A stretch of 64,000 nucleotides of DNA, taken from the NCBI GenBank assembly GCA_000153385.1, contig CH672374.1:757610-821609 (forward strand). Reading direction: 5' to 3'. Below are positions 1 through 64,000 of the stretch, piece after piece (position 1 is the stretch's first letter; each line of letters begins with the position of its first letter). This DNA is from Flavobacteria bacterium BBFL7 (GTDB taxonomy: Bacteria; Bacteroidota; Bacteroidia; Flavobacteriales; Flavobacteriaceae). The notes under the pieces are model-generated. The model made no database searches, had not been told where the DNA came from, and saw nothing but the letters and a program-made list of their open reading frames with translations. Position numbers and translations under genes: made by a program.

Positions 1-3000
1 CATTAATCGCTGCAGTTGTCCAAATGTTAATTTTGGCAGCTTGACCATTACTACTTGTCAAATCATTACCAAAGTCATCTGTTCCCCATGCGCCATCTAC
101 ACCATTAGGTCCAGCAGCAACAGCTGTATCATCACCTTCTGACCAACAAACTCCTGGGAAGCTTGTAAAATCATTTCCTGGTGCACCGGCAACTACACCA
201 CCATATGGTGCAATGAATGGAGCACAACTTGTTTGATAAGTTACAGGTCCAATCCAATCACTATAGTTACCCATACCACAATCTGCTCTCACATAAACTT
301 CAAAACTAGTTGAAGAGGCAAGCGAAGAAAGTGATTCGGCAGTATTCATTGTAGAAATACCAGCTGCTGTAGGTAAACCAGTTCCCGCAGGTTGATTCAC
401 ATATTCCCATACCGTTTCACTACCACCTGCTGCCCATGATACATCTGCACTACTAGAAGTAATATTTGTAACCATTAGGTTTGATGGAGGAAGACAACCT
501 GTAAACGAATCTACTGCTACATCATCTATAGACATATCACTTTCAAAACCATTACCTCGTTCTCCTCTAAATCGTACTTGGATAGTTGATCCTGCAAATG
601 CACCAAGTCCTACGTTTGTAGTCACCCATGGATCAGCTTGTACTGGCTGTTGTTGACCAACAAAAGACGCTACATCATTAGTCCATCCAGTACCATCATT
701 AACATCTATATGTAACGTTCCCATATTAACACCATGCATATGATAAGAGAAAGTTAACGCTGGATTTGTTAATGCCGACATATCAATAAGCGGAGAAAGT
801 AATTCAGTTTCTGCTCCTAAAACACCTGAACTCGCTTCTGTAAAGAAGAAATTAGTTCCTGTAGCAGCAGCAAGTGGACCTGTTCCTGTAGAACCTGTTC
901 CTGCACCACTAACATCCCAAGTATAGCCTGTAGTTTGTGGCGTACTCCAACAATTTTCTTCTACAAATGATGTAGACACTGTAAATGTTTCAAAACCTTC
1001 TGTATAAGGTGCCACAAATGCAGCACATGCAGTTTCAAAAGAGAAAGGTCCAACAACATTACTAAAGGCTCCACCACCACAATCTGAAGTTACATAGAAT
1101 TCATAACAAGTTTGAGAAGATAAACCAGAAATAGATAATGGATTCATCGCGGTTCCAGTAACTAACACTGCTGCTGGATCCATTGTTCCTGGAGTAAATC
1201 CACAAGGACCGTATTCAATATTCCATAAAGTTGACATACCATTTTCTGTCCAACCTAAGTCAGCTGTGGAATCAGTAATATTTGAAGCCATTAGAATACT
1301 AGGATTAGGACATGCTGGCAATTCATCAACTTTAAAGTCATCCAAACTTATATCTCCTTCAAAACTACCATTACTAGTAGCTATAAATCTAAATTGAACT
1401 GTTGCACCTGCATAAGCAGATAAATCACTTATCTGAGATATCCATGGATCAGCTTGAGCTAACTGTATCTGACCAGGACCTAAGGTTACTACATTAACCC
1501 AACCAGTACCATCATTAATCTCTAGATCTAAAGAACCTATTTGACCACCAAACATATGATAGAAAAATTCTACTGATGGATTTGTCAAAGGAGTTAAGTC
1601 AATCAATGGACTTACTAAAGTCGCTACATCTCCTGTACCAGCTCCTGAAGCTTCAGTGTAAAAATAATTCACTCCACTATTTGCTGCTAGAGGACCTGTA
1701 TTAGAAGAAGGTGTGCTACCTGCCCCATCAACATTCCAATCAAAACTAGCCGTCGCAGATGCCGACCAACATTCATCTTCTACAAAAGTTGTACTAGTTG
1801 CAAAATTTTCAAAGTTTTCAGAATAAGGAGCTGTAAACGCAGCACAGGCAGTTGTAAATGAGAATGGACCTATATAAATACTAGCATCACCAGGTCCGCA
1901 TACAGCTCTTACATAATATTCGTAATCTGTATTTGGCATCAAGCCTGTAATCATTGTATCAGGCGTTGGTGTTATTCCCAAGTCTGTTACCGCCGCAGTC
2001 ATAGTGTCAGGAGTAAATCCAGGCAAGCCGACTTCAACATCCCATTCTGTTTCTGTTCCTCCAGCTGTCCAAGCGAGATCTGCTGTAGTGTCTGTCACTG
2101 TAGGAGCGGTTAATGCTGAAGGAGCCGCACAAGTAGGAGGCGCAGCACAAGTAACTGTTGCCGACCAACCTGGTCTTTGTACAGATCCATCTGACTCAAA
2201 CACAAACGTTAAACATCCTGAAGTTGTAGTCGCTAATAATAACTGCCCTACTAAATCACCAGTACCGCTATTATTTGCAGGATCCCAACACCATTCGGTT
2301 CCTCCTGTTGGAGTATTAATAGTAGGGAAAGTGTTATCTGGTCCATCATAGATAGTTAAACCATCAAAACATCCAGTTCCACTATCTTCCATATCGTTAA
2401 AAGTAAAATTCACATAAACGACATCTCCAGGATTATCTGGACAAATATTATATGTAATATTTTCACTATTCTGATAATCACCTGAAGCTCCTCCAGAATC
2501 AACAAAAGCATCACCAGAGCAATAATCTGGAGATGTAGAAGCATTAGTACAGACTTGTTGTGAAATATCTCCAGGTCCACAGATTGCAGACACACAAAGT
2601 TCATAATCCGTACCACTGCTTAAGCCAGTAACAATTACAGTAGGTGTCGTAGGATTAGGTGTTATAGCAGTAAATGCTGTTACGCCTACTTCTCTATATT
2701 CAACAATCCATTCTACTTCCGTTCCACCAGCTGTCCAGTTTAACTCAATACTACTAGAATTAACGACACCTGTAGACAACATTGACACATTAGGACACGT
2801 AGGTATATCATCAATTCTAAAATCATCAATAGAGATATCACCAGCAAAAGTTCCATTAGCTTCAGCTCTTAGTCTTACTTGTATGATATTACTGGTAAGT
2901 GCTACAGGAGCTAAGTCAATAATCGCGTCCAACCAATCATCTGCTTGAGCAGTTTGCTGTTGTCCAATTATCATGTCCACATCATTAATCCAACCTGCAC

Positions 3001-6000
3001 CATCATTAACATCTACATGTAGCGTACCTATTTGCGCACCAAACATGTGATATTTAAATTGTATCGATGGCGCTGTTAATGCAGTTATATCCACCAAAGG
3101 AGAAACTAATCTCGCTTCATCGCCAGCAGTACCACTCGATGCTTCTGTATAAAAATAATTACTTCCACTAAATGCAGCTAATGGACCAGTACCTGTTGAT
3201 GGTGTGGATCCACTATTATCCACGTTCCAATCATAAGCCGAATCAGAATCGGCAGCCCAACAGTTTTCTTCAACAAAAGCAGTACTAGCTGTAAAGGCTT
3301 CAAACGTATCTAGAAAAGGTGCTATAAATGCGGCGCACTCAGTGGTAAAGGTTCCAGGTCCAGAAACAGCGCTAAGCGTTCCCATTCCACAATCCGCGGT
3401 AATATAGTAATCATAACAAGTAAAAGATGACAAGCCTGATATTGTGAAAGGATTAGTAGTAGCAGCGACTGTCGTTGAAGTTCCATCACCAGGCACAAAT
3501 CCACATGGACCATATTCAATACTCCAAGCTGTAGCACTACCATTCTCATTCCAAATCATTTCTGCACTCACATCAGTAACAACACCAACAGATAATGCAG
3601 AAGGTTGTGGACAAACAGGAATTTCATCAAAAACCACATCGTCAATAGCTATATCAGAAGTACCCGTAAAAGCAGTTTCCGTTCTTTCAGCTCTAAATCT
3701 TACTTGAACAGTACCATTCGAATTATAAGGTAGTAAATCAACAACTTGAATATCCCAAGCAGATGCTCCACTTGTTTGTTGTTGTCCCGTTAATAGTAAT
3801 ACATCATTCACAAAACCAGTACCATCATTTACATCAACGTGTAATATACCTGTTGCAGCTCCAAACATGTGAGATGCAAATTGCATAGAAGGAGCAGATA
3901 ATCCAGAAATATCAACTATTGGAGCCAATAAAATAGCCTCATTACCTGCCACACCACCATTTCCTTCAACATAAAAGTAGTTACTTCCACTATTTGCACC
4001 ATCAGGTCCGGTATTTGTGGTAGGTGTACTTCCAGCTCCATCAATATTCCAATTCCATTCTGTAAAAGAAGTTGAGTTCCATGATCCTTCCCAACAATTA
4101 GCAGCCACAAAATCAACACCAGCTGTAAACATCTCAAAATCTTCAGTATATGCTGCTATAATAGGAGAACACTTAGTAGTAAATGTAAATGGCCCAACCC
4201 AAGCACTATAGCCGTCTGTACCACAATTTGATCGCACATAATAATCATATGTAGTCTCTGCCATTAAGCCAGAAGCAGTTTCTGGATTACTTGCAGTTAA
4301 ATTTTCATAAATAGCACCTGCAGTACCTTGAGCCACACCAGTAGGTTGTACTTCCACTTCCCAAGAAGTGGCAAGACCATTTTCAGACCATTCTAGTACA
4401 GCACTTGTATCTAGGACACCATTAGTAGTCAATAAATTTGGGTCAGGACATGGAGGCAATTCGCCAACTAGGATATCATCAAGAGATATATCACCTTCAA
4501 ATGTCCCTGCAGAGACTGCTCTAAATCTAATTTGAATCGTTTGACCTGTATAGGCACTTAAATTTACAATTTGTAACAACCAAGCGTCACCTTGTGCAGC
4601 TTGCTGTGCACCTGAAATAGTGTTCACCGCTGTCCATCCAGTTCCAGACAAATCATCTACCTCAAGGATCAAATCTCCTATTTGACCTCCAAACATATGG
4701 TAATAGAATTGTACTGAGGGATTAGTTAATCCTGAGAGATCAAATTGTGGCCCAATTAATATAGCTTCACTAGTACCTGCAGATCCAGAACTCGCTTCAG
4801 TATAAAAATAATTCGAACCAGAAAACGCTGCTAAAGGACCTGTGTTGGATGAAGGTGTTGATCCAGCACCATCTACATTCCAGTCGTAAGCATCTACCGA
4901 AGTCGCTGACCAACACAGTTCTTCAACAAAAGCTGTAGTGGTGGCAAAAGTTTCAAAATCTTGTAAATAAGGCATTGCTGACGTAGGAGCAAATGGCAGA
5001 CATAAAGTCGTAGCATTGAACAAGGTAGCAGAACTATAATCAGGCGCAACTGGATCACAAACAGCTCTTACATAAATATCATATGCAGTAGCATCAGATA
5101 GACCTGTTAAGCTTGTAGAAGGCATGGTCATTACATTAACTATTGTACCTTGAGCAGGAGTAGAAAATGGTGCAGAAATTGTGCCTACCGGAGCATATTC
5201 TAGCTCCCATTCAGTTTCAGTTGAGCCGGCTGCCCAATCTACGTCCATACTATTAAAAGAAATATTAGTAGCTTGAATAGTCGTAACCACTGGACAAGAA
5301 ATCGCAGTTTGTGCAGTGTATGGTCCAGCCCAAAGACTAAAGTCACCCATACCACAATCAATTCTAACATAGAAATCATATGATGTATCTGAAGCTAATC
5401 CCGTAACATCTGCAAAAGGAGCAGTGAACTGTTGGACAACAGTTCCTCCACTACCTTGAGTATAAGGAGATGGTCCATACTCCACTTCAAAAGTTGGATT
5501 AGGATTCCCATTTGCATCCCATACAAATGAAACACTATTTGCTGTTTGAGTTACTGGAGCAAAATTTGAAGGAGTTGGACACGATTCTGTCGTAGTTATT
5601 TGAATTGGTCCTTGACAAGCACTTTGGTCCATTACTCCACATACAGCGATAACATACACATCATATGTTGTTATTGAGCTTAGACCAGATATCGTAAATG
5701 GATTTGTTGTGGCAGTTACCTGAGTTCCACCTGAACCGCAACTGTAAGGAGATACTCCATACTCAATTATCCATTCTATTTCAGTACCACCTGCAGTCCA
5801 TCCAATTTCAGCAGAGTCCGAAACTACATTACTAGAGGTAATATTTGAGACTGCTGGACATGTAGGACATGACGCCAGACCGTTAAAGTAGTTTCCAGTA
5901 GTCGGTGAGAATCCAGAATTAACTACAATAATACCTTCAGAGTCATATAACGTAAATTCATTATCCCCAGGCGTCACAGAATCGGCGATGTAATCTAAAG

Positions 6001-6226
6001 ATAAAGTATCTCCATCGTTAACAGTGATGGAAACTGTATTCATATTTCCTGGAGGATTAGGAACGGTATAAACTTGAGGTGTACCAGCATTGATAGTCAC
6101 AGAAATTTGTGCTCCATTGTTCCACCCATCTCCAAAGTTATCTATCATTTCTAAAGAATAGTTACATTGGGCAACCATTATAGAAACGGTAAACAAAGCT
6201 AAAAGCGTAGCGTAAAAGTGTTTCAT
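1..6226 (-). CDS. Giant T9SS-type surface protein 1, Fn3/MAM-like repeats (C-terminus outside window)
   Basis: The frame is open from ATG at 6226 to the left window edge (at least 2075 codons, no stop), so the C-terminus is missing. The N-terminus (MKHFYATLLALFTVS, then MVAQ|C) is a Sec signal peptide. Next come a beta domain with the motif NFGDGWNNGAQ, several fibronectin-III units (pattern W..GG.ETEW..EYGP ... GL...T.YD.YVR..CG) and about six MAM/choice-of-anchor-J-like units (PY.E.FE.F...ENCW ... GDISIDD). One CUB-like insert lies near 2110-2560 (DYCSGDAF, DGLTIYDGPD, WCWDP). It is closely related to the next gene, so I expect a T9SS sorting tail beyond the window. Likely role: adhesion or binding at the cell surface; ligand unknown. 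Frame continuity is certain; function is inferred from domains only. Confidence 0.85.
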   Translation of the reverse strand, partial: MKHFYATLLALFTVSIMVAQCNYSLEMIDNFGDGWNNGAQISVTINAGTPQVYTVPNPPGNMNTVSITVNDGDTLSLDYIADSVTPGDNEFTLYDSEGIIVVNSGFSPTTGNYFNGLASCPTCPAVSNITSSNVVSDSAEIGWTAGGTEIEWIIEYGVSPYSCGSGGTQVTATTNPFTISGLSSITTYDVYVIAVCGVMDQSACQGPIQITTTESCPTPSNFAPVTQTANSVSFVWDANGNPNPTFEVEYGPSPYTQGSGGTVVQQFTAPFADVTGLASDTSYDFYVRIDCGMGDFSLWAGPYTAQTAISCPVVTTIQATNISFNSMDVDWAAGSTETEWELEYAPVGTISAPFSTPAQGTIVNVMTMPSTSLTGLSDATAYDIYVRAVCDPVAPDYSSATLFNATTLCLPFAPTSAMPYLQDFETFATTTAFVEELCWSATSVDAYDWNVDGAGSTPSSNTGPLAAFSGSNYFYTEASSGSAGTSEAILIGPQFDLSGLTNPSVQFYYHMFGGQIGDLILEVDDLSGTGWTAVNTISGAQQAAQGDAWLLQIVNLSAYTGQTIQIRFRAVSAGTFEGDISLDDILVGELPPCPDPNLLTTNGVLDTSAVLEWSENGLATSWEVEVQPTGVAQGTAGAIYENLTASNPETASGLMAETTYDYYVRSNCGTDGYSAWVGPFTFTTKCSPIIAAYTEDFEMFTAGVDFVAANCWEGSWNSTSFTEWNWNIDGAGSTPTTNTGPDGANSGSNYFYVEGNGGVAGNEAILLAPIVDISGLSAPSMQFASHMFGAATGILHVDVNDGTGFVNDVLLLTGQQQTSGASAWDIQVVDLLPYNSNGTVQVRFRAERTETAFTGTSDIAIDDVVFDEIPVCPQPSALSVGVVTDVSAEMIWNENGSATAWSIEYGPCGFVPGDGTSTTVAATTNPFTISGLSSFTCYDYYITADCGMGTLSAVSGPGTFTTECAAFIAPFLDTFEAFTASTAFVEENCWAADSDSAYDWNVDNSGSTPSTGTGPLAAFSGSNYFYTEASSGTAGDEARLVSPLVDITALTAPSIQFKYHMFGAQIGTLHVDVNDGAGWINDVDMIIGQQQTAQADDWLDAIIDLAPVALTSNIIQVRLRAEANGTFAGDISIDDFRIDDIPTCPNVSMLSTGVVNSSSIELNWTAGGTEVEWIVEYREVGVTAFTAITPNPTTPTVIVTGLSSGTDYELCVSAICGPGDISQQVCTNASTSPDYCSGDAFVDSGGASGDYQNSENITYNICPDNPGDVVYVNFTFNDMEDSGTGCFDGLTIYDGPDNTFPTINTPTGGTEWCWDPANNSGTGDLVGQLLLATTTSGCLTFVFESDGSVQRPGWSATVTCAAPPTCAAPSALTAPTVTDTTADLAWTAGGTETEWDVEVGLPGFTPDTMTAAVTDLGITPTPDTMITGLMPNTDYEYYVRAVCGPGDASIYIGPFSFTTACAAFTAPYSENFENFATSTTFVEDECWSASATASFDWNVDGAGSTPSSNTGPLAANSGVNYFYTEASGAGTGDVATLVSPLIDLTPLTNPSVEFFYHMFGGQIGSLDLEINDGTGWVNVVTLGPGQIQLAQADPWISQISDLSAYAGATVQFRFIATSNGSFEGDISLDDFKVDELPACPNPSILMASNITDSTADLGWTENGMSTLWNIEYGPCGFTPGTMDPAAVLVTGTAMNPLSISGLSSQTCYEFYVTSDCGGGAFSNVVGPFSFETACAAFVAPYTEGFETFTVSTSFVEENCWSTPQTTGYTWDVSGAGTGSTGTGPLAAATGTNFFFTEASSGVLGAETELLSPLIDMSALTNPALTFSYHMHGVNMGTLHIDVNDGTGWTNDVASFVGQQQPVQADPWVTTNVGLGAFAGSTIQVRFRGERGNGFESDMSIDDVAVDSFTGCLPPSNLMVTNITSSSADVSWAAGGSETVWEYVNQPAGTGLPTAAGISTMNTAESLSSLASSTSFEVYVRADCGMGNYSDWIGPVTYQTSCAPFIAPYGGVVAGAPGNDFTSFPGVCWSEGDDTAVAAGPNGVDGAWGTDDFGNDLTSSNGQAAKINIWTTAAIN

Positions 6227-6444
6227 AATAAGATTTTAGTTAAAAAATTAGTATATGAAAGTAACTATTAAGATTTAATTAACAATCTGTACATCTATAA
6301 ATATCGTTAAAAAGCTTAAAATATAGTTAAATAAACACGTTATATGTCAGTAATTATTACAATACAAGTAGTATCCTACACGCAAATATGTTAAAAACTA
6401 ACATATTTCATAATTCATTACTATAAGAAAGGTTTTTTAATACT

Positions 6445-6460
6445 CGCTTTCGCGAAAGCA
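6445..6460. repeat. Palindrome CGCTTTCGCGAAAGCR, copy 1 (1 mismatch, last base A)
   Basis: This is an intergenic copy between giant genes 1 and 2, upstream of the gene 1 start and just past the gene 2 terminator. The TTTCGCGAAA core is intact. Confidence 0.9.
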
Positions 6461-6492
6461 ATCTTCTAAGAAAATTTGCGAAAATATAGAAT

Positions 6493-6524
6493 AAAAAAAA
6501 GGCTGTTCAATTAAGAACAGCCTT
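6493..6524 (-). terminator. Rho-independent terminator of giant gene 2
   Basis: The stem AAGGCTGTTC (6499-6508) pairs perfectly with GAACAGCCTT (6515-6524) around a 6-nt loop. On the minus strand it is followed by a run of eight T (6493-6500). It lies about 20 bp past the stop of the 2333-aa gene. Confidence 0.9.
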
Positions 6525-6544
6525 TCTAAAGAAGTTATATAATT

Positions 6545-9500
6545 TTACTCTTTTACTACTCGTATCGTAGATGTACGACCGTCGGTAGCTACTTGTACTA
6601 GATATACTCCAACACTAAGAGTAGACATATCAATTTGAGCATTAGTTACACCAGGTGATACTTTCATAACCTGTTGTCCTAACATATTCATAACAGATGC
6701 GCTATCAATATTTTGCAATCCATTAATATTTAGTACGTCTTTGACAGGATTTGGATAGAAAGTAAATCCTAACTCCTCGATAGACGCATTACTTTGTGTT
6801 GCATCTATAGTGAAGTTATCTACAAAAAACTCTGAGTCAGTTCCAGCTCCAGTAACACCATTAGTACCCCAGAATGCTAATTGCACAATTCCAGTATAAC
6901 TACCAAGGCTTACAGTTTCTAATTGACCTGTGTTAGAAATTGCAGGTGATGTAGCGTCCCAAGTTTGAATAGCTGTCCAAGTTAAACCTGCATCATCAGT
7001 AATTAACAATTGTATTTGTTGATCACCAGTAAAAGCAGTTGCACCAGTCGCAGCAAATGTAGTATGAGCGATATCAAAAATCGCTTCAAAATTACCAGCT
7101 GTTCCTAAATCAAATTCCGGTGTTACTAACCAGTCATTGATTGCAGCAGTATTCCAAATATTAATCTTAGCTGCCTGCCCATTAGAACTAGCAGTATCAT
7201 TAGCAAAATCATCAGATGCCCAAGCACCATCTACACCATTAGGTCCAGCAGCAACAGCTGTATCATCACCTTCTGACCAACAAACTCCTGGGAAGCTTGT
7301 AAAATCATTTCCAGGTGTACCTATTGCCGTACCGTAAGGTGCTACTATAGGAGCACAATCCGTCGCAAAATTAAGAGGTCCAACCCATGAACTAAAGTTA
7401 CCCATACCACAATCTGCTCTTACGTAAACTTCAAAACTTGACGAGGAAGCTAAACCAGAAACAGTTTCCATAGTATTAATAGTTGATGTTCCAGCACCAG
7501 TAGGAGCTCCAGAACCAATAGGCAATACAGCATACTCCCATACGGTTTCAGATCCACCAGCAGACCATGAAATATCAACTGAAGTCGCAGTAATATTATT
7601 AGTTGCTAAATTAGTTGGTGTTAAGCACCCGTTGAAGTCATCTACAACAACATCGTCAATTGAAATATCACCTCCAAAAGAAGCACCACGAGTACCTCTG
7701 AATCGAATTTGAACCGTAGCCCCAGTATAAGCTCCAAGTCCTACAATGGCAGTCTGCCATGCATCTGCTTGAGCAGCTTGTTGTTGTCCTACAAGAGTAA
7801 ATACATCTGGCGTCCATCCTGTACCGTCATTAACATCAATATGTAGAGTATCAAAATCTGGTCCCCACATATGGTAAGCAAATGAAAGCGCTGGATTAGT
7901 CAGTGCAGACATATCTATTAACGGAGATAAAAGCTCAGCTTCATCACCAGCAGATCCAGAAGATGCTTCAGTAAAGAAATAATTTGATCCAGTAGCTGCT
8001 GAAGTTGGTCCAGTATTAGTAGAACCTGTACCATTAGTACTAACATCCCAAGTATATCCAGTTGTTTGAGGAGTATTCCAACAATTTTGTTCAGTAAATG
8101 CAGTAGTTACGGTAAACATCTCAAAACCTTCTGTATAAGGAGCAACAACAGCTGAACATTCAGTTGTAAAAGTTGCTGGTCCAGCAGTACCACTTAAAGT
8201 ACTCATACCACAGTCTGCTGTCACATAAAAGTCATAACAAGTTTCTGAAGTTAATCCAGTTATCATAAATCCAGAATTAGTAGTAGCGACCACAGTCATA
8301 CCTGTTCCTGGTGTGAATCCACAAGGTCCATATTCTACATTCCAAGATGCAGCCATACCATTTTCATTCCATGACAAATCTGCGGTAGTATCTGTAATAT
8401 TCGTAGAAGATAATATTGATGGTTGCGCACAAGCTGGCAATTCATCAAATACAACATTATCTATCGATATATCACCCAAAGTATTGGTACCTGTTTTTTC
8501 AGCTCTAAATCTTACCTGAACAGTCGTTCCAGTGAATGCAGCTAAATCAATAACACTTAATTCCCATGGAGAAGCACCAGAAGTTTGTTGTTGCCCTTGT
8601 ATAAGAACAACGTCATTAACATAGCCAGAACCATCATTGATATCAACATGTAAATCACCTATTCCAACACCGAACATATGATAATTGAATTGAACAGAAG
8701 GATTTGTTAATGCAGAAACATCTACTAAAGGAGATAAAAGAGTTGCCTCGTTTCCGGTAGTACCTCCATTCCCCTCAACGTAAAAGTAATTAGTACCATT
8801 AAATGCTGCATCAGGACCTGTGTTAGTTGAAGGTGTGCTACCAGCATTGTCAACATTCCAATCATAATCAGTGAAACTCGTTGAATCAAAACTTCCTTTC
8901 CAACAATTTTCCTCTGTATAGTCTAAACTAGCAGTGAAAAGTTCAAAGTCCTCAATATAAGGAGCGGCAATAGGAGAACATTCAGTTTTAAATGTAAATG
9001 GACCAAACCATGCACTAGTTCCATCAGTACCACAATCTGACTGAACGTAAAAATCGTATAATGTATCTGCAACTAAACCTGTAGCTGTTACAGGATTGGT
9101 CGACATATTATTTGCATAAACCGCTGGTGATGTTCCTTGCGCAATACCTTGAGGCTGCACTTCTACAGACCAAACCGTTGCAAGACCATTTTCCGTCCAT
9201 AATAAATCGGCAGATGTATCTGTAACGTTCATAACGTTTAACATACTTGGGTCAGGACAAGCTGGTAATTCATCGACTAACAAATCATCAATACTGATAT
9301 CACCTTCAAAAGTACCGTTTGAGGTTGCTACAAATTTGATTACAACAGTTTGACCTGCGTAAGCAGATAAATTTGTAATTTGAAGTAACCATGGATCTGC
9401 TTGAGCTAATTGTTGCGCTCCAGGTCCTATTGAACCAACGCTAACGAATCCACCACCTAATTGATCATCTACCTGAATATCTAAAGTACCAATTTGATTA

Positions 9501-12500
9501 CCAAACATATGATACCAAAACTGAACTGACGGAGTCGTTAGAGGAGAAAGATCTATAGTAGGCATGATTAACTCTGCTGTTTGACCTACACCACCACTAC
9601 TTGCCTCTGTAAACATAAAGTTTGAACCACTTTGCGCCATTAAAGGACCAGTTCCTGTAGAACCAGTTGTTCCTGTACCAGACACATCCCAACTAAAAGT
9701 ACCTGATGCATTAGTTGTAAAACATGCATCTTCTACAAATGCAGTAGTTGGAGTAAAACCTTCAAAGTTTTGGAAGTACGGTGCTGGAACTACATCACAA
9801 AGCGTTTGGAAGCTTACTGGTCCAACCCATACCGATGTATCAGTTGCTCCACAAATAGCTCTCACGTAAAAATCATACTGAGTACTTCCTTGCAGACCAG
9901 TAACAGTATATGGCTTAGTCACTGCTGTAGCAGATCCACCTAATGGAGCTGCTGGCGGCATACCTTGAGTATAACCAACTGGTCCCCATTCAACATCATA
10001 TGTTGTAGCTGTACCATTTTCAGTCCAATCAATGGTTGCATCAGTAATTGTAATTGACGTATCATCAACCATTAATGCAGATGGTGCTGGACAAGTTGGT
10101 ATTTCATCTACTCTAAAGTCGTCAATAGAAATATCACCTGCAAAAGAACCATTCGACTCGGCTCTTAATCTCACAGATAATTCTGTACCTGTTAGTCCAG
10201 TGATAGCGCTTATGTCGACAATTCTCTGTACCCAATCATCAGCTTGTGCTGTTTGTTGTGCACCAACAATCATATCAACATCATTAATCCAACCTGTACC
10301 ATCATTAACATCAACGTGAAGAGTACCTATTTGTGCTCCAAACATATGGTAATAGAATTGTATAGATGGAGTAGTCAACGTAGAATAGTCAATTATTGGA
10401 GAGACAAGTCTAGCTTCTGCTCCAGTAGATGAAGCTTCAGTATAGAAATAGTTCGTACCACTGAATGCACCTAAAGGACCGGTACCAGTACTAGGAGTAG
10501 AACCATTATTATCTACATTCCAATCATATGTCCCGTCTGAATCTGCAGACCAACAATTTTCTTCAACAAAATTTGTTGTAGCCGTAAATGCTTCAAAATT
10601 ATCAAAGTACGGTGCAGTAAATACGGCACATGCTGTCTGGAAAGTAACAGGTCCTGACCACACAGAGAATCCAGCAGCTCCCATACAATCAGTTCTTACA
10701 TAAACATCATAATTGGTAAAAGCAGTTAAACCTGTCCAGTTATATGGACTAGCTGTTGCAGTTTGCTGAATCCCTGTAGTTGTAGCATCTGGCGCTGGAT
10801 CTCCTGCAGGTTGAACTAACACCTCAAAGCTAGTTGCAGCTGTAGCGTTAGTATCCGCAAATTCTACATCTACAGTTGTATCTGTAATATTATTTGCCAT
10901 TAACATACTAGGAGGAGAACAAAAAGCTCCACAAGTTTCTACTCTCAACAAATCGATAGCGATATCGGCTGTAAAACCATTCGTAGCACTTTCTTTTCCT
11001 GTGATTTGTAAATAAATCACTTGACCTATATATGCATCTAGATTTACTCCTACTGGAGCCCAAGGATCACTACCTGCAGTTTGAAGTTGACCAATTGCTG
11101 TAAATTCATTAGTCCATGGTCCTGTAGGAGATGTTCCAACGTTTACTGTAAATTCATCAATCTCTGCTCCGTAAGCAAAATAATAGAAACTTAATTCTGC
11201 ACCATCCGTAGCGAAACTTAAATCTATTGCTGGAGAAACTATTTCAGCAGGTGTTATTACCGTACCTGAAGTTTCTAAATAAGCAAATCCACCACCACTA
11301 AACGGTGCATCTGGACCTGTGTTTGTTGATCCTGGAGAAATCGCTCTATTGAAGTTCCAAAGTGCGGCAGTAGTAGTCCCTACTCCTATGTCTCCAGTCC
11401 AACCATTATCATTGGTTTCAAATTCTTCTTGAAAAACAAACACATTATCCATACCAGGACAACTAACACCTTGTGGAGGCAAGAATGCAGTTGTAAAAGT
11501 TTCAGGACCCTTTTGTGCACTTAAAGTACTCATACCACAATCTGCAGTTACATAAAAGTCATAAGTAGAATTAGGATCTAATCCAGTAATTAAATAAGGA
11601 TTAGTAGTTACCGAAACTTCAAATACATCAGGATCTGTTGCAGATGTACCAGGTACAAATCCAACAGGACCATACTCTACCAACCAAGTAGTTTCAGAAC
11701 CTTGAGACTGCCAAGTTACCTCAGCATCCGTAGCATTAAGAACTCCAGTATCTAACAATGCAACAGGAGCACAAGCTGGTGCTTCATCAACTGTAAAATC
11801 ATCAATAGCCATATCACCAGTAGTAGCACCCGTTCTAGTCGATACAAATCTTACTTGAATATCTCCTGTATAACCAGCTAAATTGATGATTGCTTGCTCA
11901 AAAGGATCACTTCCTGCTGTTTGAACTTGTCCAGAGCTTGTAAACAATCCTACTTGCCATGTAGTACCATCATAAACATCTACACTCAAATCTCCCATAT
12001 TAACACCAAAAAGGTGGTAATAAAATTGCACAGATGGCTCAGTAAGTCCATCTACATTAATTATAGGAGAAAATAATGTAGCGGTATCACCTACATTACC
12101 TAAAGTTTCAATATACATGTAATTTGTACCAGAATTTGCTGCATCTGCTCCAGTATTATTTGTAGGAGTCGTACCAGTTGTTGTTACGTTCCAATCGTAT
12201 TCACTGAAATTATTTGTACCATTAAAGGTTGCAGACCAACAATTATCTCGCTCAAAATCTACATCTGCTGCAAATGTTTCAAAATCCTCAACGTATGGCA
12301 TAGCTGTAGTCGCTGCCAATGGAAGACATTGTGTGGCTATAGAAATGTTTTGCCATGAACTATAATCTGGTAAAGCAGGATCACACACTGCTCTTACATA
12401 AATATCATAAGAAGTATCATCTGTTAAACCAGTCAACTGATGCATAGGGTTAGTAGAAACATTAACCGTTGTACCTTGACCAGTACCTGGTGCTGTAATA

Positions 12501-13546
12501 ACTCCAGCAAGAGCCCATTCTAATTCCCATTCCGTTTCAGTCTGGCCTGGATTCCATGAAATATCAGCTAAATCTGAACCGACAAAATCAGCTTGCAAAT
12601 CACTTATTGGGAAACAAGAAATTAACGTTTGTGCGGTATAAGGACCTACCCATAAGCTATAATCACCCATACCACAATCAATACGGATATAGAAATCATA
12701 AGATGTATCAGATGCTAAACCTGTTACATCTGCAAAAGGTGCAGTAAATTGCTGTACACTTGTTCCTCCAGTTCCTTGAGTATACGGAGAAGGACCATAT
12801 TCAATTTCAACAGTTGGATTAGGATTTCCATTTGCATCCCATACAAAAGAAATACTATTAGAAGTTTGCGTTACTGGAGCAAAATTCGAAGGACTCGGAC
12901 AAGATTCTGTCGTAGTTAATTGAATCGGCCCTTGACAAGCACTTTGATCCATTGCTCCACAAACAGCTATAACATAAACATCGTAAGTCGTTATAGAACT
13001 TAAACCTGTAATCGTAAATGGATTTGATGTAGCAGTAACCTGAGTACCACCAGAACCACAAGTATATGGTGCAACACCATATTCTATAATCCATTGTGTC
13101 TCTGCGCCACCATTAATCCAACTAATCTCTGCAGAATCTGCTACTACATTGTTAGATGTAATATTAGAAACCGCTGGACATGTAGGACAGGTTACAGTAT
13201 TATTAAAGAAATTACCAGTTGCAGGTGAGAAACCTGAAGTCACCACTACAATTCCTTCGGAATCATATAAAGTAAATTCATTATCTCCTGGTGTTACAGA
13301 ATCGGCAACATAATCTAATGATAGTGTATCACCATCGTTAACAGCAATCGATACTGTATTAATGTTTCCTGGAGGATTAGGAACGGTATACACCTGCGGT
13401 GTACCACCATTAATGGTCACAGATATCTGCGCACCATTACCCCATCCATCGCCAAAGTTATCTAGCATTTCTAAAGAATAGTTACACTGGGCAACCATCA
13501 TAGAAACGGTAAACAACGCTAAAAGAGTAGCATAAAAATGTTTCAT
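6545..13546 (-). CDS. Giant T9SS-exported surface protein 2, alternating Fn3 and MAM/choice-of-anchor-J-like domains (2333 aa)
   Basis: The signal peptide is residues 1-19 (ends MMVAQ|C). An N-terminal beta domain (NFGDGWGNGAQ, about 20-115) is followed by three or four Fn3 units to about 400. Then MAM-like units (PY.E.FE.F, CW, GDISIDD) alternate with Fn3 units; six are recognisable, plus a last variant unit (PGNDFTSFPGVCWSEGDD). The C-terminus is a T9SS sorting domain (FTFYPNPVKDVLNING ... GVYLVQV ... IRVVKE), the signal for outer-membrane passage and anchoring. It has no CUB insert, unlike its two neighbours. It is probably monocistronic: a terminator lies on each side. Role inferred: adhesin or matrix protein. 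Paralogue of the flanking genes, with the N-terminal 100 codons nearly identical to gene 1. Confidence 0.88.
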   Translation of the reverse strand: MKHFYATLLALFTVSMMVAQCNYSLEMLDNFGDGWGNGAQISVTINGGTPQVYTVPNPPGNINTVSIAVNDGDTLSLDYVADSVTPGDNEFTLYDSEGIVVVTSGFSPATGNFFNNTVTCPTCPAVSNITSNNVVADSAEISWINGGAETQWIIEYGVAPYTCGSGGTQVTATSNPFTITGLSSITTYDVYVIAVCGAMDQSACQGPIQLTTTESCPSPSNFAPVTQTSNSISFVWDANGNPNPTVEIEYGPSPYTQGTGGTSVQQFTAPFADVTGLASDTSYDFYIRIDCGMGDYSLWVGPYTAQTLISCFPISDLQADFVGSDLADISWNPGQTETEWELEWALAGVITAPGTGQGTTVNVSTNPMHQLTGLTDDTSYDIYVRAVCDPALPDYSSWQNISIATQCLPLAATTAMPYVEDFETFAADVDFERDNCWSATFNGTNNFSEYDWNVTTTGTTPTNNTGADAANSGTNYMYIETLGNVGDTATLFSPIINVDGLTEPSVQFYYHLFGVNMGDLSVDVYDGTTWQVGLFTSSGQVQTAGSDPFEQAIINLAGYTGDIQVRFVSTRTGATTGDMAIDDFTVDEAPACAPVALLDTGVLNATDAEVTWQSQGSETTWLVEYGPVGFVPGTSATDPDVFEVSVTTNPYLITGLDPNSTYDFYVTADCGMSTLSAQKGPETFTTAFLPPQGVSCPGMDNVFVFQEEFETNDNGWTGDIGVGTTTAALWNFNRAISPGSTNTGPDAPFSGGGFAYLETSGTVITPAEIVSPAIDLSFATDGAELSFYYFAYGAEIDEFTVNVGTSPTGPWTNEFTAIGQLQTAGSDPWAPVGVNLDAYIGQVIYLQITGKESATNGFTADIAIDLLRVETCGAFCSPPSMLMANNITDTTVDVEFADTNATAATSFEVLVQPAGDPAPDATTTGIQQTATASPYNWTGLTAFTNYDVYVRTDCMGAAGFSVWSGPVTFQTACAVFTAPYFDNFEAFTATTNFVEENCWSADSDGTYDWNVDNNGSTPSTGTGPLGAFSGTNYFYTEASSTGAEARLVSPIIDYSTLTTPSIQFYYHMFGAQIGTLHVDVNDGTGWINDVDMIVGAQQTAQADDWVQRIVDISAITGLTGTELSVRLRAESNGSFAGDISIDDFRVDEIPTCPAPSALMVDDTSITITDATIDWTENGTATTYDVEWGPVGYTQGMPPAAPLGGSATAVTKPYTVTGLQGSTQYDFYVRAICGATDTSVWVGPVSFQTLCDVVPAPYFQNFEGFTPTTAFVEDACFTTNASGTFSWDVSGTGTTGSTGTGPLMAQSGSNFMFTEASSGGVGQTAELIMPTIDLSPLTTPSVQFWYHMFGNQIGTLDIQVDDQLGGGFVSVGSIGPGAQQLAQADPWLLQITNLSAYAGQTVVIKFVATSNGTFEGDISIDDLLVDELPACPDPSMLNVMNVTDTSADLLWTENGLATVWSVEVQPQGIAQGTSPAVYANNMSTNPVTATGLVADTLYDFYVQSDCGTDGTSAWFGPFTFKTECSPIAAPYIEDFELFTASLDYTEENCWKGSFDSTSFTDYDWNVDNAGSTPSTNTGPDAAFNGTNYFYVEGNGGTTGNEATLLSPLVDVSALTNPSVQFNYHMFGVGIGDLHVDINDGSGYVNDVVLIQGQQQTSGASPWELSVIDLAAFTGTTVQVRFRAEKTGTNTLGDISIDNVVFDELPACAQPSILSSTNITDTTADLSWNENGMAASWNVEYGPCGFTPGTGMTVVATTNSGFMITGLTSETCYDFYVTADCGMSTLSGTAGPATFTTECSAVVAPYTEGFEMFTVTTAFTEQNCWNTPQTTGYTWDVSTNGTGSTNTGPTSAATGSNYFFTEASSGSAGDEAELLSPLIDMSALTNPALSFAYHMWGPDFDTLHIDVNDGTGWTPDVFTLVGQQQAAQADAWQTAIVGLGAYTGATVQIRFRGTRGASFGGDISIDDVVVDDFNGCLTPTNLATNNITATSVDISWSAGGSETVWEYAVLPIGSGAPTGAGTSTINTMETVSGLASSSSFEVYVRADCGMGNFSSWVGPLNFATDCAPIVAPYGTAIGTPGNDFTSFPGVCWSEGDDTAVAAGPNGVDGAWASDDFANDTASSNGQAAKINIWNTAAINDWLVTPEFDLGTAGNFEAIFDIAHTTFAATGATAFTGDQQIQLLITDDAGLTWTAIQTWDATSPAISNTGQLETVSLGSYTGIVQLAFWGTNGVTGAGTDSEFFVDNFTIDATQSNASIEELGFTFYPNPVKDVLNINGLQNIDSASVMNMLGQQVMKVSPGVTNAQIDMSTLSVGVYLVQVATDGRTSTIRVVKE

Positions 13547-13643
13547 AGTAAATTTTATAGGTTATTTTAAAGCTGAAAATAACACTTAATAATATCATAA
13601 AATAAAAGAAAAGGTTTTAATCGATAAACTGATGAATATCTAG

Positions 13644-13675
13644 ACAAAAAAAGAGTTGCCTTTCGGCAACTCTTT
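13644..13675 (-). terminator. Rho-independent terminator of giant gene 3
   Basis: AAAGAGTTGCC (13650-13660) pairs perfectly with GGCAACTCTTT (13665-13675) around a 4-nt loop. It is followed on the minus strand by a T run, about 20 bp past the stop of the 1904-aa gene. Confidence 0.92.
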
Positions 13676-13697
13676 AACAATTACGAAGTAGTAATAA

Positions 13698-16600
13698 TTA
13701 CTTTTTAACTACTCTCAATGTAGAAGTTTTAGAACCTGATTTTATTTCAAACAGATACAGACCAGTTGCCAAATCTGAAATATCCACAACTGCTCTCTCA
13801 TCATTAACAAGAACTGTTTTCAATTGTTGACCTAATAGATTAGTAACTGACACACTATCAATATTCAAACTACTATTTATATTCACTAATCCAGTAGATG
13901 GATTAGGATATAGTTTAAGATCTGCTTTCGCGAAAGCGTCTCCATTACTAGCTGTTGCATCAATTGTAAAGTTATCTACAAAGAAGTCATTATCCTCTGC
14001 ATCCGGAGCTGTACCGTTAGTTCCCCAGAAGGCCATTCTAACTATACCGGAGTAAGCTGATAGATTAACTTCGATGTTCTGTCCAGTAGGTGATATCACA
14101 GAACTACTGTCCCAAACCTGAAGAGCGTTCCAAGTTATACCACCATCATCAGATATTAAGAATTGAATTTGATCATCAGAACCTAAACTAGTCTGAATTC
14201 CAGTATCGTCACCAAACTCCGTTAAAGCTATATCAAATATAGCACTCATATTATGACCCGTTGCTCCTAAGTCAAAGTCTGGTGTCACTAACCAATCATT
14301 AATCGGTGCAGTGTTCCAAATATTAATTTTAGCAGAGTCACCATTAGGACCTGCTACTACATTTGCATAATCATCAGATTGCCAATCTCCATTATTTCCG
14401 TCAGGTCCAGTCACTACATCAGTACTATTACCTTCTCCCCAACATGATCCTGGGAATGCAGTAAAGTCATTTCCTGCTGCACCGGTAGTTGAACCATAAG
14501 GAGTAGGGAAAACATCACAAGGTGTTGTAAAGTTAAGTGGCCCAACCCAATCACTTAAATTACCCATTCCACAATCTGCTCTTACATATATTTCATAAGG
14601 AGTTACAGAAGTCAATCCAGACTCCATTGCATTGGTTACCGTTACAGCAGTACCTGCCGCAGTAGGTACTCCAGTACCAGCTGCTTGCACAACATATTCC
14701 CAATCAGATTCTGTTCCACCAGCATTCCATCCAAAATCAACACTAGTTGCAGTAACTGAGTTGACCATAAGAGAATTAGGAGCTAAACATCCTGTAAATT
14801 CCTCAATAATAAAATTATCAATTGCCATATCTGATTCAAAACCAGCACCTCGCTCACCTCTAAATCTAATCTGCACTGTTCCTCCTCCAAATGGAGTTAG
14901 ACCTAATGTTGAAGTCAGGTAAGCATCACCTTCAGCAGTTTGCTGTTGACCATTAATAACAAGAACATCATTTACAAAACCGGTTCCGTCATTCACATCT
15001 ACATGTAGATTACCCATATTAACACCAAACATGTGATAAGAGAATGTCAACGCTGGATTTGTTAACGCAGAGATATCTACAATAGGAGCATATAATTCTG
15101 CTATATCACCAAGATTACCACTTGACGTTTCAACATACATATAGTTACCCGTGTTTATCGCTGGTGCAGGACCTGTACCACCAGATGCAGTTAGTGTTGA
15201 AGGCGCCGCTACCCAACCTAGGTCAGTAGTATTTACAGCAGACCAACAATTTTCTATCGTAAAGAAATCTGCATTACCAGGGAAACCACTTGTGGTGGTA
15301 GTGAACATTTCAAAATCTTCAGTATACGGTGCCGTTAAAGGGTTACATACCGTGGTGAATGATCTAACATCCGATGCAACACTAGCCGCACCAGAACAAT
15401 CAAATGTTACATAAACATCATAACAAGTATTATCTGTTAATCCGGTTATTGTAAAAGGATTTCCAGTCGCTACAACTGTTGTTCCTGATCCTGGCATAAA
15501 TCCACAAGGACCATACTCAACATTTACCGCTGTTGCAAGAGGCTCTGCCGTCCATGAAACCGTAGCAGAATCATTCGTAAATGAATCTATCGCAACCATT
15601 AATGGATCTGGACAAGCTGGTTGATCTTCAACAACAACATCATCTATATACATTCTCCATCCATCAGTTGTAGAAGGTGGAATTCTAAATGCTATATAAA
15701 CTGGTCCAGAATATGCAGATAAATCAATAATCTCTTCAACGTATGAAGTATTACTAAATAGAGCAACCGGCAGCAAAGTATTTGTAAAATCTGCTGCATT
15801 TGAACCTGTTGTAGAAAGCAATACTTCCATATTATTAGGCTCTCCAGCACTTTGAACTCTATATTGATATTTTAACCTTTGAGCACCTGTTAAGTTTAAT
15901 TGTGGAGATATTAAATAGTCGTCATCTGCTCCACCATTAAAATCTGTGGAAATCGCAGCTACCTGATCTCCTTCAAAAGGATTAAAAGCATAGTTGATAT
16001 CCCATTGATCACCATCACCATTTGCATCTAACACTGTCCAACACTGCTCTGTCGTACTAGCTGTATTAAATCCTTCTTGGAAAGGGACGTTAAATGCCAC
16101 ACATGCGGTACAAAAAGTTCCAGTTATAGACCAAGGACTAAATCCACCAGTACCACAGTCAGACCTTACATAGAAATCATAACATTGATTAGGAACTAAT
16201 CCTGTTAATACATATGGATTCACTGTAGCAGCAACTGCAGTTCCAGCACCAGTTCCAGGCAAGAAACCTACTGGACCGTACTCTATCTCCCAAGCTGTAG
16301 AAGCTCCTTGTTCTGTCCATGAAAGATCTGCTGAAGTTGTAGTTATACTTGACGCATCTAACATTAATGGCTCATCACAATCAGGTATCGTCTCAAATCT
16401 TACGTTATCAATATACATCCTCCATCCGTCAGTTGTTCCTGGCGGTATCCTCCAAGCTATATATACATCACCAGTGTAAGCTGACAAGTCAATAGACTCT
16501 GTCATATAAGTTACATTAGCAAAATTTGTTACAGGTAATACTTGCGTAGTAAAATCAGCAAGAGCATTTGTTCCTGTCGAGATTAAAACTTCCATATCAT

Positions 16601-19412
16601 TAGGTTCTCCTGTACTTTGTACTCGATAATCGTAGCGAACTCTCTCATTACCAGTTAAAGTAATAGCTGGCGAAATTAAATAATCATCATCTGCACCACC
16701 GTTAAAATCTGTTGAGATTGCCGCTACTTCATCACCTTCACTTGTGTTGAATGCATAATTCATATCCCAAGCATCTCCATCACCATTTGCATCAACTACA
16801 GTCCAACAGTCTTGAGTTGAACTAGTTGAATTGAATCCTTCTGAAAAAGGAATTGCAAATGCTAAACACGTTGTTCTACCTGACAAAGGTCCAACCTGAG
16901 CACTCACATTAGTCGCACTACAATTTCCTGTAATATAAAAGTCATATTCTGTATTATCTGTCAAACCAGATACAGCATATGGGTTAGTCGTAACAGTTAT
17001 AACAGTTCCTGTACCAGGTGTAAACCCAACTGGTCCGTACTCGATATCCCATTCTGTTTCTGTAGATCCTACTGTCCATGATAAATTAACAGTATCACTT
17101 GTAGAAGAATCTACTGCGAATGCACTAGGAACTGGACACGCTGGTGGAGCGGCACAAGTTACTGCAGCCTCCCATCCATCTTCTTGAACAGAACCATCAG
17201 AAGTAAATACAAAAGTTATACATCCTGAAGGTAACGACCCTATCAACATAACCTGAGTTAAATCACCAGTTCCTTGAAACGCTGCTGTAGTATTAGGATC
17301 CCAACACCATACATCTCCAACTCCATTAGGAGGACTAATTACTGGGAAAGTATCGTCTGGACCTGCATAAATAGTTAATCCATCATAACAATCATTAGAA
17401 AACCCGCGTTCTTCAGTATCAAATGCTGTAAAATCAACATAAACTACATCACCTGCATTATCTGGACAAATTGAATATGTTGTATTCTCACTAGGATCAT
17501 AACCAGAAGTTGTTCCTCCTACATCAGTAAAAGCATCTCCTGCACAATAATCCTTTGTAGTAGAACCAGAAATCAAAACTGGAATCGACTCATCTCCAGG
17601 TCCACATAAAGCAGTTATATAAATGTCATAAGATGTATCACTAGTTAATCCAGTAATTGATGTACTTGCCATCGTAGGATTAGGAGTCACAACAGTCCCT
17701 GCACCAATAGCAAAACCAGGAGCTCCATATTCAACTCTCCATTCTGTTTCTGTTCCTCCTGCTGTCCATGATAAATCCAGTGAAGTTGCAGAAGATAAAT
17801 CAATCATTTGATCAAAAACAACTGGACATGTCGGCGGAGCCGCACAAGTTACAGCAGCTTCAAATCCTGCTCTTTGCCCACCACCATCTGATTCAAATAC
17901 AAATGTCAAACAACCAGAAGGTAATTTACCTATCAATAATTCTTGAACTAAATCACCAGTTCCAGAACCTGCATCCCAACACCATTCTGTTCCACCACCG
18001 GGCGGATTAATCGTAGGAGACATCGTGTCTGGTCCATCATAAACCGTTAGACTATCCCAACATCCAGCAAAAGATGTTTCAAGTTCAAATGCCGTAAAAT
18101 CAACATAAACTACATCACCAGCATTATCTGGACATACCGTATACGTGAAATTCTCGCTTGCGCCATAATCACCTGCTACTCCACCTGAATCCACTAATAA
18201 ATCTCCTGCACAATAGTCTGCTGGAGTTAGAACACTAGAACATACAGGAGTCGACAGATCCATAGGACCACAAACTGCTGTCACACAAACATCATAATTG
18301 ACACCAGATGACAATCCTGTAAGAGTGAAAGGGTTATTAGTCATCGAAGTAACGATAGTACCAGTTCCAGCAACAAATCCAGCTGGACCATATTCAATAC
18401 TCCATTCTGTTTCTGTTCCACCAGCAGTCCAAGCCACATCTACTGATGTTTGACTAACATTAGAAAATGTAATACCAGAAATATCTGGACATGATTGAGC
18501 TGTCGTCGCAGTATAAGGTCCAGCCCATAAACTAAGGTCACCCATACCACAATCGATACGCACATAAAAATCATAAGTTGTATTTGCAGCAAGACCTGTT
18601 ACATCTGCAAAAGGCGCTGTAAATTGTTGCACAATAGTACCTGAACCTTGAGTGAAACCAGTTGGACCATATTCGATATCTACAATCGTATTAGGATTTC
18701 CATTTGCATCCCATATAAACGATACACCTGTAGCTGTTTGTGTAACTGGGGCAAAATTAGAAGGTGTTGGACAAGACTCTGTTGTTGTAAAACTAGCAGG
18801 TCCTTGAGAATTACTTAAGTCTGTAGCAGAACATTTTGCTCTTACATAAACATCGTAATTCGTAATTGCACTTAAACCGTTAACTGTTGCAGGGTTAGTA
18901 GTCGCTGTAGTAACCACACCAGAACCTACTGTAAAACCAGTTGGCCCTACTTCAATTTCCCATTCTATTTCTGTACCTACTTGTGTCCATCCTATTTCTG
19001 CCGCATCTGCTACGACATTATTAACAGTAATATTTGTAACTGCAGGACATGTAGGACATGAAGCTGTCCCATTAAAGTAATTACCTGTTGCCGGAGAAAA
19101 TCCAGAATCTACCACAATTATCCCTTCAGAATCGAAAAGAGTAAATTCATTATCTCCAGGTGTTACCGCATCAGCGATATAATCTAGAATTAATGTATCA
19201 CCATCATTAACTGTAAGGGAAACTGTATTTTGATCTCCTGGAGGATCAGGCACTGTATACACTGAAGGCGTACCATTAATCGTAACCGTCATTTGTGCAC
19301 CATTTCCCCAACCATCACCGAATGCGTCTCTCATTTCCAGAGAGTAATTACATTGCGCTGACACCAAAGCAACAGCAAAAAACAATGTAATTGAAAGTAG
19401 TTTTTTTAACAT
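13698..19412 (-). CDS. Giant T9SS-exported surface protein 3, Fn3, CUB-like and MAM-like domains (1904 aa)
   Basis: The signal peptide MLKKLLSITLFFAVALVSAQ is followed by the same DAFGDGWGNGAQ beta domain as the two other giants, then Fn3 units. Two CUB-like domains (DYCAGDLLVDSGG, DSLTVYDGPD, WCWD; and a second copy near residues 620-740) precede jelly-roll units with DANGDGDAWDMNYAFN and IDNVRFE, then a MAM-like unit. The tail is a T9SS sorting domain (LKLYPNPSTGLVNINS ... GLYLFEI ... LRVVKK). A copy of the 16-bp palindrome lies exactly in the linker before this tail (DAFAKADLKLYPNPS). It is transcribed first of the three tandem paralogues and has its own terminator. Function inferred: adhesion or glycan/matrix binding. 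Confidence 0.88.
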   Translation of the reverse strand: MLKKLLSITLFFAVALVSAQCNYSLEMRDAFGDGWGNGAQMTVTINGTPSVYTVPDPPGDQNTVSLTVNDGDTLILDYIADAVTPGDNEFTLFDSEGIIVVDSGFSPATGNYFNGTASCPTCPAVTNITVNNVVADAAEIGWTQVGTEIEWEIEVGPTGFTVGSGVVTTATTNPATVNGLSAITNYDVYVRAKCSATDLSNSQGPASFTTTESCPTPSNFAPVTQTATGVSFIWDANGNPNTIVDIEYGPTGFTQGSGTIVQQFTAPFADVTGLAANTTYDFYVRIDCGMGDLSLWAGPYTATTAQSCPDISGITFSNVSQTSVDVAWTAGGTETEWSIEYGPAGFVAGTGTIVTSMTNNPFTLTGLSSGVNYDVCVTAVCGPMDLSTPVCSSVLTPADYCAGDLLVDSGGVAGDYGASENFTYTVCPDNAGDVVYVDFTAFELETSFAGCWDSLTVYDGPDTMSPTINPPGGGTEWCWDAGSGTGDLVQELLIGKLPSGCLTFVFESDGGGQRAGFEAAVTCAAPPTCPVVFDQMIDLSSATSLDLSWTAGGTETEWRVEYGAPGFAIGAGTVVTPNPTMASTSITGLTSDTSYDIYITALCGPGDESIPVLISGSTTKDYCAGDAFTDVGGTTSGYDPSENTTYSICPDNAGDVVYVDFTAFDTEERGFSNDCYDGLTIYAGPDDTFPVISPPNGVGDVWCWDPNTTAAFQGTGDLTQVMLIGSLPSGCITFVFTSDGSVQEDGWEAAVTCAAPPACPVPSAFAVDSSTSDTVNLSWTVGSTETEWDIEYGPVGFTPGTGTVITVTTNPYAVSGLTDNTEYDFYITGNCSATNVSAQVGPLSGRTTCLAFAIPFSEGFNSTSSTQDCWTVVDANGDGDAWDMNYAFNTSEGDEVAAISTDFNGGADDDYLISPAITLTGNERVRYDYRVQSTGEPNDMEVLISTGTNALADFTTQVLPVTNFANVTYMTESIDLSAYTGDVYIAWRIPPGTTDGWRMYIDNVRFETIPDCDEPLMLDASSITTTSADLSWTEQGASTAWEIEYGPVGFLPGTGAGTAVAATVNPYVLTGLVPNQCYDFYVRSDCGTGGFSPWSITGTFCTACVAFNVPFQEGFNTASTTEQCWTVLDANGDGDQWDINYAFNPFEGDQVAAISTDFNGGADDDYLISPQLNLTGAQRLKYQYRVQSAGEPNNMEVLLSTTGSNAADFTNTLLPVALFSNTSYVEEIIDLSAYSGPVYIAFRIPPSTTDGWRMYIDDVVVEDQPACPDPLMVAIDSFTNDSATVSWTAEPLATAVNVEYGPCGFMPGSGTTVVATGNPFTITGLTDNTCYDVYVTFDCSGAASVASDVRSFTTVCNPLTAPYTEDFEMFTTTTSGFPGNADFFTIENCWSAVNTTDLGWVAAPSTLTASGGTGPAPAINTGNYMYVETSSGNLGDIAELYAPIVDISALTNPALTFSYHMFGVNMGNLHVDVNDGTGFVNDVLVINGQQQTAEGDAYLTSTLGLTPFGGGTVQIRFRGERGAGFESDMAIDNFIIEEFTGCLAPNSLMVNSVTATSVDFGWNAGGTESDWEYVVQAAGTGVPTAAGTAVTVTNAMESGLTSVTPYEIYVRADCGMGNLSDWVGPLNFTTPCDVFPTPYGSTTGAAGNDFTAFPGSCWGEGNSTDVVTGPDGNNGDWQSDDYANVVAGPNGDSAKINIWNTAPINDWLVTPDFDLGATGHNMSAIFDIALTEFGDDTGIQTSLGSDDQIQFLISDDGGITWNALQVWDSSSVISPTGQNIEVNLSAYSGIVRMAFWGTNGTAPDAEDNDFFVDNFTIDATASNGDAFAKADLKLYPNPSTGLVNINSSLNIDSVSVTNLLGQQLKTVLVNDERAVVDISDLATGLYLFEIKSGSKTSTLRVVKK
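13923..13938. repeat. Palindrome copy 2 (1 mismatch, first base T)
   Basis: Inside giant gene 3, read as AFAKA in the linker directly before the T9SS sorting domain. Confidence 0.9.
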
Positions 19413-19515
19413 GAGTTAGTAGTTTTTTATATATGAAGTCGAATATAAGATTTTACAATCAATTAACATTGTTAAATTTTAAATGTTGTAAGAAAGCTCA
19501 CTATTGAATTGTTTT

Positions 19516-19531
19516 CACTTTCGCAAAAGCG
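19516..19531. repeat. Degenerate palindrome copy (2 mismatches)
   Basis: CACTTTCGCAAAAGCG, between giant gene 3 and the fabI terminator. It is probably a decayed member of the same family. Confidence 0.55.
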
Positions 19532-19533
19532 AA

Positions 19534-19563
19534 ATAAAAAAGCCCCTGTAAAAACAGAGGCTT
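19534..19563 (-). terminator. Rho-independent terminator of fabI
   Basis: Arms at 19540-19549 and 19554-19563 (AAGCCCCTGT / ACAGAGGCTT) form a 10-bp stem with one mismatch, followed on the minus strand by a T run. It lies about 25 bp past the fabI stop. Confidence 0.8.
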
Positions 19564-19586
19564 AATATTATATTAGAAATTTATTC

Positions 19587-20393
19587 TTAAAACTTCTCGA
19601 TGACTTCCTGACTTACACCTGTATTAGAAAAGCCTCCATCATGGAAAAGATTTTGCATTGTTACCTTTTTAGTATAATCTGAGAATAAAGTAATAGAGTA
19701 TTCTGCACATTCTTGCGCCGTAGCATTACCTAAAGGACTCATTTTTTCTGCATAGCTTATAAATCCATCAAAACCCTTTACACCTTGTCCTGCTGTTGTA
19801 GGTGTAGGCGATTGCGAGATTGTATTCACACGAACCTTTTTATCCTTTCCAAAGAAATATCCAAAACTTCTAGCGATAGACTCTAGATATGCTTTATTAT
19901 CTGCCATATCGTTATAATCTGGAAATGTTCTTTGAGCCGCCATATAAGTAAGCGCAAGAATACTACCCCATTCACTCATTGCATCCTGCTTATATAGAGT
20001 CTGCATTACTTTATGAAATGAAACAGCACTTACATCCCAACCTTTTTGAGTCCAGTCATAATTCTGATTTGTATAGGCTTTTCCTTTTCTTACGTTTACA
20101 GACATTCCAATAGAATGTAGAACGAAATCTAATTTCCCGCCTAATATTTCAACTGATTGAGATATTAAATTCTCAAGATCTTCAAGACTTGTTGCGTCTG
20201 CCGGTATAATTTGACTACCTGTCTTTTCTGCAAGTTCATTTATAGTACCCATACGCATTGCAATAGGTGCATTAGTAAGTACGAAAGTTGCACCTTCGGC
20301 ATGAGCAAGCTCTGCAGTTTTCCACGCAATAGAATTCTCATCTAGTGCACCGAATATAATTCCTCTTTTTCCTTTTAGTAAGTTGTATGACAT
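19587..20393 (-). CDS. fabI: Enoyl-[acyl-carrier-protein] reductase (NADH), FabI type
   Basis: 268 aa, the usual length for the family. It catalyses the last reduction of each fatty-acid elongation cycle in the cytoplasm. The nucleotide-binding motif GALDENSIAWKTA is at residues 15-27, with the SIA signature of FabI rather than the TGxxxGxG of ordinary short-chain dehydrogenases. The catalytic Tyr-x6-Lys pair is Y160/K167 (YNDMADNK), and SxSPxxT-like SQSPTPTTAGQG follows. It stands alone between two terminated units; a TAnnTTTG box lies 17 bp before the ATG. Likely the essential enoyl reductase of the organism. Confidence 0.95.
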   Translation of the reverse strand: MSYNLLKGKRGIIFGALDENSIAWKTAELAHAEGATFVLTNAPIAMRMGTINELAEKTGSQIIPADATSLEDLENLISQSVEILGGKLDFVLHSIGMSVNVRKGKAYTNQNYDWTQKGWDVSAVSFHKVMQTLYKQDAMSEWGSILALTYMAAQRTFPDYNDMADNKAYLESIARSFGYFFGKDKKVRVNTISQSPTPTTAGQGVKGFDGFISYAEKMSPLGNATAQECAEYSITLFSDYTKKVTMQNLFHDGGFSNTGVSQEVIEKF

Positions 20394-20410
20394 ATCTTAA
20401 ATATAAGTGA

Positions 20411-20418
20411 CAAATATA
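20411..20418 (-). promoter_or_regulatory. TAnnTTTG -7 box upstream of fabI
   Basis: TATATTTG on the minus strand, 17 bp before the fabI ATG. It matches the Bacteroidetes primary-sigma -7 consensus. Confidence 0.6.
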
Positions 20419-20424
20419 AAATTC

Positions 20425-22104
20425 TTATTGAAGTAATACACGTGCATTTTCTCTTGCAGCATCAGATATTTTTCCACCGCTCAACATTTGTGCTATTTCC
20501 TCTACTCTTTCTTCTTGATTTAACCTGTAAATATTTGAAATTGTTTGCTCTTCTTTCACTGCTTTTCTGACAACTAGGTGATCATTACCAGCACTTGCTA
20601 TCTGTGGTAAATGAGTAATTGTAATAACCTGTAAGCTGGAACTCATTTGCTGCATAATAATAGCCATCTTCTCAGCAATCGCACCACTTACACCGGTATC
20701 AATTTCATCAAAAATAATAGTCGGCAAATTTTTATAGTTAGACAATAGCGCTTTAATAGAAAGCATCAATCTCGACAATTCACCACCGGACGCAGCTTTA
20801 TTGAGTGGTAATAACGCAGTTCCTTTATTTGCGGTGAATCTAAACTCTACCTCATCCATTCCATAAGAATTAAAACTACTCTGTTTTTCTATATGAACTT
20901 TAAAAGAAGCGTCGGGCATCCCTAGATTTTTAATAGTAATAAGAACTTCTTCTTCTAATAAATTAGATTGTTGAACTCGTTGCTGATGAATCTTATCGCC
21001 TAATTGCTCTAAACTCTTATGGACTTCATCTAGTTGAACTCTTACCTGCTTAATCTTTTTAGAGATATTTTGAGTAGTAAAAACCTTATCTGCTAATTCA
21101 TCTCTTAACACGATAAGTCCTTCAACATCTTCTTGATGATGTTTCTTAAGTAACTGTTCAACCAAGTTAAGTCTTTGATTAATCAGTTCAAGTCTTTCTG
21201 GATTAGCCTCAACACTATCAGCCTTACGAGACACCTCTTCACTTAAATCTTCTAGTTCTAGAAGCGTTGTATTGAGTCGATCTCCTGCTTTTTCAAAATG
21301 AACATCATAATTTGCAATTTGAGAAAATCTATTTTTCAATAATCTAATCTGATCTAGCAAACCATTTTCATCTTGATCCATTACAGATTGAAATTCTTGC
21401 AATACTAGTTGTATTTCTTCTACATTACTTAGCTGCTCGTTTTCTTGCTCTAGTCCGACTACATCTAAATTATCAAGTTCTGCCTGATCCAGTTCCTCTA
21501 GTAAAAAATTATTATAATCTGCTTCTTTTGATAAGGTACGCTCTTCTTCTACCCATTGATTGAGCTGGGTTTTTAAAGATTTGTATAAACTCCACTTTAC
21601 CCTAAAAGAGTCTAGTAAATATGAAGCTGACTCTTTTTCCTTTTCAGTTCGTTTATTTACAAATGATTGTAAAACATCAATTTGAAAATCATCAGAAGCA
21701 AGCTGTAAAGTCTGATGTTGAGAATGAATATCAATCAATTGATTACCTATCGCACTCATTGTCGTTAGTGTGACTGGTGTATCATTAATAAAAGCACGAC
21801 TTTTCCCTGATGGTAATATCTCTCTTCTTAAAAAACATACCGGATCAACATCTAGATCATATGACTCTAATAATTCATCTAATGATAAATAAGTCATATC
21901 TATTTGAGCTTCTACAACACATTTGCGCGTCGTATCTCTTACTGCACTTAAATCTGCTCTTTTTCCTTGTACTAGCCCTAATGCACCTAGTAAAATAGAT
22001 TTACCAGCACCAGTCTCACCGGTTATCATGGTAAGCCCATTGTTTAAGTCCAAATCGAGACTGTCGATTAGAGCAAAATTCTCAATGTGTATATGTTTAA
22101 GCAA
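20425..22104 (-). CDS. recN: DNA repair protein RecN
   Basis: 559 aa, SMC-like ATPase for double-strand break repair. Walker A GETGAGKS is at residues 29-36. Long coiled-coil regions occupy roughly 160-370, and the C-terminal ABC signature/Walker B region reads ASGGELSRLMLSIK and IIFDEIDTGVSG. The start is TTG at 22104: an in-frame stop lies two codons upstream, the next Met is inside the ATPase, and family members begin with ML..L.I.NF as here (MLKHIHIENF). It sits at the 3' end of the dapA-bamD-rpoZ-coaBC-porD-recN gene order. No odd features apart from the TTG start. Confidence 0.95.
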   Translation of the reverse strand: MLKHIHIENFALIDSLDLDLNNGLTMITGETGAGKSILLGALGLVQGKRADLSAVRDTTRKCVVEAQIDMTYLSLDELLESYDLDVDPVCFLRREILPSGKSRAFINDTPVTLTTMSAIGNQLIDIHSQHQTLQLASDDFQIDVLQSFVNKRTEKEKESASYLLDSFRVKWSLYKSLKTQLNQWVEEERTLSKEADYNNFLLEELDQAELDNLDVVGLEQENEQLSNVEEIQLVLQEFQSVMDQDENGLLDQIRLLKNRFSQIANYDVHFEKAGDRLNTTLLELEDLSEEVSRKADSVEANPERLELINQRLNLVEQLLKKHHQEDVEGLIVLRDELADKVFTTQNISKKIKQVRVQLDEVHKSLEQLGDKIHQQRVQQSNLLEEEVLITIKNLGMPDASFKVHIEKQSSFNSYGMDEVEFRFTANKGTALLPLNKAASGGELSRLMLSIKALLSNYKNLPTIIFDEIDTGVSGAIAEKMAIIMQQMSSSLQVITITHLPQIASAGNDHLVVRKAVKEEQTISNIYRLNQEERVEEIAQMLSGGKISDAARENARVLLQ

Positions 22105-22189
22105 TTGATTTTAAGACATTAAACAGTACATATCGCGTACTGCGTTACAATGTTTAAATCTAGATAATTTATAACATCTTACCAAAGCA

Positions 22190-23095
22190 CTAGACCTTAA
22201 TATTACGCCATTTTGAAGATTGATTAGGCGCTAGTTGTTGTAAAGCATTTTTAAGATCTCTAACATCAACCGCTGGTCCACCAGAAAAGATACTGACTAT
22301 CTCATCTGCCTTAGCGTCAAAAAATAATCTTTGTATTAAACTATTAGGCCTACGACTGTTAAGAGCTTTGAGTTTTAAAACCTCAGTACTGATAAGTAGC
22401 TTAGCTTTCTTTTGATCATCAGCAAATGTATCCATGCCTTTACTGTGATATCCATACAACACTTCTCTATACTCTTTAAAAGTTTGAGAAAGCATGTCAT
22501 CATTTAGTTGAAAACGAGTTCCCTGACCATCTGTAGCTTTCCACCCAACTGAGTTACTTTGTTGTGCCAGACTAACAATACGTTGAGCCTCTATATGATG
22601 TTGTTGACCACCATTAAGAGCAAATGTATCTCCATCAATTCCCAACATAGTATAGATGTAAAATGAAATTAATGAAGTTAAATTATTCTCATATTGATTT
22701 GCATTATAAAAAAACGGTGCATATTCTAGATATTCAAATTCTATATTAGAATCTTTAAAATTGAATATAGGTGATGAATATGAAGAGTTAAACACAGGTC
22801 TAGAAAGAGAAATTTGAACATTTCCTTTAAAACGATCGTTGTCATAATCTGTTATTACAAAAACGATGGAACAATTAATTTTTTCTTCTTCTCTATAATC
22901 TTGATCTGTCCACTCAGTATTATTAATAAACTCTTGCATAGAAGTCTCTAGAGTCCTGAAGATAGTCTGATTAGGCTGCGCAACATTCTGCGCATTAACC
23001 TGTACCACAGCGTTAAACTCTTGCGCATGAGCAGTTCCCATAAATAGCAAGGTCAGTAACGGTATAACTTTAAAGAGCTCTTTTAATAATTTCAT
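22190..23095 (-). CDS. porD: Type IX secretion system protein PorD (DUF4835 family)
   Basis: 301 aa from the ATG at 23095. The open frame extends 23 codons further upstream, but the Met at 23095 begins a clean signal peptide (MKLLKELFKVIPLLTLLFMG, cut after AHA) and the mature protein starts QEFNAVVQVNAQNV, typical of the DUF4835/PorD family. PorD is a periplasmic or outer-membrane component needed for T9SS export and gliding in Bacteroidetes; its exact role is unsettled. The start overlaps the coaBC end by 26 bp, so they are co-transcribed. It matters here because at least four T9SS cargo proteins lie in this window. Confidence 0.85.
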   Translation of the reverse strand: MKLLKELFKVIPLLTLLFMGTAHAQEFNAVVQVNAQNVAQPNQTIFRTLETSMQEFINNTEWTDQDYREEEKINCSIVFVITDYDNDRFKGNVQISLSRPVFNSSYSSPIFNFKDSNIEFEYLEYAPFFYNANQYENNLTSLISFYIYTMLGIDGDTFALNGGQQHHIEAQRIVSLAQQSNSVGWKATDGQGTRFQLNDDMLSQTFKEYREVLYGYHSKGMDTFADDQKKAKLLISTEVLKLKALNSRRPNSLIQRLFFDAKADEIVSIFSGGPAVDVRDLKNALQQLAPNQSSKWRNIKV

Positions 23096-24278
23096 TAACG
23101 ATATCTTTTGCCACTTCAGTTTTAGGTTTTGTATCAAAAACAATTGTATTTTGATCCCTATCAATCAGTGTGATTTTATTAGTGTCTTTACCAAATCCTG
23201 CACCTTTATCACGTGTAGAATTCAATACGAGTAAATCTGTATTTTTCTTTTCCGCTTTCGCGAAAGCGTGCTTTAACTCATTTTCTGTTTCCAACGCAAA
23301 CCCCACTAAAAACGGACGTTTACTCATCGCACCGACGCTAGCTAATATATCTGGGTTCTTAACCAGTTCTACGGTTAACGTATCGGACTTCTTTTTTATT
23401 TTCTGATCTGCTGGATTTACAGGTTTATAATCTGCAACTGCAGCACTAAATATAGCATAATCTACTTGATCAATATACTCATGAACCTGATCATACATTT
23501 CTTGCGCTGTTTTTACATTAACTCTTTGAATCAAATGATGATTTGTACTTACATGGCTAGGTCCCATAACGAGAATCACTTGTGCACCTTGAGAAGCCAT
23601 TTCCATTGCTAGGGCAGCACCCATTTTACCACTACTGTGATTACCTATGAATCTTACTGGATCGATAGGCTCATAAGTAGGGCCAGCCGTAATAAGACAC
23701 ATTTTTCCTTTTAATGGCAGCTGAGACTCGATATCCTTTTCAATAAAGGAAACGATTTCTTCTGGCTCAGCCATGCGTCCTTCTCCGCTCAATCCACTGG
23801 CAAGTTCACCAGTCCCAGCAGGTATCATTTTATTACCATAACTAGAAAGTTGATCAAAATTATGTTGAGTAGATGGATGCTTGAACATGTCTAAATCCAT
23901 CGCCGGAGCGAAATACACAGGGCATTTTGCACTGCAGTATACCGCCATCAAAAAATTATCAATATTTCCCGATACCATTTTACTCATGGTATTTGCGGTT
24001 GCAGGTGCAATAATCATATAATCTGCCCAAAGACCTAGATCGACATGATTATTCCAGATATCATTTTCATCATCTTCATTAGTAAAAGAAGATAAAACAG
24101 GATTTTTAGATAAAGTAGAAAGAGTTAAAGGAGTGACAAACTCTTTAGAAGATGGAGTCATCACTACCCTAACAGTAGCGCCTGCTTTAATAAGCAGGCG
24201 CACAAGGTAAGTTGTTTTATAAGCAGCAATACCACCGGTAATACCTAGTAATACGTTTTTACCGCTTAAAACCGACAT
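23070..24278 (-). CDS. coaBC: Bifunctional phosphopantothenoylcysteine decarboxylase / phosphopantothenate-cysteine ligase
   Basis: 402 aa from the ATG at 24278 (an adjacent ATG at 24281 is equally possible; longer starts run into rpoZ). It performs two steps of coenzyme A synthesis. The N-terminal flavoprotein decarboxylase domain has GITGGIAAYK at 12-21, the active-site His in NNHVDLGLW (H78) and PATANTMSK. The C-terminal ligase domain starts near residue 185, with AGPTYEPIDPVRFIGNHSSG. An exact copy of the 16-bp palindrome at 23253-23268 encodes AFAKA (KHAFAKAEKK) in a surface helix before the conserved DLLVLNSTRDKGAGFG. It follows rpoZ by a few bases. Confidence 0.95.
   Translation of the reverse strand: MSVLSGKNVLLGITGGIAAYKTTYLVRLLIKAGATVRVVMTPSSKEFVTPLTLSTLSKNPVLSSFTNEDDENDIWNNHVDLGLWADYMIIAPATANTMSKMVSGNIDNFLMAVYCSAKCPVYFAPAMDLDMFKHPSTQHNFDQLSSYGNKMIPAGTGELASGLSGEGRMAEPEEIVSFIEKDIESQLPLKGKMCLITAGPTYEPIDPVRFIGNHSSGKMGAALAMEMASQGAQVILVMGPSHVSTNHHLIQRVNVKTAQEMYDQVHEYIDQVDYAIFSAAVADYKPVNPADQKIKKKSDTLTVELVKNPDILASVGAMSKRPFLVGFALETENELKHAFAKAEKKNTDLLVLNSTRDKGAGFGKDTNKITLIDRDQNTIVFDTKPKTEVAKDIVNEIIKRAL
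23253..23268. repeat. Palindrome CGCTTTCGCGAAAGCG, exact copy
   Basis: Inside coaBC, read as AFAKA. Confidence 0.95.
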
Positions 24279-24285
24279 CATTAGA

Positions 24286-24612
24286 TTACTCTTCTGATTT
24301 AGAAGTATCTCTAAAATAAATTTTGCCATCTAACCATTCTTGAACAGCTATCTGGTGAGGCTTAGGTAAACGCTCATAAAATTTAGAAACTTCAATTTGC
24401 TCTTTATTCTCAAAAACTTCTTCTAGAGAATCATTATACGTTGCAAATTCCTCTAACTTTTCAATAAGCTCTTCCTTTACATCGGTATTAATTTGTTCAG
24501 CACGCTTTGCTATGATTGAAATAGCCTCGTACATATTACCTGTAGGATTAGTTAAGTTATCCCTATTGTAAGTAATAGTACTTGCAGGCGCTTTTATGTT
24601 TTTAGTATCCAT
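24286..24612 (-). CDS. rpoZ: DNA-directed RNA polymerase omega subunit (Bacteroidetes type)
   Basis: 108 aa. The central stretch NPTGNMYEAISIIAKRAEQI matches the RpoZ/Rpb6-like motif (N.YE...I..RA..I). The C-terminal extension (FYERLPKPHQIAVQEWLDGK) is usual in flavobacterial homologues. Omega helps assemble and stabilise RNA polymerase. It lies 8 bp after bamD and directly before coaBC in a conserved order. The sequence is divergent from proteobacterial omega, so the call rests on the motif plus context. Confidence 0.85.
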   Translation of the reverse strand: MDTKNIKAPASTITYNRDNLTNPTGNMYEAISIIAKRAEQINTDVKEELIEKLEEFATYNDSLEEVFENKEQIEVSKFYERLPKPHQIAVQEWLDGKIYFRDTSKSEE

Positions 24613-24620
24613 AACTGAAA

Positions 24621-25415
24621 TTAGATGTTATTCTTTAATTTGTAATCGTTGATGTTTTCCATGATCTCATCTGCATCCTCACGGTACTCACTAGCAGGAA
24701 AACGAGAGACAAAGGTATTATAATATTTGGTAGCAGCTTCTAACCTTTCTGGGACTAGCTCTTCTCTACTTTTAATAGCATATAAATATTGTGAATCTAT
24801 CAAATAAAATTGAGCGTCATCCATAAAATCAGAACCTGGATGTTGAATAATAAAATTCTCAAAACTCTTTATAGCTGGTATATATCTACTACGATGGTGA
24901 TAATTTTTTGCAATTTCATAAGCTTTGCGATCTAACTTATAACGCAACTCAGATACTAAATCATTTGCCTCTTCTACATATTCACCATCTGGATAAAGAT
25001 TGATATAGTCTTGTAATTTGGCAAGAGCTCTGTCCGTATTAACCTGACTTTTTGAATATACAGCAGACATGTGGTAGTGACTCTTTGCTCCCATATAAGC
25101 GGCAAACTCTCTATCCTCACTAGCAGGATGAGACTGAACAAAGCGTTCGTACTGGTATGCACTATTAGGATAATCCTTCGTTTCATACAACGCTTTAGCA
25201 TACTTTATAGATAATGCCTCTGCCTTATCAGTACCTCTATACTGAGGAATGATCTGATCAAAAAGATTTACAGCTTTCCCATACTTCTCTCGATTAAGAA
25301 GCGTATCAATCATCGCTAGCTTCACTTCATTATCAGTAGACTTTAACGCTGTCTGATAAGGTCCGCAGCTTACTGCCATAATCGCTAAAAGAAGTAAAAC
25401 AATATAGTTTTTCAT
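24621..25415 (-). CDS. bamD: Outer membrane protein assembly factor BamD
   Basis: 264 aa from ATG 25415; 14 further codons upstream are open but would spoil the lipoprotein signal peptide MKNYIVLLLLAIMAVSC (lipidated Cys 17). The mature part is tetratricopeptide-like, with repeated YP..Y and HP.S motifs (QSHPASEDREFAAYMGAK, YPDGEYVEEAND, RFPASEYREDADEI). BamD is the essential lipoprotein partner of BamA in beta-barrel insertion. It starts the bamD-rpoZ-coaBC-porD run; a TAnnTTTG box lies 20 bp upstream. Confidence 0.9.
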   Translation of the reverse strand: MKNYIVLLLLAIMAVSCGPYQTALKSTDNEVKLAMIDTLLNREKYGKAVNLFDQIIPQYRGTDKAEALSIKYAKALYETKDYPNSAYQYERFVQSHPASEDREFAAYMGAKSHYHMSAVYSKSQVNTDRALAKLQDYINLYPDGEYVEEANDLVSELRYKLDRKAYEIAKNYHHRSRYIPAIKSFENFIIQHPGSDFMDDAQFYLIDSQYLYAIKSREELVPERLEAATKYYNTFVSRFPASEYREDADEIMENINDYKLKNNI

Positions 25416-25435
25416 ACTTAATTTTAAATGGTTTG

Positions 25436-25443
25436 CAAAAGTA
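25436..25443 (-). promoter_or_regulatory. TAnnTTTG -7 box upstream of bamD
   Basis: TACTTTTG on the minus strand, 20 bp before the chosen bamD ATG. Its position also argues against the longer upstream start at 25457. Confidence 0.6.
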
Positions 25444-25531
25444 CAATTTTTATACATATTTTCTCAATTGTCTAGGCAACTAACGTATATAATTGTACTG
25501 TGGTATAATACTTAAGAGAATTTAGACATCT

Positions 25532-26413
25532 TTAAGCATCATATTGCTTAATGAATAGTTTTATCCTGGACCTTAAATCATCATTAATAGGAACTAGAGG
25601 CAATCTTAAATATTCATTGATAAGACCTATTTCAGCAAGCATAGCCTTAATACCACCAGGATTACCTTGTTCAAAAATCATATCGATACTTGCAGCAATT
25701 TTATAATGCAATTCAAACGCCTCTTCAACATCACCATTAAGACCGTAACGTACCATGTCACTAAATCCTTGAGGTAATCCTTGACCTATAACAGATATCA
25801 CTCCAGCTCCACCAGCTAACACCATAGATAGAGTAATCATATCATCTCCAGATATGACTAGAAAATCCTTTGGAGTATATTGAATTAACTTCATAGCTTG
25901 AACGATATCTCCAGCAGCTTCTTTAATCCCAATAATATTATCAAAATCATGAGCCAGACGCACAACAGTCTCTACATCCATGTTTGATGCTGTTCTTCCA
26001 GGCACATTATATAAAATTATTGGTTTATCTGTTGCAGTTGCCACAGCCTTAAAATGCTGATATACACCTTCTTGAGTTGGTTTATTATAAGCCGGAGAAA
26101 CTGACAAAACAGCGATATAATCAGTAAGATCTGTAGTTTTTAATTCATTTACAACAGCAGCCGTATTGCTACCACCTATACCCAATACCATAGGCAATCT
26201 TCCAGCATTTGCTTTAGTTATCGTTGATTTTACAGCCTCTTTTTCTTCAAGAGTTAAAGTTGCACTCTCTCCGGTAGTACCTAATACTACTAAATAATCA
26301 ATTCCATTATCAATTTGATAATTCACCACTTGCTCTAATGCGCTGTGATCTACCTCACCAGCGGCAGTAAAAGGTGTAATCAATGCTACACCAGTTCCTA
26401 TTAAATCTTGCAT
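25532..26413 (-). CDS. dapA: 4-hydroxy-tetrahydrodipicolinate synthase
   Basis: 293 aa, full length. It condenses pyruvate and aspartate semialdehyde in the lysine/diaminopimelate pathway. The pyruvate Schiff-base lysine is K164 in GIKEAAGD, the catalytic tyrosine is Y135 in YNVPGRT, and GTTGESATL (45-53) is the substrate-loop motif. Its start lies one base after the stop of the DUF6913-like gene, so the two are co-transcribed. A spacer of about 115 bp with its own promoter box separates it from bamD. Confidence 0.97.
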
Positions 26414-26414
26414 T

Positions 26415-26927
26415 TTATTGAGTTAATATTTTTAAATACTTTTTTAATTCTGTTATCAATCCACTATAATCTTTAAGATCCACTCCTATAGAAAGATCAA
26501 AAATTGATTCATTATCACTACCATAAGCAACTTTTAAAACTGATGGCAACGCTAGACTTACATATTCTAACAACTCATTTTCTATGTTAAAATAATTCAC
26601 TTGCAAATCAAAGGGCTGTTGTAACAACTCTTTAGTTTCGACATTTGTAATACCACCAGACCACTTAATTAATTTACGATCAATTAAATGAACGTTTTTT
26701 AATGTGGATTTCTTCTTGTCATTTACATAAGCTATTAGAGTAACTGCTTCCTTTTCTATACTCAACTCTTCTGCCCATTTATAAAACGGTTCTACATTTG
26801 TAGTGAGCTGACCATCATAAATCACCACCATAGATTGAGGCCATTTTATAGATGGCCTATCTTGGTCATTTTGCAGTTTCTGTAGCGCTTTGCGCAACCA
26901 TCTGCGCTTAATTCCGTTAAAAATCAT
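26415..26927 (-). CDS. DUF6913-like conserved hypothetical protein
   Basis: 170 aa, no signal peptide or membrane segment. It begins with a basic amphipathic stretch ([19 protein letters not shown]). The remainder looks like a small alpha/beta domain, with a strand VVIYDG near residue 34 and a C-terminal [21 protein letters not shown] associate this type, found just before dapA in flavobacteria, with DUF6913, but that is from memory and no function is known. Coupled to dapA by a one-base gap. Confidence 0.75.
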
Positions 26928-26945
26928 GTACTTTTACTAACTGTA

Positions 26946-26953
26946 CAAATGTA
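26946..26953 (-). promoter_or_regulatory. TAnnTTTG -7 box for the DUF6913-dapA unit
   Basis: TACATTTG on the minus strand, 18 bp before the ATG at 26927, in the 38-bp divergent spacer shared with the nucleotidase genes. Confidence 0.6.
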
Positions 26954-26965
26954 GCACAATAGGAC

Positions 26966-27751
26966 ATGAAATCATCTATTTATAAGCGTCTGGGCAAGGC
27001 TTTTTTATATCTCGCTTTCGCGAAAGCGTTATTAATCACAACCTCTTGCAAATCAGATTACTTACAACTCACCAAAGTAACCAGTTCACAAACACATATA
27101 GACAGCACGCTACAAAGTGTAGAACAGATTGAAAATTATATTGCTCCTTTTAAAAAATCATTGGATGCTCAAATGGATGAACAACTAAGCTTCAATCCAG
27201 TATCCATGAATAAAAATGATTATAAATACAATACTCCTATCGGCAATATGCTAGCAACGATCGTACGTGAGCAAGGCGAACCTATTTATACATCAAGAAC
27301 TGGTAAAAGCATAGATATCGTTTTACTTAATCACGGTGGCATTAGAGCTGGATTACCTGCTGGACCAGTAACCATGAGAAGAGCTTATGAAATCATGCCG
27401 TTTGATAACGAGATCACTATCGCTGAACTATCTGGTGATCAAATGAATGAATTAATTAATTATCTTATTGATCGCAAAAGAGCACATCCATTTGATGGAA
27501 TGAAAATTATTTTAAATGCAGATGATAGTATAAATGAGATAACCATTCAAAATCAACCGTTAGATAAAGACAGAACCTATATCGTGGCTACTAATGACTA
27601 TCTCTATAATGGTGGAGATGACATGAGTTTTTTCAAAGGCGCTGCAATGATGAAGATTGATTATAAAATACGTAACGCTGTCATTGATTACTTTAAGAAA
27701 GTGGACACCATAAAATTTGAACGAGATAACCGATTTGAGGTTTTAGATTAA
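26966..27751 (+). CDS. Lipoprotein with 5'-nucleotidase C-terminal domain (stand-alone)
   Basis: 261 aa. The signal peptide ends LLITTSC (lipobox, Cys about 28). The rest is the substrate-binding C-terminal domain of UshA-type 5'-nucleotidases: NTPIGNMLATIVRE, NHGGIRAGLPAGPVT, IMPFDN and the conserved TYIVATNDYLYNGGDDM, the loop that stacks the nucleobase. The catalytic metallophosphatase domain is absent and is encoded by the next gene, 11 bp downstream. The two probably act as a split nucleotidase in the periplasm. An exact palindrome copy encodes AFAKA inside the hydrophobic core of the signal peptide. Confidence 0.9.
   Translation: MKSSIYKRLGKAFLYLAFAKALLITTSCKSDYLQLTKVTSSQTHIDSTLQSVEQIENYIAPFKKSLDAQMDEQLSFNPVSMNKNDYKYNTPIGNMLATIVREQGEPIYTSRTGKSIDIVLLNHGGIRAGLPAGPVTMRRAYEIMPFDNEITIAELSGDQMNELINYLIDRKRAHPFDGMKIILNADDSINEITIQNQPLDKDRTYIVATNDYLYNGGDDMSFFKGAAMMKIDYKIRNAVIDYFKKVDTIKFERDNRFEVLD
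27013..27028. repeat. Palindrome, exact copy
   Basis: In the signal-peptide codons of the 5'-nucleotidase C-domain gene (YLAFAKALL). Confidence 0.95.
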
Positions 27752-27762
27752 TAAGCAAGAAA

Positions 27763-28689
27763 ATGGAAAGAAGAAAATTTATACGCAATACAAGTGCTGG
27801 AATGGTAGCTGGTGCGGCATTATGGTCTAACTGTGCTCTTGCTAATGGTATTTTTACAGGACCAAAATTAGAGCCTGGAACTAAGAAAATCACCATATTA
27901 CATACTAACGACACACACTCTCACATCGAACCTATTTCTGGTGGCCGTAATGATGGACGTGGTGGTGTTGCTCGTAGAGCAGCTATCATAAATAAGGTGC
28001 GCTCAGAAAATCCTAATACTCTATTACTGGATTGTGGTGATATCTTTCAAGGCACGCCTTACTTTAATTTTTATGGCGGCGAGCTTGAGATTAAATTGAT
28101 GTCTATGATGGGTTATGATGCTGCCACTATAGGAAATCATGATTTTGATAACAGCATTGAAGGTCTGTATAAACAACTACCTCACGCAGATTTTGACTTT
28201 GTCATTTCCAATTACGACTTCTCAAATACCATCATGGATGGACACACTAAACCCTATAAAGTTATGGTAAAGGATGGCGTGCGCATAGGGCTATTTGGTG
28301 TAGGAATACAACTAGACGGATTAGTAGACCCAAAAATGTACAAGGAAACCGTTTACAATGACCCTATAGAAGTTGCAAAGGATCAAATTAAAACACTGCG
28401 TGAAACAGAAAAATGTGATCTAGTAATTTGCATGTCGCATTTAGGCTATTCTTATAGAGTCGATAGAGTATCTGACTTATCCCTTGCAGCAGCAACATCT
28501 GGTATAGACCTTATCATAGGTGGACACACGCATACTTTTCTTGATGCACCAGAGGTTGTAAAAAACGCTTCAGGAAAAGATGTTATGGTGAATCAAGTAG
28601 GTTGCTATGGAATCAACTTAGGCCGTATTGATTTTTACTTAAAAGAAGGAAAGATCGATAAAGGAGTTGACGTGGTTTATGAGATTTAA
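27763..28689 (+). CDS. Tat-exported metallophosphatase, catalytic half of a split 5'-nucleotidase
   Basis: 308 aa. The N-terminus MERRKFIRNTSAGMVAGAAL is a twin-arginine signal, suggesting export folded with metals bound. Metal-binding motifs of UshA-type phosphatases are present: HTNDTHSH (D50, H52), LLDCGDIFQGTPYFN, GNHDFD and GGHTHTF. The protein ends right after the phosphatase domain; the C-terminal substrate domain is the preceding gene. Expected reaction: hydrolysis of nucleoside mono- or related phosphates outside the inner membrane, for phosphate or nucleoside salvage. Confidence 0.93.
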   Translation: MERRKFIRNTSAGMVAGAALWSNCALANGIFTGPKLEPGTKKITILHTNDTHSHIEPISGGRNDGRGGVARRAAIINKVRSENPNTLLLDCGDIFQGTPYFNFYGGELEIKLMSMMGYDAATIGNHDFDNSIEGLYKQLPHADFDFVISNYDFSNTIMDGHTKPYKVMVKDGVRIGLFGVGIQLDGLVDPKMYKETVYNDPIEVAKDQIKTLRETEKCDLVICMSHLGYSYRVDRVSDLSLAAATSGIDLIIGGHTHTFLDAPEVVKNASGKDVMVNQVGCYGINLGRIDFYLKEGKIDKGVDVVYEI

Positions 28690-28711
28690 TTTAATCAAAT
28701 TATAAAATAAT

Positions 28712-29110
28712 ATGACCAAATCAACTATTACTAAAGGATTCATACTTTCAGGAATTATAAACACGTTAGGGATTCTTTTTTTCACAAAAGGTTTTACCAA
28801 TGAGGTTATTCCAGAAACAGACCCAGTAGTGATGTCCTATTTTGGACTACTTATGATTATGGTTTGGGGACTTGCTTTCATTGCTGTAGCTAAAGTTTTT
28901 GAGAATGTAAAATGGCTTGTTGCTGTATTTGCACTTGAAAAATTTTGCTATGTCATTGCTTATGGATACTGGTTTGCTAATAATAGTGTTCAAGAAGTAT
29001 ATGATAGAGATTTGATAGCTGGAGTTTTTTACTCCATCTATGGTTTAAACGACTTCCTCTTCATGCTTTTTTTTGGGTATGTTTTCATCAAACTCATGAA
29101 ATCCAAATAA
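28712..29110 (+). CDS. Small four-helix membrane protein of unknown function
   Basis: 132 aa with four likely transmembrane segments (about residues 8-26, 41-61, 67-87 and 103-128) and no recognised motif. It follows the nucleotidase pair by 22 bp and may share its transcript. The pattern recalls small DoxX-like or DUF-type membrane proteins, but I cannot assign a family. Confidence 0.75.
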   Translation: MTKSTITKGFILSGIINTLGILFFTKGFTNEVIPETDPVVMSYFGLLMIMVWGLAFIAVAKVFENVKWLVAVFALEKFCYVIAYGYWFANNSVQEVYDRDLIAGVFYSIYGLNDFLFMLFFGYVFIKLMKSK

Positions 29111-29199
29111 AACCACTAAAAGACTCAAGTGTAATTTTTAACGCAACACCCCAAAAATATTGCCGTAATAATATCATTTATTGCATTCCATAAGTAATC

Positions 29200-29220
29200 T
29201 ACCCTATTTTTTATAGGGTA
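29200..29220. repeat. Perfect inverted repeat upstream of amtB
   Basis: TACCCTAT (29200-29207) and ATAGGGTA (29213-29220) around a T5 loop, about 37 bp upstream of the amtB -7 box. It could be an operator or a weak terminator of the upstream gene; it lacks a GC-rich stem and a following T run. Confidence 0.5.
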
Positions 29221-29257
29221 TACTAATAAATTACATTCATTTTTAAATCACTTACGC

Positions 29258-29265
29258 TATATTTG
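29258..29265 (+). promoter_or_regulatory. TAnnTTTG -7 box of amtB
   Basis: TATATTTG, 23 bp before the amtB ATG. No clear TTG at -33, which could mean activator dependence. Confidence 0.65.
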
Positions 29266-29288
29266 AAAAACAATCCAAAATTTTTCAA

Positions 29289-30572
29289 ATGGGCAAGAAG
29301 GTTAATTTTATAGTTTTAGCTGTTTTAGTACTTATCAGTTTAACGTTTAGTAATCCATATACAGAAAACGGTGACATGAGTGCCATCGATAGTGGCGATA
29401 CGGCATGGATGTTAATCGCATCAGCATTTGTATTATTAATGACGCCTGGACTTGCCTTTTTCTATGGCGGTATGGTGAATAAAAAATCGATGATTTCTAC
29501 CATGTTGCAAAGTTTTGTTGCTCTTGGTGTTGTTAGTATACTTTGGGTAATCGTAGGTTTCTCACTTGCCTTTGGAGAAAGCTATTATGGCATCATAGGA
29601 AATCCAATGACTTATTTCAATTTTAAAGATGTAGGTCTTGCTCCTAATCCAGATTTTGCAGGAACCGTACCTTTTTTAGTATTTGCTCTTTTCCAGCTTA
29701 AGTTTGCCATCATCACACCAGCCTTAATCACAGGTAGTTTTGCAGAACGTGTCCGTTTCAGAAGCTATATCTTATTCATGGTATTGTTTACTATATTCAT
29801 ATACACGCCATTAGCACATATGACTTGGCATCCAGACGGATTATTGCGCAACCTAGGAGTACTTGATTTCGCTGGTGGAACAGTTGTTCACATGAGTGCA
29901 GGATTTGCAGCACTTGCAGGAGCAGTTTATTTAGGGAAACGTAAAAAAATAACACACGACCCAGCAAACGTACCTTATATCATTTTAGGAACTGGATTGC
30001 TATGGTTTGGATGGTTTGGTTTTAATGCCGGTAGTGCGCTAGCCGCAAATGCAGATGCCGCCATAGCCTTTGCCAATACAAATATCGCCAGTGCCACCGC
30101 CATGATCACATGGATGTTTTACGAACGTTTCTCTAATCGTAAAATGAGCGCTGTTGGTGCATGTATCGGTGCAATCGTCGGATTGGTTGCCATTACTCCT
30201 GCTGCAGGTTTTGTTACTATTTCACAAAGTATATTTATAGGATTTGCTACTGCCATTACTAGTAATATCGCTATTTCATTATTTTCTAAAACCGGTATTG
30301 ACGATACACTAGACGTTTTCCCTAGTCATGGAGTTGGTGGAATTGTAGGTATGATCCTGACAGCTGTATTTGCAAAAGATGTGGGACTTGTACATGGCGA
30401 GACAGAGACCTTTATGTGGCATATCATAGCACTTATAGGTGTTTCTGTATTTACCTTCGGTGGTAGTTTATTATTTTACAAACTGGTTGATATATTAATA
30501 CCTATAAGAGTAAGAGATGATCAAGAAGAACGTGGACTAGATGCTAGTCAACACGGTGAAGAAGTCAATTAA
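29289..30572 (+). CDS. amtB: Ammonium transporter, Amt/Rh family
   Basis: 427 aa with about 11 transmembrane segments after a signal-like N-terminus. Family signatures are PGLAFFYGG (53-61), the ammonium-channel motif around GGTVVHMSAG with the first pore histidine H201, and FPSHGVGG with the second, H347. It moves ammonium/ammonia across the inner membrane under nitrogen limitation. No glnK gene follows, unlike many amtB loci; the next gene is convergent and overlaps its stop by 4 bp. Confidence 0.95.
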   Translation: MGKKVNFIVLAVLVLISLTFSNPYTENGDMSAIDSGDTAWMLIASAFVLLMTPGLAFFYGGMVNKKSMISTMLQSFVALGVVSILWVIVGFSLAFGESYYGIIGNPMTYFNFKDVGLAPNPDFAGTVPFLVFALFQLKFAIITPALITGSFAERVRFRSYILFMVLFTIFIYTPLAHMTWHPDGLLRNLGVLDFAGGTVVHMSAGFAALAGAVYLGKRKKITHDPANVPYIILGTGLLWFGWFGFNAGSALAANADAAIAFANTNIASATAMITWMFYERFSNRKMSAVGACIGAIVGLVAITPAAGFVTISQSIFIGFATAITSNIAISLFSKTGIDDTLDVFPSHGVGGIVGMILTAVFAKDVGLVHGETETFMWHIIALIGVSVFTFGGSLLFYKLVDILIPIRVRDDQEERGLDASQHGEEVN

Positions 30573-31372
30573 TTAGATCGTGTAAAACCTTTTTCTGGAA
30601 AAGCTGCGTCGTAAGTTATGGCAGTCTCATCTATTTCAACATAACAACTTGCTACCTTGGCTTGATCACTATATATCAACCGATTATTATCATCAAGCCT
30701 TAGATATAATATGTGAATTTCCTCGCCACCACCACACATTCCGCGACCATTTCCACCAGGTTTAGACGGTACCGAAACTTCTAATAGTAAATGACTGATA
30801 TCTTCAACATTTTTATAACCTAAAACCTCGACATCATAAGCATATTCAAAATCTAAGACTCCTAGATCTAATATAATTTGCTCATCCCTGGTTAGGTAAA
30901 CCTTTTGACTTCCTAGTTCCCAGAATTGATCTTGTGGATCGCCTTCAAACCAGACATTCATCAACTTATCAGAATCTTTTATGCGCCATTTTAGGTCATT
31001 AAAGTTTCCATTCTCAGCTGTTGTTTCAAAAACCTCATCATAACTTAGTACTTGACAAAAATAATCCTCATTTACTTCTGTCTCAAATTCGCCATCATAT
31101 TTGGCATAAATTCTAAAAGGCTCTTCTTCAGGATATGGAGAATAGAAAAATACTATTGGAATGGATTCGGCACTATTGTCATATTTATACCAGCCTGTAA
31201 ATTTCTGTTCATATTCGCAAAAACCTACGTTTTCGATGTACATCGTTATAGGGTATTCATCAATGTACCCACGTAATAACATGGTATCATTCGGGATGAT
31301 TTTTGAAGAATAGGTTTGCGCTTTCGCGAAAGCGAAACTCAACAACACCACAAATATCAATACCTTTTTCAT
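30569..31372 (-). CDS. Secreted hypothetical protein
   Basis: 267 aa. The signal peptide MKKVLIFVVLLSFAFAKAQ is cut about residue 19. The mature part is acidic and aromatic-rich (YPITMYIENVGFCEYEQKFT, KFTGWYKYDNSAESIPIVFF) and may be beta-rich; it has no family I recognise. Cysteines near the C-terminus (GRGMCGGGEEIH, VASCYVE) could form a disulfide. It follows ligA by 3 bp and is probably co-transcribed. The end of the signal peptide is encoded by an exact copy of the 16-bp palindrome. Confidence 0.75.
   Translation of the reverse strand: MKKVLIFVVLLSFAFAKAQTYSSKIIPNDTMLLRGYIDEYPITMYIENVGFCEYEQKFTGWYKYDNSAESIPIVFFYSPYPEEEPFRIYAKYDGEFETEVNEDYFCQVLSYDEVFETTAENGNFNDLKWRIKDSDKLMNVWFEGDPQDQFWELGSQKVYLTRDEQIILDLGVLDFEYAYDVEVLGYKNVEDISHLLLEVSVPSKPGGNGRGMCGGGEEIHILYLRLDDNNRLIYSDQAKVASCYVEIDETAITYDAAFPEKGFTRSN
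31319..31334. repeat. Palindrome, exact copy
   Basis: In signal-peptide codons of the secreted hypothetical gene; AFAKA immediately precedes the probable cleavage site. Confidence 0.95.
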
Positions 31373-31375
31373 ATT

Positions 31376-33451
<2,076 letters not shown>

Positions 33452-33479
33452 TCAAATTTTAAGATTCTAAAATACAATA

Positions 33480-35768
33480 ATGAGCGCTAGATTTCTAATT
33501 CTTTGTAGTTTGATATTAACACTGTTTTCATGTACAAAACCTCAGGTAGAATTATTAAGTCCATCTATTATTCCAGCGCCTCAATTGTTGCAAGTAAATC
33601 CCGGGCACTTCACTATTAATGAAGAAACTACGTTGAGTAATAACGACGATTTTACAGCCTGCTATAACTTCCTTAACAACTTTCTAGAACACGCAACAGA
33701 TCGCGATTGGGATATAAAATACAGTGATAACAATGCCATTGTACTAGAGTATGATTCCTCCATCACTTCAAAAGAAGGTTATCGCATCGTCAGTACAGAT
33801 CGTAATATTACTATAAAAGCCAGTACTGATGCAGGCGCTTTCTACGCAGTACAATCTCTCATACAATTAATGCCTGTCGATATAGCCGACCGCACAGAAA
33901 TTCACATACCAGCAATTACTATAAAGGATGAGCCACGTTTTAAATATCGTGGAATGCACCTCGATGTGTCACGACATATGTTTGATGTAGAATTTATCAA
34001 GAAATACATCGACGCCATGGCCATGCTCAAAATGAACAACTTTCACTGGCACCTTACAGACGATCAAGGCTGGCGCATTGAGATCAAAAAGTATCCTAAA
34101 TTACAAGAAGTAGCAGCATATCGTGATTCGACACTAGTTGGGCATTACAACGACACACCGCATCAATATGATGGTAAAAAGTACGGCGGTTATTATACAC
34201 AGGAAGAAGTTCGTGAGGTGATCGCTTTCGCGAAAGCGAGACATATCAACGTCATCCCAGAAATAGAAATGCCTGGTCATGCTCAAGCCGCTATCGCTGC
34301 CTATCCAGAATTGGGTTGCACAAGTGATAATATCCAAGTTGCGATGAAATGGGGCGTTTTTGAAGACATCTACTGCCCTAGCGAAGAAACCTTTACATTC
34401 CTAGAAAATGTACTGGACGAAGTGATAGAACTATTCCCGTCAAAATACATTCACATAGGTGGCGATGAAGCACCTAAAACCCAATGGAAAACCAGTGATA
34501 TCGCGCAACGAGTGATCAAAGAAAATGGATTAAAAGACGAGTTTGAGTTACAATCCTATTTTATCCAGCGCATGGAAAAATACTTGAATTCTAAAGGTCG
34601 TCAAATCATAGGTTGGGATGAAATTCTAGAAGGTGGACTCGCACCTAACGCAACGGTAATGAGCTGGCGTGGCACCAAAGGAGCTATCGACGCTGCAAAA
34701 GCTGGTCATGATGTGATCATGACGCCTACATCGCACGCTTATTTTGACTATTATCAAAGTGAAAACGAAAACGAACCGCTCGCCATTGGCGGATTTTTAC
34801 CGCTTGAAAAAGTCTATCATTTCAATCCAATACCAGAAGAACTGACTGAGAAAGAAGCAAAATTTATTCTCGGTGTTCAGGGAAATATCTGGACAGAATA
34901 TATGACGACCAGTGACCAAGTAGAATACATGGCGTTTCCGCGCATGCTGGCGATGAGCGAGGTTGCTTGGACTCGTGAAGAAAACAAAAATTACACTGGA
35001 TTTTCAAACAGACTTGAAGCTTTCCATCAACGATTAGATGTGATGGATATCAACTATGCCAACCATTTATATGAAATTGAAGGAGTCTTAAATGAAAATC
35101 AAGCATATGAGTTAAGCACCAAAACTATTGGAAAAGAAATCAGATTTACCACTAATGGAACTGAACCAACCGCAACTTCTACTCTATATGAATCACCTAT
35201 TCCTTTTACGGCAGATATGACTTTAAAAGCGGCCGTTTTTAAAGACAACGAACAACTTGGTTCAGTATTTATTCAAGAATTTATCTTCCATAAAGGTGTA
35301 GGCGCAACAATTAGCATCAATAAAGAATCTCATAAATCTTATCCTGGTAGCGGCGCAGCAGGACTAATTAATGGAATTAAAGGAAGTGATTCTCGTTATG
35401 GTGATCGAGAATGGTTGGGGTTTTGGGGAGAAGATATTGAGATTGAAATTACTTTTAAAGAACCTATAGAAATAGAAACTATTGATTTGAGATTCTATAA
35501 TGCGCCTGGACAGTGGATATATTCCCCAAAACAAATTGAATTATTCCTGACTCTTGAACTAGACGATACTGTTTATGATATAATAGATGTTGATTCAAAC
35601 AACCAAAGTATTTTGAATATCAACTATGAATTGTATAAACCCAAATCCTTAACTCCAAAATATAAAAATCTTAAGTTAAGAATCCCTAACTACGGCATCA
35701 TTCCGGACGGTAATCAAGGCGCTGGAAACAAAGCCTGGACTTTTATAGACGAAATCATCATCAAATAA
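33480..35768 (+). CDS. Beta-N-acetylhexosaminidase, GH20 lipoprotein
   Basis: 762 aa. The signal peptide ends LILTLFSC (lipidated Cys). A GH20b-like alpha/beta domain (about 30-150) precedes the GH20 barrel, with MHLDVSRHMF, NFHWHLTDDQGWRIEIKKYP and the catalytic Asp-Glu pair in HIGGDEAPKTQW (about 325-335). Substrate-assisted hydrolysis of terminal GlcNAc/GalNAc is expected. After the barrel come a chitobiase C-terminal-like beta domain (IRFTTNGTEPTATSTLYES) and a discoidin-like carbohydrate-binding module. cutC follows one base after the stop. It contains an exact palindrome copy (IAFAKARHIN). Confidence 0.93.
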   Translation: MSARFLILCSLILTLFSCTKPQVELLSPSIIPAPQLLQVNPGHFTINEETTLSNNDDFTACYNFLNNFLEHATDRDWDIKYSDNNAIVLEYDSSITSKEGYRIVSTDRNITIKASTDAGAFYAVQSLIQLMPVDIADRTEIHIPAITIKDEPRFKYRGMHLDVSRHMFDVEFIKKYIDAMAMLKMNNFHWHLTDDQGWRIEIKKYPKLQEVAAYRDSTLVGHYNDTPHQYDGKKYGGYYTQEEVREVIAFAKARHINVIPEIEMPGHAQAAIAAYPELGCTSDNIQVAMKWGVFEDIYCPSEETFTFLENVLDEVIELFPSKYIHIGGDEAPKTQWKTSDIAQRVIKENGLKDEFELQSYFIQRMEKYLNSKGRQIIGWDEILEGGLAPNATVMSWRGTKGAIDAAKAGHDVIMTPTSHAYFDYYQSENENEPLAIGGFLPLEKVYHFNPIPEELTEKEAKFILGVQGNIWTEYMTTSDQVEYMAFPRMLAMSEVAWTREENKNYTGFSNRLEAFHQRLDVMDINYANHLYEIEGVLNENQAYELSTKTIGKEIRFTTNGTEPTATSTLYESPIPFTADMTLKAAVFKDNEQLGSVFIQEFIFHKGVGATISINKESHKSYPGSGAAGLINGIKGSDSRYGDREWLGFWGEDIEIEITFKEPIEIETIDLRFYNAPGQWIYSPKQIELFLTLELDDTVYDIIDVDSNNQSILNINYELYKPKSLTPKYKNLKLRIPNYGIIPDGNQGAGNKAWTFIDEIIIK
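34223..34238. repeat. Palindrome, exact copy
   Basis: In the GH20 gene, AFAKA frame, just before the conserved INVIPEIEMPGH strand. Confidence 0.95.
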
Positions 35769-35769
35769 T

Positions 35770-36501
35770 ATGTTACTAGAAATCTGCGCATCCAATTATC
35801 AAAGTGCTCTCAACGCTCAGAAAGCTGGCGCACATCGTATAGAATTATGTAGCGAGCTAGCAGTAGGTGGCATCACTCCTAGTTACGGATTGCTTAAAAA
35901 AGTAATAGAAGAACTCACCATTCCAGTAATGGTGTTGATACGTCCAAGATCTGGGAATTTTGTGTACAGCAATGCCGATTTTGACATTATGAAACGTGAT
36001 ATAGAGCTATGTAAAGAACTAGGTTGTGCTGGAATAGTTTCTGGTGTTCTCACAGCAGATTTTAAAATAGACATCAGACGTACGAGTGAATTGATAGAAC
36101 TTGCCAGACCATTGCCTTTTACCTTTCACAGAGCTTTTGATCATATCACAAATCCAGAACAAGCAGTTGTAGATTTAGTGAATTTAGGCGCAAAACGCAT
36201 TCTGACTTCTGGACAGCATTCTAAAGCCATAGACGGAATAGAAAACTTAAAGCGATATCAAGAAATTGCAAGTAATGAGTTAATCATTATGCCTGGTGGT
36301 GGAATTAATGGTGGTAATTGTAACGCTTTCGCGGAAGCAGAATTCCAAGAAATTCATGCTAGTGCAACAGAAATCATCCAACAAACAAAAGAAGAAAAAG
36401 TTCCTATGAATTCGCCTAAATTTCTTGAAGAAAACATAGAAGTTATTTCTAATTCAGAGAATATTATGACCATTCTTAAAAACCTTGAAAATGAGGATTA
36501 G
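35770..36501 (+). CDS. cutC: CutC family protein
   Basis: 243 aa TIM barrel. Family signatures are LEICASNYQSALNAQKAGA, RIELCSELAVGGITPSYG, VMVLIRPRSGNFVY, TFHRAFDH and the C-terminal GGGINGGN and EIHASA. CutC was named for copper homeostasis in E. coli, but that role is disputed. Its position, one base after a hexosaminidase and overlapping a beta-mannosidase, argues for a link with sugar metabolism here (inference). A degenerate palindrome copy lies at 36324-36339 (AFAEA). Confidence 0.93.
   Translation: MLLEICASNYQSALNAQKAGAHRIELCSELAVGGITPSYGLLKKVIEELTIPVMVLIRPRSGNFVYSNADFDIMKRDIELCKELGCAGIVSGVLTADFKIDIRRTSELIELARPLPFTFHRAFDHITNPEQAVVDLVNLGAKRILTSGQHSKAIDGIENLKRYQEIASNELIIMPGGGINGGNCNAFAEAEFQEIHASATEIIQQTKEEKVPMNSPKFLEENIEVISNSENIMTILKNLENED
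36324..36339. repeat. Palindrome copy with 2 mismatches
   Basis: CGCTTTCGCGGAAGCA in cutC, read AFAEA; the left half and centre are intact. Confidence 0.7.
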
Positions 36502-38977
36502 TTTACTATTAGTTTTAGTGATATTCATAAGCTCTTGTAAAGAAGAACGTCCTAATGTAGAACGCCAGTATTTAAAAAGCAATTGGTCCCTTTATCAAGA
36601 CGATCACCACATGATCGCTGATACTTTAACCATTCCTTCAACTGTCCACAGCGCTTACTTACCTCAACTTAATCATCCTTTTGTAGGCAACAATGAAGAT
36701 AGTCTGCAATGGATGACTGAATTAGATTGGACTTACGAGAACTCGTTTAAAGTAGATAAAACCAGACTTGACAAAGAAAACATCATTTTGAATTTTGAAG
36801 GAATAGATACATATTCCTCTATACTATTAAATGATGTCGAAATTCTAAAAACCGATAATGCATTTTTACATTGGGAAGTAGATGTAAAGTCTATTTTAAA
36901 AAAAGAAAACAAACTAGTAGTAAAAATAAAATCACTAGTTGAAATTGAAGAGCAAAAAGCCGAAGCAAATCCATACACCTTACCTGAAGGCAACCGAGTT
37001 TACACGCGTAAAGCACAATATCAATACGGTTGGGATTGGGGACCAAAACTCAACACCATGGGAATATGGAAACCGGTTTATTTAGAAGCTCATGATGATT
37101 TTAAAATTGAAGACCTTTACATCAAACAAAATTTTGTAAAAGATTCTATAGCAAACCTTACCGCAAAAATTAAGCTCTCTGATAAACGCACAGAATTACT
37201 ACATTATAAAATTAAAGTAAACGATAGTCTTTACTGGGAACAAGATTACCAGCCCAAGGCTCAAGAAGATGAGTTTGAAATTCATTTTGAAATTCCACAA
37301 GTACAACTATGGTGGCCGCACAACATCGGCGAACCTTATTTGTACGATATAGAAGTTTCGGTTTCTAAAGAAGGAAAGCATATCGATTCTCAAAAATTGA
37401 AAACTGGAATACGTACCATAGAGCTTGTGAACGAGCCCGACGAACATGGAACTAGTTTCTTTTTTAAGGTCAATGACGTTCCTATTTACATGAAAGGTGC
37501 TAATTATATTCCGCAGAACTCGATGCAGGATCTGGTTACTGATGATCATTATGAAAAGTTGCTGAGTGATGTCAAGGAAGCTAACATGAACATGCTACGC
37601 GTTTGGGGCGGCGGGATTTATGAGAATGATATCTTCTATGAGAAATGCGATGAAAAAGGAATCTTAGTATGGCAAGACTTTATGTTTGCTTGTGCGATGT
37701 ATCCTGGAGATACACGCTTTCGCGAAAGCGTAACTAACGAGATCACTCAGCAAATCACTAGGTTGAGAAATCACAGTAGTATTGCGCTGTGGTGTGGAAA
37801 TAACGAAACCAGTGAGGCGTGGCGCAATTGGGGCTGGCAAGAAGGAAGATCGCAACCAGAGCGCGATAGTATTTGGGAAGATTATAGGTCGGTTTTTCAA
37901 ATTGCAATGCCTAAATACGTGAGCGAACTTACCAAAGAACCTTATTGGGAAAGTTCGCCAGAATACGGTCGTGGTAATCCTAAATACGAATTTGAAGGTG
38001 ATGCGCACGACTGGCGCGTGTGGCATGATGCGTATCCATTTGAGCATTTTGAAGAGCACGTGCCGCGATTTATGAGTGAGTTTGGTTTTCAATCCCATCC
38101 TTCTTATGAGGCAATACGATTTATCAATAAAGTTGGAACGGTTAATATCCAATCAGAGGATTATGCATCGCATCAAAAACACGCTCGTGGAAATGAATTG
38201 ATAAGAGAATATATGGAACGTGATTTCCCTGTTCCAACTAATGATGAAGATTATGTCTACGTTAGTCAATTACTGCAAGCCTATGGAATATCTAAAGGAA
38301 TCCAAGCGCATCGCAGAGCAAGGCCGTATAATATGGGAACACTCTACTGGCAACTCAACGACTGCTGGCCAGCAGTGAGCTGGTCCAGTATTGATTATTT
38401 AGGTAACTGGAAAGCCTTGCATTATCAAGTGAAGCGTGATTTTGAGAATGTATTGATTAGTAATGTTGTGGAGAATGATACGTTGAAAACTTATGTTGTT
38501 AATGATCGTCTTGAGACACTACAAAAAGATTTAGAGATTATCATTAAAGATTTCAACGGTAATGTTTTAGTTAATCATAGAATTGAAAGTCTTCATTCCA
38601 CTGCCCTAGCTGCATCAAGTAGAGAAATTAGCTTTATAGCTTTAAAGACTTTAAATATTGATAAGAGCGATGTTTATGTAGTGTCTAAATTTGGTGAAAG
38701 TGAAGTGATTTCAATTCTAGAAAGACCTAAAAACTTAAATCTTCCCTATACAAAAATATCTATAGACTCAAAGAAGGAAAACGGACAATTCATACTTACA
38801 TTAGAATCTCATGTTTTTGCAAAAGACGTATTTCTTTATACAGACGTTAAAGGTCATTTCAATGATAACTTTTTTAACCTTGAACCGAATACTAAAAAGA
38901 CCATCCTCTTTGAAACAGAAAGTGATGAAGAGCCTGATTTTAGGTATAAGACTTTGAATGGGTTGATGAAGAATTAA
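36491..38977 (+). CDS. Beta-mannosidase, GH2 lipoprotein
   Basis: 828 aa from ATG 36491; a TTG at 36485 is the alternative. The signal peptide MRISLLLVLVIFISSC carries a lipobox. The GH2 sugar-binding and immunoglobulin-like domains precede the barrel. The acid/base Glu is in CGNNETSEAW (about residue 438) and the nucleophile Glu is in FMSEFGFQSH (about 530); QYGWDWGPKLNTMGIW is typical of mannosidases in GH2. It overlaps the cutC end by 11 bp. Expected to cleave beta-mannosides, for example the core mannose of N-glycans or mannan oligosaccharides. It contains an exact palindrome in the RFRES frame. Confidence 0.92.
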   Translation: MRISLLLVLVIFISSCKEERPNVERQYLKSNWSLYQDDHHMIADTLTIPSTVHSAYLPQLNHPFVGNNEDSLQWMTELDWTYENSFKVDKTRLDKENIILNFEGIDTYSSILLNDVEILKTDNAFLHWEVDVKSILKKENKLVVKIKSLVEIEEQKAEANPYTLPEGNRVYTRKAQYQYGWDWGPKLNTMGIWKPVYLEAHDDFKIEDLYIKQNFVKDSIANLTAKIKLSDKRTELLHYKIKVNDSLYWEQDYQPKAQEDEFEIHFEIPQVQLWWPHNIGEPYLYDIEVSVSKEGKHIDSQKLKTGIRTIELVNEPDEHGTSFFFKVNDVPIYMKGANYIPQNSMQDLVTDDHYEKLLSDVKEANMNMLRVWGGGIYENDIFYEKCDEKGILVWQDFMFACAMYPGDTRFRESVTNEITQQITRLRNHSSIALWCGNNETSEAWRNWGWQEGRSQPERDSIWEDYRSVFQIAMPKYVSELTKEPYWESSPEYGRGNPKYEFEGDAHDWRVWHDAYPFEHFEEHVPRFMSEFGFQSHPSYEAIRFINKVGTVNIQSEDYASHQKHARGNELIREYMERDFPVPTNDEDYVYVSQLLQAYGISKGIQAHRRARPYNMGTLYWQLNDCWPAVSWSSIDYLGNWKALHYQVKRDFENVLISNVVENDTLKTYVVNDRLETLQKDLEIIIKDFNGNVLVNHRIESLHSTALAASSREISFIALKTLNIDKSDVYVVSKFGESEVISILERPKNLNLPYTKISIDSKKENGQFILTLESHVFAKDVFLYTDVKGHFNDNFFNLEPNTKKTILFETESDEEPDFRYKTLNGLMKN
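37715..37730. repeat. Palindrome, exact copy (RFRES frame)
   Basis: In the beta-mannosidase gene (DTRFRESVTNE). It is a different reading frame from most copies. Confidence 0.95.
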
Positions 38978-39021
38978 GCCAATGCTAAGTTCCGTCTTGC
39001 GCAACTGACATTACCAAAAAC

Positions 39022-39136
39022 TTGTCATTCTGAACTTGTTTCAGAATCTGACGGTAATGAAAACCTAAGACTTGTATGAACTAATAGCCTTATACCGCTG
39101 TAATTAGGAGACGCTGAAATAAATTCAGCGTGACAA
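39022..39136. repeat. REP/MITE-like composite element with two matching hairpins
   Basis: The outer ends TTGTCA and TGACAA are inverted. Inside are two hairpins of the same build, 8-bp perfect stem and 5-nt loop: ATTCTGAA-CTTGT-TTCAGAAT (39027-39047) and ACGCTGAA-ATAAA-TTCAGCGT (39111-39131). It lies between the beta-mannosidase gene and prmC and codes for nothing. Similar TCATTCTGAACTTG...CAG sequences are common between genes in Bacteroidetes (recollection, not checked). Confidence 0.7.
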
Positions 39137-39174
39137 CTTTTAATTAAGGTCCATTTTCAAATTCAAGTTGAAGT

Positions 39175-40020
39175 TCATTCTCTCCAACACTTCATCATTC
39201 TATAATTCCCATTCAAATCTTTATAAACTTCAGATTCAAAACCTAGCTCTGTAGCTAGCGCTTTCATTTCTTCAGGTAAGTATTGATTGATTTCAAAGTA
39301 TAATATTCCGTTAGGTTGTAAAGCGATTTTAGCCAGTTCCATGATTTTACGATAGAAAACCAATGCGTTATCATCCTCTACAAACAGCGCGAGATGTGGT
39401 TCATTTTCTAATACATTATCATGTATCTCTTTCTTCTCTAAATTCCTTACATATGGCGGATTACTCACAATGATATCATACTTCTCAGGCAATTCGTCTA
39501 AAGCCAAGACATCTTGCAGAATTGTCTTTACTGGAGTTTTTAAATGATTTGCATTTGATTGCGCAGTGGCGAGCGCTTCTTCAGAAACATCCATAAGTGT
39601 GACTATACAATCTGGCTTTGCGGCTTTAAGGGACAATCCTATGCATCCAGTTCCCGTTCCTATGTCGATGATATTCAAATAAGATTCGGTTTTATGATCC
39701 TTGATGATCATATCGACCAGTTCTTCTGTTTCCTGACGCGGAATCAACGTATGTTCATTAACAACAATCTCATGCCCGTAGAAATGTGCTTTTCCGGTGA
39801 TGTATTGAATTGGTTTTGAAGTACGTAGTTCTCGTAGGGACTTTTGCAATATTTCTTCTTGAAGATGACTAAGTTCTTCTCGATCCTTGATCATAAAATC
39901 AGAGCGTGACCAGTTGAGCAGGTCTTCACAAACAATTTGTAGAATGCTATGAATCTCATTTTCTGGATATATTGGAGCTAGTTGTTCTTGAAAAAGGAGT
40001 TTTATTTTATTAAGGGTCAT
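39175..40020 (-). CDS. prmC: Peptide chain release factor N5-glutamine methyltransferase
   Basis: 281 aa from ATG 40020. A longer frame to 40068 exists, but a TAnnTTTG box at 40025-40032 lies between the two starts, so the shorter form is preferred and the mRNA may be leaderless. The N-terminal helical domain ends near residue 95 (IPRQETEELV), followed by the SAM-binding motif DIGTGTGCIGLS (119-130) and the catalytic NPPY at 187-190. It methylates the GGQ glutamine of release factors RF1/RF2. Monocistronic. Confidence 0.95.
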   Translation of the reverse strand: MTLNKIKLLFQEQLAPIYPENEIHSILQIVCEDLLNWSRSDFMIKDREELSHLQEEILQKSLRELRTSKPIQYITGKAHFYGHEIVVNEHTLIPRQETEELVDMIIKDHKTESYLNIIDIGTGTGCIGLSLKAAKPDCIVTLMDVSEEALATAQSNANHLKTPVKTILQDVLALDELPEKYDIIVSNPPYVRNLEKKEIHDNVLENEPHLALFVEDDNALVFYRKIMELAKIALQPNGILYFEINQYLPEEMKALATELGFESEVYKDLNGNYRMMKCWRE

Positions 40021-40333
40021 GCGGCAAAGGTACTTATGAAATCTTACATTAATACAATCTTTGTGCACATTGAATAGCTCTGTTCATTTTTGCCATTGCC
40101 GCAAAAACGAACCAAAAAAGTCTAGGCTGTGGAACACCTGTCTAAAAATTTCAATATGATTGCTAAAGAAAATATCAAGATCTAAGCTCTTAAACAATCT
40201 TGATTTGTGACAGTCATTCAGTTGTCAACTATTATTAAGATTTTCTTTTCTTTTGACGCTTCACATATTTTCATTTTTTTTACGACAGACTTTCCTATGC
40301 CGTTATTAATGCCAGCTTTTGTAATTAAATTAA
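40021..40333. other. Intergenic region prmC - GNAT gene
   Basis: About 310 bp with no credible gene. It holds the prmC promoter box, then at 40083-40130 a stretch (GCCGCAAAAACGAACCAAAA) that I associate with dispersed intergenic sequence in Bacteroidetes, and AT-rich DNA after that. The small open frame at 40207-40407 has no coding character. Confidence 0.5.
40025..40032 (-). promoter_or_regulatory. TAnnTTTG -7 box of prmC, leaderless spacing
   Basis: TACCTTTG on the minus strand, only 4 bp before the ATG. Transcription would start at or next to the start codon. Confidence 0.65.
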
Positions 40334-40810
40334 TTAAAATTTTAAAAGCATTTGCACCGGACAAGAGAAGTGACCAGTATCACCTAATGGCCCATCGAGT
40401 AATTTAAAACCTACGTGTTTGTACAAGCCTTGGGCATCGTACATATTATCCATAGTCTCTAGGTAAACGCTTTCAAATTTGAATTCTTTGGCGCGTTCTA
40501 GGCAAGTTATCATCAATTTCTTACCGTAACCTTTACCACGTGCTTGTGGTTTAAAGTACATCTTTTGAAGTTCGCTCACATTACCGTTGTAATTATCTAG
40601 TGGTGCGATTCCTGCGCCACCTACCACTACTCCATCAACTTCTATCACGTAGTAAGTTCTGCGAGGTTTTTGGTATTGTTCATACATCGCTTGCGTTGCC
40701 GCATCGCTATATGCAGTTCCTATTTTGGGTGCACCATGTTCTAAAATAGAGGCTTGAATAATCTCTTTGATAGCTTGATTATCTTTAGGAAGAATTTTGC
40801 GAATTTTCAT
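40334..40810 (-). CDS. GNAT family N-acetyltransferase
   Basis: 158 aa, a single GNAT domain. The acetyl-CoA pyrophosphate loop is QARGKGYGKKLM (about 93-104). Strand motifs YYVIEVDGVVVGGAGIAPL and the C-terminal GLYKHVGF are typical. Substrate unknown. It lies alone between two repeat-rich spacers. A near-consensus TATATTTA box is upstream. Confidence 0.88.
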   Translation of the reverse strand: MKIRKILPKDNQAIKEIIQASILEHGAPKIGTAYSDAATQAMYEQYQKPRRTYYVIEVDGVVVGGAGIAPLDNYNGNVSELQKMYFKPQARGKGYGKKLMITCLERAKEFKFESVYLETMDNMYDAQGLYKHVGFKLLDGPLGDTGHFSCPVQMLLKF

Positions 40811-40850
40811 GGAGCGAAGTTAAATATAAAATCACTCAAGTTATAAAAAC

Positions 40851-40876
40851 GTTCTCGACTCTCGCTCGAACTGACA
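40851..40876. repeat. Fragment of a dispersed intergenic repeat
   Basis: GTTCTCGACTCTCGCTCGAA followed by CTGACA. The TTC-TCGA...CTCGAA inverted pattern ending in TGACA resembles half of the two-hairpin element at 39022-39136 in design. A possible matching half (TGGTCAGTCTTCAAGAAGCT) lies at 40924-40943. Confidence 0.45.
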
Positions 40877-40902
40877 CCTTAATTTATTTTTAATTTTACT
40901 TT

Positions 40903-41006
40903 GATTTTGATTTTGATTTTATCTGGTCAGTCTTCAAGAAGCTCTGACTTCGATTCAATACTAAAAGTCTTGTTTTAAATTTAAGTTTAGATTTAAATTT
41001 AAGTTT
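40903..41006. repeat. Simple and direct repeats upstream of ribD
   Basis: GATTTT is repeated three times at 40903-40920. A 15-bp direct repeat TTTAAATTTAAGTTT occurs at 40974-40988 and 40992-41006 (18-bp period), ending 10 bp before the ribD -7 box. The second could be a pair of regulator sites; no known regulator is suggested. Confidence 0.6.
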
Positions 41007-41016
41007 TTTAAGGTCT

Positions 41017-41024
41017 TACCTTTG
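41017..41024 (+). promoter_or_regulatory. TAnnTTTG -7 box of ribD, near-leaderless
   Basis: TACCTTTG, 6 bp before the ATG. There is no room for an FMN riboswitch leader. Confidence 0.65.
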
Positions 41025-41030
41025 CTATAG

Positions 41031-42044
41031 ATGACTACAGAAGATAAATACATGCAACGCTGCTTGCAACTGGCACAAAATGGATTGGGGACAACCTATC
41101 CTAATCCGCTAGTAGGAAGTGTGATTGTGTCTGAAAATGATGAAATTATAGGTGAAGGATGGCATCTGAAATCTGGAGAACCGCATGCTGAGGTAAACGC
41201 TGTACGCGATGCAGAAAAAAAGGGTTATGATGGAGACGCTTTCGCGAAAGCGACAATATACGTCAATCTAGAACCATGTTCACACACTGGTAAAACACCA
41301 CCATGTGCATCGATGATCGTCCAAAAAGGCTTTAAAAAAGTAGTCGTAGGAACACTAGATCCTCACGATAAGGTCGCCGGAAAAGGGATTACAATTATAG
41401 AAAAAGCTGGAATTGAAGTCGTAGTAGGTATCTTAGAAAAAGAATGTAACGAACTCAACAAGCGATTCTTCACATTTCACAGAAGACAACGTCCTTATGT
41501 CATCTTAAAATGGGCCGAAACCTCTGATGGTTTTATTGCGCCAGCGACTAAAAATGAGCAACAACCTGTCTGGATTACCAATAAGTACTCGCGACAATTA
41601 TCACATCAACTTAGAGCCGAAGAAGATGCCATTTTAGTAGGTGCAAAAACGGTAATCGATGACAATCCATCACTAACCTGCCGTGACTGGTCAGGCAAAA
41701 ATCCTACTAGAGTGATACTAGACTCTAGAAACAGCATCACATCTGACTATCAAGTAATGGATGATGCTGCGCCCACTTTAAAACTTCAACTAAGTTCTTC
41801 TAACACACTAGAGATTCTCAATAGTCTTTATCAAAATAACGTTCAATCTGTTATTATAGAAGGAGGAACCACAACCATTCAATCATTTATTGATACTGGT
41901 TTATGGGATGAAGCTTATCAATTTATGGGAACTGAAGTCTTATTCCATGAAGGTTTACAAGCACCTGTTTTAAAAGGTGATTACTCTATGCTTTATAGAA
42001 AAATGATAGCAAACGATGTGCTTAAAATATATAGAAAAAAATGA
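41031..42044 (+). CDS. ribD: Riboflavin biosynthesis deaminase/reductase RibD
   Basis: 337 aa. The N-terminal deaminase domain has the zinc site HAEVNAV (H52, E54) and PCSHTGKTPPC (C83, C92). The C-terminal half is the NADPH-dependent reductase (RPYVILKWAETSDGFIAP, EEDAILVGAKTVIDDNPSLT, VIIEGG). It converts the GTP-cyclohydrolase II product in two steps towards riboflavin. An exact palindrome copy encodes residues 70-74 (AFAKA) in the loop before the zinc motif. It overlaps the EamA gene by 4 bp (ATGA). Confidence 0.96.
   Translation: MTTEDKYMQRCLQLAQNGLGTTYPNPLVGSVIVSENDEIIGEGWHLKSGEPHAEVNAVRDAEKKGYDGDAFAKATIYVNLEPCSHTGKTPPCASMIVQKGFKKVVVGTLDPHDKVAGKGITIIEKAGIEVVVGILEKECNELNKRFFTFHRRQRPYVILKWAETSDGFIAPATKNEQQPVWITNKYSRQLSHQLRAEEDAILVGAKTVIDDNPSLTCRDWSGKNPTRVILDSRNSITSDYQVMDDAAPTLKLQLSSSNTLEILNSLYQNNVQSVIIEGGTTTIQSFIDTGLWDEAYQFMGTEVLFHEGLQAPVLKGDYSMLYRKMIANDVLKIYRKK
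41237..41252. repeat. Palindrome, exact copy
   Basis: In ribD, AFAKA frame, in a loop between helix and strand of the deaminase domain. Confidence 0.95.
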
Positions 42045-42907
42045 TTTGGCTCGTTTTAAGCATTACTGTTTCCAGCTTTTTATATGTCATTTTTAAATAC
42101 TTTGAAGTATTTAAGATCAATACATTACATGCTATAATTATTAATTATATCGTGGCTTGCATTACTGGTTTTGTCTCCTACGGTAGTGTTCCCAGTTTAG
42201 AAGAAATTTTAAAATCAGACTGGTTATACTACGCTTTATTTTTAGGTGCTCTATTCATATTTATTTTTAACATTATGGCGCTTACCAGTCAGAAAAACGG
42301 CCTTTCTGTTGCAGCGGTCGCTGGTAAAATGTCGTTAGTGATACCAGTTATAGCAGGAATATGGCTCTATGATGAATCCATAGGCTGGATGAAGATTACC
42401 GGGATTTTACTGGCATTAGTATCGGTTTATCTTACTTCCTTAAGAACAAAAGATGGTATTCATCTGGATAAAAAGCTTCTTATTTTTCCTGTCATTTTAT
42501 TTTTAGGAAGTGGTATAATAGATACTACGTTGAAGTATGCAGAAAAGATGCATGTTCCTAATGGTGAAGAACCACTTTTCAGTGCTATGTGTTTTGCAAT
42601 GGCGTTTCTATTAGGGATTGTAATTTTAATTTATGAAGCGACACAAAAACGATTGTTATCTTGGCGTAGTATTATCGCTGGATTAGCTTTAGGAATTCCT
42701 AATTACTTCTCGATTTATTTTATCATTAAAACACTTAAGAACGGTATGGAAAGTAGCGTGGTTTATCCCATTAACCACGTAGGGACAGTTTTGTTCACAT
42801 CTTTGTTGGGTATACTCTTATTTAAAGAAAAACTGATACCTAAAAACTACATCGGTATTGTGGTGGCCATTATTGCTATTGTGATGATCGCTTTCGCGAA
42901 AGCGTAA
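42041..42907 (+). CDS. EamA/DMT-type transporter
   Basis: 288 aa with ten predicted transmembrane segments in two EamA repeats. It has the usual end-of-repeat features (GWMKITGILLALVSVYLTSL; NYIGIVVAIIAIVMI). Substrate unknown; it might export a metabolite, and translational coupling to ribD (4-bp overlap) hints at, but does not show, a flavin link. The last five residues (AFAKA) and the stop are formed by an exact palindrome copy, followed by a bidirectional terminator. Confidence 0.9.
   Translation: MIWLVLSITVSSFLYVIFKYFEVFKINTLHAIIINYIVACITGFVSYGSVPSLEEILKSDWLYYALFLGALFIFIFNIMALTSQKNGLSVAAVAGKMSLVIPVIAGIWLYDESIGWMKITGILLALVSVYLTSLRTKDGIHLDKKLLIFPVILFLGSGIIDTTLKYAEKMHVPNGEEPLFSAMCFAMAFLLGIVILIYEATQKRLLSWRSIIAGLALGIPNYFSIYFIIKTLKNGMESSVVYPINHVGTVLFTSLLGILLFKEKLIPKNYIGIVVAIIAIVMIAFAKA
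42889..42904. repeat. Palindrome, exact copy at the 3' end of a gene
   Basis: It encodes the last residues AFAKA of the EamA transporter and abuts the TAA stop. Confidence 0.95.
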
Positions 42908-42910
42908 TAA

Positions 42911-42938
42911 AAAAGCTTCCCTTATAAGAGAAGCTTTT
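42911..42938. terminator. Bidirectional terminator between the EamA and lipoprotein genes
   Basis: AAAAGCTTC (42911-42919) and GAAGCTTTT (42930-42938) form a 9-bp stem, with A/T runs on both sides. It serves the convergent genes. Confidence 0.85.
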
Positions 42939-42961
42939 AGTAATATAAAATATGGTATTGC

Positions 42962-43522
42962 TTACTGTCTTACAAAATCTGCGAAACCATCAATTAAGAT
43001 CTCGATAGAGCCACCACCAGCTGTTTGAGTGGATAACCCATTAATATCGATAGATAAATCTGTACTATTTAATGTAGTAATAGTAAGTGTAGTTGTATCA
43101 TCAAAAGGCGTAACGTTATTAGGTGATGCACTATTTAATGTTAAAATATCACCGGTAACAGTATAGGTTCCTACATCATTAAATGTATTAGTCTGATTAC
43201 CTTGAGAAACTCCTTGATTTATCACTTCAAACTCTAGATCACCTGTTATAGCATAAGTACCATCTACATTAAAGGTCATTATAGCATTTGAACTTACAAA
43301 GTCTACAGATGCTGTTATCGACACAGGTGTACCAGAAACAGTAGTAGTCGTTGTTGTATTAGTTTCCACATCTGTATATAACCAGTCACCAACTAACAAT
43401 GCCGCATCTACATTACCGCCACCAGTTCCACCAGTAGTAGGATTTAATCCAGGATCCAGCGCTTCTGTTTCACAACTAGTTAGGGCTAAGACAGAAATTA
43501 AGATGACAAATAACTTTTTCAT
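42962..43522 (-). CDS. Lipocalin-like lipoprotein, unknown function
   Basis: 186 aa. The lipoprotein signal MKKLFVILISVLALTSC is followed by a Thr/Gly-rich linker (PTTGGTGGGN). The rest is beta-rich: LVGDWLYTDVETN, IMTFNVDGTYAITGDLEFEV, VGTYTVTGDILTL. W plus FNVDGTY and YTVTGDILTL recall the lipocalin-like (DUF4923/lipocalin_5-type) domains of Bacteroidetes. Probably an outer-membrane-anchored small barrel; ligand unknown. Confidence 0.8.
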   Translation of the reverse strand: MKKLFVILISVLALTSCETEALDPGLNPTTGGTGGGNVDAALLVGDWLYTDVETNTTTTTTVSGTPVSITASVDFVSSNAIMTFNVDGTYAITGDLEFEVINQGVSQGNQTNTFNDVGTYTVTGDILTLNSASPNNVTPFDDTTTLTITTLNSTDLSIDINGLSTQTAGGGSIEILIDGFADFVRQ

Positions 43523-43607
43523 TTTTTGGTTTTTAGGTTACATTGCAAATGAAATAGATTATCGTGATAAAAAGCATATACATTAACTCTTTACCATAAT
43601 TTTAACA

Positions 43608-44213
43608 TTGGCAGATTCTTACAAAACCATCATTCAACCAACAGAAGAAGTTCTTTTAAAGGAAAAAGGCAGTAAATTTTATGGATACGCTTTCCCTTTA
43701 ACAAGCGATATGGATGTCAATAACCTAATCACACCATTACGCAATCGACATCCTAAGGCTGGACATCATTGTTATGCATGGAAACTAGGAGCAGATGATC
43801 ACAACTATCGAGCAAATGATGATGGCGAACCTAGTCATAGTGCTGGAGATCCAATTTTAGGTCAGATTAATTCTTATGAACTAAGTGATATTTTAGTGGT
43901 GGTTTCAAGAATCTTTGGTGGTACAAAATTAGGTGTAGGCGGATTAATTAGCGCATACAGAGAGACTGCAAAACTTGCTCTAGAAACAGCAGACATAAGA
44001 TTGCGCACCATAACAGCAAGGATAGCAATTAAGTTTGAATATCCACAAATGAGTCAGGTGATGAGGTTTATTGATGATGGAAATTACCAAATCATTAAGC
44101 AAGATTTAACTACGAGCTGTAGCATAACAATTGCAGTACCACAATCACAACAGGAATCTATCACAGCAATTATAAATAACATGTATCCTATTAAAGCAAA
44201 AGCCTTAGATTAA
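43608..44213 (+). CDS. YigZ/IMPACT family protein
   Basis: 201 aa. The start is TTG (43608); the next in-frame Met is residue 35, inside the conserved domain. UPF0029 N-domain signatures are KEKGSKFYGYAFPL, HPKAGHHCYAWKLG, NDDGEPSHSAGDPILGQI and VSRIFGGTKLGVGGL, followed by a ferredoxin-like C-domain. Eukaryotic IMPACT binds GCN1; the bacterial role is unclear. Its stop codon overlaps the end of the adjacent pseudogene on the other strand. Confidence 0.9.
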   Translation: MADSYKTIIQPTEEVLLKEKGSKFYGYAFPLTSDMDVNNLITPLRNRHPKAGHHCYAWKLGADDHNYRANDDGEPSHSAGDPILGQINSYELSDILVVVSRIFGGTKLGVGGLISAYRETAKLALETADIRLRTITARIAIKFEYPQMSQVMRFIDDGNYQIIKQDLTTSCSITIAVPQSQQESITAIINNMYPIKAKALD

Positions 44214-44755
44214 GAAACTAACCACTGCCCATTCCATTTATTCTCCTTTTTAAACACAGCTCTTAAATGGTTAGACTTTTTGAGTTGTTATACTTCTCAA
44301 TGATCTGGCATCAATCTTAGAGCTACGAAATGATTTTCATTGCGTTCTCTATAATCAACATGGTCTGGATTTAAGATAGATGTAAAATGAGCTTGTATGG
44401 TCGTATAGTCTTTAATGGTTTTTTCACAAACTTTATGAAATAGCCTTTTAGTTTCAATGGGATCTTCTATCAGCAGATACAGTTTACCATTGAGTTTTAG
44501 TTACATTTTTGTTTAGGATGATAAACGAGAAAACTAGCATATGAATTCTCATTTAACTGTTTTAATTTATCAGTGCGTGAGTCTGTAAGAATGATGCAAC
44601 CCTAATTATCATGTATCTCTCAAAACAACCGTTTTGGATTTCGTTTTAAAATTACTATCAATTGTTGATAACATCATGTATTTGAAAAGATGATTGCGTT
44701 TTGAGAGAGCACTTTTAAAAATATCTATGATTTCTTTGAAAAAGCTTTCTTACAT
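44210..44755 (-). pseudogene. Decayed pyridoxamine 5'-phosphate oxidase-like gene
   Basis: Reading the minus strand from ATG 44755 gives, in pieces: ESFFKEIIDIFKSALSKRN, KSKTVVLRD, IILTDSRTDKLKQLNENSYA, LKLNGKLYLLIEDPIETKRL, NPDHVDYRERNENHFVALRL and FKKENKWNGQWLVS then stop. This is the order of a flavin-binding pyridoxamine-phosphate-oxidase-like protein (about 180 aa). It is broken by a stop at codon 2 (ATG TAA), paired stops after VVLRDT, further stops after KC-N and after LMPDH, and at least two frameshifts. Clearly a dead gene, still colinear from start to end. Confidence 0.85.
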
Positions 44756-44792
44756 AATAGTAAAATTTAAATACTGATTTGTAAAACGACAG

Positions 44793-45203
44793 TTATTCTA
44801 CAAACAATAATTTACAAGCTTCTAGAAAATCAGGAAGAGGTTTCATTGGTCTAAAGTTTATAGCATTTGTAAAAACTAAAGTTAGGTCTGCTGTGGCACA
44901 AATAATTCCTTTTTTATTAATAATTTCATACTCAAATTCCACTCTCGTTGTAGGAATCCTCTTAAGGGTTGTTTTCACCATAATTTCCTCTCCAAATTTC
45001 ATCGGATTTTTATACTTGATATCGATTTGATAAACCGGTAATAGCACTTTATTTTCTTCCATTCGTTTATAGGAGAAACCTAGAGTATCTAACCAATCCA
45101 GCCTAGCTTGCTCCATGTAAATCAAATAGTTAGAATGATGTATGATACCCATTTGATCAGTTTCTACGTAACGAGTAATAATTTTTGTAAGAGTACTCTT
45201 CAT
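44793..45203 (-). CDS. Acyl-CoA thioesterase, hotdog fold (YbgC-like)
   Basis: 136 aa, a single 4HBT domain. The active-site motif is VETDQMGIIHHSNYLIYMEQ (Asp 16 and His 22 region), as in YbgC/4-hydroxybenzoyl-CoA thioesterases. It hydrolyses acyl-CoA thioesters; substrate unknown. It stands divergent to dnaA, a common arrangement in flavobacteria. Confidence 0.9.
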   Translation of the reverse strand: MKSTLTKIITRYVETDQMGIIHHSNYLIYMEQARLDWLDTLGFSYKRMEENKVLLPVYQIDIKYKNPMKFGEEIMVKTTLKRIPTTRVEFEYEIINKKGIICATADLTLVFTNAINFRPMKPLPDFLEACKLLFVE

Positions 45204-45310
45204 TATATTAATTATAATTATTGTATATTCAGTGAGAAGGAAAAAGAGTGATTTACTTGCAACAATATTTTAAATAAATCAAACACTTTTCTAGTTTTTT
45301 TTAAGGTTTT

Positions 45311-45380
45311 TTATTCACATATTTGTCATCGATTAGAAAGAAGTATTTTGTCCTCATTTTCCACATTTTTAATCTCCACA
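45311..45380 (+). promoter_or_regulatory. Cluster of DnaA-box-like sites upstream of dnaA
   Basis: TTATTCACA (45311-45319), TTTTCCACA (45357-45365) and ATCTCCACA (45372-45380) lie in the same orientation in the AT-rich 205-bp spacer before dnaA. The second fits the TTWTCCACA consensus; the others have one and two mismatches. They could be dnaA autoregulation sites or part of an origin. Confidence 0.45.
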
Positions 45381-45408
45381 ACCTTAATCTTTAAAAGTAA
45401 TTTATTTT

Positions 45409-46836
45409 ATGGCATCGACGGCAGCATCGGTATGGGAAAATTGCCTACTATTTATAAAAGATAATATAAATCCTCAAGCCTATAAAACATGGTTTGAACC
45501 TATAAAACCTGTAAAATTAACAGAGACTGCATTAAGTATACAGGTTCCTAGTCGTTTTTTCTATGAATGGTTAGAAGAACATTACATTAAATTATTAAAA
45601 ACAGCTCTTACTCGTGAGCTAGGTGAAGGCGCAAAATTAATTTATGCGATAAAAATGGAAAATACTTTAAAAGGTATGGAGCCATTTACTGAAAAAATCC
45701 CTAGTAGTAATCGCTCTATACAGTCATCCCAATCTGTAGATGCGCCAGTAAGAAGTAAAAGTCCAGAATTAAAGAATCCATTTATTATTCCTGGAATAAG
45801 AAATGTGAAAATAGAATCTCAATTAAATCCATCTTACAACTTTGATAGTTTCCTAGAAGGTGACTCCAACAGACTTGCACGTAGTGCTGGTATGGCAGTT
45901 GCTAATAAACCTGGAGGAACTTCTTTTAATCCATTGCTTATTTTTGGTGGTGTAGGATTAGGTAAAACGCACCTTGCTCATGCAATCGGTGTAGGAATTA
46001 AAGAAAATTATCCGGACAAAACAGCGCTTTATATCAGTGCTGAAAAGTTCACACAACAATATATCGAATCTGTTCGTAAGAATAATAGAAACGATTTCAT
46101 ACACTTCTATCAGATTGTAGATGTGCTGATCGTTGACGACATACAGTTCTTTGCTGGAAAAGCGAGTACTCAAGATGTTTTCTTCCATATTTTCAATCAT
46201 TTACATCAAAATGGTAAACAGGTCATTCTTACTAGTGATAAGAAACCTGTGGACATGCAGGATATTGAGCAGCGTTTGCTTTCTCGTTTCAAATGGGGAC
46301 TTAGTGCAGAGCTTAATCATCCAGATTATGAAACTAGAGTTTCTATTATCAAGAACAAATTATATCGCGATGGTGTAGAAATGGATGATGATATTATTCA
46401 TTACCTAGCTGACAATATAAAAACTAACATACGCGAATTAGAAGGCGCAATTATATCTTTAATTGCTCACTCTTCATTTAACCGTAAGGATATTACTATT
46501 GATCTTGCTCGTAAAATTGTAGAGAACTACGTAAAGAATACTAAACGTGAGATTTCTATAGATCAAATCCAGCAAGTTGTAAGTGACTATTTCCAAATGG
46601 ATGTTGAAACGCTACAGTCTAAAACACGTAAGCGCCATATTGTTCAGGCTAGACAGTTGGCTATGTACTTCTCTAAGAAAATGACTAAAGCTTCACTAGC
46701 TAGCATAGGTTCTCAAATAGGGAAACGTGATCACGCTACAGTACTTCACGCTTGTAAAACCGTAGACAACCTTGCCTCTACTGATAAGCAATTCAACAAG
46801 TATGTTGAAGACTTAAGTAAAAAGCTGACCAACTAA
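45409..46836 (+). CDS. dnaA: Chromosomal replication initiator DnaA
   Basis: 475 aa. Domain I is at 1-80 (VWENCLLFIKDNINPQAYKT), a variable linker at 90-135 and the AAA+ domain from about 140: Walker A GGVGLGKTH (180-188), Walker B VLIVDDIQFFAGK, sensor SRFKWGLSAE. The C-terminal DNA-binding helix-turn-helix has RHIVQARQLAMYFSKKMT and the signature GKRDHATVLHACK. It binds DnaA boxes and opens the origin. An LMW phosphatase gene follows after 9 bp. Confidence 0.98.
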   Translation: MASTAASVWENCLLFIKDNINPQAYKTWFEPIKPVKLTETALSIQVPSRFFYEWLEEHYIKLLKTALTRELGEGAKLIYAIKMENTLKGMEPFTEKIPSSNRSIQSSQSVDAPVRSKSPELKNPFIIPGIRNVKIESQLNPSYNFDSFLEGDSNRLARSAGMAVANKPGGTSFNPLLIFGGVGLGKTHLAHAIGVGIKENYPDKTALYISAEKFTQQYIESVRKNNRNDFIHFYQIVDVLIVDDIQFFAGKASTQDVFFHIFNHLHQNGKQVILTSDKKPVDMQDIEQRLLSRFKWGLSAELNHPDYETRVSIIKNKLYRDGVEMDDDIIHYLADNIKTNIRELEGAIISLIAHSSFNRKDITIDLARKIVENYVKNTKREISIDQIQQVVSDYFQMDVETLQSKTRKRHIVQARQLAMYFSKKMTKASLASIGSQIGKRDHATVLHACKTVDNLASTDKQFNKYVEDLSKKLTN

Positions 46837-46845
46837 GAACTAGTA

Positions 46846-47319
46846 ATGAGTAAGACGTCCATTTTAATGGTATGCTTGGGTAACATTTGCAGATCTCCAC
46901 TTGCAGAAGGTATCATGCGTTCTAAACTGAACTTTACTAAGTTCAATATTGATAGCGCCGGAACTAGTGGTAGCCATCGTGGACAAGCTCCAGATAAAAG
47001 ATCTATAGCCGTTGCAAAAAAGAATGGCCTAGATATTTCTAGCCAAGCTAGTCGCAAGTTAGTTGTTGAAGATTTGGTTAAATTTGATTACATCTTTGTA
47101 ATGGATAATTCTAACTATAGAGATGTCATAGCTCTTGCTGAAAACGACGAGCAACGGGCTAAAGTTCATAAAATAATGGATTGGGCTTTTCCTAATGAAG
47201 ATTTAGACGTACCAGATCCATATTATGGAGGAGATAGCGGTTTTGAAAACGTTTATCGTATGCTCGATCATGTGAGTAATGTTATTGCTAAGAAGTTAGA
47301 TTCTTTAACAAACCTCTAA
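46846..47319 (+). CDS. Low-molecular-weight protein-tyrosine phosphatase
   Basis: 157 aa. The phosphate-binding loop CLGNICRS has the nucleophile C10 and Arg16 (CX5R), and the general acid is in DVPDPYYGG (about residue 122). It would dephosphorylate tyrosine or arginine residues on proteins; targets unknown. It follows dnaA closely and is probably co-transcribed. Its stop overlaps the convergent next gene by 4 bp. Confidence 0.94.
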   Translation: MSKTSILMVCLGNICRSPLAEGIMRSKLNFTKFNIDSAGTSGSHRGQAPDKRSIAVAKKNGLDISSQASRKLVVEDLVKFDYIFVMDNSNYRDVIALAENDEQRAKVHKIMDWAFPNEDLDVPDPYYGGDSGFENVYRMLDHVSNVIAKKLDSLTNL

Positions 47320-47804
47320 AGAACAATATTTCGGAATTGCGTTAAAAGATTTTGCATAGCTTCCTTGGCATCATTTTCTCTTTGTGTTTTTTCTTCGATT
47401 CTTCTATTTTTACTAATAACACTTGGTGATTTTATTGGAATCATAAGTTGTCTTGGCTTTTCAATATTTGAAGAAATTCCACATTCATTAACCTCAAATA
47501 TTTGAGAATGATTTCCAAATAAAAGCCACGATCCACCTCTATCTATATAAGGGTAACATGATCTTAAATTTTTACCTAAAATTATTTGTCCAGACTTCAA
47601 ATCTCCCTTGAAAACTTCACATACTTCAATAGTAAATTTGTTTTTATCATTAGAAAACGATTTCACGTCACCAACAAATACTACCTCTGAATATTCATAT
47701 TCAATAGAAGCTGCTTTTTCCCAATGTCTTGGAGGTGGACAAGTACAATAATCTGACTCAAAAGGCAAAACAAGAAATAACAGTATTAGTTTGTAATAAT
47801 TCAT
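47316..47804 (-). CDS. Secreted Cys-rich hypothetical protein (NTR/TIMP-like pattern)
   Basis: 162 aa. The N-terminus MNYYKLILLFLVLPFESDYC is signal-like, and the mature protein begins around CTCPPP. The spacing CTC ... SEVVFVGDVKSF ... FTIEVCEVFKGD ... RSCYPYIDRGGSWLLFG ... VNECG fits bacterial proteins with a netrin/TIMP-like OB fold. The end is charged (RRIEEKTQRENDAKEAMQNL). Family call is tentative and function unknown. Confidence 0.72.
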   Translation of the reverse strand: MNYYKLILLFLVLPFESDYCTCPPPRHWEKAASIEYEYSEVVFVGDVKSFSNDKNKFTIEVCEVFKGDLKSGQIILGKNLRSCYPYIDRGGSWLLFGNHSQIFEVNECGISSNIEKPRQLMIPIKSPSVISKNRRIEEKTQRENDAKEAMQNLLTQFRNIVL

Positions 47805-47824
47805 TCCTAGATAATTGCAAAAAT

Positions 47825-48874
47825 TTACTTCCTAAACAAACGCTCTAACGTAGATCGTTTATCCACTTTTTTAGTGTGTGTTTCTTCAAAAGAGTTGATA
47901 AAATAGACCTCTTTCGGTATTTCATATTTATCTAATGCCGTAAAAGCCTGTTGTACATCAGACTCCTTACCTTCTACGATCAAGATGACTTTTTCACCTA
48001 AGTCTTCATCATTCATTCCAGTGATAAAAAAGCGTTGTGCAATTTGTGCTGCAAGCTTCTGCTCCACCATATCTGGATGAATTTTAATTCCACCAGTATT
48101 GATGACATCATCAATACGGCCCAGTATTTTAAATTTATGCTCATCAATCAATTCAACAATATCATTAGTAACCAAATTATCAGTTCCTAACGATGGTGCA
48201 TTAATCACTAAACAATCTCTATTATCTTTTGCAAAACTAATATCACCTACTGCGGTATAATCGTTCTCAAATTTTGGATACAACTGTTTAATCGCTACAT
48301 GTGAAGCTGTCTCTGTCATCCCATAAGAATGGTAAGCCTTAGTATGTTTGTGTTGTAAGTCTTCTACAAGTTTTGATCTAATAGCAGCGCCACCTATTAA
48401 AACCATTTTAGTCTTATGAATATTTTTCAATGATTTAGTCACCTGCATCGGTGTCATAGCCGTAAAATCATAACGCTTTTCTGCTTTTTTGAGAGGTTTA
48501 GAACTAGGTTTTACTAAATCAATATCCCATCCTAACATTAATGCACGTACCATCATCATCTTACCAGCGATATAACTTAATGGTAAGCAGCATAATGCCT
48601 GTGTCCCAGGACCTAGATCAAAGTGCTCACCAGTCATCAGTGCACTATTAATCATGTGTTGTTTATTTAACTTATATTGTTTAGGTGAACCTGTAGAACC
48701 GCTTGTAAACACAGTCATCACATCAAAATCATCCAACCAATTTAATAAAAAATCACCTACTTCTTTCTCCCATTCTGTGCCTTCTTTTACATAGGAATAA
48801 GCTACTATCATAACGCCTTGACGATCTAATCGACGACCATTAAGTTTAAAGGTAGGATGTATTTTTGGAATCAT
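47825..48874 (-). CDS. menE: o-Succinylbenzoate-CoA ligase (AMP-binding enzyme, short form)
   Basis: 349 aa. The adenylation P-loop FTSGSTGSPK is at 56-65, followed by SYGMTETASHVAIK and KILGRIDDVINTGGIKI; the catalytic Lys lies in EVYFINSFEETHTKKVDKR. It is shorter than proteobacterial MenE (about 450 aa) because the N-terminal part is reduced. It activates o-succinylbenzoate in menaquinone synthesis. The call is supported by menC two genes upstream in the same unit. Confidence 0.88.
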   Translation of the reverse strand: MIPKIHPTFKLNGRRLDRQGVMIVAYSYVKEGTEWEKEVGDFLLNWLDDFDVMTVFTSGSTGSPKQYKLNKQHMINSALMTGEHFDLGPGTQALCCLPLSYIAGKMMMVRALMLGWDIDLVKPSSKPLKKAEKRYDFTAMTPMQVTKSLKNIHKTKMVLIGGAAIRSKLVEDLQHKHTKAYHSYGMTETASHVAIKQLYPKFENDYTAVGDISFAKDNRDCLVINAPSLGTDNLVTNDIVELIDEHKFKILGRIDDVINTGGIKIHPDMVEQKLAAQIAQRFFITGMNDEDLGEKVILIVEGKESDVQQAFTALDKYEIPKEVYFINSFEETHTKKVDKRSTLERLFRK

Positions 48875-49810
48875 TTAAGATGCATTTAAATTATCAAATT
48901 CTTTTTTAGAAAGCACTTTACCAAAAAGCTTTTCTTTCCAGTTAGACCATTTATAAATCCTAGCTAAAATCAATAAAATAATTGGATAACCTATAACGAT
49001 CGGTAACATATCTGCAATTCCAAAACTGGGTTCAGATATATCTAAGAAAACAGAGTCTGTCTGTATCGCTGTCCAAGTTGATGTTACCATAAGTGCCGCA
49101 GTAATGTTATTTGCAGCATGAAAACCTAAAGCAAGCTCTAGACCTTCATCCATCAATGTCATCGCTCCTAATAGTAAACCTGTACCGATGTAAAAAACCA
49201 TCACTTCCATTCCTAATTTCTCTACCTCTGGATTTGCAGCGTGCATCACCCCAAAAAGAACTGAAGTAAAAATAAAAGGCACCCATCGCGTTTTAGTAAG
49301 AATTCCTAATCCTTGCATCAACTGACCGCGGAATAAATACTCCTCAAAACTGGTTTGAAATGGAAATAATAAAAATGAGACGATTACTAAAGGTATAAAT
49401 TGTGACCAATTTAAGTTATATTCAAAATTCTCTGGCGCACTATAAACGCTCAATAACATGGTTGCGACAGAGATGGTTGCCCAAAAAACAAACATAAAGC
49501 CAATACGCTTCCAATCTATTTTTTTTCTGCTCGTTGTTAACGATGTTATTGATTGTTGATGTATATATTTAACCCAAACAAATATAGAGACTAAACCAAC
49601 TACAAAAGTCAATAGGTTCACAATAAGAAAAGGCATTTTCCCCATCATTTCTATCATTTGCGCCATGATCTCTTCTACAGATTGACCTTGCTCTTCCACA
49701 AGCATTTGAGTAGAAAAATAATTAAACACCATAAACAGCATGAAGCCTACCGGAATTAAAAAGAAATTCCACACGCCTAGATTGCCTTTGTATCCTTGTT
49801 CTATATACAT
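48875..49810 (-). CDS. CPBP family intramembrane glutamic endopeptidase
   Basis: 311 aa with about eight transmembrane segments. Abi/CPBP motifs are FEEYLFRGQLMQ (E156-E157), FTSVLFGVMHAANPE and LGFHAANN. Members cleave CAAX-like or other membrane substrates; the target here is unknown. It lies tightly between menC (2 bp) and menE (abutting), so it is co-expressed with menaquinone genes; whether that is functional is open. Confidence 0.9.
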   Translation of the reverse strand: MYIEQGYKGNLGVWNFFLIPVGFMLFMVFNYFSTQMLVEEQGQSVEEIMAQMIEMMGKMPFLIVNLLTFVVGLVSIFVWVKYIHQQSITSLTTSRKKIDWKRIGFMFVFWATISVATMLLSVYSAPENFEYNLNWSQFIPLVIVSFLLFPFQTSFEEYLFRGQLMQGLGILTKTRWVPFIFTSVLFGVMHAANPEVEKLGMEVMVFYIGTGLLLGAMTLMDEGLELALGFHAANNITAALMVTSTWTAIQTDSVFLDISEPSFGIADMLPIVIGYPIILLILARIYKWSNWKEKLFGKVLSKKEFDNLNAS

Positions 49811-49812
49811 TC

Positions 49813-50856
49813 TTATAATTTTAAACTCTTAGTATCCCATATTGAGATATCGTTACATTTTAAAGTACCATTTTTTATTTCTAATGGCGCTTCAATATTA
49901 TTAGTAAACAATCCACCAGTCCCTAATCCTTGCGGCATCAAATTACCTAAAGTATAAGTAAATTGAGCGATGGCATTAAGCCCTACATTAGATTCTAGTG
50001 CACTGGTCATCCACCAGCCAGCATTATTATTTCCAGCTATATTGATCCATTCTCTACAGCTTTGAAATCCACCTACTAGCGCTGGTTTTAAAATGATATA
50101 CTGTGGTTTTATGGTTTCTAAACAGCGTTGTTTTTCTTCGATATGATATAAACCTATAAGCTCTTCATCTAGGGCTATATCTATAGGTGATTGTCGACAA
50201 AGCGACGCCATCTCTTGCCATTGTCCCTGCTTTATAGGCTGTTCAATACTATGCACTTGATACTTAGCAAGTGCATCTAATTTTCCCATAGCATTTTCAG
50301 GTGTAAAGGCTCCATTTGCATCTACTCTTATAGTTATCTCGCTTTCGCGAAAGCGAGAACGCACAGCATCCAGCAATTCTAGTTCTTTATTAAAATCTAT
50401 GGCTCCTATCTTAAATTTTATACAGTTAAAACCACTAGCTAACTTTTCTTCAAGCTGTCGCATCATAAAACCTTGATCGCCCATCCATACTAATCCATTA
50501 ATATTTATGGTATCCATACCTTCTGTAAATAGCGATGGAAAAAGTGTAAATACGTCTGATGATTGCAGCGATTTGAGCGCCATTTCATAACCAAATAAAA
50601 TGGATGGCCATTCCATTAATGCAACATATAAATCTGCCGGATTTAATTGTATGTTATCACATAACCACTGCAATTTATCTTCATAACCAGGTCGATCATC
50701 TATAGATAATCCTTTAAATAAATTACATTCTCCGATGCCATATTTATCGCCATTTGATAGATACAAAAAATAGGTTTCTTTAATACGTAAAACACCTCGA
50801 GAAGTACCGGCTGGACGCCTAAATTCTAATGTGTATTTTTCAAATTGAGCTTGCAT
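49813..50856 (-). CDS. menC: o-Succinylbenzoate synthase
   Basis: 347 aa, enolase superfamily. The catalytic lysine motif is IKFKIG (K147, K149), metal ligands are D179 in RVDANGAF, then Glu in SIEQPIKQ and Asp/Glu in ALDEELIG, with the second catalytic lysine in IILKPALVGG. It dehydrates SHCHC to o-succinylbenzoate for menaquinone. First gene of menC-CPBP-menE. It contains an exact palindrome copy read RFRES (168-172). Confidence 0.94.
   Translation of the reverse strand: MQAQFEKYTLEFRRPAGTSRGVLRIKETYFLYLSNGDKYGIGECNLFKGLSIDDRPGYEDKLQWLCDNIQLNPADLYVALMEWPSILFGYEMALKSLQSSDVFTLFPSLFTEGMDTININGLVWMGDQGFMMRQLEEKLASGFNCIKFKIGAIDFNKELELLDAVRSRFRESEITIRVDANGAFTPENAMGKLDALAKYQVHSIEQPIKQGQWQEMASLCRQSPIDIALDEELIGLYHIEEKQRCLETIKPQYIILKPALVGGFQSCREWINIAGNNNAGWWMTSALESNVGLNAIAQFTYTLGNLMPQGLGTGGLFTNNIEAPLEIKNGTLKCNDISIWDTKSLKL
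50340..50355. repeat. Palindrome, exact copy (RFRES frame)
   Basis: In menC. Flanks extend the symmetry (TCTCGCTTTCGCGAAAGCGAGA), so this copy is a longer 22-bp perfect palindrome. Confidence 0.95.
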
Positions 50857-50986
50857 AAGCGCAATATAATCATCATAATATGGAGTTACATAGAGCTTTG
50901 ATAAAATTTAATACTATAATTAATGATTATTATCACGCAACCTATTGAGGTCTTATGCATCTATTTGATAACCAATCAAAAAAGCC

Positions 50987-53458
50987 ATGATCAAAAAACT
51001 ACTCGTCATTTTAATAGGATGTATTGCTACCGTTGCGATAGCTCAATGTCCTACCAGTATTATTGTACTAGAAACACAAGCAGATGTGGATGCTTTTCAA
51101 TTAACATATCCTAACTGTACTCAAATATTAAATGGGTTACAAATAGGTCCTGCTACTGGAAGTTCAGATATTAATAATCTTAATAATTTACAAGGATTAG
51201 TGCAACTAGATGGTGGATTAAACATCCTTAACAATCCGCTACTGAATGATCTCACCGCTTTTTCAACGCTTACTCAGCTAGAAGATATCTATCTATTCAA
51301 TAATCCTGGTATCACCAGTTTCAATGGTTTTCAAGGAATAACGAGTATTAATGATATTAAACTAGAACAATCTTCTGTAACAGATTTTAGTGGTTTATCA
51401 AATATCGACGATGTACATAAGCTATGGATTGTAGATGATACGGTTCTCAATGATTTATCAGGATTAAATCAATTAGTCATTCTTAATTTTTTAGAATTAG
51501 ATAATACTCGATTAACAAGTATCAACTCCTTTGACCTTGTAGATCAAGTAGAATGGATGATTATTAAGGATAATGACTTCCTGACTTCTATAGACGGTTT
51601 TGGTACGATGACAATGATTGATAACCTATCCATTTTACGTAATTCTCAACTATCGACAATATCGCAATCTTTTCAATCGCTGAGATTCATACAAAATAAC
51701 CTTATTATTAAAGGTAACATCAACTTAAGTGACATAAGCGGCTTTAATTCAATACAATCCGTTGATACCATTCAATTAGATCAAATGATAGGCTCTCAAG
51801 ATTTATCATTTTTCAACACCATCATACAATTAAGAATATTGCGTGTAACACGAGTAGATTCTATAACTAGTTTAAATGGATTACAAAACGCGCTTGCCTT
51901 AACTTACATCAGTATTGAAAACAATCCTTTATTAACTGATATAAACGCCATCGGTGGTAGCGATGCTAATTTTCTAACAGGCATGCGTATTGTAGGAAAT
52001 CCAATGCTAGCCATTTGTGATATACCAGTTGTTTGTAATTACTTGAGTGGTCCTACCTCTACAGCTACTATTAATGGAAATGCAACTGGATGTGCTTCAG
52101 AACAAGAAATAGCAAATGAATGTGAACTTAATGTAATAAGTGGTACTATTTACTATGACACTAATGGTAGTGGTGATTATTCACCAGCTACAGATGCAGT
52201 AGTTCCATACTATAAAGTATTTAGCACACACAGTACGGGAACTAGCACAACCTTTTCTAAAGCGTATGGCGATTATTCAAATTATGTAGGCACTGGTAAT
52301 ATCAATACTGATGTAGAAGATCTACCCATGTTTGCTTTTACACCAGCAAATGGATTTAATAATAACTTTACAGGATACGGTAATGTAGCTAGTGGTGATT
52401 TTGAAGCACAGACTACCAATACGGTTCAAGATGTCTCTATAGATTTAATCGCAACTATTGCTACTAGACCTGGATTTACAGCAGGCTATAAACTCATAGC
52501 CATTAACAAAGGATCTTTACCGGTATCTGGAACCATTGAATTACCATATAACAGTAATCTTTTCACTTATCAAACTAGTGTACCAGCAGCCAGTACAGTA
52601 TCCACGGGTATGTTGAACTGGTCATATAATTTAGGGCCATTTGAAAGATTACGTATTGATGTAGAATTTCTAGTAGCTCAACCACCTGTTTTAATAGGTG
52701 GAGAAACAGAAGCATGGACAGCGACAATTAACCCAATACCTGGTGACGCAAATCCACAAGACAATGTTTTCTATTATAATAACAATATTGTTAACTCTTA
52801 TGACCCTAATGATAAAACCGTTTTTGAAGGCGCAGAAATATTACCTACAGAGTTAGATGAATACTTACATTATAGAATTCGTTTTCAAAACACAGGTTCT
52901 GCTAGTGCGATAAATGTTACTGTTAAAGATACACTGTCTGATAACCTAGACTGGGACACCTTTGAACCTATAGACATGAGTCATGATGTAGGAGAGATTC
53001 ATATTGAGAACAAGAGATTCATCGACTTTGATTTTCCTAATATCAACTTACCAGATAGTACTACCAATGAGCCATTAAGTCATGGCTACATTTATTACCG
53101 CATTAAGCCTAAACAAAATTTAGTCATTGGTGACTTTATAGATAATACTGCTCATATATATTTTGATTTTAATGAAGCTATTATAACCAATACCGCTACA
53201 ACGACCATTGTACAAACACTTTCTAATAGCGATCGAGAACTTCTAAATATCAGTCTCTACCCTAATCCTGTAGCAGACCTGGTACAATTACAAACGTCAG
53301 AAAAAATTGATTTTGCTGTAATTATGAATCTTCAAGGACAGTTGTTAATAGAAACAACTGATAAAGATATTAATGTAAGCAACTTAAATACTGGAGTATA
53401 TTTTATTAGAGTTACTTCTGGTAATAAATCTCAAGTTTTAAAATTCATTAAAAAGTAA
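50987..53458 (+). CDS. T9SS-exported leucine-rich-repeat-like surface protein with DUF7619-like domain
   Basis: 823 aa. The signal peptide is MIKKLLVILIGCIATVAIAQ. Residues about 25-370 form irregular LRR/receptor-L-like repeats (L..L...L..I...N..L.D). A middle beta region precedes a conserved repeat-like domain with SYDPNDKTVFEGAEILP, YRIRFQNTGSASAINVTVKD and FDFNEAIITNT, typical of DUF7619 in Bacteroidetes surface proteins. The tail is a T9SS sorting domain (ISLYPNPVADLVQL ... GVYFIRV ... LKFIKK). Role inferred: surface binding protein; ligand unknown. Confidence 0.88.
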   Translation: MIKKLLVILIGCIATVAIAQCPTSIIVLETQADVDAFQLTYPNCTQILNGLQIGPATGSSDINNLNNLQGLVQLDGGLNILNNPLLNDLTAFSTLTQLEDIYLFNNPGITSFNGFQGITSINDIKLEQSSVTDFSGLSNIDDVHKLWIVDDTVLNDLSGLNQLVILNFLELDNTRLTSINSFDLVDQVEWMIIKDNDFLTSIDGFGTMTMIDNLSILRNSQLSTISQSFQSLRFIQNNLIIKGNINLSDISGFNSIQSVDTIQLDQMIGSQDLSFFNTIIQLRILRVTRVDSITSLNGLQNALALTYISIENNPLLTDINAIGGSDANFLTGMRIVGNPMLAICDIPVVCNYLSGPTSTATINGNATGCASEQEIANECELNVISGTIYYDTNGSGDYSPATDAVVPYYKVFSTHSTGTSTTFSKAYGDYSNYVGTGNINTDVEDLPMFAFTPANGFNNNFTGYGNVASGDFEAQTTNTVQDVSIDLIATIATRPGFTAGYKLIAINKGSLPVSGTIELPYNSNLFTYQTSVPAASTVSTGMLNWSYNLGPFERLRIDVEFLVAQPPVLIGGETEAWTATINPIPGDANPQDNVFYYNNNIVNSYDPNDKTVFEGAEILPTELDEYLHYRIRFQNTGSASAINVTVKDTLSDNLDWDTFEPIDMSHDVGEIHIENKRFIDFDFPNINLPDSTTNEPLSHGYIYYRIKPKQNLVIGDFIDNTAHIYFDFNEAIITNTATTTIVQTLSNSDRELLNISLYPNPVADLVQLQTSEKIDFAVIMNLQGQLLIETTDKDINVSNLNTGVYFIRVTSGNKSQVLKFIKK

Positions 53459-53482
53459 TTACTCCTTTACTTTAACTACTAT

Positions 53483-53543
53483 AAACCTGTCTCACCATTT
53501 AATAAGATTAAAATATCTTAATTAAATACTATGAGACAGGTTT
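53483..53543. terminator. Bidirectional terminator, 12-bp stem with long loop
   Basis: AAACCTGTCTCA (53483-53494) and TGAGACAGGTTT (53532-53543) pair perfectly across a 37-nt loop that itself holds a weaker hairpin (TAAGAT/ATCTTA). It sits between convergent genes. Confidence 0.7.
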
Positions 53544-53545
53544 AA

Positions 53546-54007
53546 TTATGACTTCTTTTTAACGGTCCATTCAAATCTGAATTGGCTTACCTCTACTCCA
53601 TCCTGGTTCACACCACGAGATTCCATCCATACCGTTTGTCCTTCACCTGTGACTACTGTTTTGTCTATCGCTTGTTGAATAGCTTTACCATCATTACATG
53701 TAAAGGTGATAATACCCGTAGCTTTTTTAGTAAAGACGGCTTCATTACGGGCTACTAACATTGAAACTCTTGCATCGCTTTTTTGAATAAATGACATCAC
53801 CAATGCTCCTGTAGAAAGTTCGGCAGCCATTGCTTGAGTAGCAAAATACATACTCTTGAATGGATTCTGGTTGAACCACTTGTGACGCACTTTAACCGTG
53901 CAAGATTCCTCACTTATAGTCTTACATCGTACACCTGCCCACCATGCACTAGGTAGTTTTAAGAAGGTAAATGCATTTATTTTCTTAGGAGTTATCATTT
54001 TTAACAT
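53546..54007 (-). CDS. DUF4442 domain protein (hotdog-fold, thioesterase-like)
   Basis: 153 aa from ATG 54007; a TTG at 54016 and ATG at 53998 are alternatives. The DUF4442 pattern is visible: FTFLKLPSAWWAGVRC, HKWFNQNPFKSMYFATQAMAAELSTGAL. The fold is that of acyl-CoA thioesterases, but the substrate is unknown. A TAnnTTTG box lies 6 bp before the ATG, so the mRNA is probably leaderless. Confidence 0.85.
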   Translation of the reverse strand: MLKMITPKKINAFTFLKLPSAWWAGVRCKTISEESCTVKVRHKWFNQNPFKSMYFATQAMAAELSTGALVMSFIQKSDARVSMLVARNEAVFTKKATGIITFTCNDGKAIQQAIDKTVVTGEGQTVWMESRGVNQDGVEVSQFRFEWTVKKKS

Positions 54008-54013
54008 TTTGTA

Positions 54014-54021
54014 CAAATGTA
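54014..54021 (-). promoter_or_regulatory. TAnnTTTG -7 box of the DUF4442 gene, near-leaderless
   Basis: TACATTTG on the minus strand, 6 bp before the ATG at 54007. Confidence 0.6.
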
Positions 54022-54043
54022 ATCAAAAGGCGCGTTGTTGTTA

Positions 54044-54059
54044 CGCTTTCGCGAAAGCG
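54044..54059. repeat. Palindrome, exact intergenic copy
   Basis: In the divergent spacer between the DUF4442 gene and the DUF4870 operon. Confidence 0.95.
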
Positions 54060-54104
54060 AAATAGAAAATATCTCACAAAAATAAAAATATATGGTACTT
54101 TGTA

Positions 54105-54136
54105 TTGCATAATACTATCTTTTAGATATATATTTG
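54105..54136 (+). promoter_or_regulatory. Promoter of the DUF4870-PadR-PspC operon
   Basis: TTG (54105-54107), a 21-bp spacer and TATATTTG (54129-54136), a good match to the Bacteroidetes -33/-7 promoter, 19 bp before the ATG. Confidence 0.7.
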
Positions 54137-54155
54137 CATAAGAAAATAATATGCC

Positions 54156-54659
54156 ATGGAGAATACTTTACAAAATAATCATCGAAACTTAGCGACTTGT
54201 TTACACCTGTTGAGCTTTGGGAAATGGTTATTTCCTTTAGGGAATTTCATTTTACCCATTTTATTATGGATGATGAATTCAAAGAAATCTGACTTTGTCG
54301 ATCATCACGGCAAGCAAGTCATCAACTTTCAATTAAGCATGACGCTTTACTCAATAGCTCTAGCGGTAATCGCAACGATTATTCTAGTAGTTGCATTTGC
54401 ATCTGGTGGGATTGAATTTTTAGAAGGTCTGGATAGAATGGACGGCGATGAATGGATGCACGGTGAACATATGGGGATTTTTGCTACTATGATAGGTGTA
54501 GGAATCCTTTTCGGCGGTGCACTTTTACTCATTGGTATAGTCGATCTAGTCTACACTATTAAAGGTGCGATGCAAGCAAATGATGGGGTGCTTTTTAAAT
54601 ACCCTTTAACGATTCCGTTTTTAAGCACCAAAACAGAATCTAATAACACAACAACATGA
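54156..54659 (+). CDS. DUF4870 (Tic20-like) membrane protein
   Basis: 167 aa. After a short cytoplasmic start come about four transmembrane segments; the family motif is KKSDFVDHHGKQVINFQLSM. The first gene of a tightly overlapping operon with a PadR regulator and a PspC protein (4-bp overlaps). Function unknown; the context suggests an envelope-homeostasis role. Confidence 0.88.
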   Translation: MENTLQNNHRNLATCLHLLSFGKWLFPLGNFILPILLWMMNSKKSDFVDHHGKQVINFQLSMTLYSIALAVIATIILVVAFASGGIEFLEGLDRMDGDEWMHGEHMGIFATMIGVGILFGGALLLIGIVDLVYTIKGAMQANDGVLFKYPLTIPFLSTKTESNNTTT

Positions 54660-54997
54660 AGATAGAAAACACAAAAGCGCAAATGCGTAAAGGAGTACTC
54701 GAGTACTGCATTCTATCCATCCTCAAGGAAGAAGATGCTTATGTAGCAGAGATTCTCGATACACTTAAGGATGCAAAGTTACTGGTGGTAGAAGGAACAA
54801 TCTACCCATTACTAACTCGATTAAAAAATGCAGGTTTACTCAATTACAGATGGGAAGAAAGTACTAGTGGTCCACCACGTAAATACTATGGACTGACAGA
54901 AACTGGGAAGATTTTCCTTAAAGAATTATCCAGTACCTGGGATGATCTTAAAAACGCCGTTAATCTGGTAACCACCACAAAAACTAAGAAATCATGA
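54656..54997 (+). CDS. PadR family transcriptional regulator
   Basis: 113 aa, winged helix. Signatures are KGVLEYCILSILKEEDAYVAEI and EGTIYPLLTRLKNAGLL, with the wing SGPPRKYYGLTETGK. A short subfamily-2 member that probably represses its own operon. It overlaps both neighbours by 4 bp. Confidence 0.93.
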   Translation: MKIENTKAQMRKGVLEYCILSILKEEDAYVAEILDTLKDAKLLVVEGTIYPLLTRLKNAGLLNYRWEESTSGPPRKYYGLTETGKIFLKELSSTWDDLKNAVNLVTTTKTKKS

Positions 54998-56745
54998 ACA
55001 AGACCATAAATATAAACCTCGCAGGGCTGTTCTTCCACATCGATGAAGATGCCTACAATAAATTACAAAAATATCTAGCCGCTGTACGTCGTTCTTTTAG
55101 CGGTATGCAAGGATCTGAAGAGATCATGGCAGATATAGAATCTCGTGTAGCTGAACTTTTTCTAGAAAAAAGAGCTAACGAACAACAAGTCATTTCCATC
55201 ACTCATGTAGAAGAAGTAATTTCCATAATGGGACAGCCTGAAGACTATGAGGTAGATGAAGAAATCTTTGAAGGCGAGAGAAGATCAACTGCTCAAGAGA
55301 TGAAAACACGTTTCAGCAGACCGTTGTTTAGAGATACCTTAAACGGTTATATAGGTGGTGTTTGTGCTGGTCTAGGACATTTTCTAGGTATAGACGCCAT
55401 ATGGGTGCGTATCTTTTTTGTAGTAGTATCATTTATATCATTCCCGTTTAACGTACTGGCTTACGTCATCTTCTGGATTGTTGCTAAGGATGCTGTTACT
55501 ACAAACCAACGTCTAGCGATGATGGGTAAAGAAGTAAATATCTCAAACATAGGTGAAAACTTTAAGTCGGGTTTTGATGATGTAGTCGATGGGCAGACCG
55601 ACGCCGACTACCGAATTGTAGGTCAAAAGGGAAAGCGTGGAACGGTACGTTTCTTTAGCTTTTTAGGACGTTTTATAAAAGGAATATTTAAAGCCATTGC
55701 AAAAATAATAGGGCTATTTATGTTCTTATTGGGTGCTACGGGATTAATCGCATTATTCTTTAGCTTGATAGGAATAGGTACAGCACAATTGCAAAGTGAC
55801 GACTTCATGTTATTAATGAACATGAGCATTCCTTCTAATCTTTCAACTTGGTGGATATATTTAACGGCTTTTTTCCTAATAGGTATTCCATTTTTTATCA
55901 TTGCTGTTCTAGGATTGCGATTGTTAGTGTCTAACCTAGCTTCCATAGGTCGTACGGCTAAAGTTATTATAGGATTACTTTGGGTAGCATCTGTAATTGG
56001 ACTGTGTGTGATTATCGCAACCATAGGAACATCACAAGCTTTTGATAGTAATGTGAATAGTGTCGAAAAGTTTCCTGTAAATAAGGAAAAGGTTTTTCAA
56101 CTCAATATGGAAGACAGTACGCTAGAAGGCTACGATAATATATATGTAAACGGTTCACATTTTAGTATAGGAGAATTTGACGGAGCAAAGGAAATACGCT
56201 TAATGGGAATAAAAACAGCAGTTGCTGCTACCACAGATAGTGTCGCATCAGTTAACGTTAGATTTAAGGCTAAAGGATCATCGATCCAGGAAGCAAAAGA
56301 AAAAGCTTCTCAAATAGAGTACAATTATATAATTACTGATTCTACAATTACACTAGACGATTTCTTTAAAATTAATAGTGGCAGTTTAAATAATCACAAA
56401 ATTGAAATTATTGTTAATCTTCCTGAAGGGACCAAAGCAAGAATGAATGACGAGTTTGCAAATCATTACAGAGATTATATTAGTAATGACGCCTTCTCAT
56501 TAGGTAGCAACGATTCTTATACCTACCAGGTGAAAGATGGTAAAGCAGTATGTTTAGACTGTCCTGTCGTTGAGGAAGTTATCGATGAAATAGATATAGA
56601 GACCGACAGCGCTCCTATCAATTCAAATGATGATAATGAGTGGAAATATGAAGATGAGGATGAAAATGAAGCAGCTCAAACAACCACTATTAAAACATCA
56701 ATAGACCTAGGACCTGTAGAAATAGAAACAGAAGAAAGTTTCTAA
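54994..56745 (+). CDS. PspC domain membrane protein
   Basis: 583 aa. The N-terminal region (1-90) is a conserved cytoplasmic domain (MNKTININLAGLFFHIDEDA; GSEEIMADIESRVAELF). The PspC domain is at about 105-170 (GYIGGVCAGLGHFLGIDAIW). Three or four more membrane segments follow, then an external part (about 360-530) resembling DUF2807-like beta domains, and an acidic tail. PspC proteins sense or regulate envelope stress in proteobacteria; the role here is inferred. Confidence 0.9.
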   Translation: MNKTININLAGLFFHIDEDAYNKLQKYLAAVRRSFSGMQGSEEIMADIESRVAELFLEKRANEQQVISITHVEEVISIMGQPEDYEVDEEIFEGERRSTAQEMKTRFSRPLFRDTLNGYIGGVCAGLGHFLGIDAIWVRIFFVVVSFISFPFNVLAYVIFWIVAKDAVTTNQRLAMMGKEVNISNIGENFKSGFDDVVDGQTDADYRIVGQKGKRGTVRFFSFLGRFIKGIFKAIAKIIGLFMFLLGATGLIALFFSLIGIGTAQLQSDDFMLLMNMSIPSNLSTWWIYLTAFFLIGIPFFIIAVLGLRLLVSNLASIGRTAKVIIGLLWVASVIGLCVIIATIGTSQAFDSNVNSVEKFPVNKEKVFQLNMEDSTLEGYDNIYVNGSHFSIGEFDGAKEIRLMGIKTAVAATTDSVASVNVRFKAKGSSIQEAKEKASQIEYNYIITDSTITLDDFFKINSGSLNNHKIEIIVNLPEGTKARMNDEFANHYRDYISNDAFSLGSNDSYTYQVKDGKAVCLDCPVVEEVIDEIDIETDSAPINSNDDNEWKYEDEDENEAAQTTTIKTSIDLGPVEIETEESF

Positions 56746-56797
56746 TACAAAGATTCATGTGATCGTCAACTGTATTTTAAGAGATTCTTGTTGACTA

Positions 56798-56829
56798 GAA
56801 ATCCGCTTCATTCATTTGGAGCGGTTTTT
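56798..56829 (+). terminator. Terminator of the PspC operon
   Basis: CCGCT ... AGCGG stem (with flanking A/T pairs and one mismatch) followed by TTTTTG. It lies between the PspC gene and the head-GIN gene. Confidence 0.6.
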
Positions 56830-56833
56830 GTTT

Positions 56834-56841
56834 TACCTTTG
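56834..56841 (+). promoter_or_regulatory. TAnnTTTG -7 box of the head-GIN gene
   Basis: TACCTTTG, 20 bp before the ATG at 56862, immediately after a terminator. Confidence 0.6.
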
Positions 56842-56861
56842 TTAAACAAATTATCTTTCAA

Positions 56862-57680
56862 ATGAAAAAATTATTACTAGTAATCCTAATTCTTACAGCC
56901 GCTTTTTCTCAAGCGCAAGAAAAAGTAAAAGGAAACCGCGAACCTAGTACTGTTATTACTGATGTTGACCCTTTTTCTATAATCGAAATAGGTGGTGATT
57001 ATGAAGTAGCGATTGTAGAAGGTGTTGTTCCTCAAGTTGAAATCACCACAGATTCTAATTTACATCAGTTTTTAGAAGTCTCCGTAAATGACGGTAATTT
57101 AAGCATTACCTCTACCGCAAACATCCGTTCTAAAAAGGTAATGACCATACGCCTGATTTATCCAGCTGGACTTACTAAGATTATAGCAAAGGATAAAGCA
57201 GAAATAAGTGCCATTACTGAACTTAACATGGAAAAGTTAGAAATTGAAGTAAGAGATGATGCAAAGTTGTTTATTACTGCAAATATTGGTAACCTCACTC
57301 TCAATCTGAAAGGAGATTCTAGATCAGAACTAAACCTAAGAGGAAATGAGGCCAAAATTAATTTTGATGATAAAGCCAACGCCAAAGCTTTATTAAAATT
57401 TCAGGATTTAAATCTTACGATGAATGGTCGTACGGTAGCAAAATTAGAAGGTGATATCAAATCAGGAACTTTACTTCTAGAAAATAAAGCAAGTTATCAA
57501 GGTGATAATTTAGTATTTGATAACTTAAATATGAAAGCTTCTCAAAACACAGATTGTGAGGTAAATGTAAAAGATGAATTAACTCTTGCCGCGACAGATA
57601 ATTCTAAGGTTGAATTATATAATTCACCTAAAGTCATTCTTGAAAAATTTACAGGAAAAACACAGTTGATCAAAAAGTAA
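56862..57680 (+). CDS. Head-GIN domain (DUF2807) secreted protein
   Basis: 272 aa. The signal peptide MKKLLLVILILTAAFSQAQ is followed by a right-handed beta-helix-like DUF2807 domain with its typical opening (DPFSIIEIGGDYEVAIVEG) and repeated short strands (LEIEVRDDAKLFI, LTLNLKGDSRSELNL, LKFQDLNLTMNGRTVAKLEG). Such proteins often lie next to PspC/PadR genes in Bacteroidetes; function unknown. Confidence 0.88.
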   Translation: MKKLLLVILILTAAFSQAQEKVKGNREPSTVITDVDPFSIIEIGGDYEVAIVEGVVPQVEITTDSNLHQFLEVSVNDGNLSITSTANIRSKKVMTIRLIYPAGLTKIIAKDKAEISAITELNMEKLEIEVRDDAKLFITANIGNLTLNLKGDSRSELNLRGNEAKINFDDKANAKALLKFQDLNLTMNGRTVAKLEGDIKSGTLLLENKASYQGDNLVFDNLNMKASQNTDCEVNVKDELTLAATDNSKVELYNSPKVILEKFTGKTQLIKK

Positions 57681-57719
57681 TTTTTGATTGTATCTGTTCA
57701 ATTAATGAGTAAATAGCTT

Positions 57720-57772
57720 AATTATAAGTACAAAAAAGCCTCGCGATGCGAGGCTTTTTTGTACTTATAATT
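57720..57772. terminator. Long perfect hairpin, bidirectional terminator
   Basis: A 25-bp perfect stem (57720-57744 against 57748-57772) with a GAT loop. The inner GCCTCGC/GCGAGGC is flanked by A6/T6, so it can end transcripts from both convergent genes. Confidence 0.9.
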
Positions 57773-57776
57773 TTTG

Positions 57777-58763
57777 TTATTCAATAGAATAATCTCCTGC
57801 AATGACCTCTTCAACTATACCTACCTCAGCAAGGTAGCGTTCAGCATCTAGTGCCGCCATACAACCAGTACCTGCAGCAGTAATTGCCTGTCTATAAATT
57901 TTATCTTGAACATCTCCACTAGCAAACACTCCTGGCATATTGGTATAAGTAGATCCAGCCTTAGTCTTTAAATAACCAGCTTCATCCATGTCTAATTGTC
58001 CTTTAAAAATATCTGTATTGGGCTTATGGCCTATAGCAATAAACAAACCAGTAATCGCGATATCATGCTTCTCATTAGTTTGATTATTTACAATACGTAA
58101 ACCATCTACAACTTGATCACCTAGCACCTCATCAACTTCTGAGTTAAATAAAACCTCAATATTTTCTGTTTGAGCAACACGATGTTGCATCGCTTTAGAA
58201 GCTCGCATTTCTCCTTTACGTACTAACATGGTCACCTTAGAACAAATGTTTGCTAGATAAGTAGCTTCTTCAGCAGCAGTATCTCCAGCACCTACTATAG
58301 CCACATCTTGTCCTCTATAGAAAAATCCATCACACACTGCACAAGCACTTACACCACCACCACGTAGTCGTTGCTCACTAGGTAGGCCTAGGTATTTTGC
58401 CGTTGCACCTGTAGAAATGATGACCGTATGAGCCTCAATTTTAGTTTTACCATCAACAATTGCGGTATGTATGCCACCTTGCTCGCTGGCAAAATTAACT
58501 TCAGTGACCATACCTATACGTACCTCAGTACCGAAACGCTCTGCTTGTTTCTGTAAATCCACCATCATGGTAGGTCCATCGATACCTTCTGGATATCCTG
58601 GGAAGTTATCAACCTCAGTAGTGGTTGTTAACTGTCCACCTGGTTCCATACCTGTATAAAGTAATGGTTTCATATCTGCACGTGCCGCATATATTGCAGC
58701 TGTATATCCTGCTGGTCCTGATCCTATGATCAAACACTTAACTCTTTCTATTTGTTCTGACAT
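57777..58763 (-). CDS. trxB: Thioredoxin-disulfide reductase
   Basis: 328 aa. FAD motif GSGPAG (14-19), redox-active C141-A-V-C144 (SACAVCDGFFYRGQ), NADPH motif GAGDTAAEEA, and the C-terminal FAD-contact GVFASGDVQD. It reduces thioredoxin with NADPH. Together with the peroxiredoxin and thioredoxin-like genes at the right edge it would supply a peroxide defence chain. Confidence 0.97.
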   Translation of the reverse strand: MSEQIERVKCLIIGSGPAGYTAAIYAARADMKPLLYTGMEPGGQLTTTTEVDNFPGYPEGIDGPTMMVDLQKQAERFGTEVRIGMVTEVNFASEQGGIHTAIVDGKTKIEAHTVIISTGATAKYLGLPSEQRLRGGGVSACAVCDGFFYRGQDVAIVGAGDTAAEEATYLANICSKVTMLVRKGEMRASKAMQHRVAQTENIEVLFNSEVDEVLGDQVVDGLRIVNNQTNEKHDIAITGLFIAIGHKPNTDIFKGQLDMDEAGYLKTKAGSTYTNMPGVFASGDVQDKIYRQAITAAGTGCMAALDAERYLAEVGIVEEVIAGDYSIE

Positions 58764-58880
58764 TGTATAAACTTTGGTATGTAAAAATAATCAATCTACA
58801 AGCTAATATTCAAAAGCATCTATCACTATTTATTATCACTTTATTAAAGAAAACCATATCAACCTGTTTATTTTTACTCC

Positions 58881-59429
58881 ATGGGCCATACCTACCTCAA
58901 TCCTGTTACAAAAGAACGTGCAACTATACTTAAGACTAGTGCTCAAACTAATGGAGCCTACACTTATATAGAGGTAGAGTTACAGCCTGGTGGCGGTAAT
59001 CCTATCCACTATCATCAATACTTTACAGAACAGTTTGAACCTATTGAAGGTACCTTAGGTGTGCATCATTTAGGTAAAGAAATACGTTTAAAACCTGGGC
59101 AAATATTTAAAGTGCCACTAATCGATAATCATCGTTTTTATAATCCAGGTGACCAACCTATTGTCTTTAGAGCAAAACTAGAACCTGGCCAGCCTGGATT
59201 TGAAAATTTCATGGCAGCACTTTTTGGACTGGTAAGTGATGGAAAAACAATTGGTAAAAATCAGATACCGATCAATCCATTCTATGCTATCATATTACTT
59301 AAATGGGGCGATACTCAGGTAGATAGCTTATTCTTCAAGTTATTTAAACCTGTTTTGATGTTGTTATATACGCTTTCGCGAAAGCTGGGATACGAAAAGA
59401 AATTGCTCCACAAATATGTCATAGGTTAA
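58881..59429 (+). CDS. Cupin domain protein
   Basis: 182 aa. The cupin motif 1 is GGGNPIHYHQYFTEQFEPIEG and motif 2 is PGQIFKVPLIDNHRFYNPGD, giving a probable metal site. The C-terminal third is hydrophobic (ILLKWGDTQVDSLFFKLFKP) and may bind membrane or form a helix pair. No enzyme activity can be assigned. A palindrome copy near the end encodes LSRKL. Confidence 0.85.
   Translation: MGHTYLNPVTKERATILKTSAQTNGAYTYIEVELQPGGGNPIHYHQYFTEQFEPIEGTLGVHHLGKEIRLKPGQIFKVPLIDNHRFYNPGDQPIVFRAKLEPGQPGFENFMAALFGLVSDGKTIGKNQIPINPFYAIILLKWGDTQVDSLFFKLFKPVLMLLYTLSRKLGYEKKLLHKYVIG
59371..59386. repeat. Palindrome copy (1 mismatch), LSRK frame
   Basis: In the cupin gene (YTLSRKLGY), the third reading frame observed for this palindrome. 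Confidence 0.9.
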
Positions 59430-59487
59430 GGCAGTACTTGCAAACGCGTTTTCAAAATCGTAACATTACACTCAATAATCCCGATAC

Positions 59488-61008
59488 ATGGAAAGTCAAA
59501 ATATCAACCAAGAGGACGAAAAAATCATCATTAATCAAGAATTAAACATTTGGGAAGCGCTAATTCCAGTAAAAGCATTAGTTGGACTATTAGCATATAA
59601 TGTATTCGTTTTTGGTGATAGCGCTTTAGGTGGTTCTAACCAATTTATATTAATTATAGGAGCAGCTATTGCAGCTATCGTAGGCTTTAAAAACAAAGTT
59701 TCTTATAAATCCATGGTTGAGGAAGTTGCTCAAAATTTAAAATCTACTACTGGCGCTATTCTTATCCTATTAATGGTAGGTGCGCTTGCAGGAACCTGGC
59801 TGGTCAGTGGCATCATACCTACCATGATTTATTATGGACTAGATATTTTAAACCCAACAATTTTTTTGGCTGCATGTGTTATTATTTGTGCTGTGATTTC
59901 TGTCGCAACCGGTAGTAGCTGGACTACTAGTGCAACAGTAGGTATCGCACTTATAGGTATTGCAGGCGCATTAGGGATAAGTCCAGGAATGACTGCTGGT
60001 GCGGTTTTGAGTGGTGCCTATTTTGGTGATAAATTAAGTCCTTTAAGTGATACTACTAATCTTGCTCCTGCTATGGCTGGTACTGATTTATTTACTCATA
60101 TTAGATATATGACTTACACAACAGTACCTACTATCATTGTAACACTATTATTCTTTATTATACTAGGATTTACTAATGATACGACTGGTGCAGCAGATGT
60201 TTCTCAATATCAAGGCGCTATAGATGCCACTTTTAATACTTCTCCTTGGCTATTTCTAGTACCTATAGCTGTAATAGCTATGATTGTTAAAAAAATATCG
60301 CCTTTAATCGCTTTACTGGCTGGTACGTTACTAGCAGCTGTATTTGCATTGATTTTTCAACCCGATCTTGTTCTAGCAGTTTCAGGAATGAAAGAATGGA
60401 GTTTTGAAGCTGGTTATAAAGGAATCATGAATGCCATCACTGTAAAGACCACTGTCAATCCGGTATCTGACAATCCTAAAATTGTTGAAGAACTAGCAGG
60501 ACTATTTGAAGGAAAAGGAATGGAATCGATGTTAGGTACTATATGGTTGATAATTTGTGCCATGGTCTTTGGTGGTGTTATGGATGCTATAGGTGCATTA
60601 AGCAGAATTTCAAAAAGTCTACTGAATTTATTCAGTAGTGTTTTTGGATTATTCTTTAGTACAGTTGCTAGTTGTATCGCAATTAATTTTACTGCAAGTG
60701 ATCAATATCTAGCACTGGTAGTACCTGGTAAAATGTATGAGAAAGCTTATCGTGAAAAAGGACTCGCACCAGAGAATTTATCGAGAACACTAGAAGACTC
60801 AGGAACAGTTACATCTGTATTAATACCTTGGAATACCTGTGGTGCTTACCACAGTGGTACTTTAGGTGTAAGTGTATTGGATTATGCTATCTATGCTATG
60901 TTTAGCTGGTTGTCTCCTATCATGACGCTTATTTTTGCCGCGTTTAGCATTAAGATTAAACAATTAGTTACTAAAACACCTACTCTAGATACAATAGGTG
61001 AAGAATAA
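59488..61008 (+). CDS. nhaC: Na+/H+ antiporter, NhaC family
   Basis: 506 aa with about 11-12 transmembrane segments. Family motifs are ATGSSWTTSATVG, GAYFGDKLSPLSDTTNLAPA and the C-terminal LIPWNTCGAYHSGTLGVS. It exchanges sodium for protons at the inner membrane, expected in a marine bacterium. Its end overlaps only the dispensable upstream extension of the MBL gene. Confidence 0.93.
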   Translation: MESQNINQEDEKIIINQELNIWEALIPVKALVGLLAYNVFVFGDSALGGSNQFILIIGAAIAAIVGFKNKVSYKSMVEEVAQNLKSTTGAILILLMVGALAGTWLVSGIIPTMIYYGLDILNPTIFLAACVIICAVISVATGSSWTTSATVGIALIGIAGALGISPGMTAGAVLSGAYFGDKLSPLSDTTNLAPAMAGTDLFTHIRYMTYTTVPTIIVTLLFFIILGFTNDTTGAADVSQYQGAIDATFNTSPWLFLVPIAVIAMIVKKISPLIALLAGTLLAAVFALIFQPDLVLAVSGMKEWSFEAGYKGIMNAITVKTTVNPVSDNPKIVEELAGLFEGKGMESMLGTIWLIICAMVFGGVMDAIGALSRISKSLLNLFSSVFGLFFSTVASCIAINFTASDQYLALVVPGKMYEKAYREKGLAPENLSRTLEDSGTVTSVLIPWNTCGAYHSGTLGVSVLDYAIYAMFSWLSPIMTLIFAAFSIKIKQLVTKTPTLDTIGEE

Positions 61009-61024
61009 TATCAATACATCAACA

Positions 61025-61888
61025 ATGAAAAATATATTATTTGTATTTGCTCTTTTAAGTATCCTTAATACTGGTGCACAAGACCGATTTGCAAAAGTTC
61101 AAATTACATCTACTGAGGTAAGCGAAAACACTTTTATGCTTACTGGAGCTGGCGGTAATATCATGATTGCCATTGACAAAGAAAAGGTAGTGATGATAGA
61201 TGATCAATTTGCACCATTAAGCGATAAAATTAAAGATGCTATTGCAGGCATTACAGACTATCCCATTGCTTACTTAATTAATACTCATCACCATGGAGAT
61301 CATACAGGTGGTAATGGAAATTTCAATTCTAAAGAAACCATAATCGTTGCTCACGTGAACGTAAAAGAACGCTTAATTGCTGAAGGTAAAGAAGAGAACT
61401 TTATACCTGAAATGACTTTAGAGGAAGAGTTAGAATTACAATTACCTACTCAAACCTGTTTATTAATTCATGTGCACAACGCCCATACTGATGGTGATAC
61501 ATTTATCTTTTTTGTTCAGGAAAATGTAGTACATATGGGTGATGTATTCTTTAACGCAAAATATCCATATATCGATTTAAAATCCGGCGGATCTATAGAT
61601 GGGTATATCGCTGCACAAGAAAGAGTTCTATCTACCATTAATGAAGAGACTAAGATTATACCTGGTCATGGCACATTAGCCAGTTATGAGGATCTAAGAA
61701 ACAACATTGAAATGTTAGTAGATATTAAAGAAAACATCGCTTCAAAAATTAAGAAAGGTGTTTCTAAAGAAGATATTATTGCAGACAAGACTATAACAGC
61801 AGCATATGATGCAAAAGGTTATGGAGATGGCTTTATTAATGCAGAGCGTTTTAGAACTACCGTTTACGAAAGCATCACAGGTCAATAA
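61025..61888 (+). CDS. Secreted metallo-beta-lactamase-fold hydrolase
   Basis: 287 aa from ATG 61025 (an earlier in-frame Met at 60998 would overlap nhaC and spoil the signal peptide). Signal MKNILFVFALLSILNTGAQ. The zinc motif is H88-x-H90-x-D92-H93 (NTHHHGDHTGG), further ligands are in HTDGD, HMGDVFFN and PGHG. Similar to the class B-like/quinoprotein-associated periplasmic MBL hydrolases; no evidence that it hydrolyses beta-lactams. Confidence 0.88.
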   Translation: MKNILFVFALLSILNTGAQDRFAKVQITSTEVSENTFMLTGAGGNIMIAIDKEKVVMIDDQFAPLSDKIKDAIAGITDYPIAYLINTHHHGDHTGGNGNFNSKETIIVAHVNVKERLIAEGKEENFIPEMTLEEELELQLPTQTCLLIHVHNAHTDGDTFIFFVQENVVHMGDVFFNAKYPYIDLKSGGSIDGYIAAQERVLSTINEETKIIPGHGTLASYEDLRNNIEMLVDIKENIASKIKKGVSKEDIIADKTITAAYDAKGYGDGFINAERFRTTVYESITGQ

Positions 61889-61908
61889 ATAGTTTTACAA
61901 TTTAAACA

Positions 61909-62823
61909 ATGAGAGCATTAGTCATATCTGGCGGTGGTAGTAAAGGTGCATTTGCCGGTGGCGTTGCTCAATACCTCATTGAAGAAAAAAAACTAGACTA
62001 TGATATTTATATAGGGACCTCTACAGGCAGTCTTCTTATTTCGCATCTAGCACTTCATAAAATAGAAAAGATTAAAGAGGTCTATACCAATGTAAATCAA
62101 AAGTCAATTTTCAGCAATTGCCCATTTATAATTAAGAGAAGTAAATATGGTGTTGAGGAAATAAAAATCAATCATTGGAATGTTCTACGTAATTTTTTAA
62201 ATGGTAATAAAACCTTTGGTGAAAGCAAAAATCTCAGAAAACTAATCAAAAAGATTTTTACCATTGAAGAATTTAACGAGTTAAAGGCGACGCAAAAAGA
62301 AGTCATCGTTACTGTATCGAACCTATCACTTAATGAAACCGAATATAAATCGATTCAAGAAGTGAGTTATGAGGACTTTTGTGACTGGATATGGATTTCT
62401 TGTAACTATATCCCTTTTATGAGCATGGTTAAGAAAGATAATTGCGAGTATGCAGATGGTGGCTATGGTAGTATGGTACCTATTAAAGAGGCTATAGAAC
62501 GTGGCGCTACAACAGTCGATGTTATTGTATTAGAAACAGAAGCTACTTACTATAATAGCTTGCCATCGACTAATGTCTTTTCACTACTTACCAGCCTTCA
62601 TGGTTTTATGATGGATCGTATTGAAAAACAAAATATAGCAATAGGTAAATTTACTGCAAACCATCACGATGCTATTCTTAATTTCTATTACACACCTACG
62701 GTATTAACGACTAATTCGCTCATTTTTAATAAATCAAAGATGATGAATTGGTGGAATAGCGGATTTAAATATGCCGCAAGCACCACAGAAAAAACGAGTG
62801 AAATCAAGCCTCAAGAAGAATAA
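61909..62823 (+). CDS. Patatin-like phospholipase
   Basis: 304 aa. Oxyanion-hole motif SGGGSKGAFAGG (7-18), nucleophile S38 in GTSTG, and the catalytic Asp in ADGGYG (about 183-187). A lipid acyl hydrolase of the patatin/RssA type, probably cytoplasmic (no signal peptide). It follows the MBL gene by 20 bp. Confidence 0.93.
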   Translation: MRALVISGGGSKGAFAGGVAQYLIEEKKLDYDIYIGTSTGSLLISHLALHKIEKIKEVYTNVNQKSIFSNCPFIIKRSKYGVEEIKINHWNVLRNFLNGNKTFGESKNLRKLIKKIFTIEEFNELKATQKEVIVTVSNLSLNETEYKSIQEVSYEDFCDWIWISCNYIPFMSMVKKDNCEYADGGYGSMVPIKEAIERGATTVDVIVLETEATYYNSLPSTNVFSLLTSLHGFMMDRIEKQNIAIGKFTANHHDAILNFYYTPTVLTTNSLIFNKSKMMNWWNSGFKYAASTTEKTSEIKPQEE

Positions 62824-63186
62824 AGCAAATTATTTCATTACTCTACTACTCCATCTTTTATAAAAGAAATATGCTGTAATAAAAAGCAATAGTAATGGCC
62901 AGATATTTACTAGAATTAAGAGTAAAGTGGTTACAATAGACCATTCATTTTTAAAAACATTTAAAGCGTTGTCTTTGCAGTGATTTCATAAATCATAGAA
63001 TTGATCATCTAAATCAATTTTTAAAAGATTTAAAGAACTCTATATTTCTTGAATTACTGAATTGAATGAACACAACATAAAATGAATAACGTTTTACTAT
63101 TACAAGTTTTACACACTATAATCATTACCTATAACACTATTATGTTATAAGATTGTAAAACACATTAAAAAACCGTCGCTCTGAAC
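62824..63186. other. Intergenic region patatin - peroxiredoxin
   Basis: About 365 bp. It holds the DUF4349-like relic at 62830-62985, then AT-rich DNA and the peroxiredoxin promoter. No intact gene. Confidence 0.6.
62830..62985 (-). pseudogene. C-terminal remnant of a DUF4349-like membrane protein
   Basis: The minus strand reads KDNALNVFKNEWSIVTTLLL then ILVNIWPLLLLFITAYFFYK and RWSSRVMK plus stop. This matches the C-terminal membrane anchor of DUF4349 proteins (NA.K.GW...L..INIWPLLL). There is no start codon, and a stop (62986-62988) lies directly upstream in frame; further upstream nothing coherent remains. A short relic. Confidence 0.45.
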
Positions 63187-63194
63187 TACTTTTG
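63187..63194 (+). promoter_or_regulatory. TAnnTTTG -7 box of the peroxiredoxin gene
   Basis: TACTTTTG, 36 bp before the ATG at 63231. No TTG at the usual distance, so -33 is weak. Confidence 0.6.
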
Positions 63195-63230
63195 CAGCCT
63201 GAAAAACAACACAATTTAAAACTATTAACA

Positions 63231-63866
63231 ATGGCTATAGTAGGAAGACAATTTCCAAGTATCGATGTAGATGCAATGAATGAAATGGGAGATACGTTTA
63301 AATTAAACGTATTTGAAGAAGCAAAAAACAAGAACAAGAAAGTTTTACTTTTTTGGTATCCTAAAGATTTCACTTTTGTATGTCCAACAGAATTACACGC
63401 TTTTCAAGCAGCTCTAGAAGAATTTGAAAAAAGAAATACGGTTGTTATAGGCGCTTCATGTGATACTCCAGAGGTACACTTTGCATGGTTAAACACAGCA
63501 AAAGATGATGGAGGAATTGAAGGTGTAACTTATCCTATTCTTGCAGATTCTAACCGTAATCTTGCAAACATGCTTGATATTTTAGACGTAGAACAAGAAT
63601 ACAATGATGATCTTGAAGGTTACATCCTTAAAGGTGACAACGTAACTTTCCGTGCTACATACCTTATTGATGAAGAAGGTACTGTATTTCACGAAGGTGT
63701 TAACCATATGCCAGTAGGTCGTAACGTAAATGAGTTCTTAAGAATGATAGATGCATATACTCACGTTCAAAAGAATGGTGAAGTATGTCCTGCAAACTGG
63801 GAAGAAGGAAAAGATGCAATGAGTGCTGACCGTAAAAGTACTGCTGCTTACCTTTCTCAAAACTAA
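63231..63866 (+). CDS. Typical 2-Cys peroxiredoxin
   Basis: 211 aa from ATG 63231 (the upstream TTG extension contains the promoter box). The peroxidatic Cys is C51 in DFTFVCPTE and the resolving Cys is C186 in NGEVCPANW, the AhpC/Prx1 arrangement. It reduces hydrogen peroxide and organic peroxides with thioredoxin. A thioredoxin-like gene follows past a hairpin, and trxB lies 4.5 kb upstream. Confidence 0.95.
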   Translation: MAIVGRQFPSIDVDAMNEMGDTFKLNVFEEAKNKNKKVLLFWYPKDFTFVCPTELHAFQAALEEFEKRNTVVIGASCDTPEVHFAWLNTAKDDGGIEGVTYPILADSNRNLANMLDILDVEQEYNDDLEGYILKGDNVTFRATYLIDEEGTVFHEGVNHMPVGRNVNEFLRMIDAYTHVQKNGEVCPANWEEGKDAMSADRKSTAAYLSQN

Positions 63867-63881
63867 TTTTATTTAATTGAC

Positions 63882-63921
63882 ATAACACAACAGGTGAATT
63901 TTCAAACATCTGTTGTGTTAT
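63882..63921 (+). terminator. Hairpin between the peroxiredoxin and thioredoxin-like genes
   Basis: ATAACACAACAG (63882-63893) pairs with CTGTTGTGTTAT (63910-63921), and a few inner pairs extend the stem. A weak T run follows; it may attenuate rather than stop transcription. Confidence 0.65.
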
Positions 63922-63938
63922 TTATAACATAGTATCTT

Positions 63939-64000
63939 ATGCAAACTTTAGATCAAGATAACCTACAGGAAATCGTTGCAAACAACGATACTGTAGTTGT
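63939..64000 (+). CDS. Start of a thioredoxin-like gene (cut by window edge)
   Basis: Only 20 codons are visible (MQTLDQDNLQEIVANNDTVV then V). The start of this kind directly after a 2-Cys peroxiredoxin gene is usual for the flavobacterial thioredoxin-family proteins; the CxxC motif would lie outside the window. Confidence 0.6.
   Translation, partial: MQTLDQDNLQEIVANNDTVV

What the first reader, a model, noticed from the sequence alone, without database searches (positions are those of the whole stretch)
26966..28689. 5'-nucleotidase split into two genes in reversed order and with different export signals
The substrate-binding C-domain is a lipoprotein (Sec, lipobox) encoded before the catalytic metallophosphatase, which carries a Tat signal (ERRKFIRN). 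In UshA-like enzymes both domains are one chain in the opposite order. A lipid-anchored specificity subunit plus a Tat-exported catalytic subunit would be an unusual two-part enzyme.
Basis: partly seen in the sequence, partly recalled or inferred. Interest (0 to 1): 0.55.

Follow-up and report, generated by a model that had tools for sequence, protein, structure and literature searches.

The report
Two-gene 5'-nucleotidase of Bacteroidota
Two neighbouring genes most likely make the two halves of one nucleotide-cutting enzyme, a membrane-anchored half that holds the substrate and a separately exported half that cuts it, and this two-gene form is shared by many bacteria of the phylum Bacteroidota.

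Summary
Gene 1 (26966-27751, +) encodes only the UshA-type substrate-binding domain, with a lipobox; gene 2 (27763-28689, +) only the catalytic metallophosphatase domain, with a twin-arginine signal. It is not peculiar to this genome.

In 149 family genomes, all 103 with the catalytic gene also have the binding gene; 100 have them adjacent in this order. In a 247-genome phylum sample 60 have the catalytic gene; all 35 of these outside the family have the binding gene upstream. In a separate collection all 39 Bacteroidota loci are split, all 32 others fused. Each half forms one clade.

Catalytic residues and the aromatic base clamp are kept; two UshA pocket arginines are not. AlphaFold on two in-frame read-through pairs gives pTM 0.83 and 0.84, suggesting docked halves.

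Best reading: a periplasm-facing, lipid-anchored two-subunit nucleotidase. Binding, activity and substrate are untested. A new variant of a known kind; my searches listed no description, and a 2023 survey scores these classes as lacking ushA-like genes. Tat export is not special to the split form: 9 of 14 further fused Bacteroidota enzymes, not picked at random, carry it.

The parts
26966..27751 (+). Gene 1: stand-alone substrate-binding subunit (UshA C-domain plus the stretch that precedes it in fused enzymes), 261 aa, predicted lipoprotein
   Evidence: residues 53-259 aligned to 3ivd residues 292-497
26966..27049 (+). Lipoprotein signal peptide, ...LLITTS-C28; after the Cys: KSDYL, no surface-export motif
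   Evidence: export-motif-like in 1 of 122 loci; motif from PMC5080379 (passages)
27209..27637 (+). 5_nucleotid_C domain (PF02872); base-clamp residues F146 and Y212, with R127, N148, D218
27752..27762 (+). 11-nt gap between the two genes
   Evidence: over the 119 of 123 loci that could be measured the gap is 0 or less in 27, 1-50 nt in 72, over 50 nt in 20
27763..28689 (+). Gene 2: stand-alone catalytic metallophosphatase subunit, 308 aa
27763..27861 (+). Twin-arginine signal region, M-E-R-R-K-F-I-R-N; end approximate
   Evidence: TatC in genome
27892..28536 (+). Metallophos domain (PF00149); metal and catalytic residues D50, H52, D93, N125, H126, D129, H226, H255, H257

Best explanation
The pair encodes the two subunits of one extracytoplasmic nucleotidase of the UshA/CD73 family. 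Gene 1 makes the specificity subunit: exported by Sec, lipidated on Cys28 and anchored facing the periplasm, where its two aromatic side chains clamp a nucleobase. Gene 2 makes the catalytic subunit: folded in the cytoplasm, exported by Tat, with a two-metal site and the His126-Asp129 pair. In the periplasm the lipoprotein binds the catalytic subunit as the two domains bind within UshA, which anchors it to the membrane and completes the active site. The likely job is to strip phosphate from nucleotides that reach the periplasm. SHOWN by sequence: two genes, domain content, signals, residues kept, co-occurrence, one clade per half. PREDICTED: docking. INFERRED: binding in the cell, membrane side, need of both halves for nucleotide hydrolysis, 5'-nucleotide substrate.
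For: Co-occurrence: 103 of 103 family genomes with the catalytic gene have the binding gene; 100 adjacent, C first, same strand; in G094 the two are 123 kb apart and both are kept. Of 60 phylum-sample genomes with the catalytic gene, 35 lie outside the family, and all 35, fetched, have the binding gene upstream on the same strand, two of them (G219, G166) about 610 nt away. No orphan binding gene stands up: the 2 of 105 in the family sample lie at contig ends, and the one candidate in the (cut) phylum list, G193, is a fused N-C gene with a break. Pairing outlasts the neighbourhood: 15 of 39 named loci keep dapA and bamD within the fetched flank, 24 share none of the nine window neighbours tested, yet all 39 have the pair. 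Residues: eight metal/catalytic positions kept in 121-123 of 123 (the rest gaps); the ninth, Gln in UshA, is His in 121; F429 position aromatic in 123, F498 position aromatic in 123, N431 in 123, R410 in 119, D504 in 106. GNH[DE]FD in 123 of 123 as in UshA (GNHEFD), not CpdB (GNHEFN). Each half is one clade of 123 (support 0.88-0.97 over two runs). AlphaFold of read-through pairs: pTM 0.83 (L040, Nonlabens) and 0.84 (L069, Chitinophagales), with stretches under pLDDT 50 only in the linker and at or near the ends. Precedent: CpdB N domain alone keeps 5 M-1 s-1 on 3'-AMP against 10^6-10^7 for the whole enzyme; the C domain alone is inactive (PMC7922932).
Against: No binding or activity data. AlphaFold learned UshA/CD73 structures, so it may dock any such halves; the linker also holds them close; no unpaired control was run and no coordinates were inspected, so the geometry was not compared with UshA. 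The window's own two proteins were not folded together (their frames differ). The fold searches gave only single-domain matches and cannot test the docking of a permuted pair. UshA R375 and R379 are not kept (R379 position is Gly in 74 of 123), so the substrate may differ from UshA's. The mirror-tree correlation (0.85) has no control for shared ancestry. The Tat signal is not universal: L175 looks Sec-type, L137 has a single Arg (MNRLKFVK), L172 is unclear. A stand-alone catalytic domain without a stand-alone partner exists in G266.
Confidence: 0.8

Rival explanations
1. The catalytic protein is a complete phosphatase or phosphodiesterase on its own, and the lipoprotein is a separate nucleotide-binding or nucleotide-capture protein that shares an operon and pathway but no active site.
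For: Stand-alone catalytic domains occur: G266 also holds a second, distant Tat-type metallophosphatase with no C-domain in the 9 kb fetched (L200), and its only PF02872 match besides the regular pair lies in a 536-aa frame. The CpdB N domain alone is active on 2',3'-cyclic nucleotides and bis-pNPP.
Against: Co-occurrence even when unlinked, conserved clamp residues, predicted docking.
Confidence: 0.13
2. A real heterodimer, but not a 5'-nucleotidase: it acts on another phosphorylated compound.
For: R375/R379 positions of UshA are not kept. NCBIfam scores for UshA (65 and 124 bits) are far below its 600-bit cut-off. SoxB shows that the same fold can do other chemistry (97.5 bits here, cut-off 550).
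Against: Aromatic base clamp in 123 of 123, R410 in 119, GNHxFD signature in 123.
Confidence: 0.25
3. A broken or rearranged fused gene (decay or assembly artefact).
For: Breaks exist in relatives (G193; L087 and L091).
Against: Own signals on each half, 123 distinct loci, one clade per half, active site conserved.
Confidence: 0.01

Closest known systems
UshA, periplasmic 5'-nucleotidase/UDP-sugar hydrolase (E. coli; 1USH)
   Same: Both domains, catalytic residues, aromatic base clamp, extracytoplasmic; GNHxFD
   Different: One chain, N then C, Sec exported and soluble (recalled); keeps R375 and R379
CD73 and snake-venom ecto-5'-nucleotidases; Thermus 5'-nucleotidase 2z1a
   Same: Best structural matches of the catalytic half (2z1a Z 32.5, 250 residues, 1.7 A)
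   Different: One chain; CD73 is GPI-anchored by its own C end (recalled)
CpdB, 3'-nucleotidase/cyclic phosphodiesterase
   Same: Same two domains; its dissection shows what each half does alone (PMC7922932)
   Different: One chain; GNHEFN signature; gene 1 scores only 19-21 bits against the two CpdB-type models
SoxB thiosulfohydrolase
   Same: Same fold (Z about 28); Tat export (recalled)
   Different: One chain, sulfur chemistry; score far below cut-off
Fused Bacteroidota relatives
   Same: Extracytoplasmic; L009, L013, L029, L032, L037 look like lipoproteins by eye, L205-L213 carry Tat signals
   Different: One chain N-C; L009, L013, L029, L032, L037 fall outside the split clade; L205-L213 were in no tree

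Membership tests
UshA-like 5'-nucleotidase family (PF00149 + PF02872) | Two-metal catalytic domain with D41, H43, D84, N116, H117, D120, H217, H252 (UshA numbers, recalled labels) | tested here: met
   kept in the window and in 121-123 of 123 loci (gaps the rest)
UshA-like 5'-nucleotidase family (PF00149 + PF02872) | C-domain with two stacking aromatics (F429, F498) | tested here: met
   F146 and Y212; aromatic in 123 of 123 at both
UshA-like 5'-nucleotidase family (PF00149 + PF02872) | R375, R379, R410 in the substrate pocket (recalled labels) | tested here: not met
   only R410 kept (R127; 119 of 123)
UshA-like 5'-nucleotidase family (PF00149 + PF02872) | Both domains in one chain, N then C | tested here: not met
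UshA-like 5'-nucleotidase family (PF00149 + PF02872) | 5'-nucleotidase activity | not testable with these tools
   needs protein
UshA equivalog (NCBIfam NF007109) | Score over the 600-bit cut-off | tested here: not met
   65 and 124 bits for the two halves
CpdB-like 3'-nucleotidases | GNHEFN in place of GNHxFD (taken from E. coli CpdB and UshA only) | tested here: not met
   GNHDFD in 103, GNHEFD in 20 of 123
SoxB (TIGR04486) | Score over the 550-bit cut-off | tested here: not met
   97.5 bits
Tat substrates | Twin-arginine motif before a hydrophobic stretch; TatC in genome | tested here: met
   export itself not tested
Bacterial lipoproteins | Lipobox Cys after a hydrophobic stretch | tested here: met
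   lipidation itself not tested
Surface-exposed Bacteroidota lipoproteins (LES) | K-(D/E)2, Q-A-(D/E)2 or S-(D/E)n after Cys | tested here: not met
   1 of 122 loci (L049); window KSDYL

The most novel reading that the evidence does not exclude
The split is a safety device: the Tat subunit folds and takes up metal in the cytoplasm, where a complete 5'-nucleotidase would destroy nucleotide pools, but it is nearly inert on nucleotides until it meets the Sec-exported lipoprotein in the periplasm, so that the active site is assembled across two export routes and only at the membrane. It would be an old, phylum-wide obligate two-subunit enzyme.
Probability: 0.3. Interest if true: 0.72.

Novelty: new variant of a known kind. 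Interest (0 to 1): 0.52.

Why it matters
A well-known enzyme family, whose studied members known to me are single chains, has a widely conserved two-gene form in Bacteroidota, with the specificity half as a lipoprotein. The published ushA survey scores Flavobacteriia, Cytophagia, Chitinophagia, Saprospiria and Sphingobacteriia as negative (PMC10454023, table rows seen), so nucleotide-phosphorus use by these abundant bacteria may be undercounted. A natural split also gives a ready system for asking what each domain contributes.

Tried and rejected
Rejected: pseudogene or assembly artefact. Rejected: Tat export as a hallmark of the split form. Of 39 fused entries (E. coli ushA twice among them) the motif expression flagged two, L076 and L094, neither Tat-like by eye; but 9 of 14 fused Bacteroidota genes fetched carry clear motifs. 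I picked those 14 from the rows, some because the match began at the query's first residues, so 9 of 14 is not a rate. Rejected: surface-exposed lipoprotein, for lack of an export motif.

Led nowhere: fold searches cannot test docking of a permuted chain. No C-then-N fusion was seen among the loci scanned. Mirror-tree r 0.85 was not controlled. Fused type B (my rough class, by the last profile position matched) is rarer where the split pair is present (6 of 105 against 18 of 44, Fisher p 5.5e-7), but related genomes are not independent and G089, probably a truncated fused gene, is counted as split there; fused type A shows no such pattern (p 0.72).

Dropped rows: the AlphaFold alignment A1 left out the truncated catalytic frames of L057 and L061; A2 left out both rows of L039, L041 and L051 (65 of 71 rows). 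L061's catalytic gene reads as two frames and L057's is cut by the contig end; both count as split. could measure 119 of 123 gaps.

Literature searches for a prior description; judged by titles and abstract openings, none described one. The library lacks most subscription journals. PMC8115612 (passages) lists phosphate-regulated proteins of F. johnsoniae; 'nucleotidase' is absent from its main text. PMC5932025 (passages) names one 5'-nucleotidase orthologue group without detail. PMC8071527 was seen in abstract and passages and not used further.

The survey PMC10454023 counted hits with tBlastN score >150 and coverage >70% (passages). I infer, but did not test, that the split halves fail these: phmmer bits to E. 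coli UshA are about 92 and 40. Fused forms are also present in 32 of 149 family genomes (union of the lists) and must have been missed by, or absent from, that survey for other reasons.

Full report
WHAT IS THERE. The window holds two same-strand genes 11 nt apart. The first (26966-27751) encodes 261 aa with only a 5_nucleotid_C domain; the second (27763-28689) encodes 308 aa with the metallophosphatase catalytic domain and no C-domain. Together they cover what UshA has in one chain. The break falls between the domains: gene 2 matches 3ivd residues 5-267 and gene 1 residues 292-497, so gene 1 carries the stretch that precedes the C-domain in the fused enzyme. The genome (3.10 Mb) has six PF00149 matches but only this one PF02872 match. 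The nearest named relatives are Nonlabens (86% identity in gene 1 to N. ulvanivorans).

SIGNALS. Gene 1 begins with a signal ending LLITTS-C28, gene 2 with MERRKFIRN. There are 134 split entries including the window itself, 123 after removing repeats of the same catalytic stretch. Over the 123, RRx[hydrophobic] stands before the catalytic domain in 107 and R[RK]x[hydrophobic] in 121. The two others are L137 (one Arg, MNRLKFVK) and L175 (Sec-type by eye); L172 passes the expression but is unclear by eye. A lipobox expression fits 111 of 123 binding subunits; a Cys after A/G/S/N is found in 122, and only L130 has none. The window genome has TatC. The residues after the Cys resemble the Bacteroidetes surface-export signal (motif from passages of PMC5080379) in 1 of 122 loci, so the protein should face the periplasm.

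HOW COMMON. Family sample: 149 genomes. The binding domain stands alone in 105 and the close catalytic gene is present in 103; all 103 have both. Adjacent, same strand, binding gene first: 100 of 103. Exceptions: G125 (738 nt between the matches), G007 (3.9 kb) and G094 (123 kb, both kept). The two binding genes without a partner lie at contig ends. 24 of 149 have no PF02872 match. Phylum sample: 247 genomes at least 90% complete. 60 have a stand-alone catalytic gene at E < 1e-70 by my count of the table, 25 in the family and 35 outside. I fetched the 35: all have the binding gene upstream on the same strand, in two of them, G219 and G166, about 610 nt away. Searching the same 247 genomes with PF02872 lists 55 frames under 400 aa; 54 are in those 60 genomes, and the other, G193, proved to be a fused gene with a break. 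That list was cut, so weaker matches were not seen; the six catalytic-gene genomes not among the 54 were confirmed as split from their fetched loci. Named collection: 71 loci; by record titles 39 are Bacteroidota, all split, and 32 are other phyla, all fused N then C, two of them (L087, L091) read as two overlapping frames. That collection was drawn with the window's own peptides, so it is not a random sample.

ORIGIN. In trees of each half, the 123 split proteins form one clade, with 38 fused relatives (support 0.95 and 0.96) and again with 46 (0.88 and 0.97). The sister of the catalytic clade is L063, a Sericytochromatia MAG; of the binding clade, L063 with seven Bacillota-type loci. One event, probably early in Bacteroidota, is the simplest reading. 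How the order came to be reversed is not shown; loss of the outer halves of a tandem duplicate would do it (inference).

NEIGHBOURS. Of 39 named split loci, 15 keep dapA and bamD within the fetched flank; 24 share none of the nine window neighbours tested; the pair is present in all. Adjacency therefore outlasts the neighbourhood.

ACTIVE SITE. Against E. coli UshA, eight metal and catalytic positions are kept in 121-123 of 123; UshA Q254 is His in 121. In the binding half F429 is F/Y in 123, F498 is Y/W/F in 123, N431 in 123, R410 in 119, D504 in 106; R375 and R379 are not kept. Residue roles are recalled from the UshA literature, except that PMC7922932 (section 2.2) states the role of H117 and of the stacking aromatics. 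The GNHxFD motif is that of UshA (GNHEFD), not CpdB (GNHEFN).

DOCKING. In seven named loci the two genes share a frame with one stop between. Reading that stop as Q gave chains of binding half, linker (with the Tat signal) and catalytic half. AlphaFold2 with 71 and 65 aligned rows, 7 of them paired, gave pLDDT 87.8 and pTM 0.83 for L040, and 88.1 and 0.84 for L069; stretches under pLDDT 50 are in the linker and at or near the ends. My estimate, not a control, is that undocked halves of this size could reach about 0.5. AlphaFold knows UshA and CD73, so this is support, not proof. The catalytic half matches 2z1a at Z 32.5 over 250 residues, 1.7 A.

MECHANISM. The CpdB dissection shows that the catalytic domain alone loses nearly all activity on 3'-AMP (5 M-1 s-1 against 10^6-10^7 for the whole enzyme) but keeps bis-pNPP and 2',3'-cyclic nucleotides, and that the C domain alone is inactive (PMC7922932: abstract, section 2.2 and passages). 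By analogy the catalytic subunit should be poor on nucleotides until the lipoprotein binds it. The lipoprotein would also fix it at the membrane. Five fused relatives in the family look like lipoproteins by eye (L009, L013, L029, L032, L037), so membrane anchoring recurs.

AGAINST. No experiment; docking could be memory of homologues; loss of two pocket arginines leaves the substrate open; Tat export is shared by 9 of 14 further fused Bacteroidota enzymes, not picked at random, which weakens the idea that the split serves Tat export; and G266 holds a second stand-alone Tat-type metallophosphatase whose genome has no second stand-alone binding gene (its other PF02872 match is in a 536-aa frame), so the catalytic domain can exist alone.

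KNOWN OR NOT. My searches listed no description of a split form. [quoted passage not shown]

VERDICT. A real, widely conserved two-gene variant of a known enzyme family; interesting for its architecture and for being overlooked, not categorically new.

Noticed in passing
L200 (G266:C90), frame of 337 aa; L176 is the same place: A second, distant Tat-type stand-alone metallophosphatase with no C-domain in the 9 kb fetched and no spare stand-alone C-domain in its genome.
   Followed up: partly
L205-L213: A group of fused UshA-like enzymes of Bacteroidota with twin-arginine signals (561-611 aa frames).
   Followed up: partly
L009, L013, L029, L032, L037: Fused relatives in the same family that look like lipoproteins themselves, by eye.
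   Followed up: no
window 28712-29110 +: 132-aa protein, membrane-like by eye, between the pair and an ammonium-transporter-like gene; no Pfam or NCBIfam match.
   Followed up: no
window 26415-26927 -: DUF6913 gene, divergent from the pair and beside dapA; found in the flank of 13 of 39 named loci.
   Followed up: partly
L039, between the catalytic gene and ORF132: About 770 nt more than in L038 at the same place, by the match positions; not examined.
   Followed up: no
L219 (G193:C136): Fused N-C gene read as two frames of 222 and 383 aa with one stop between.
   Followed up: yes
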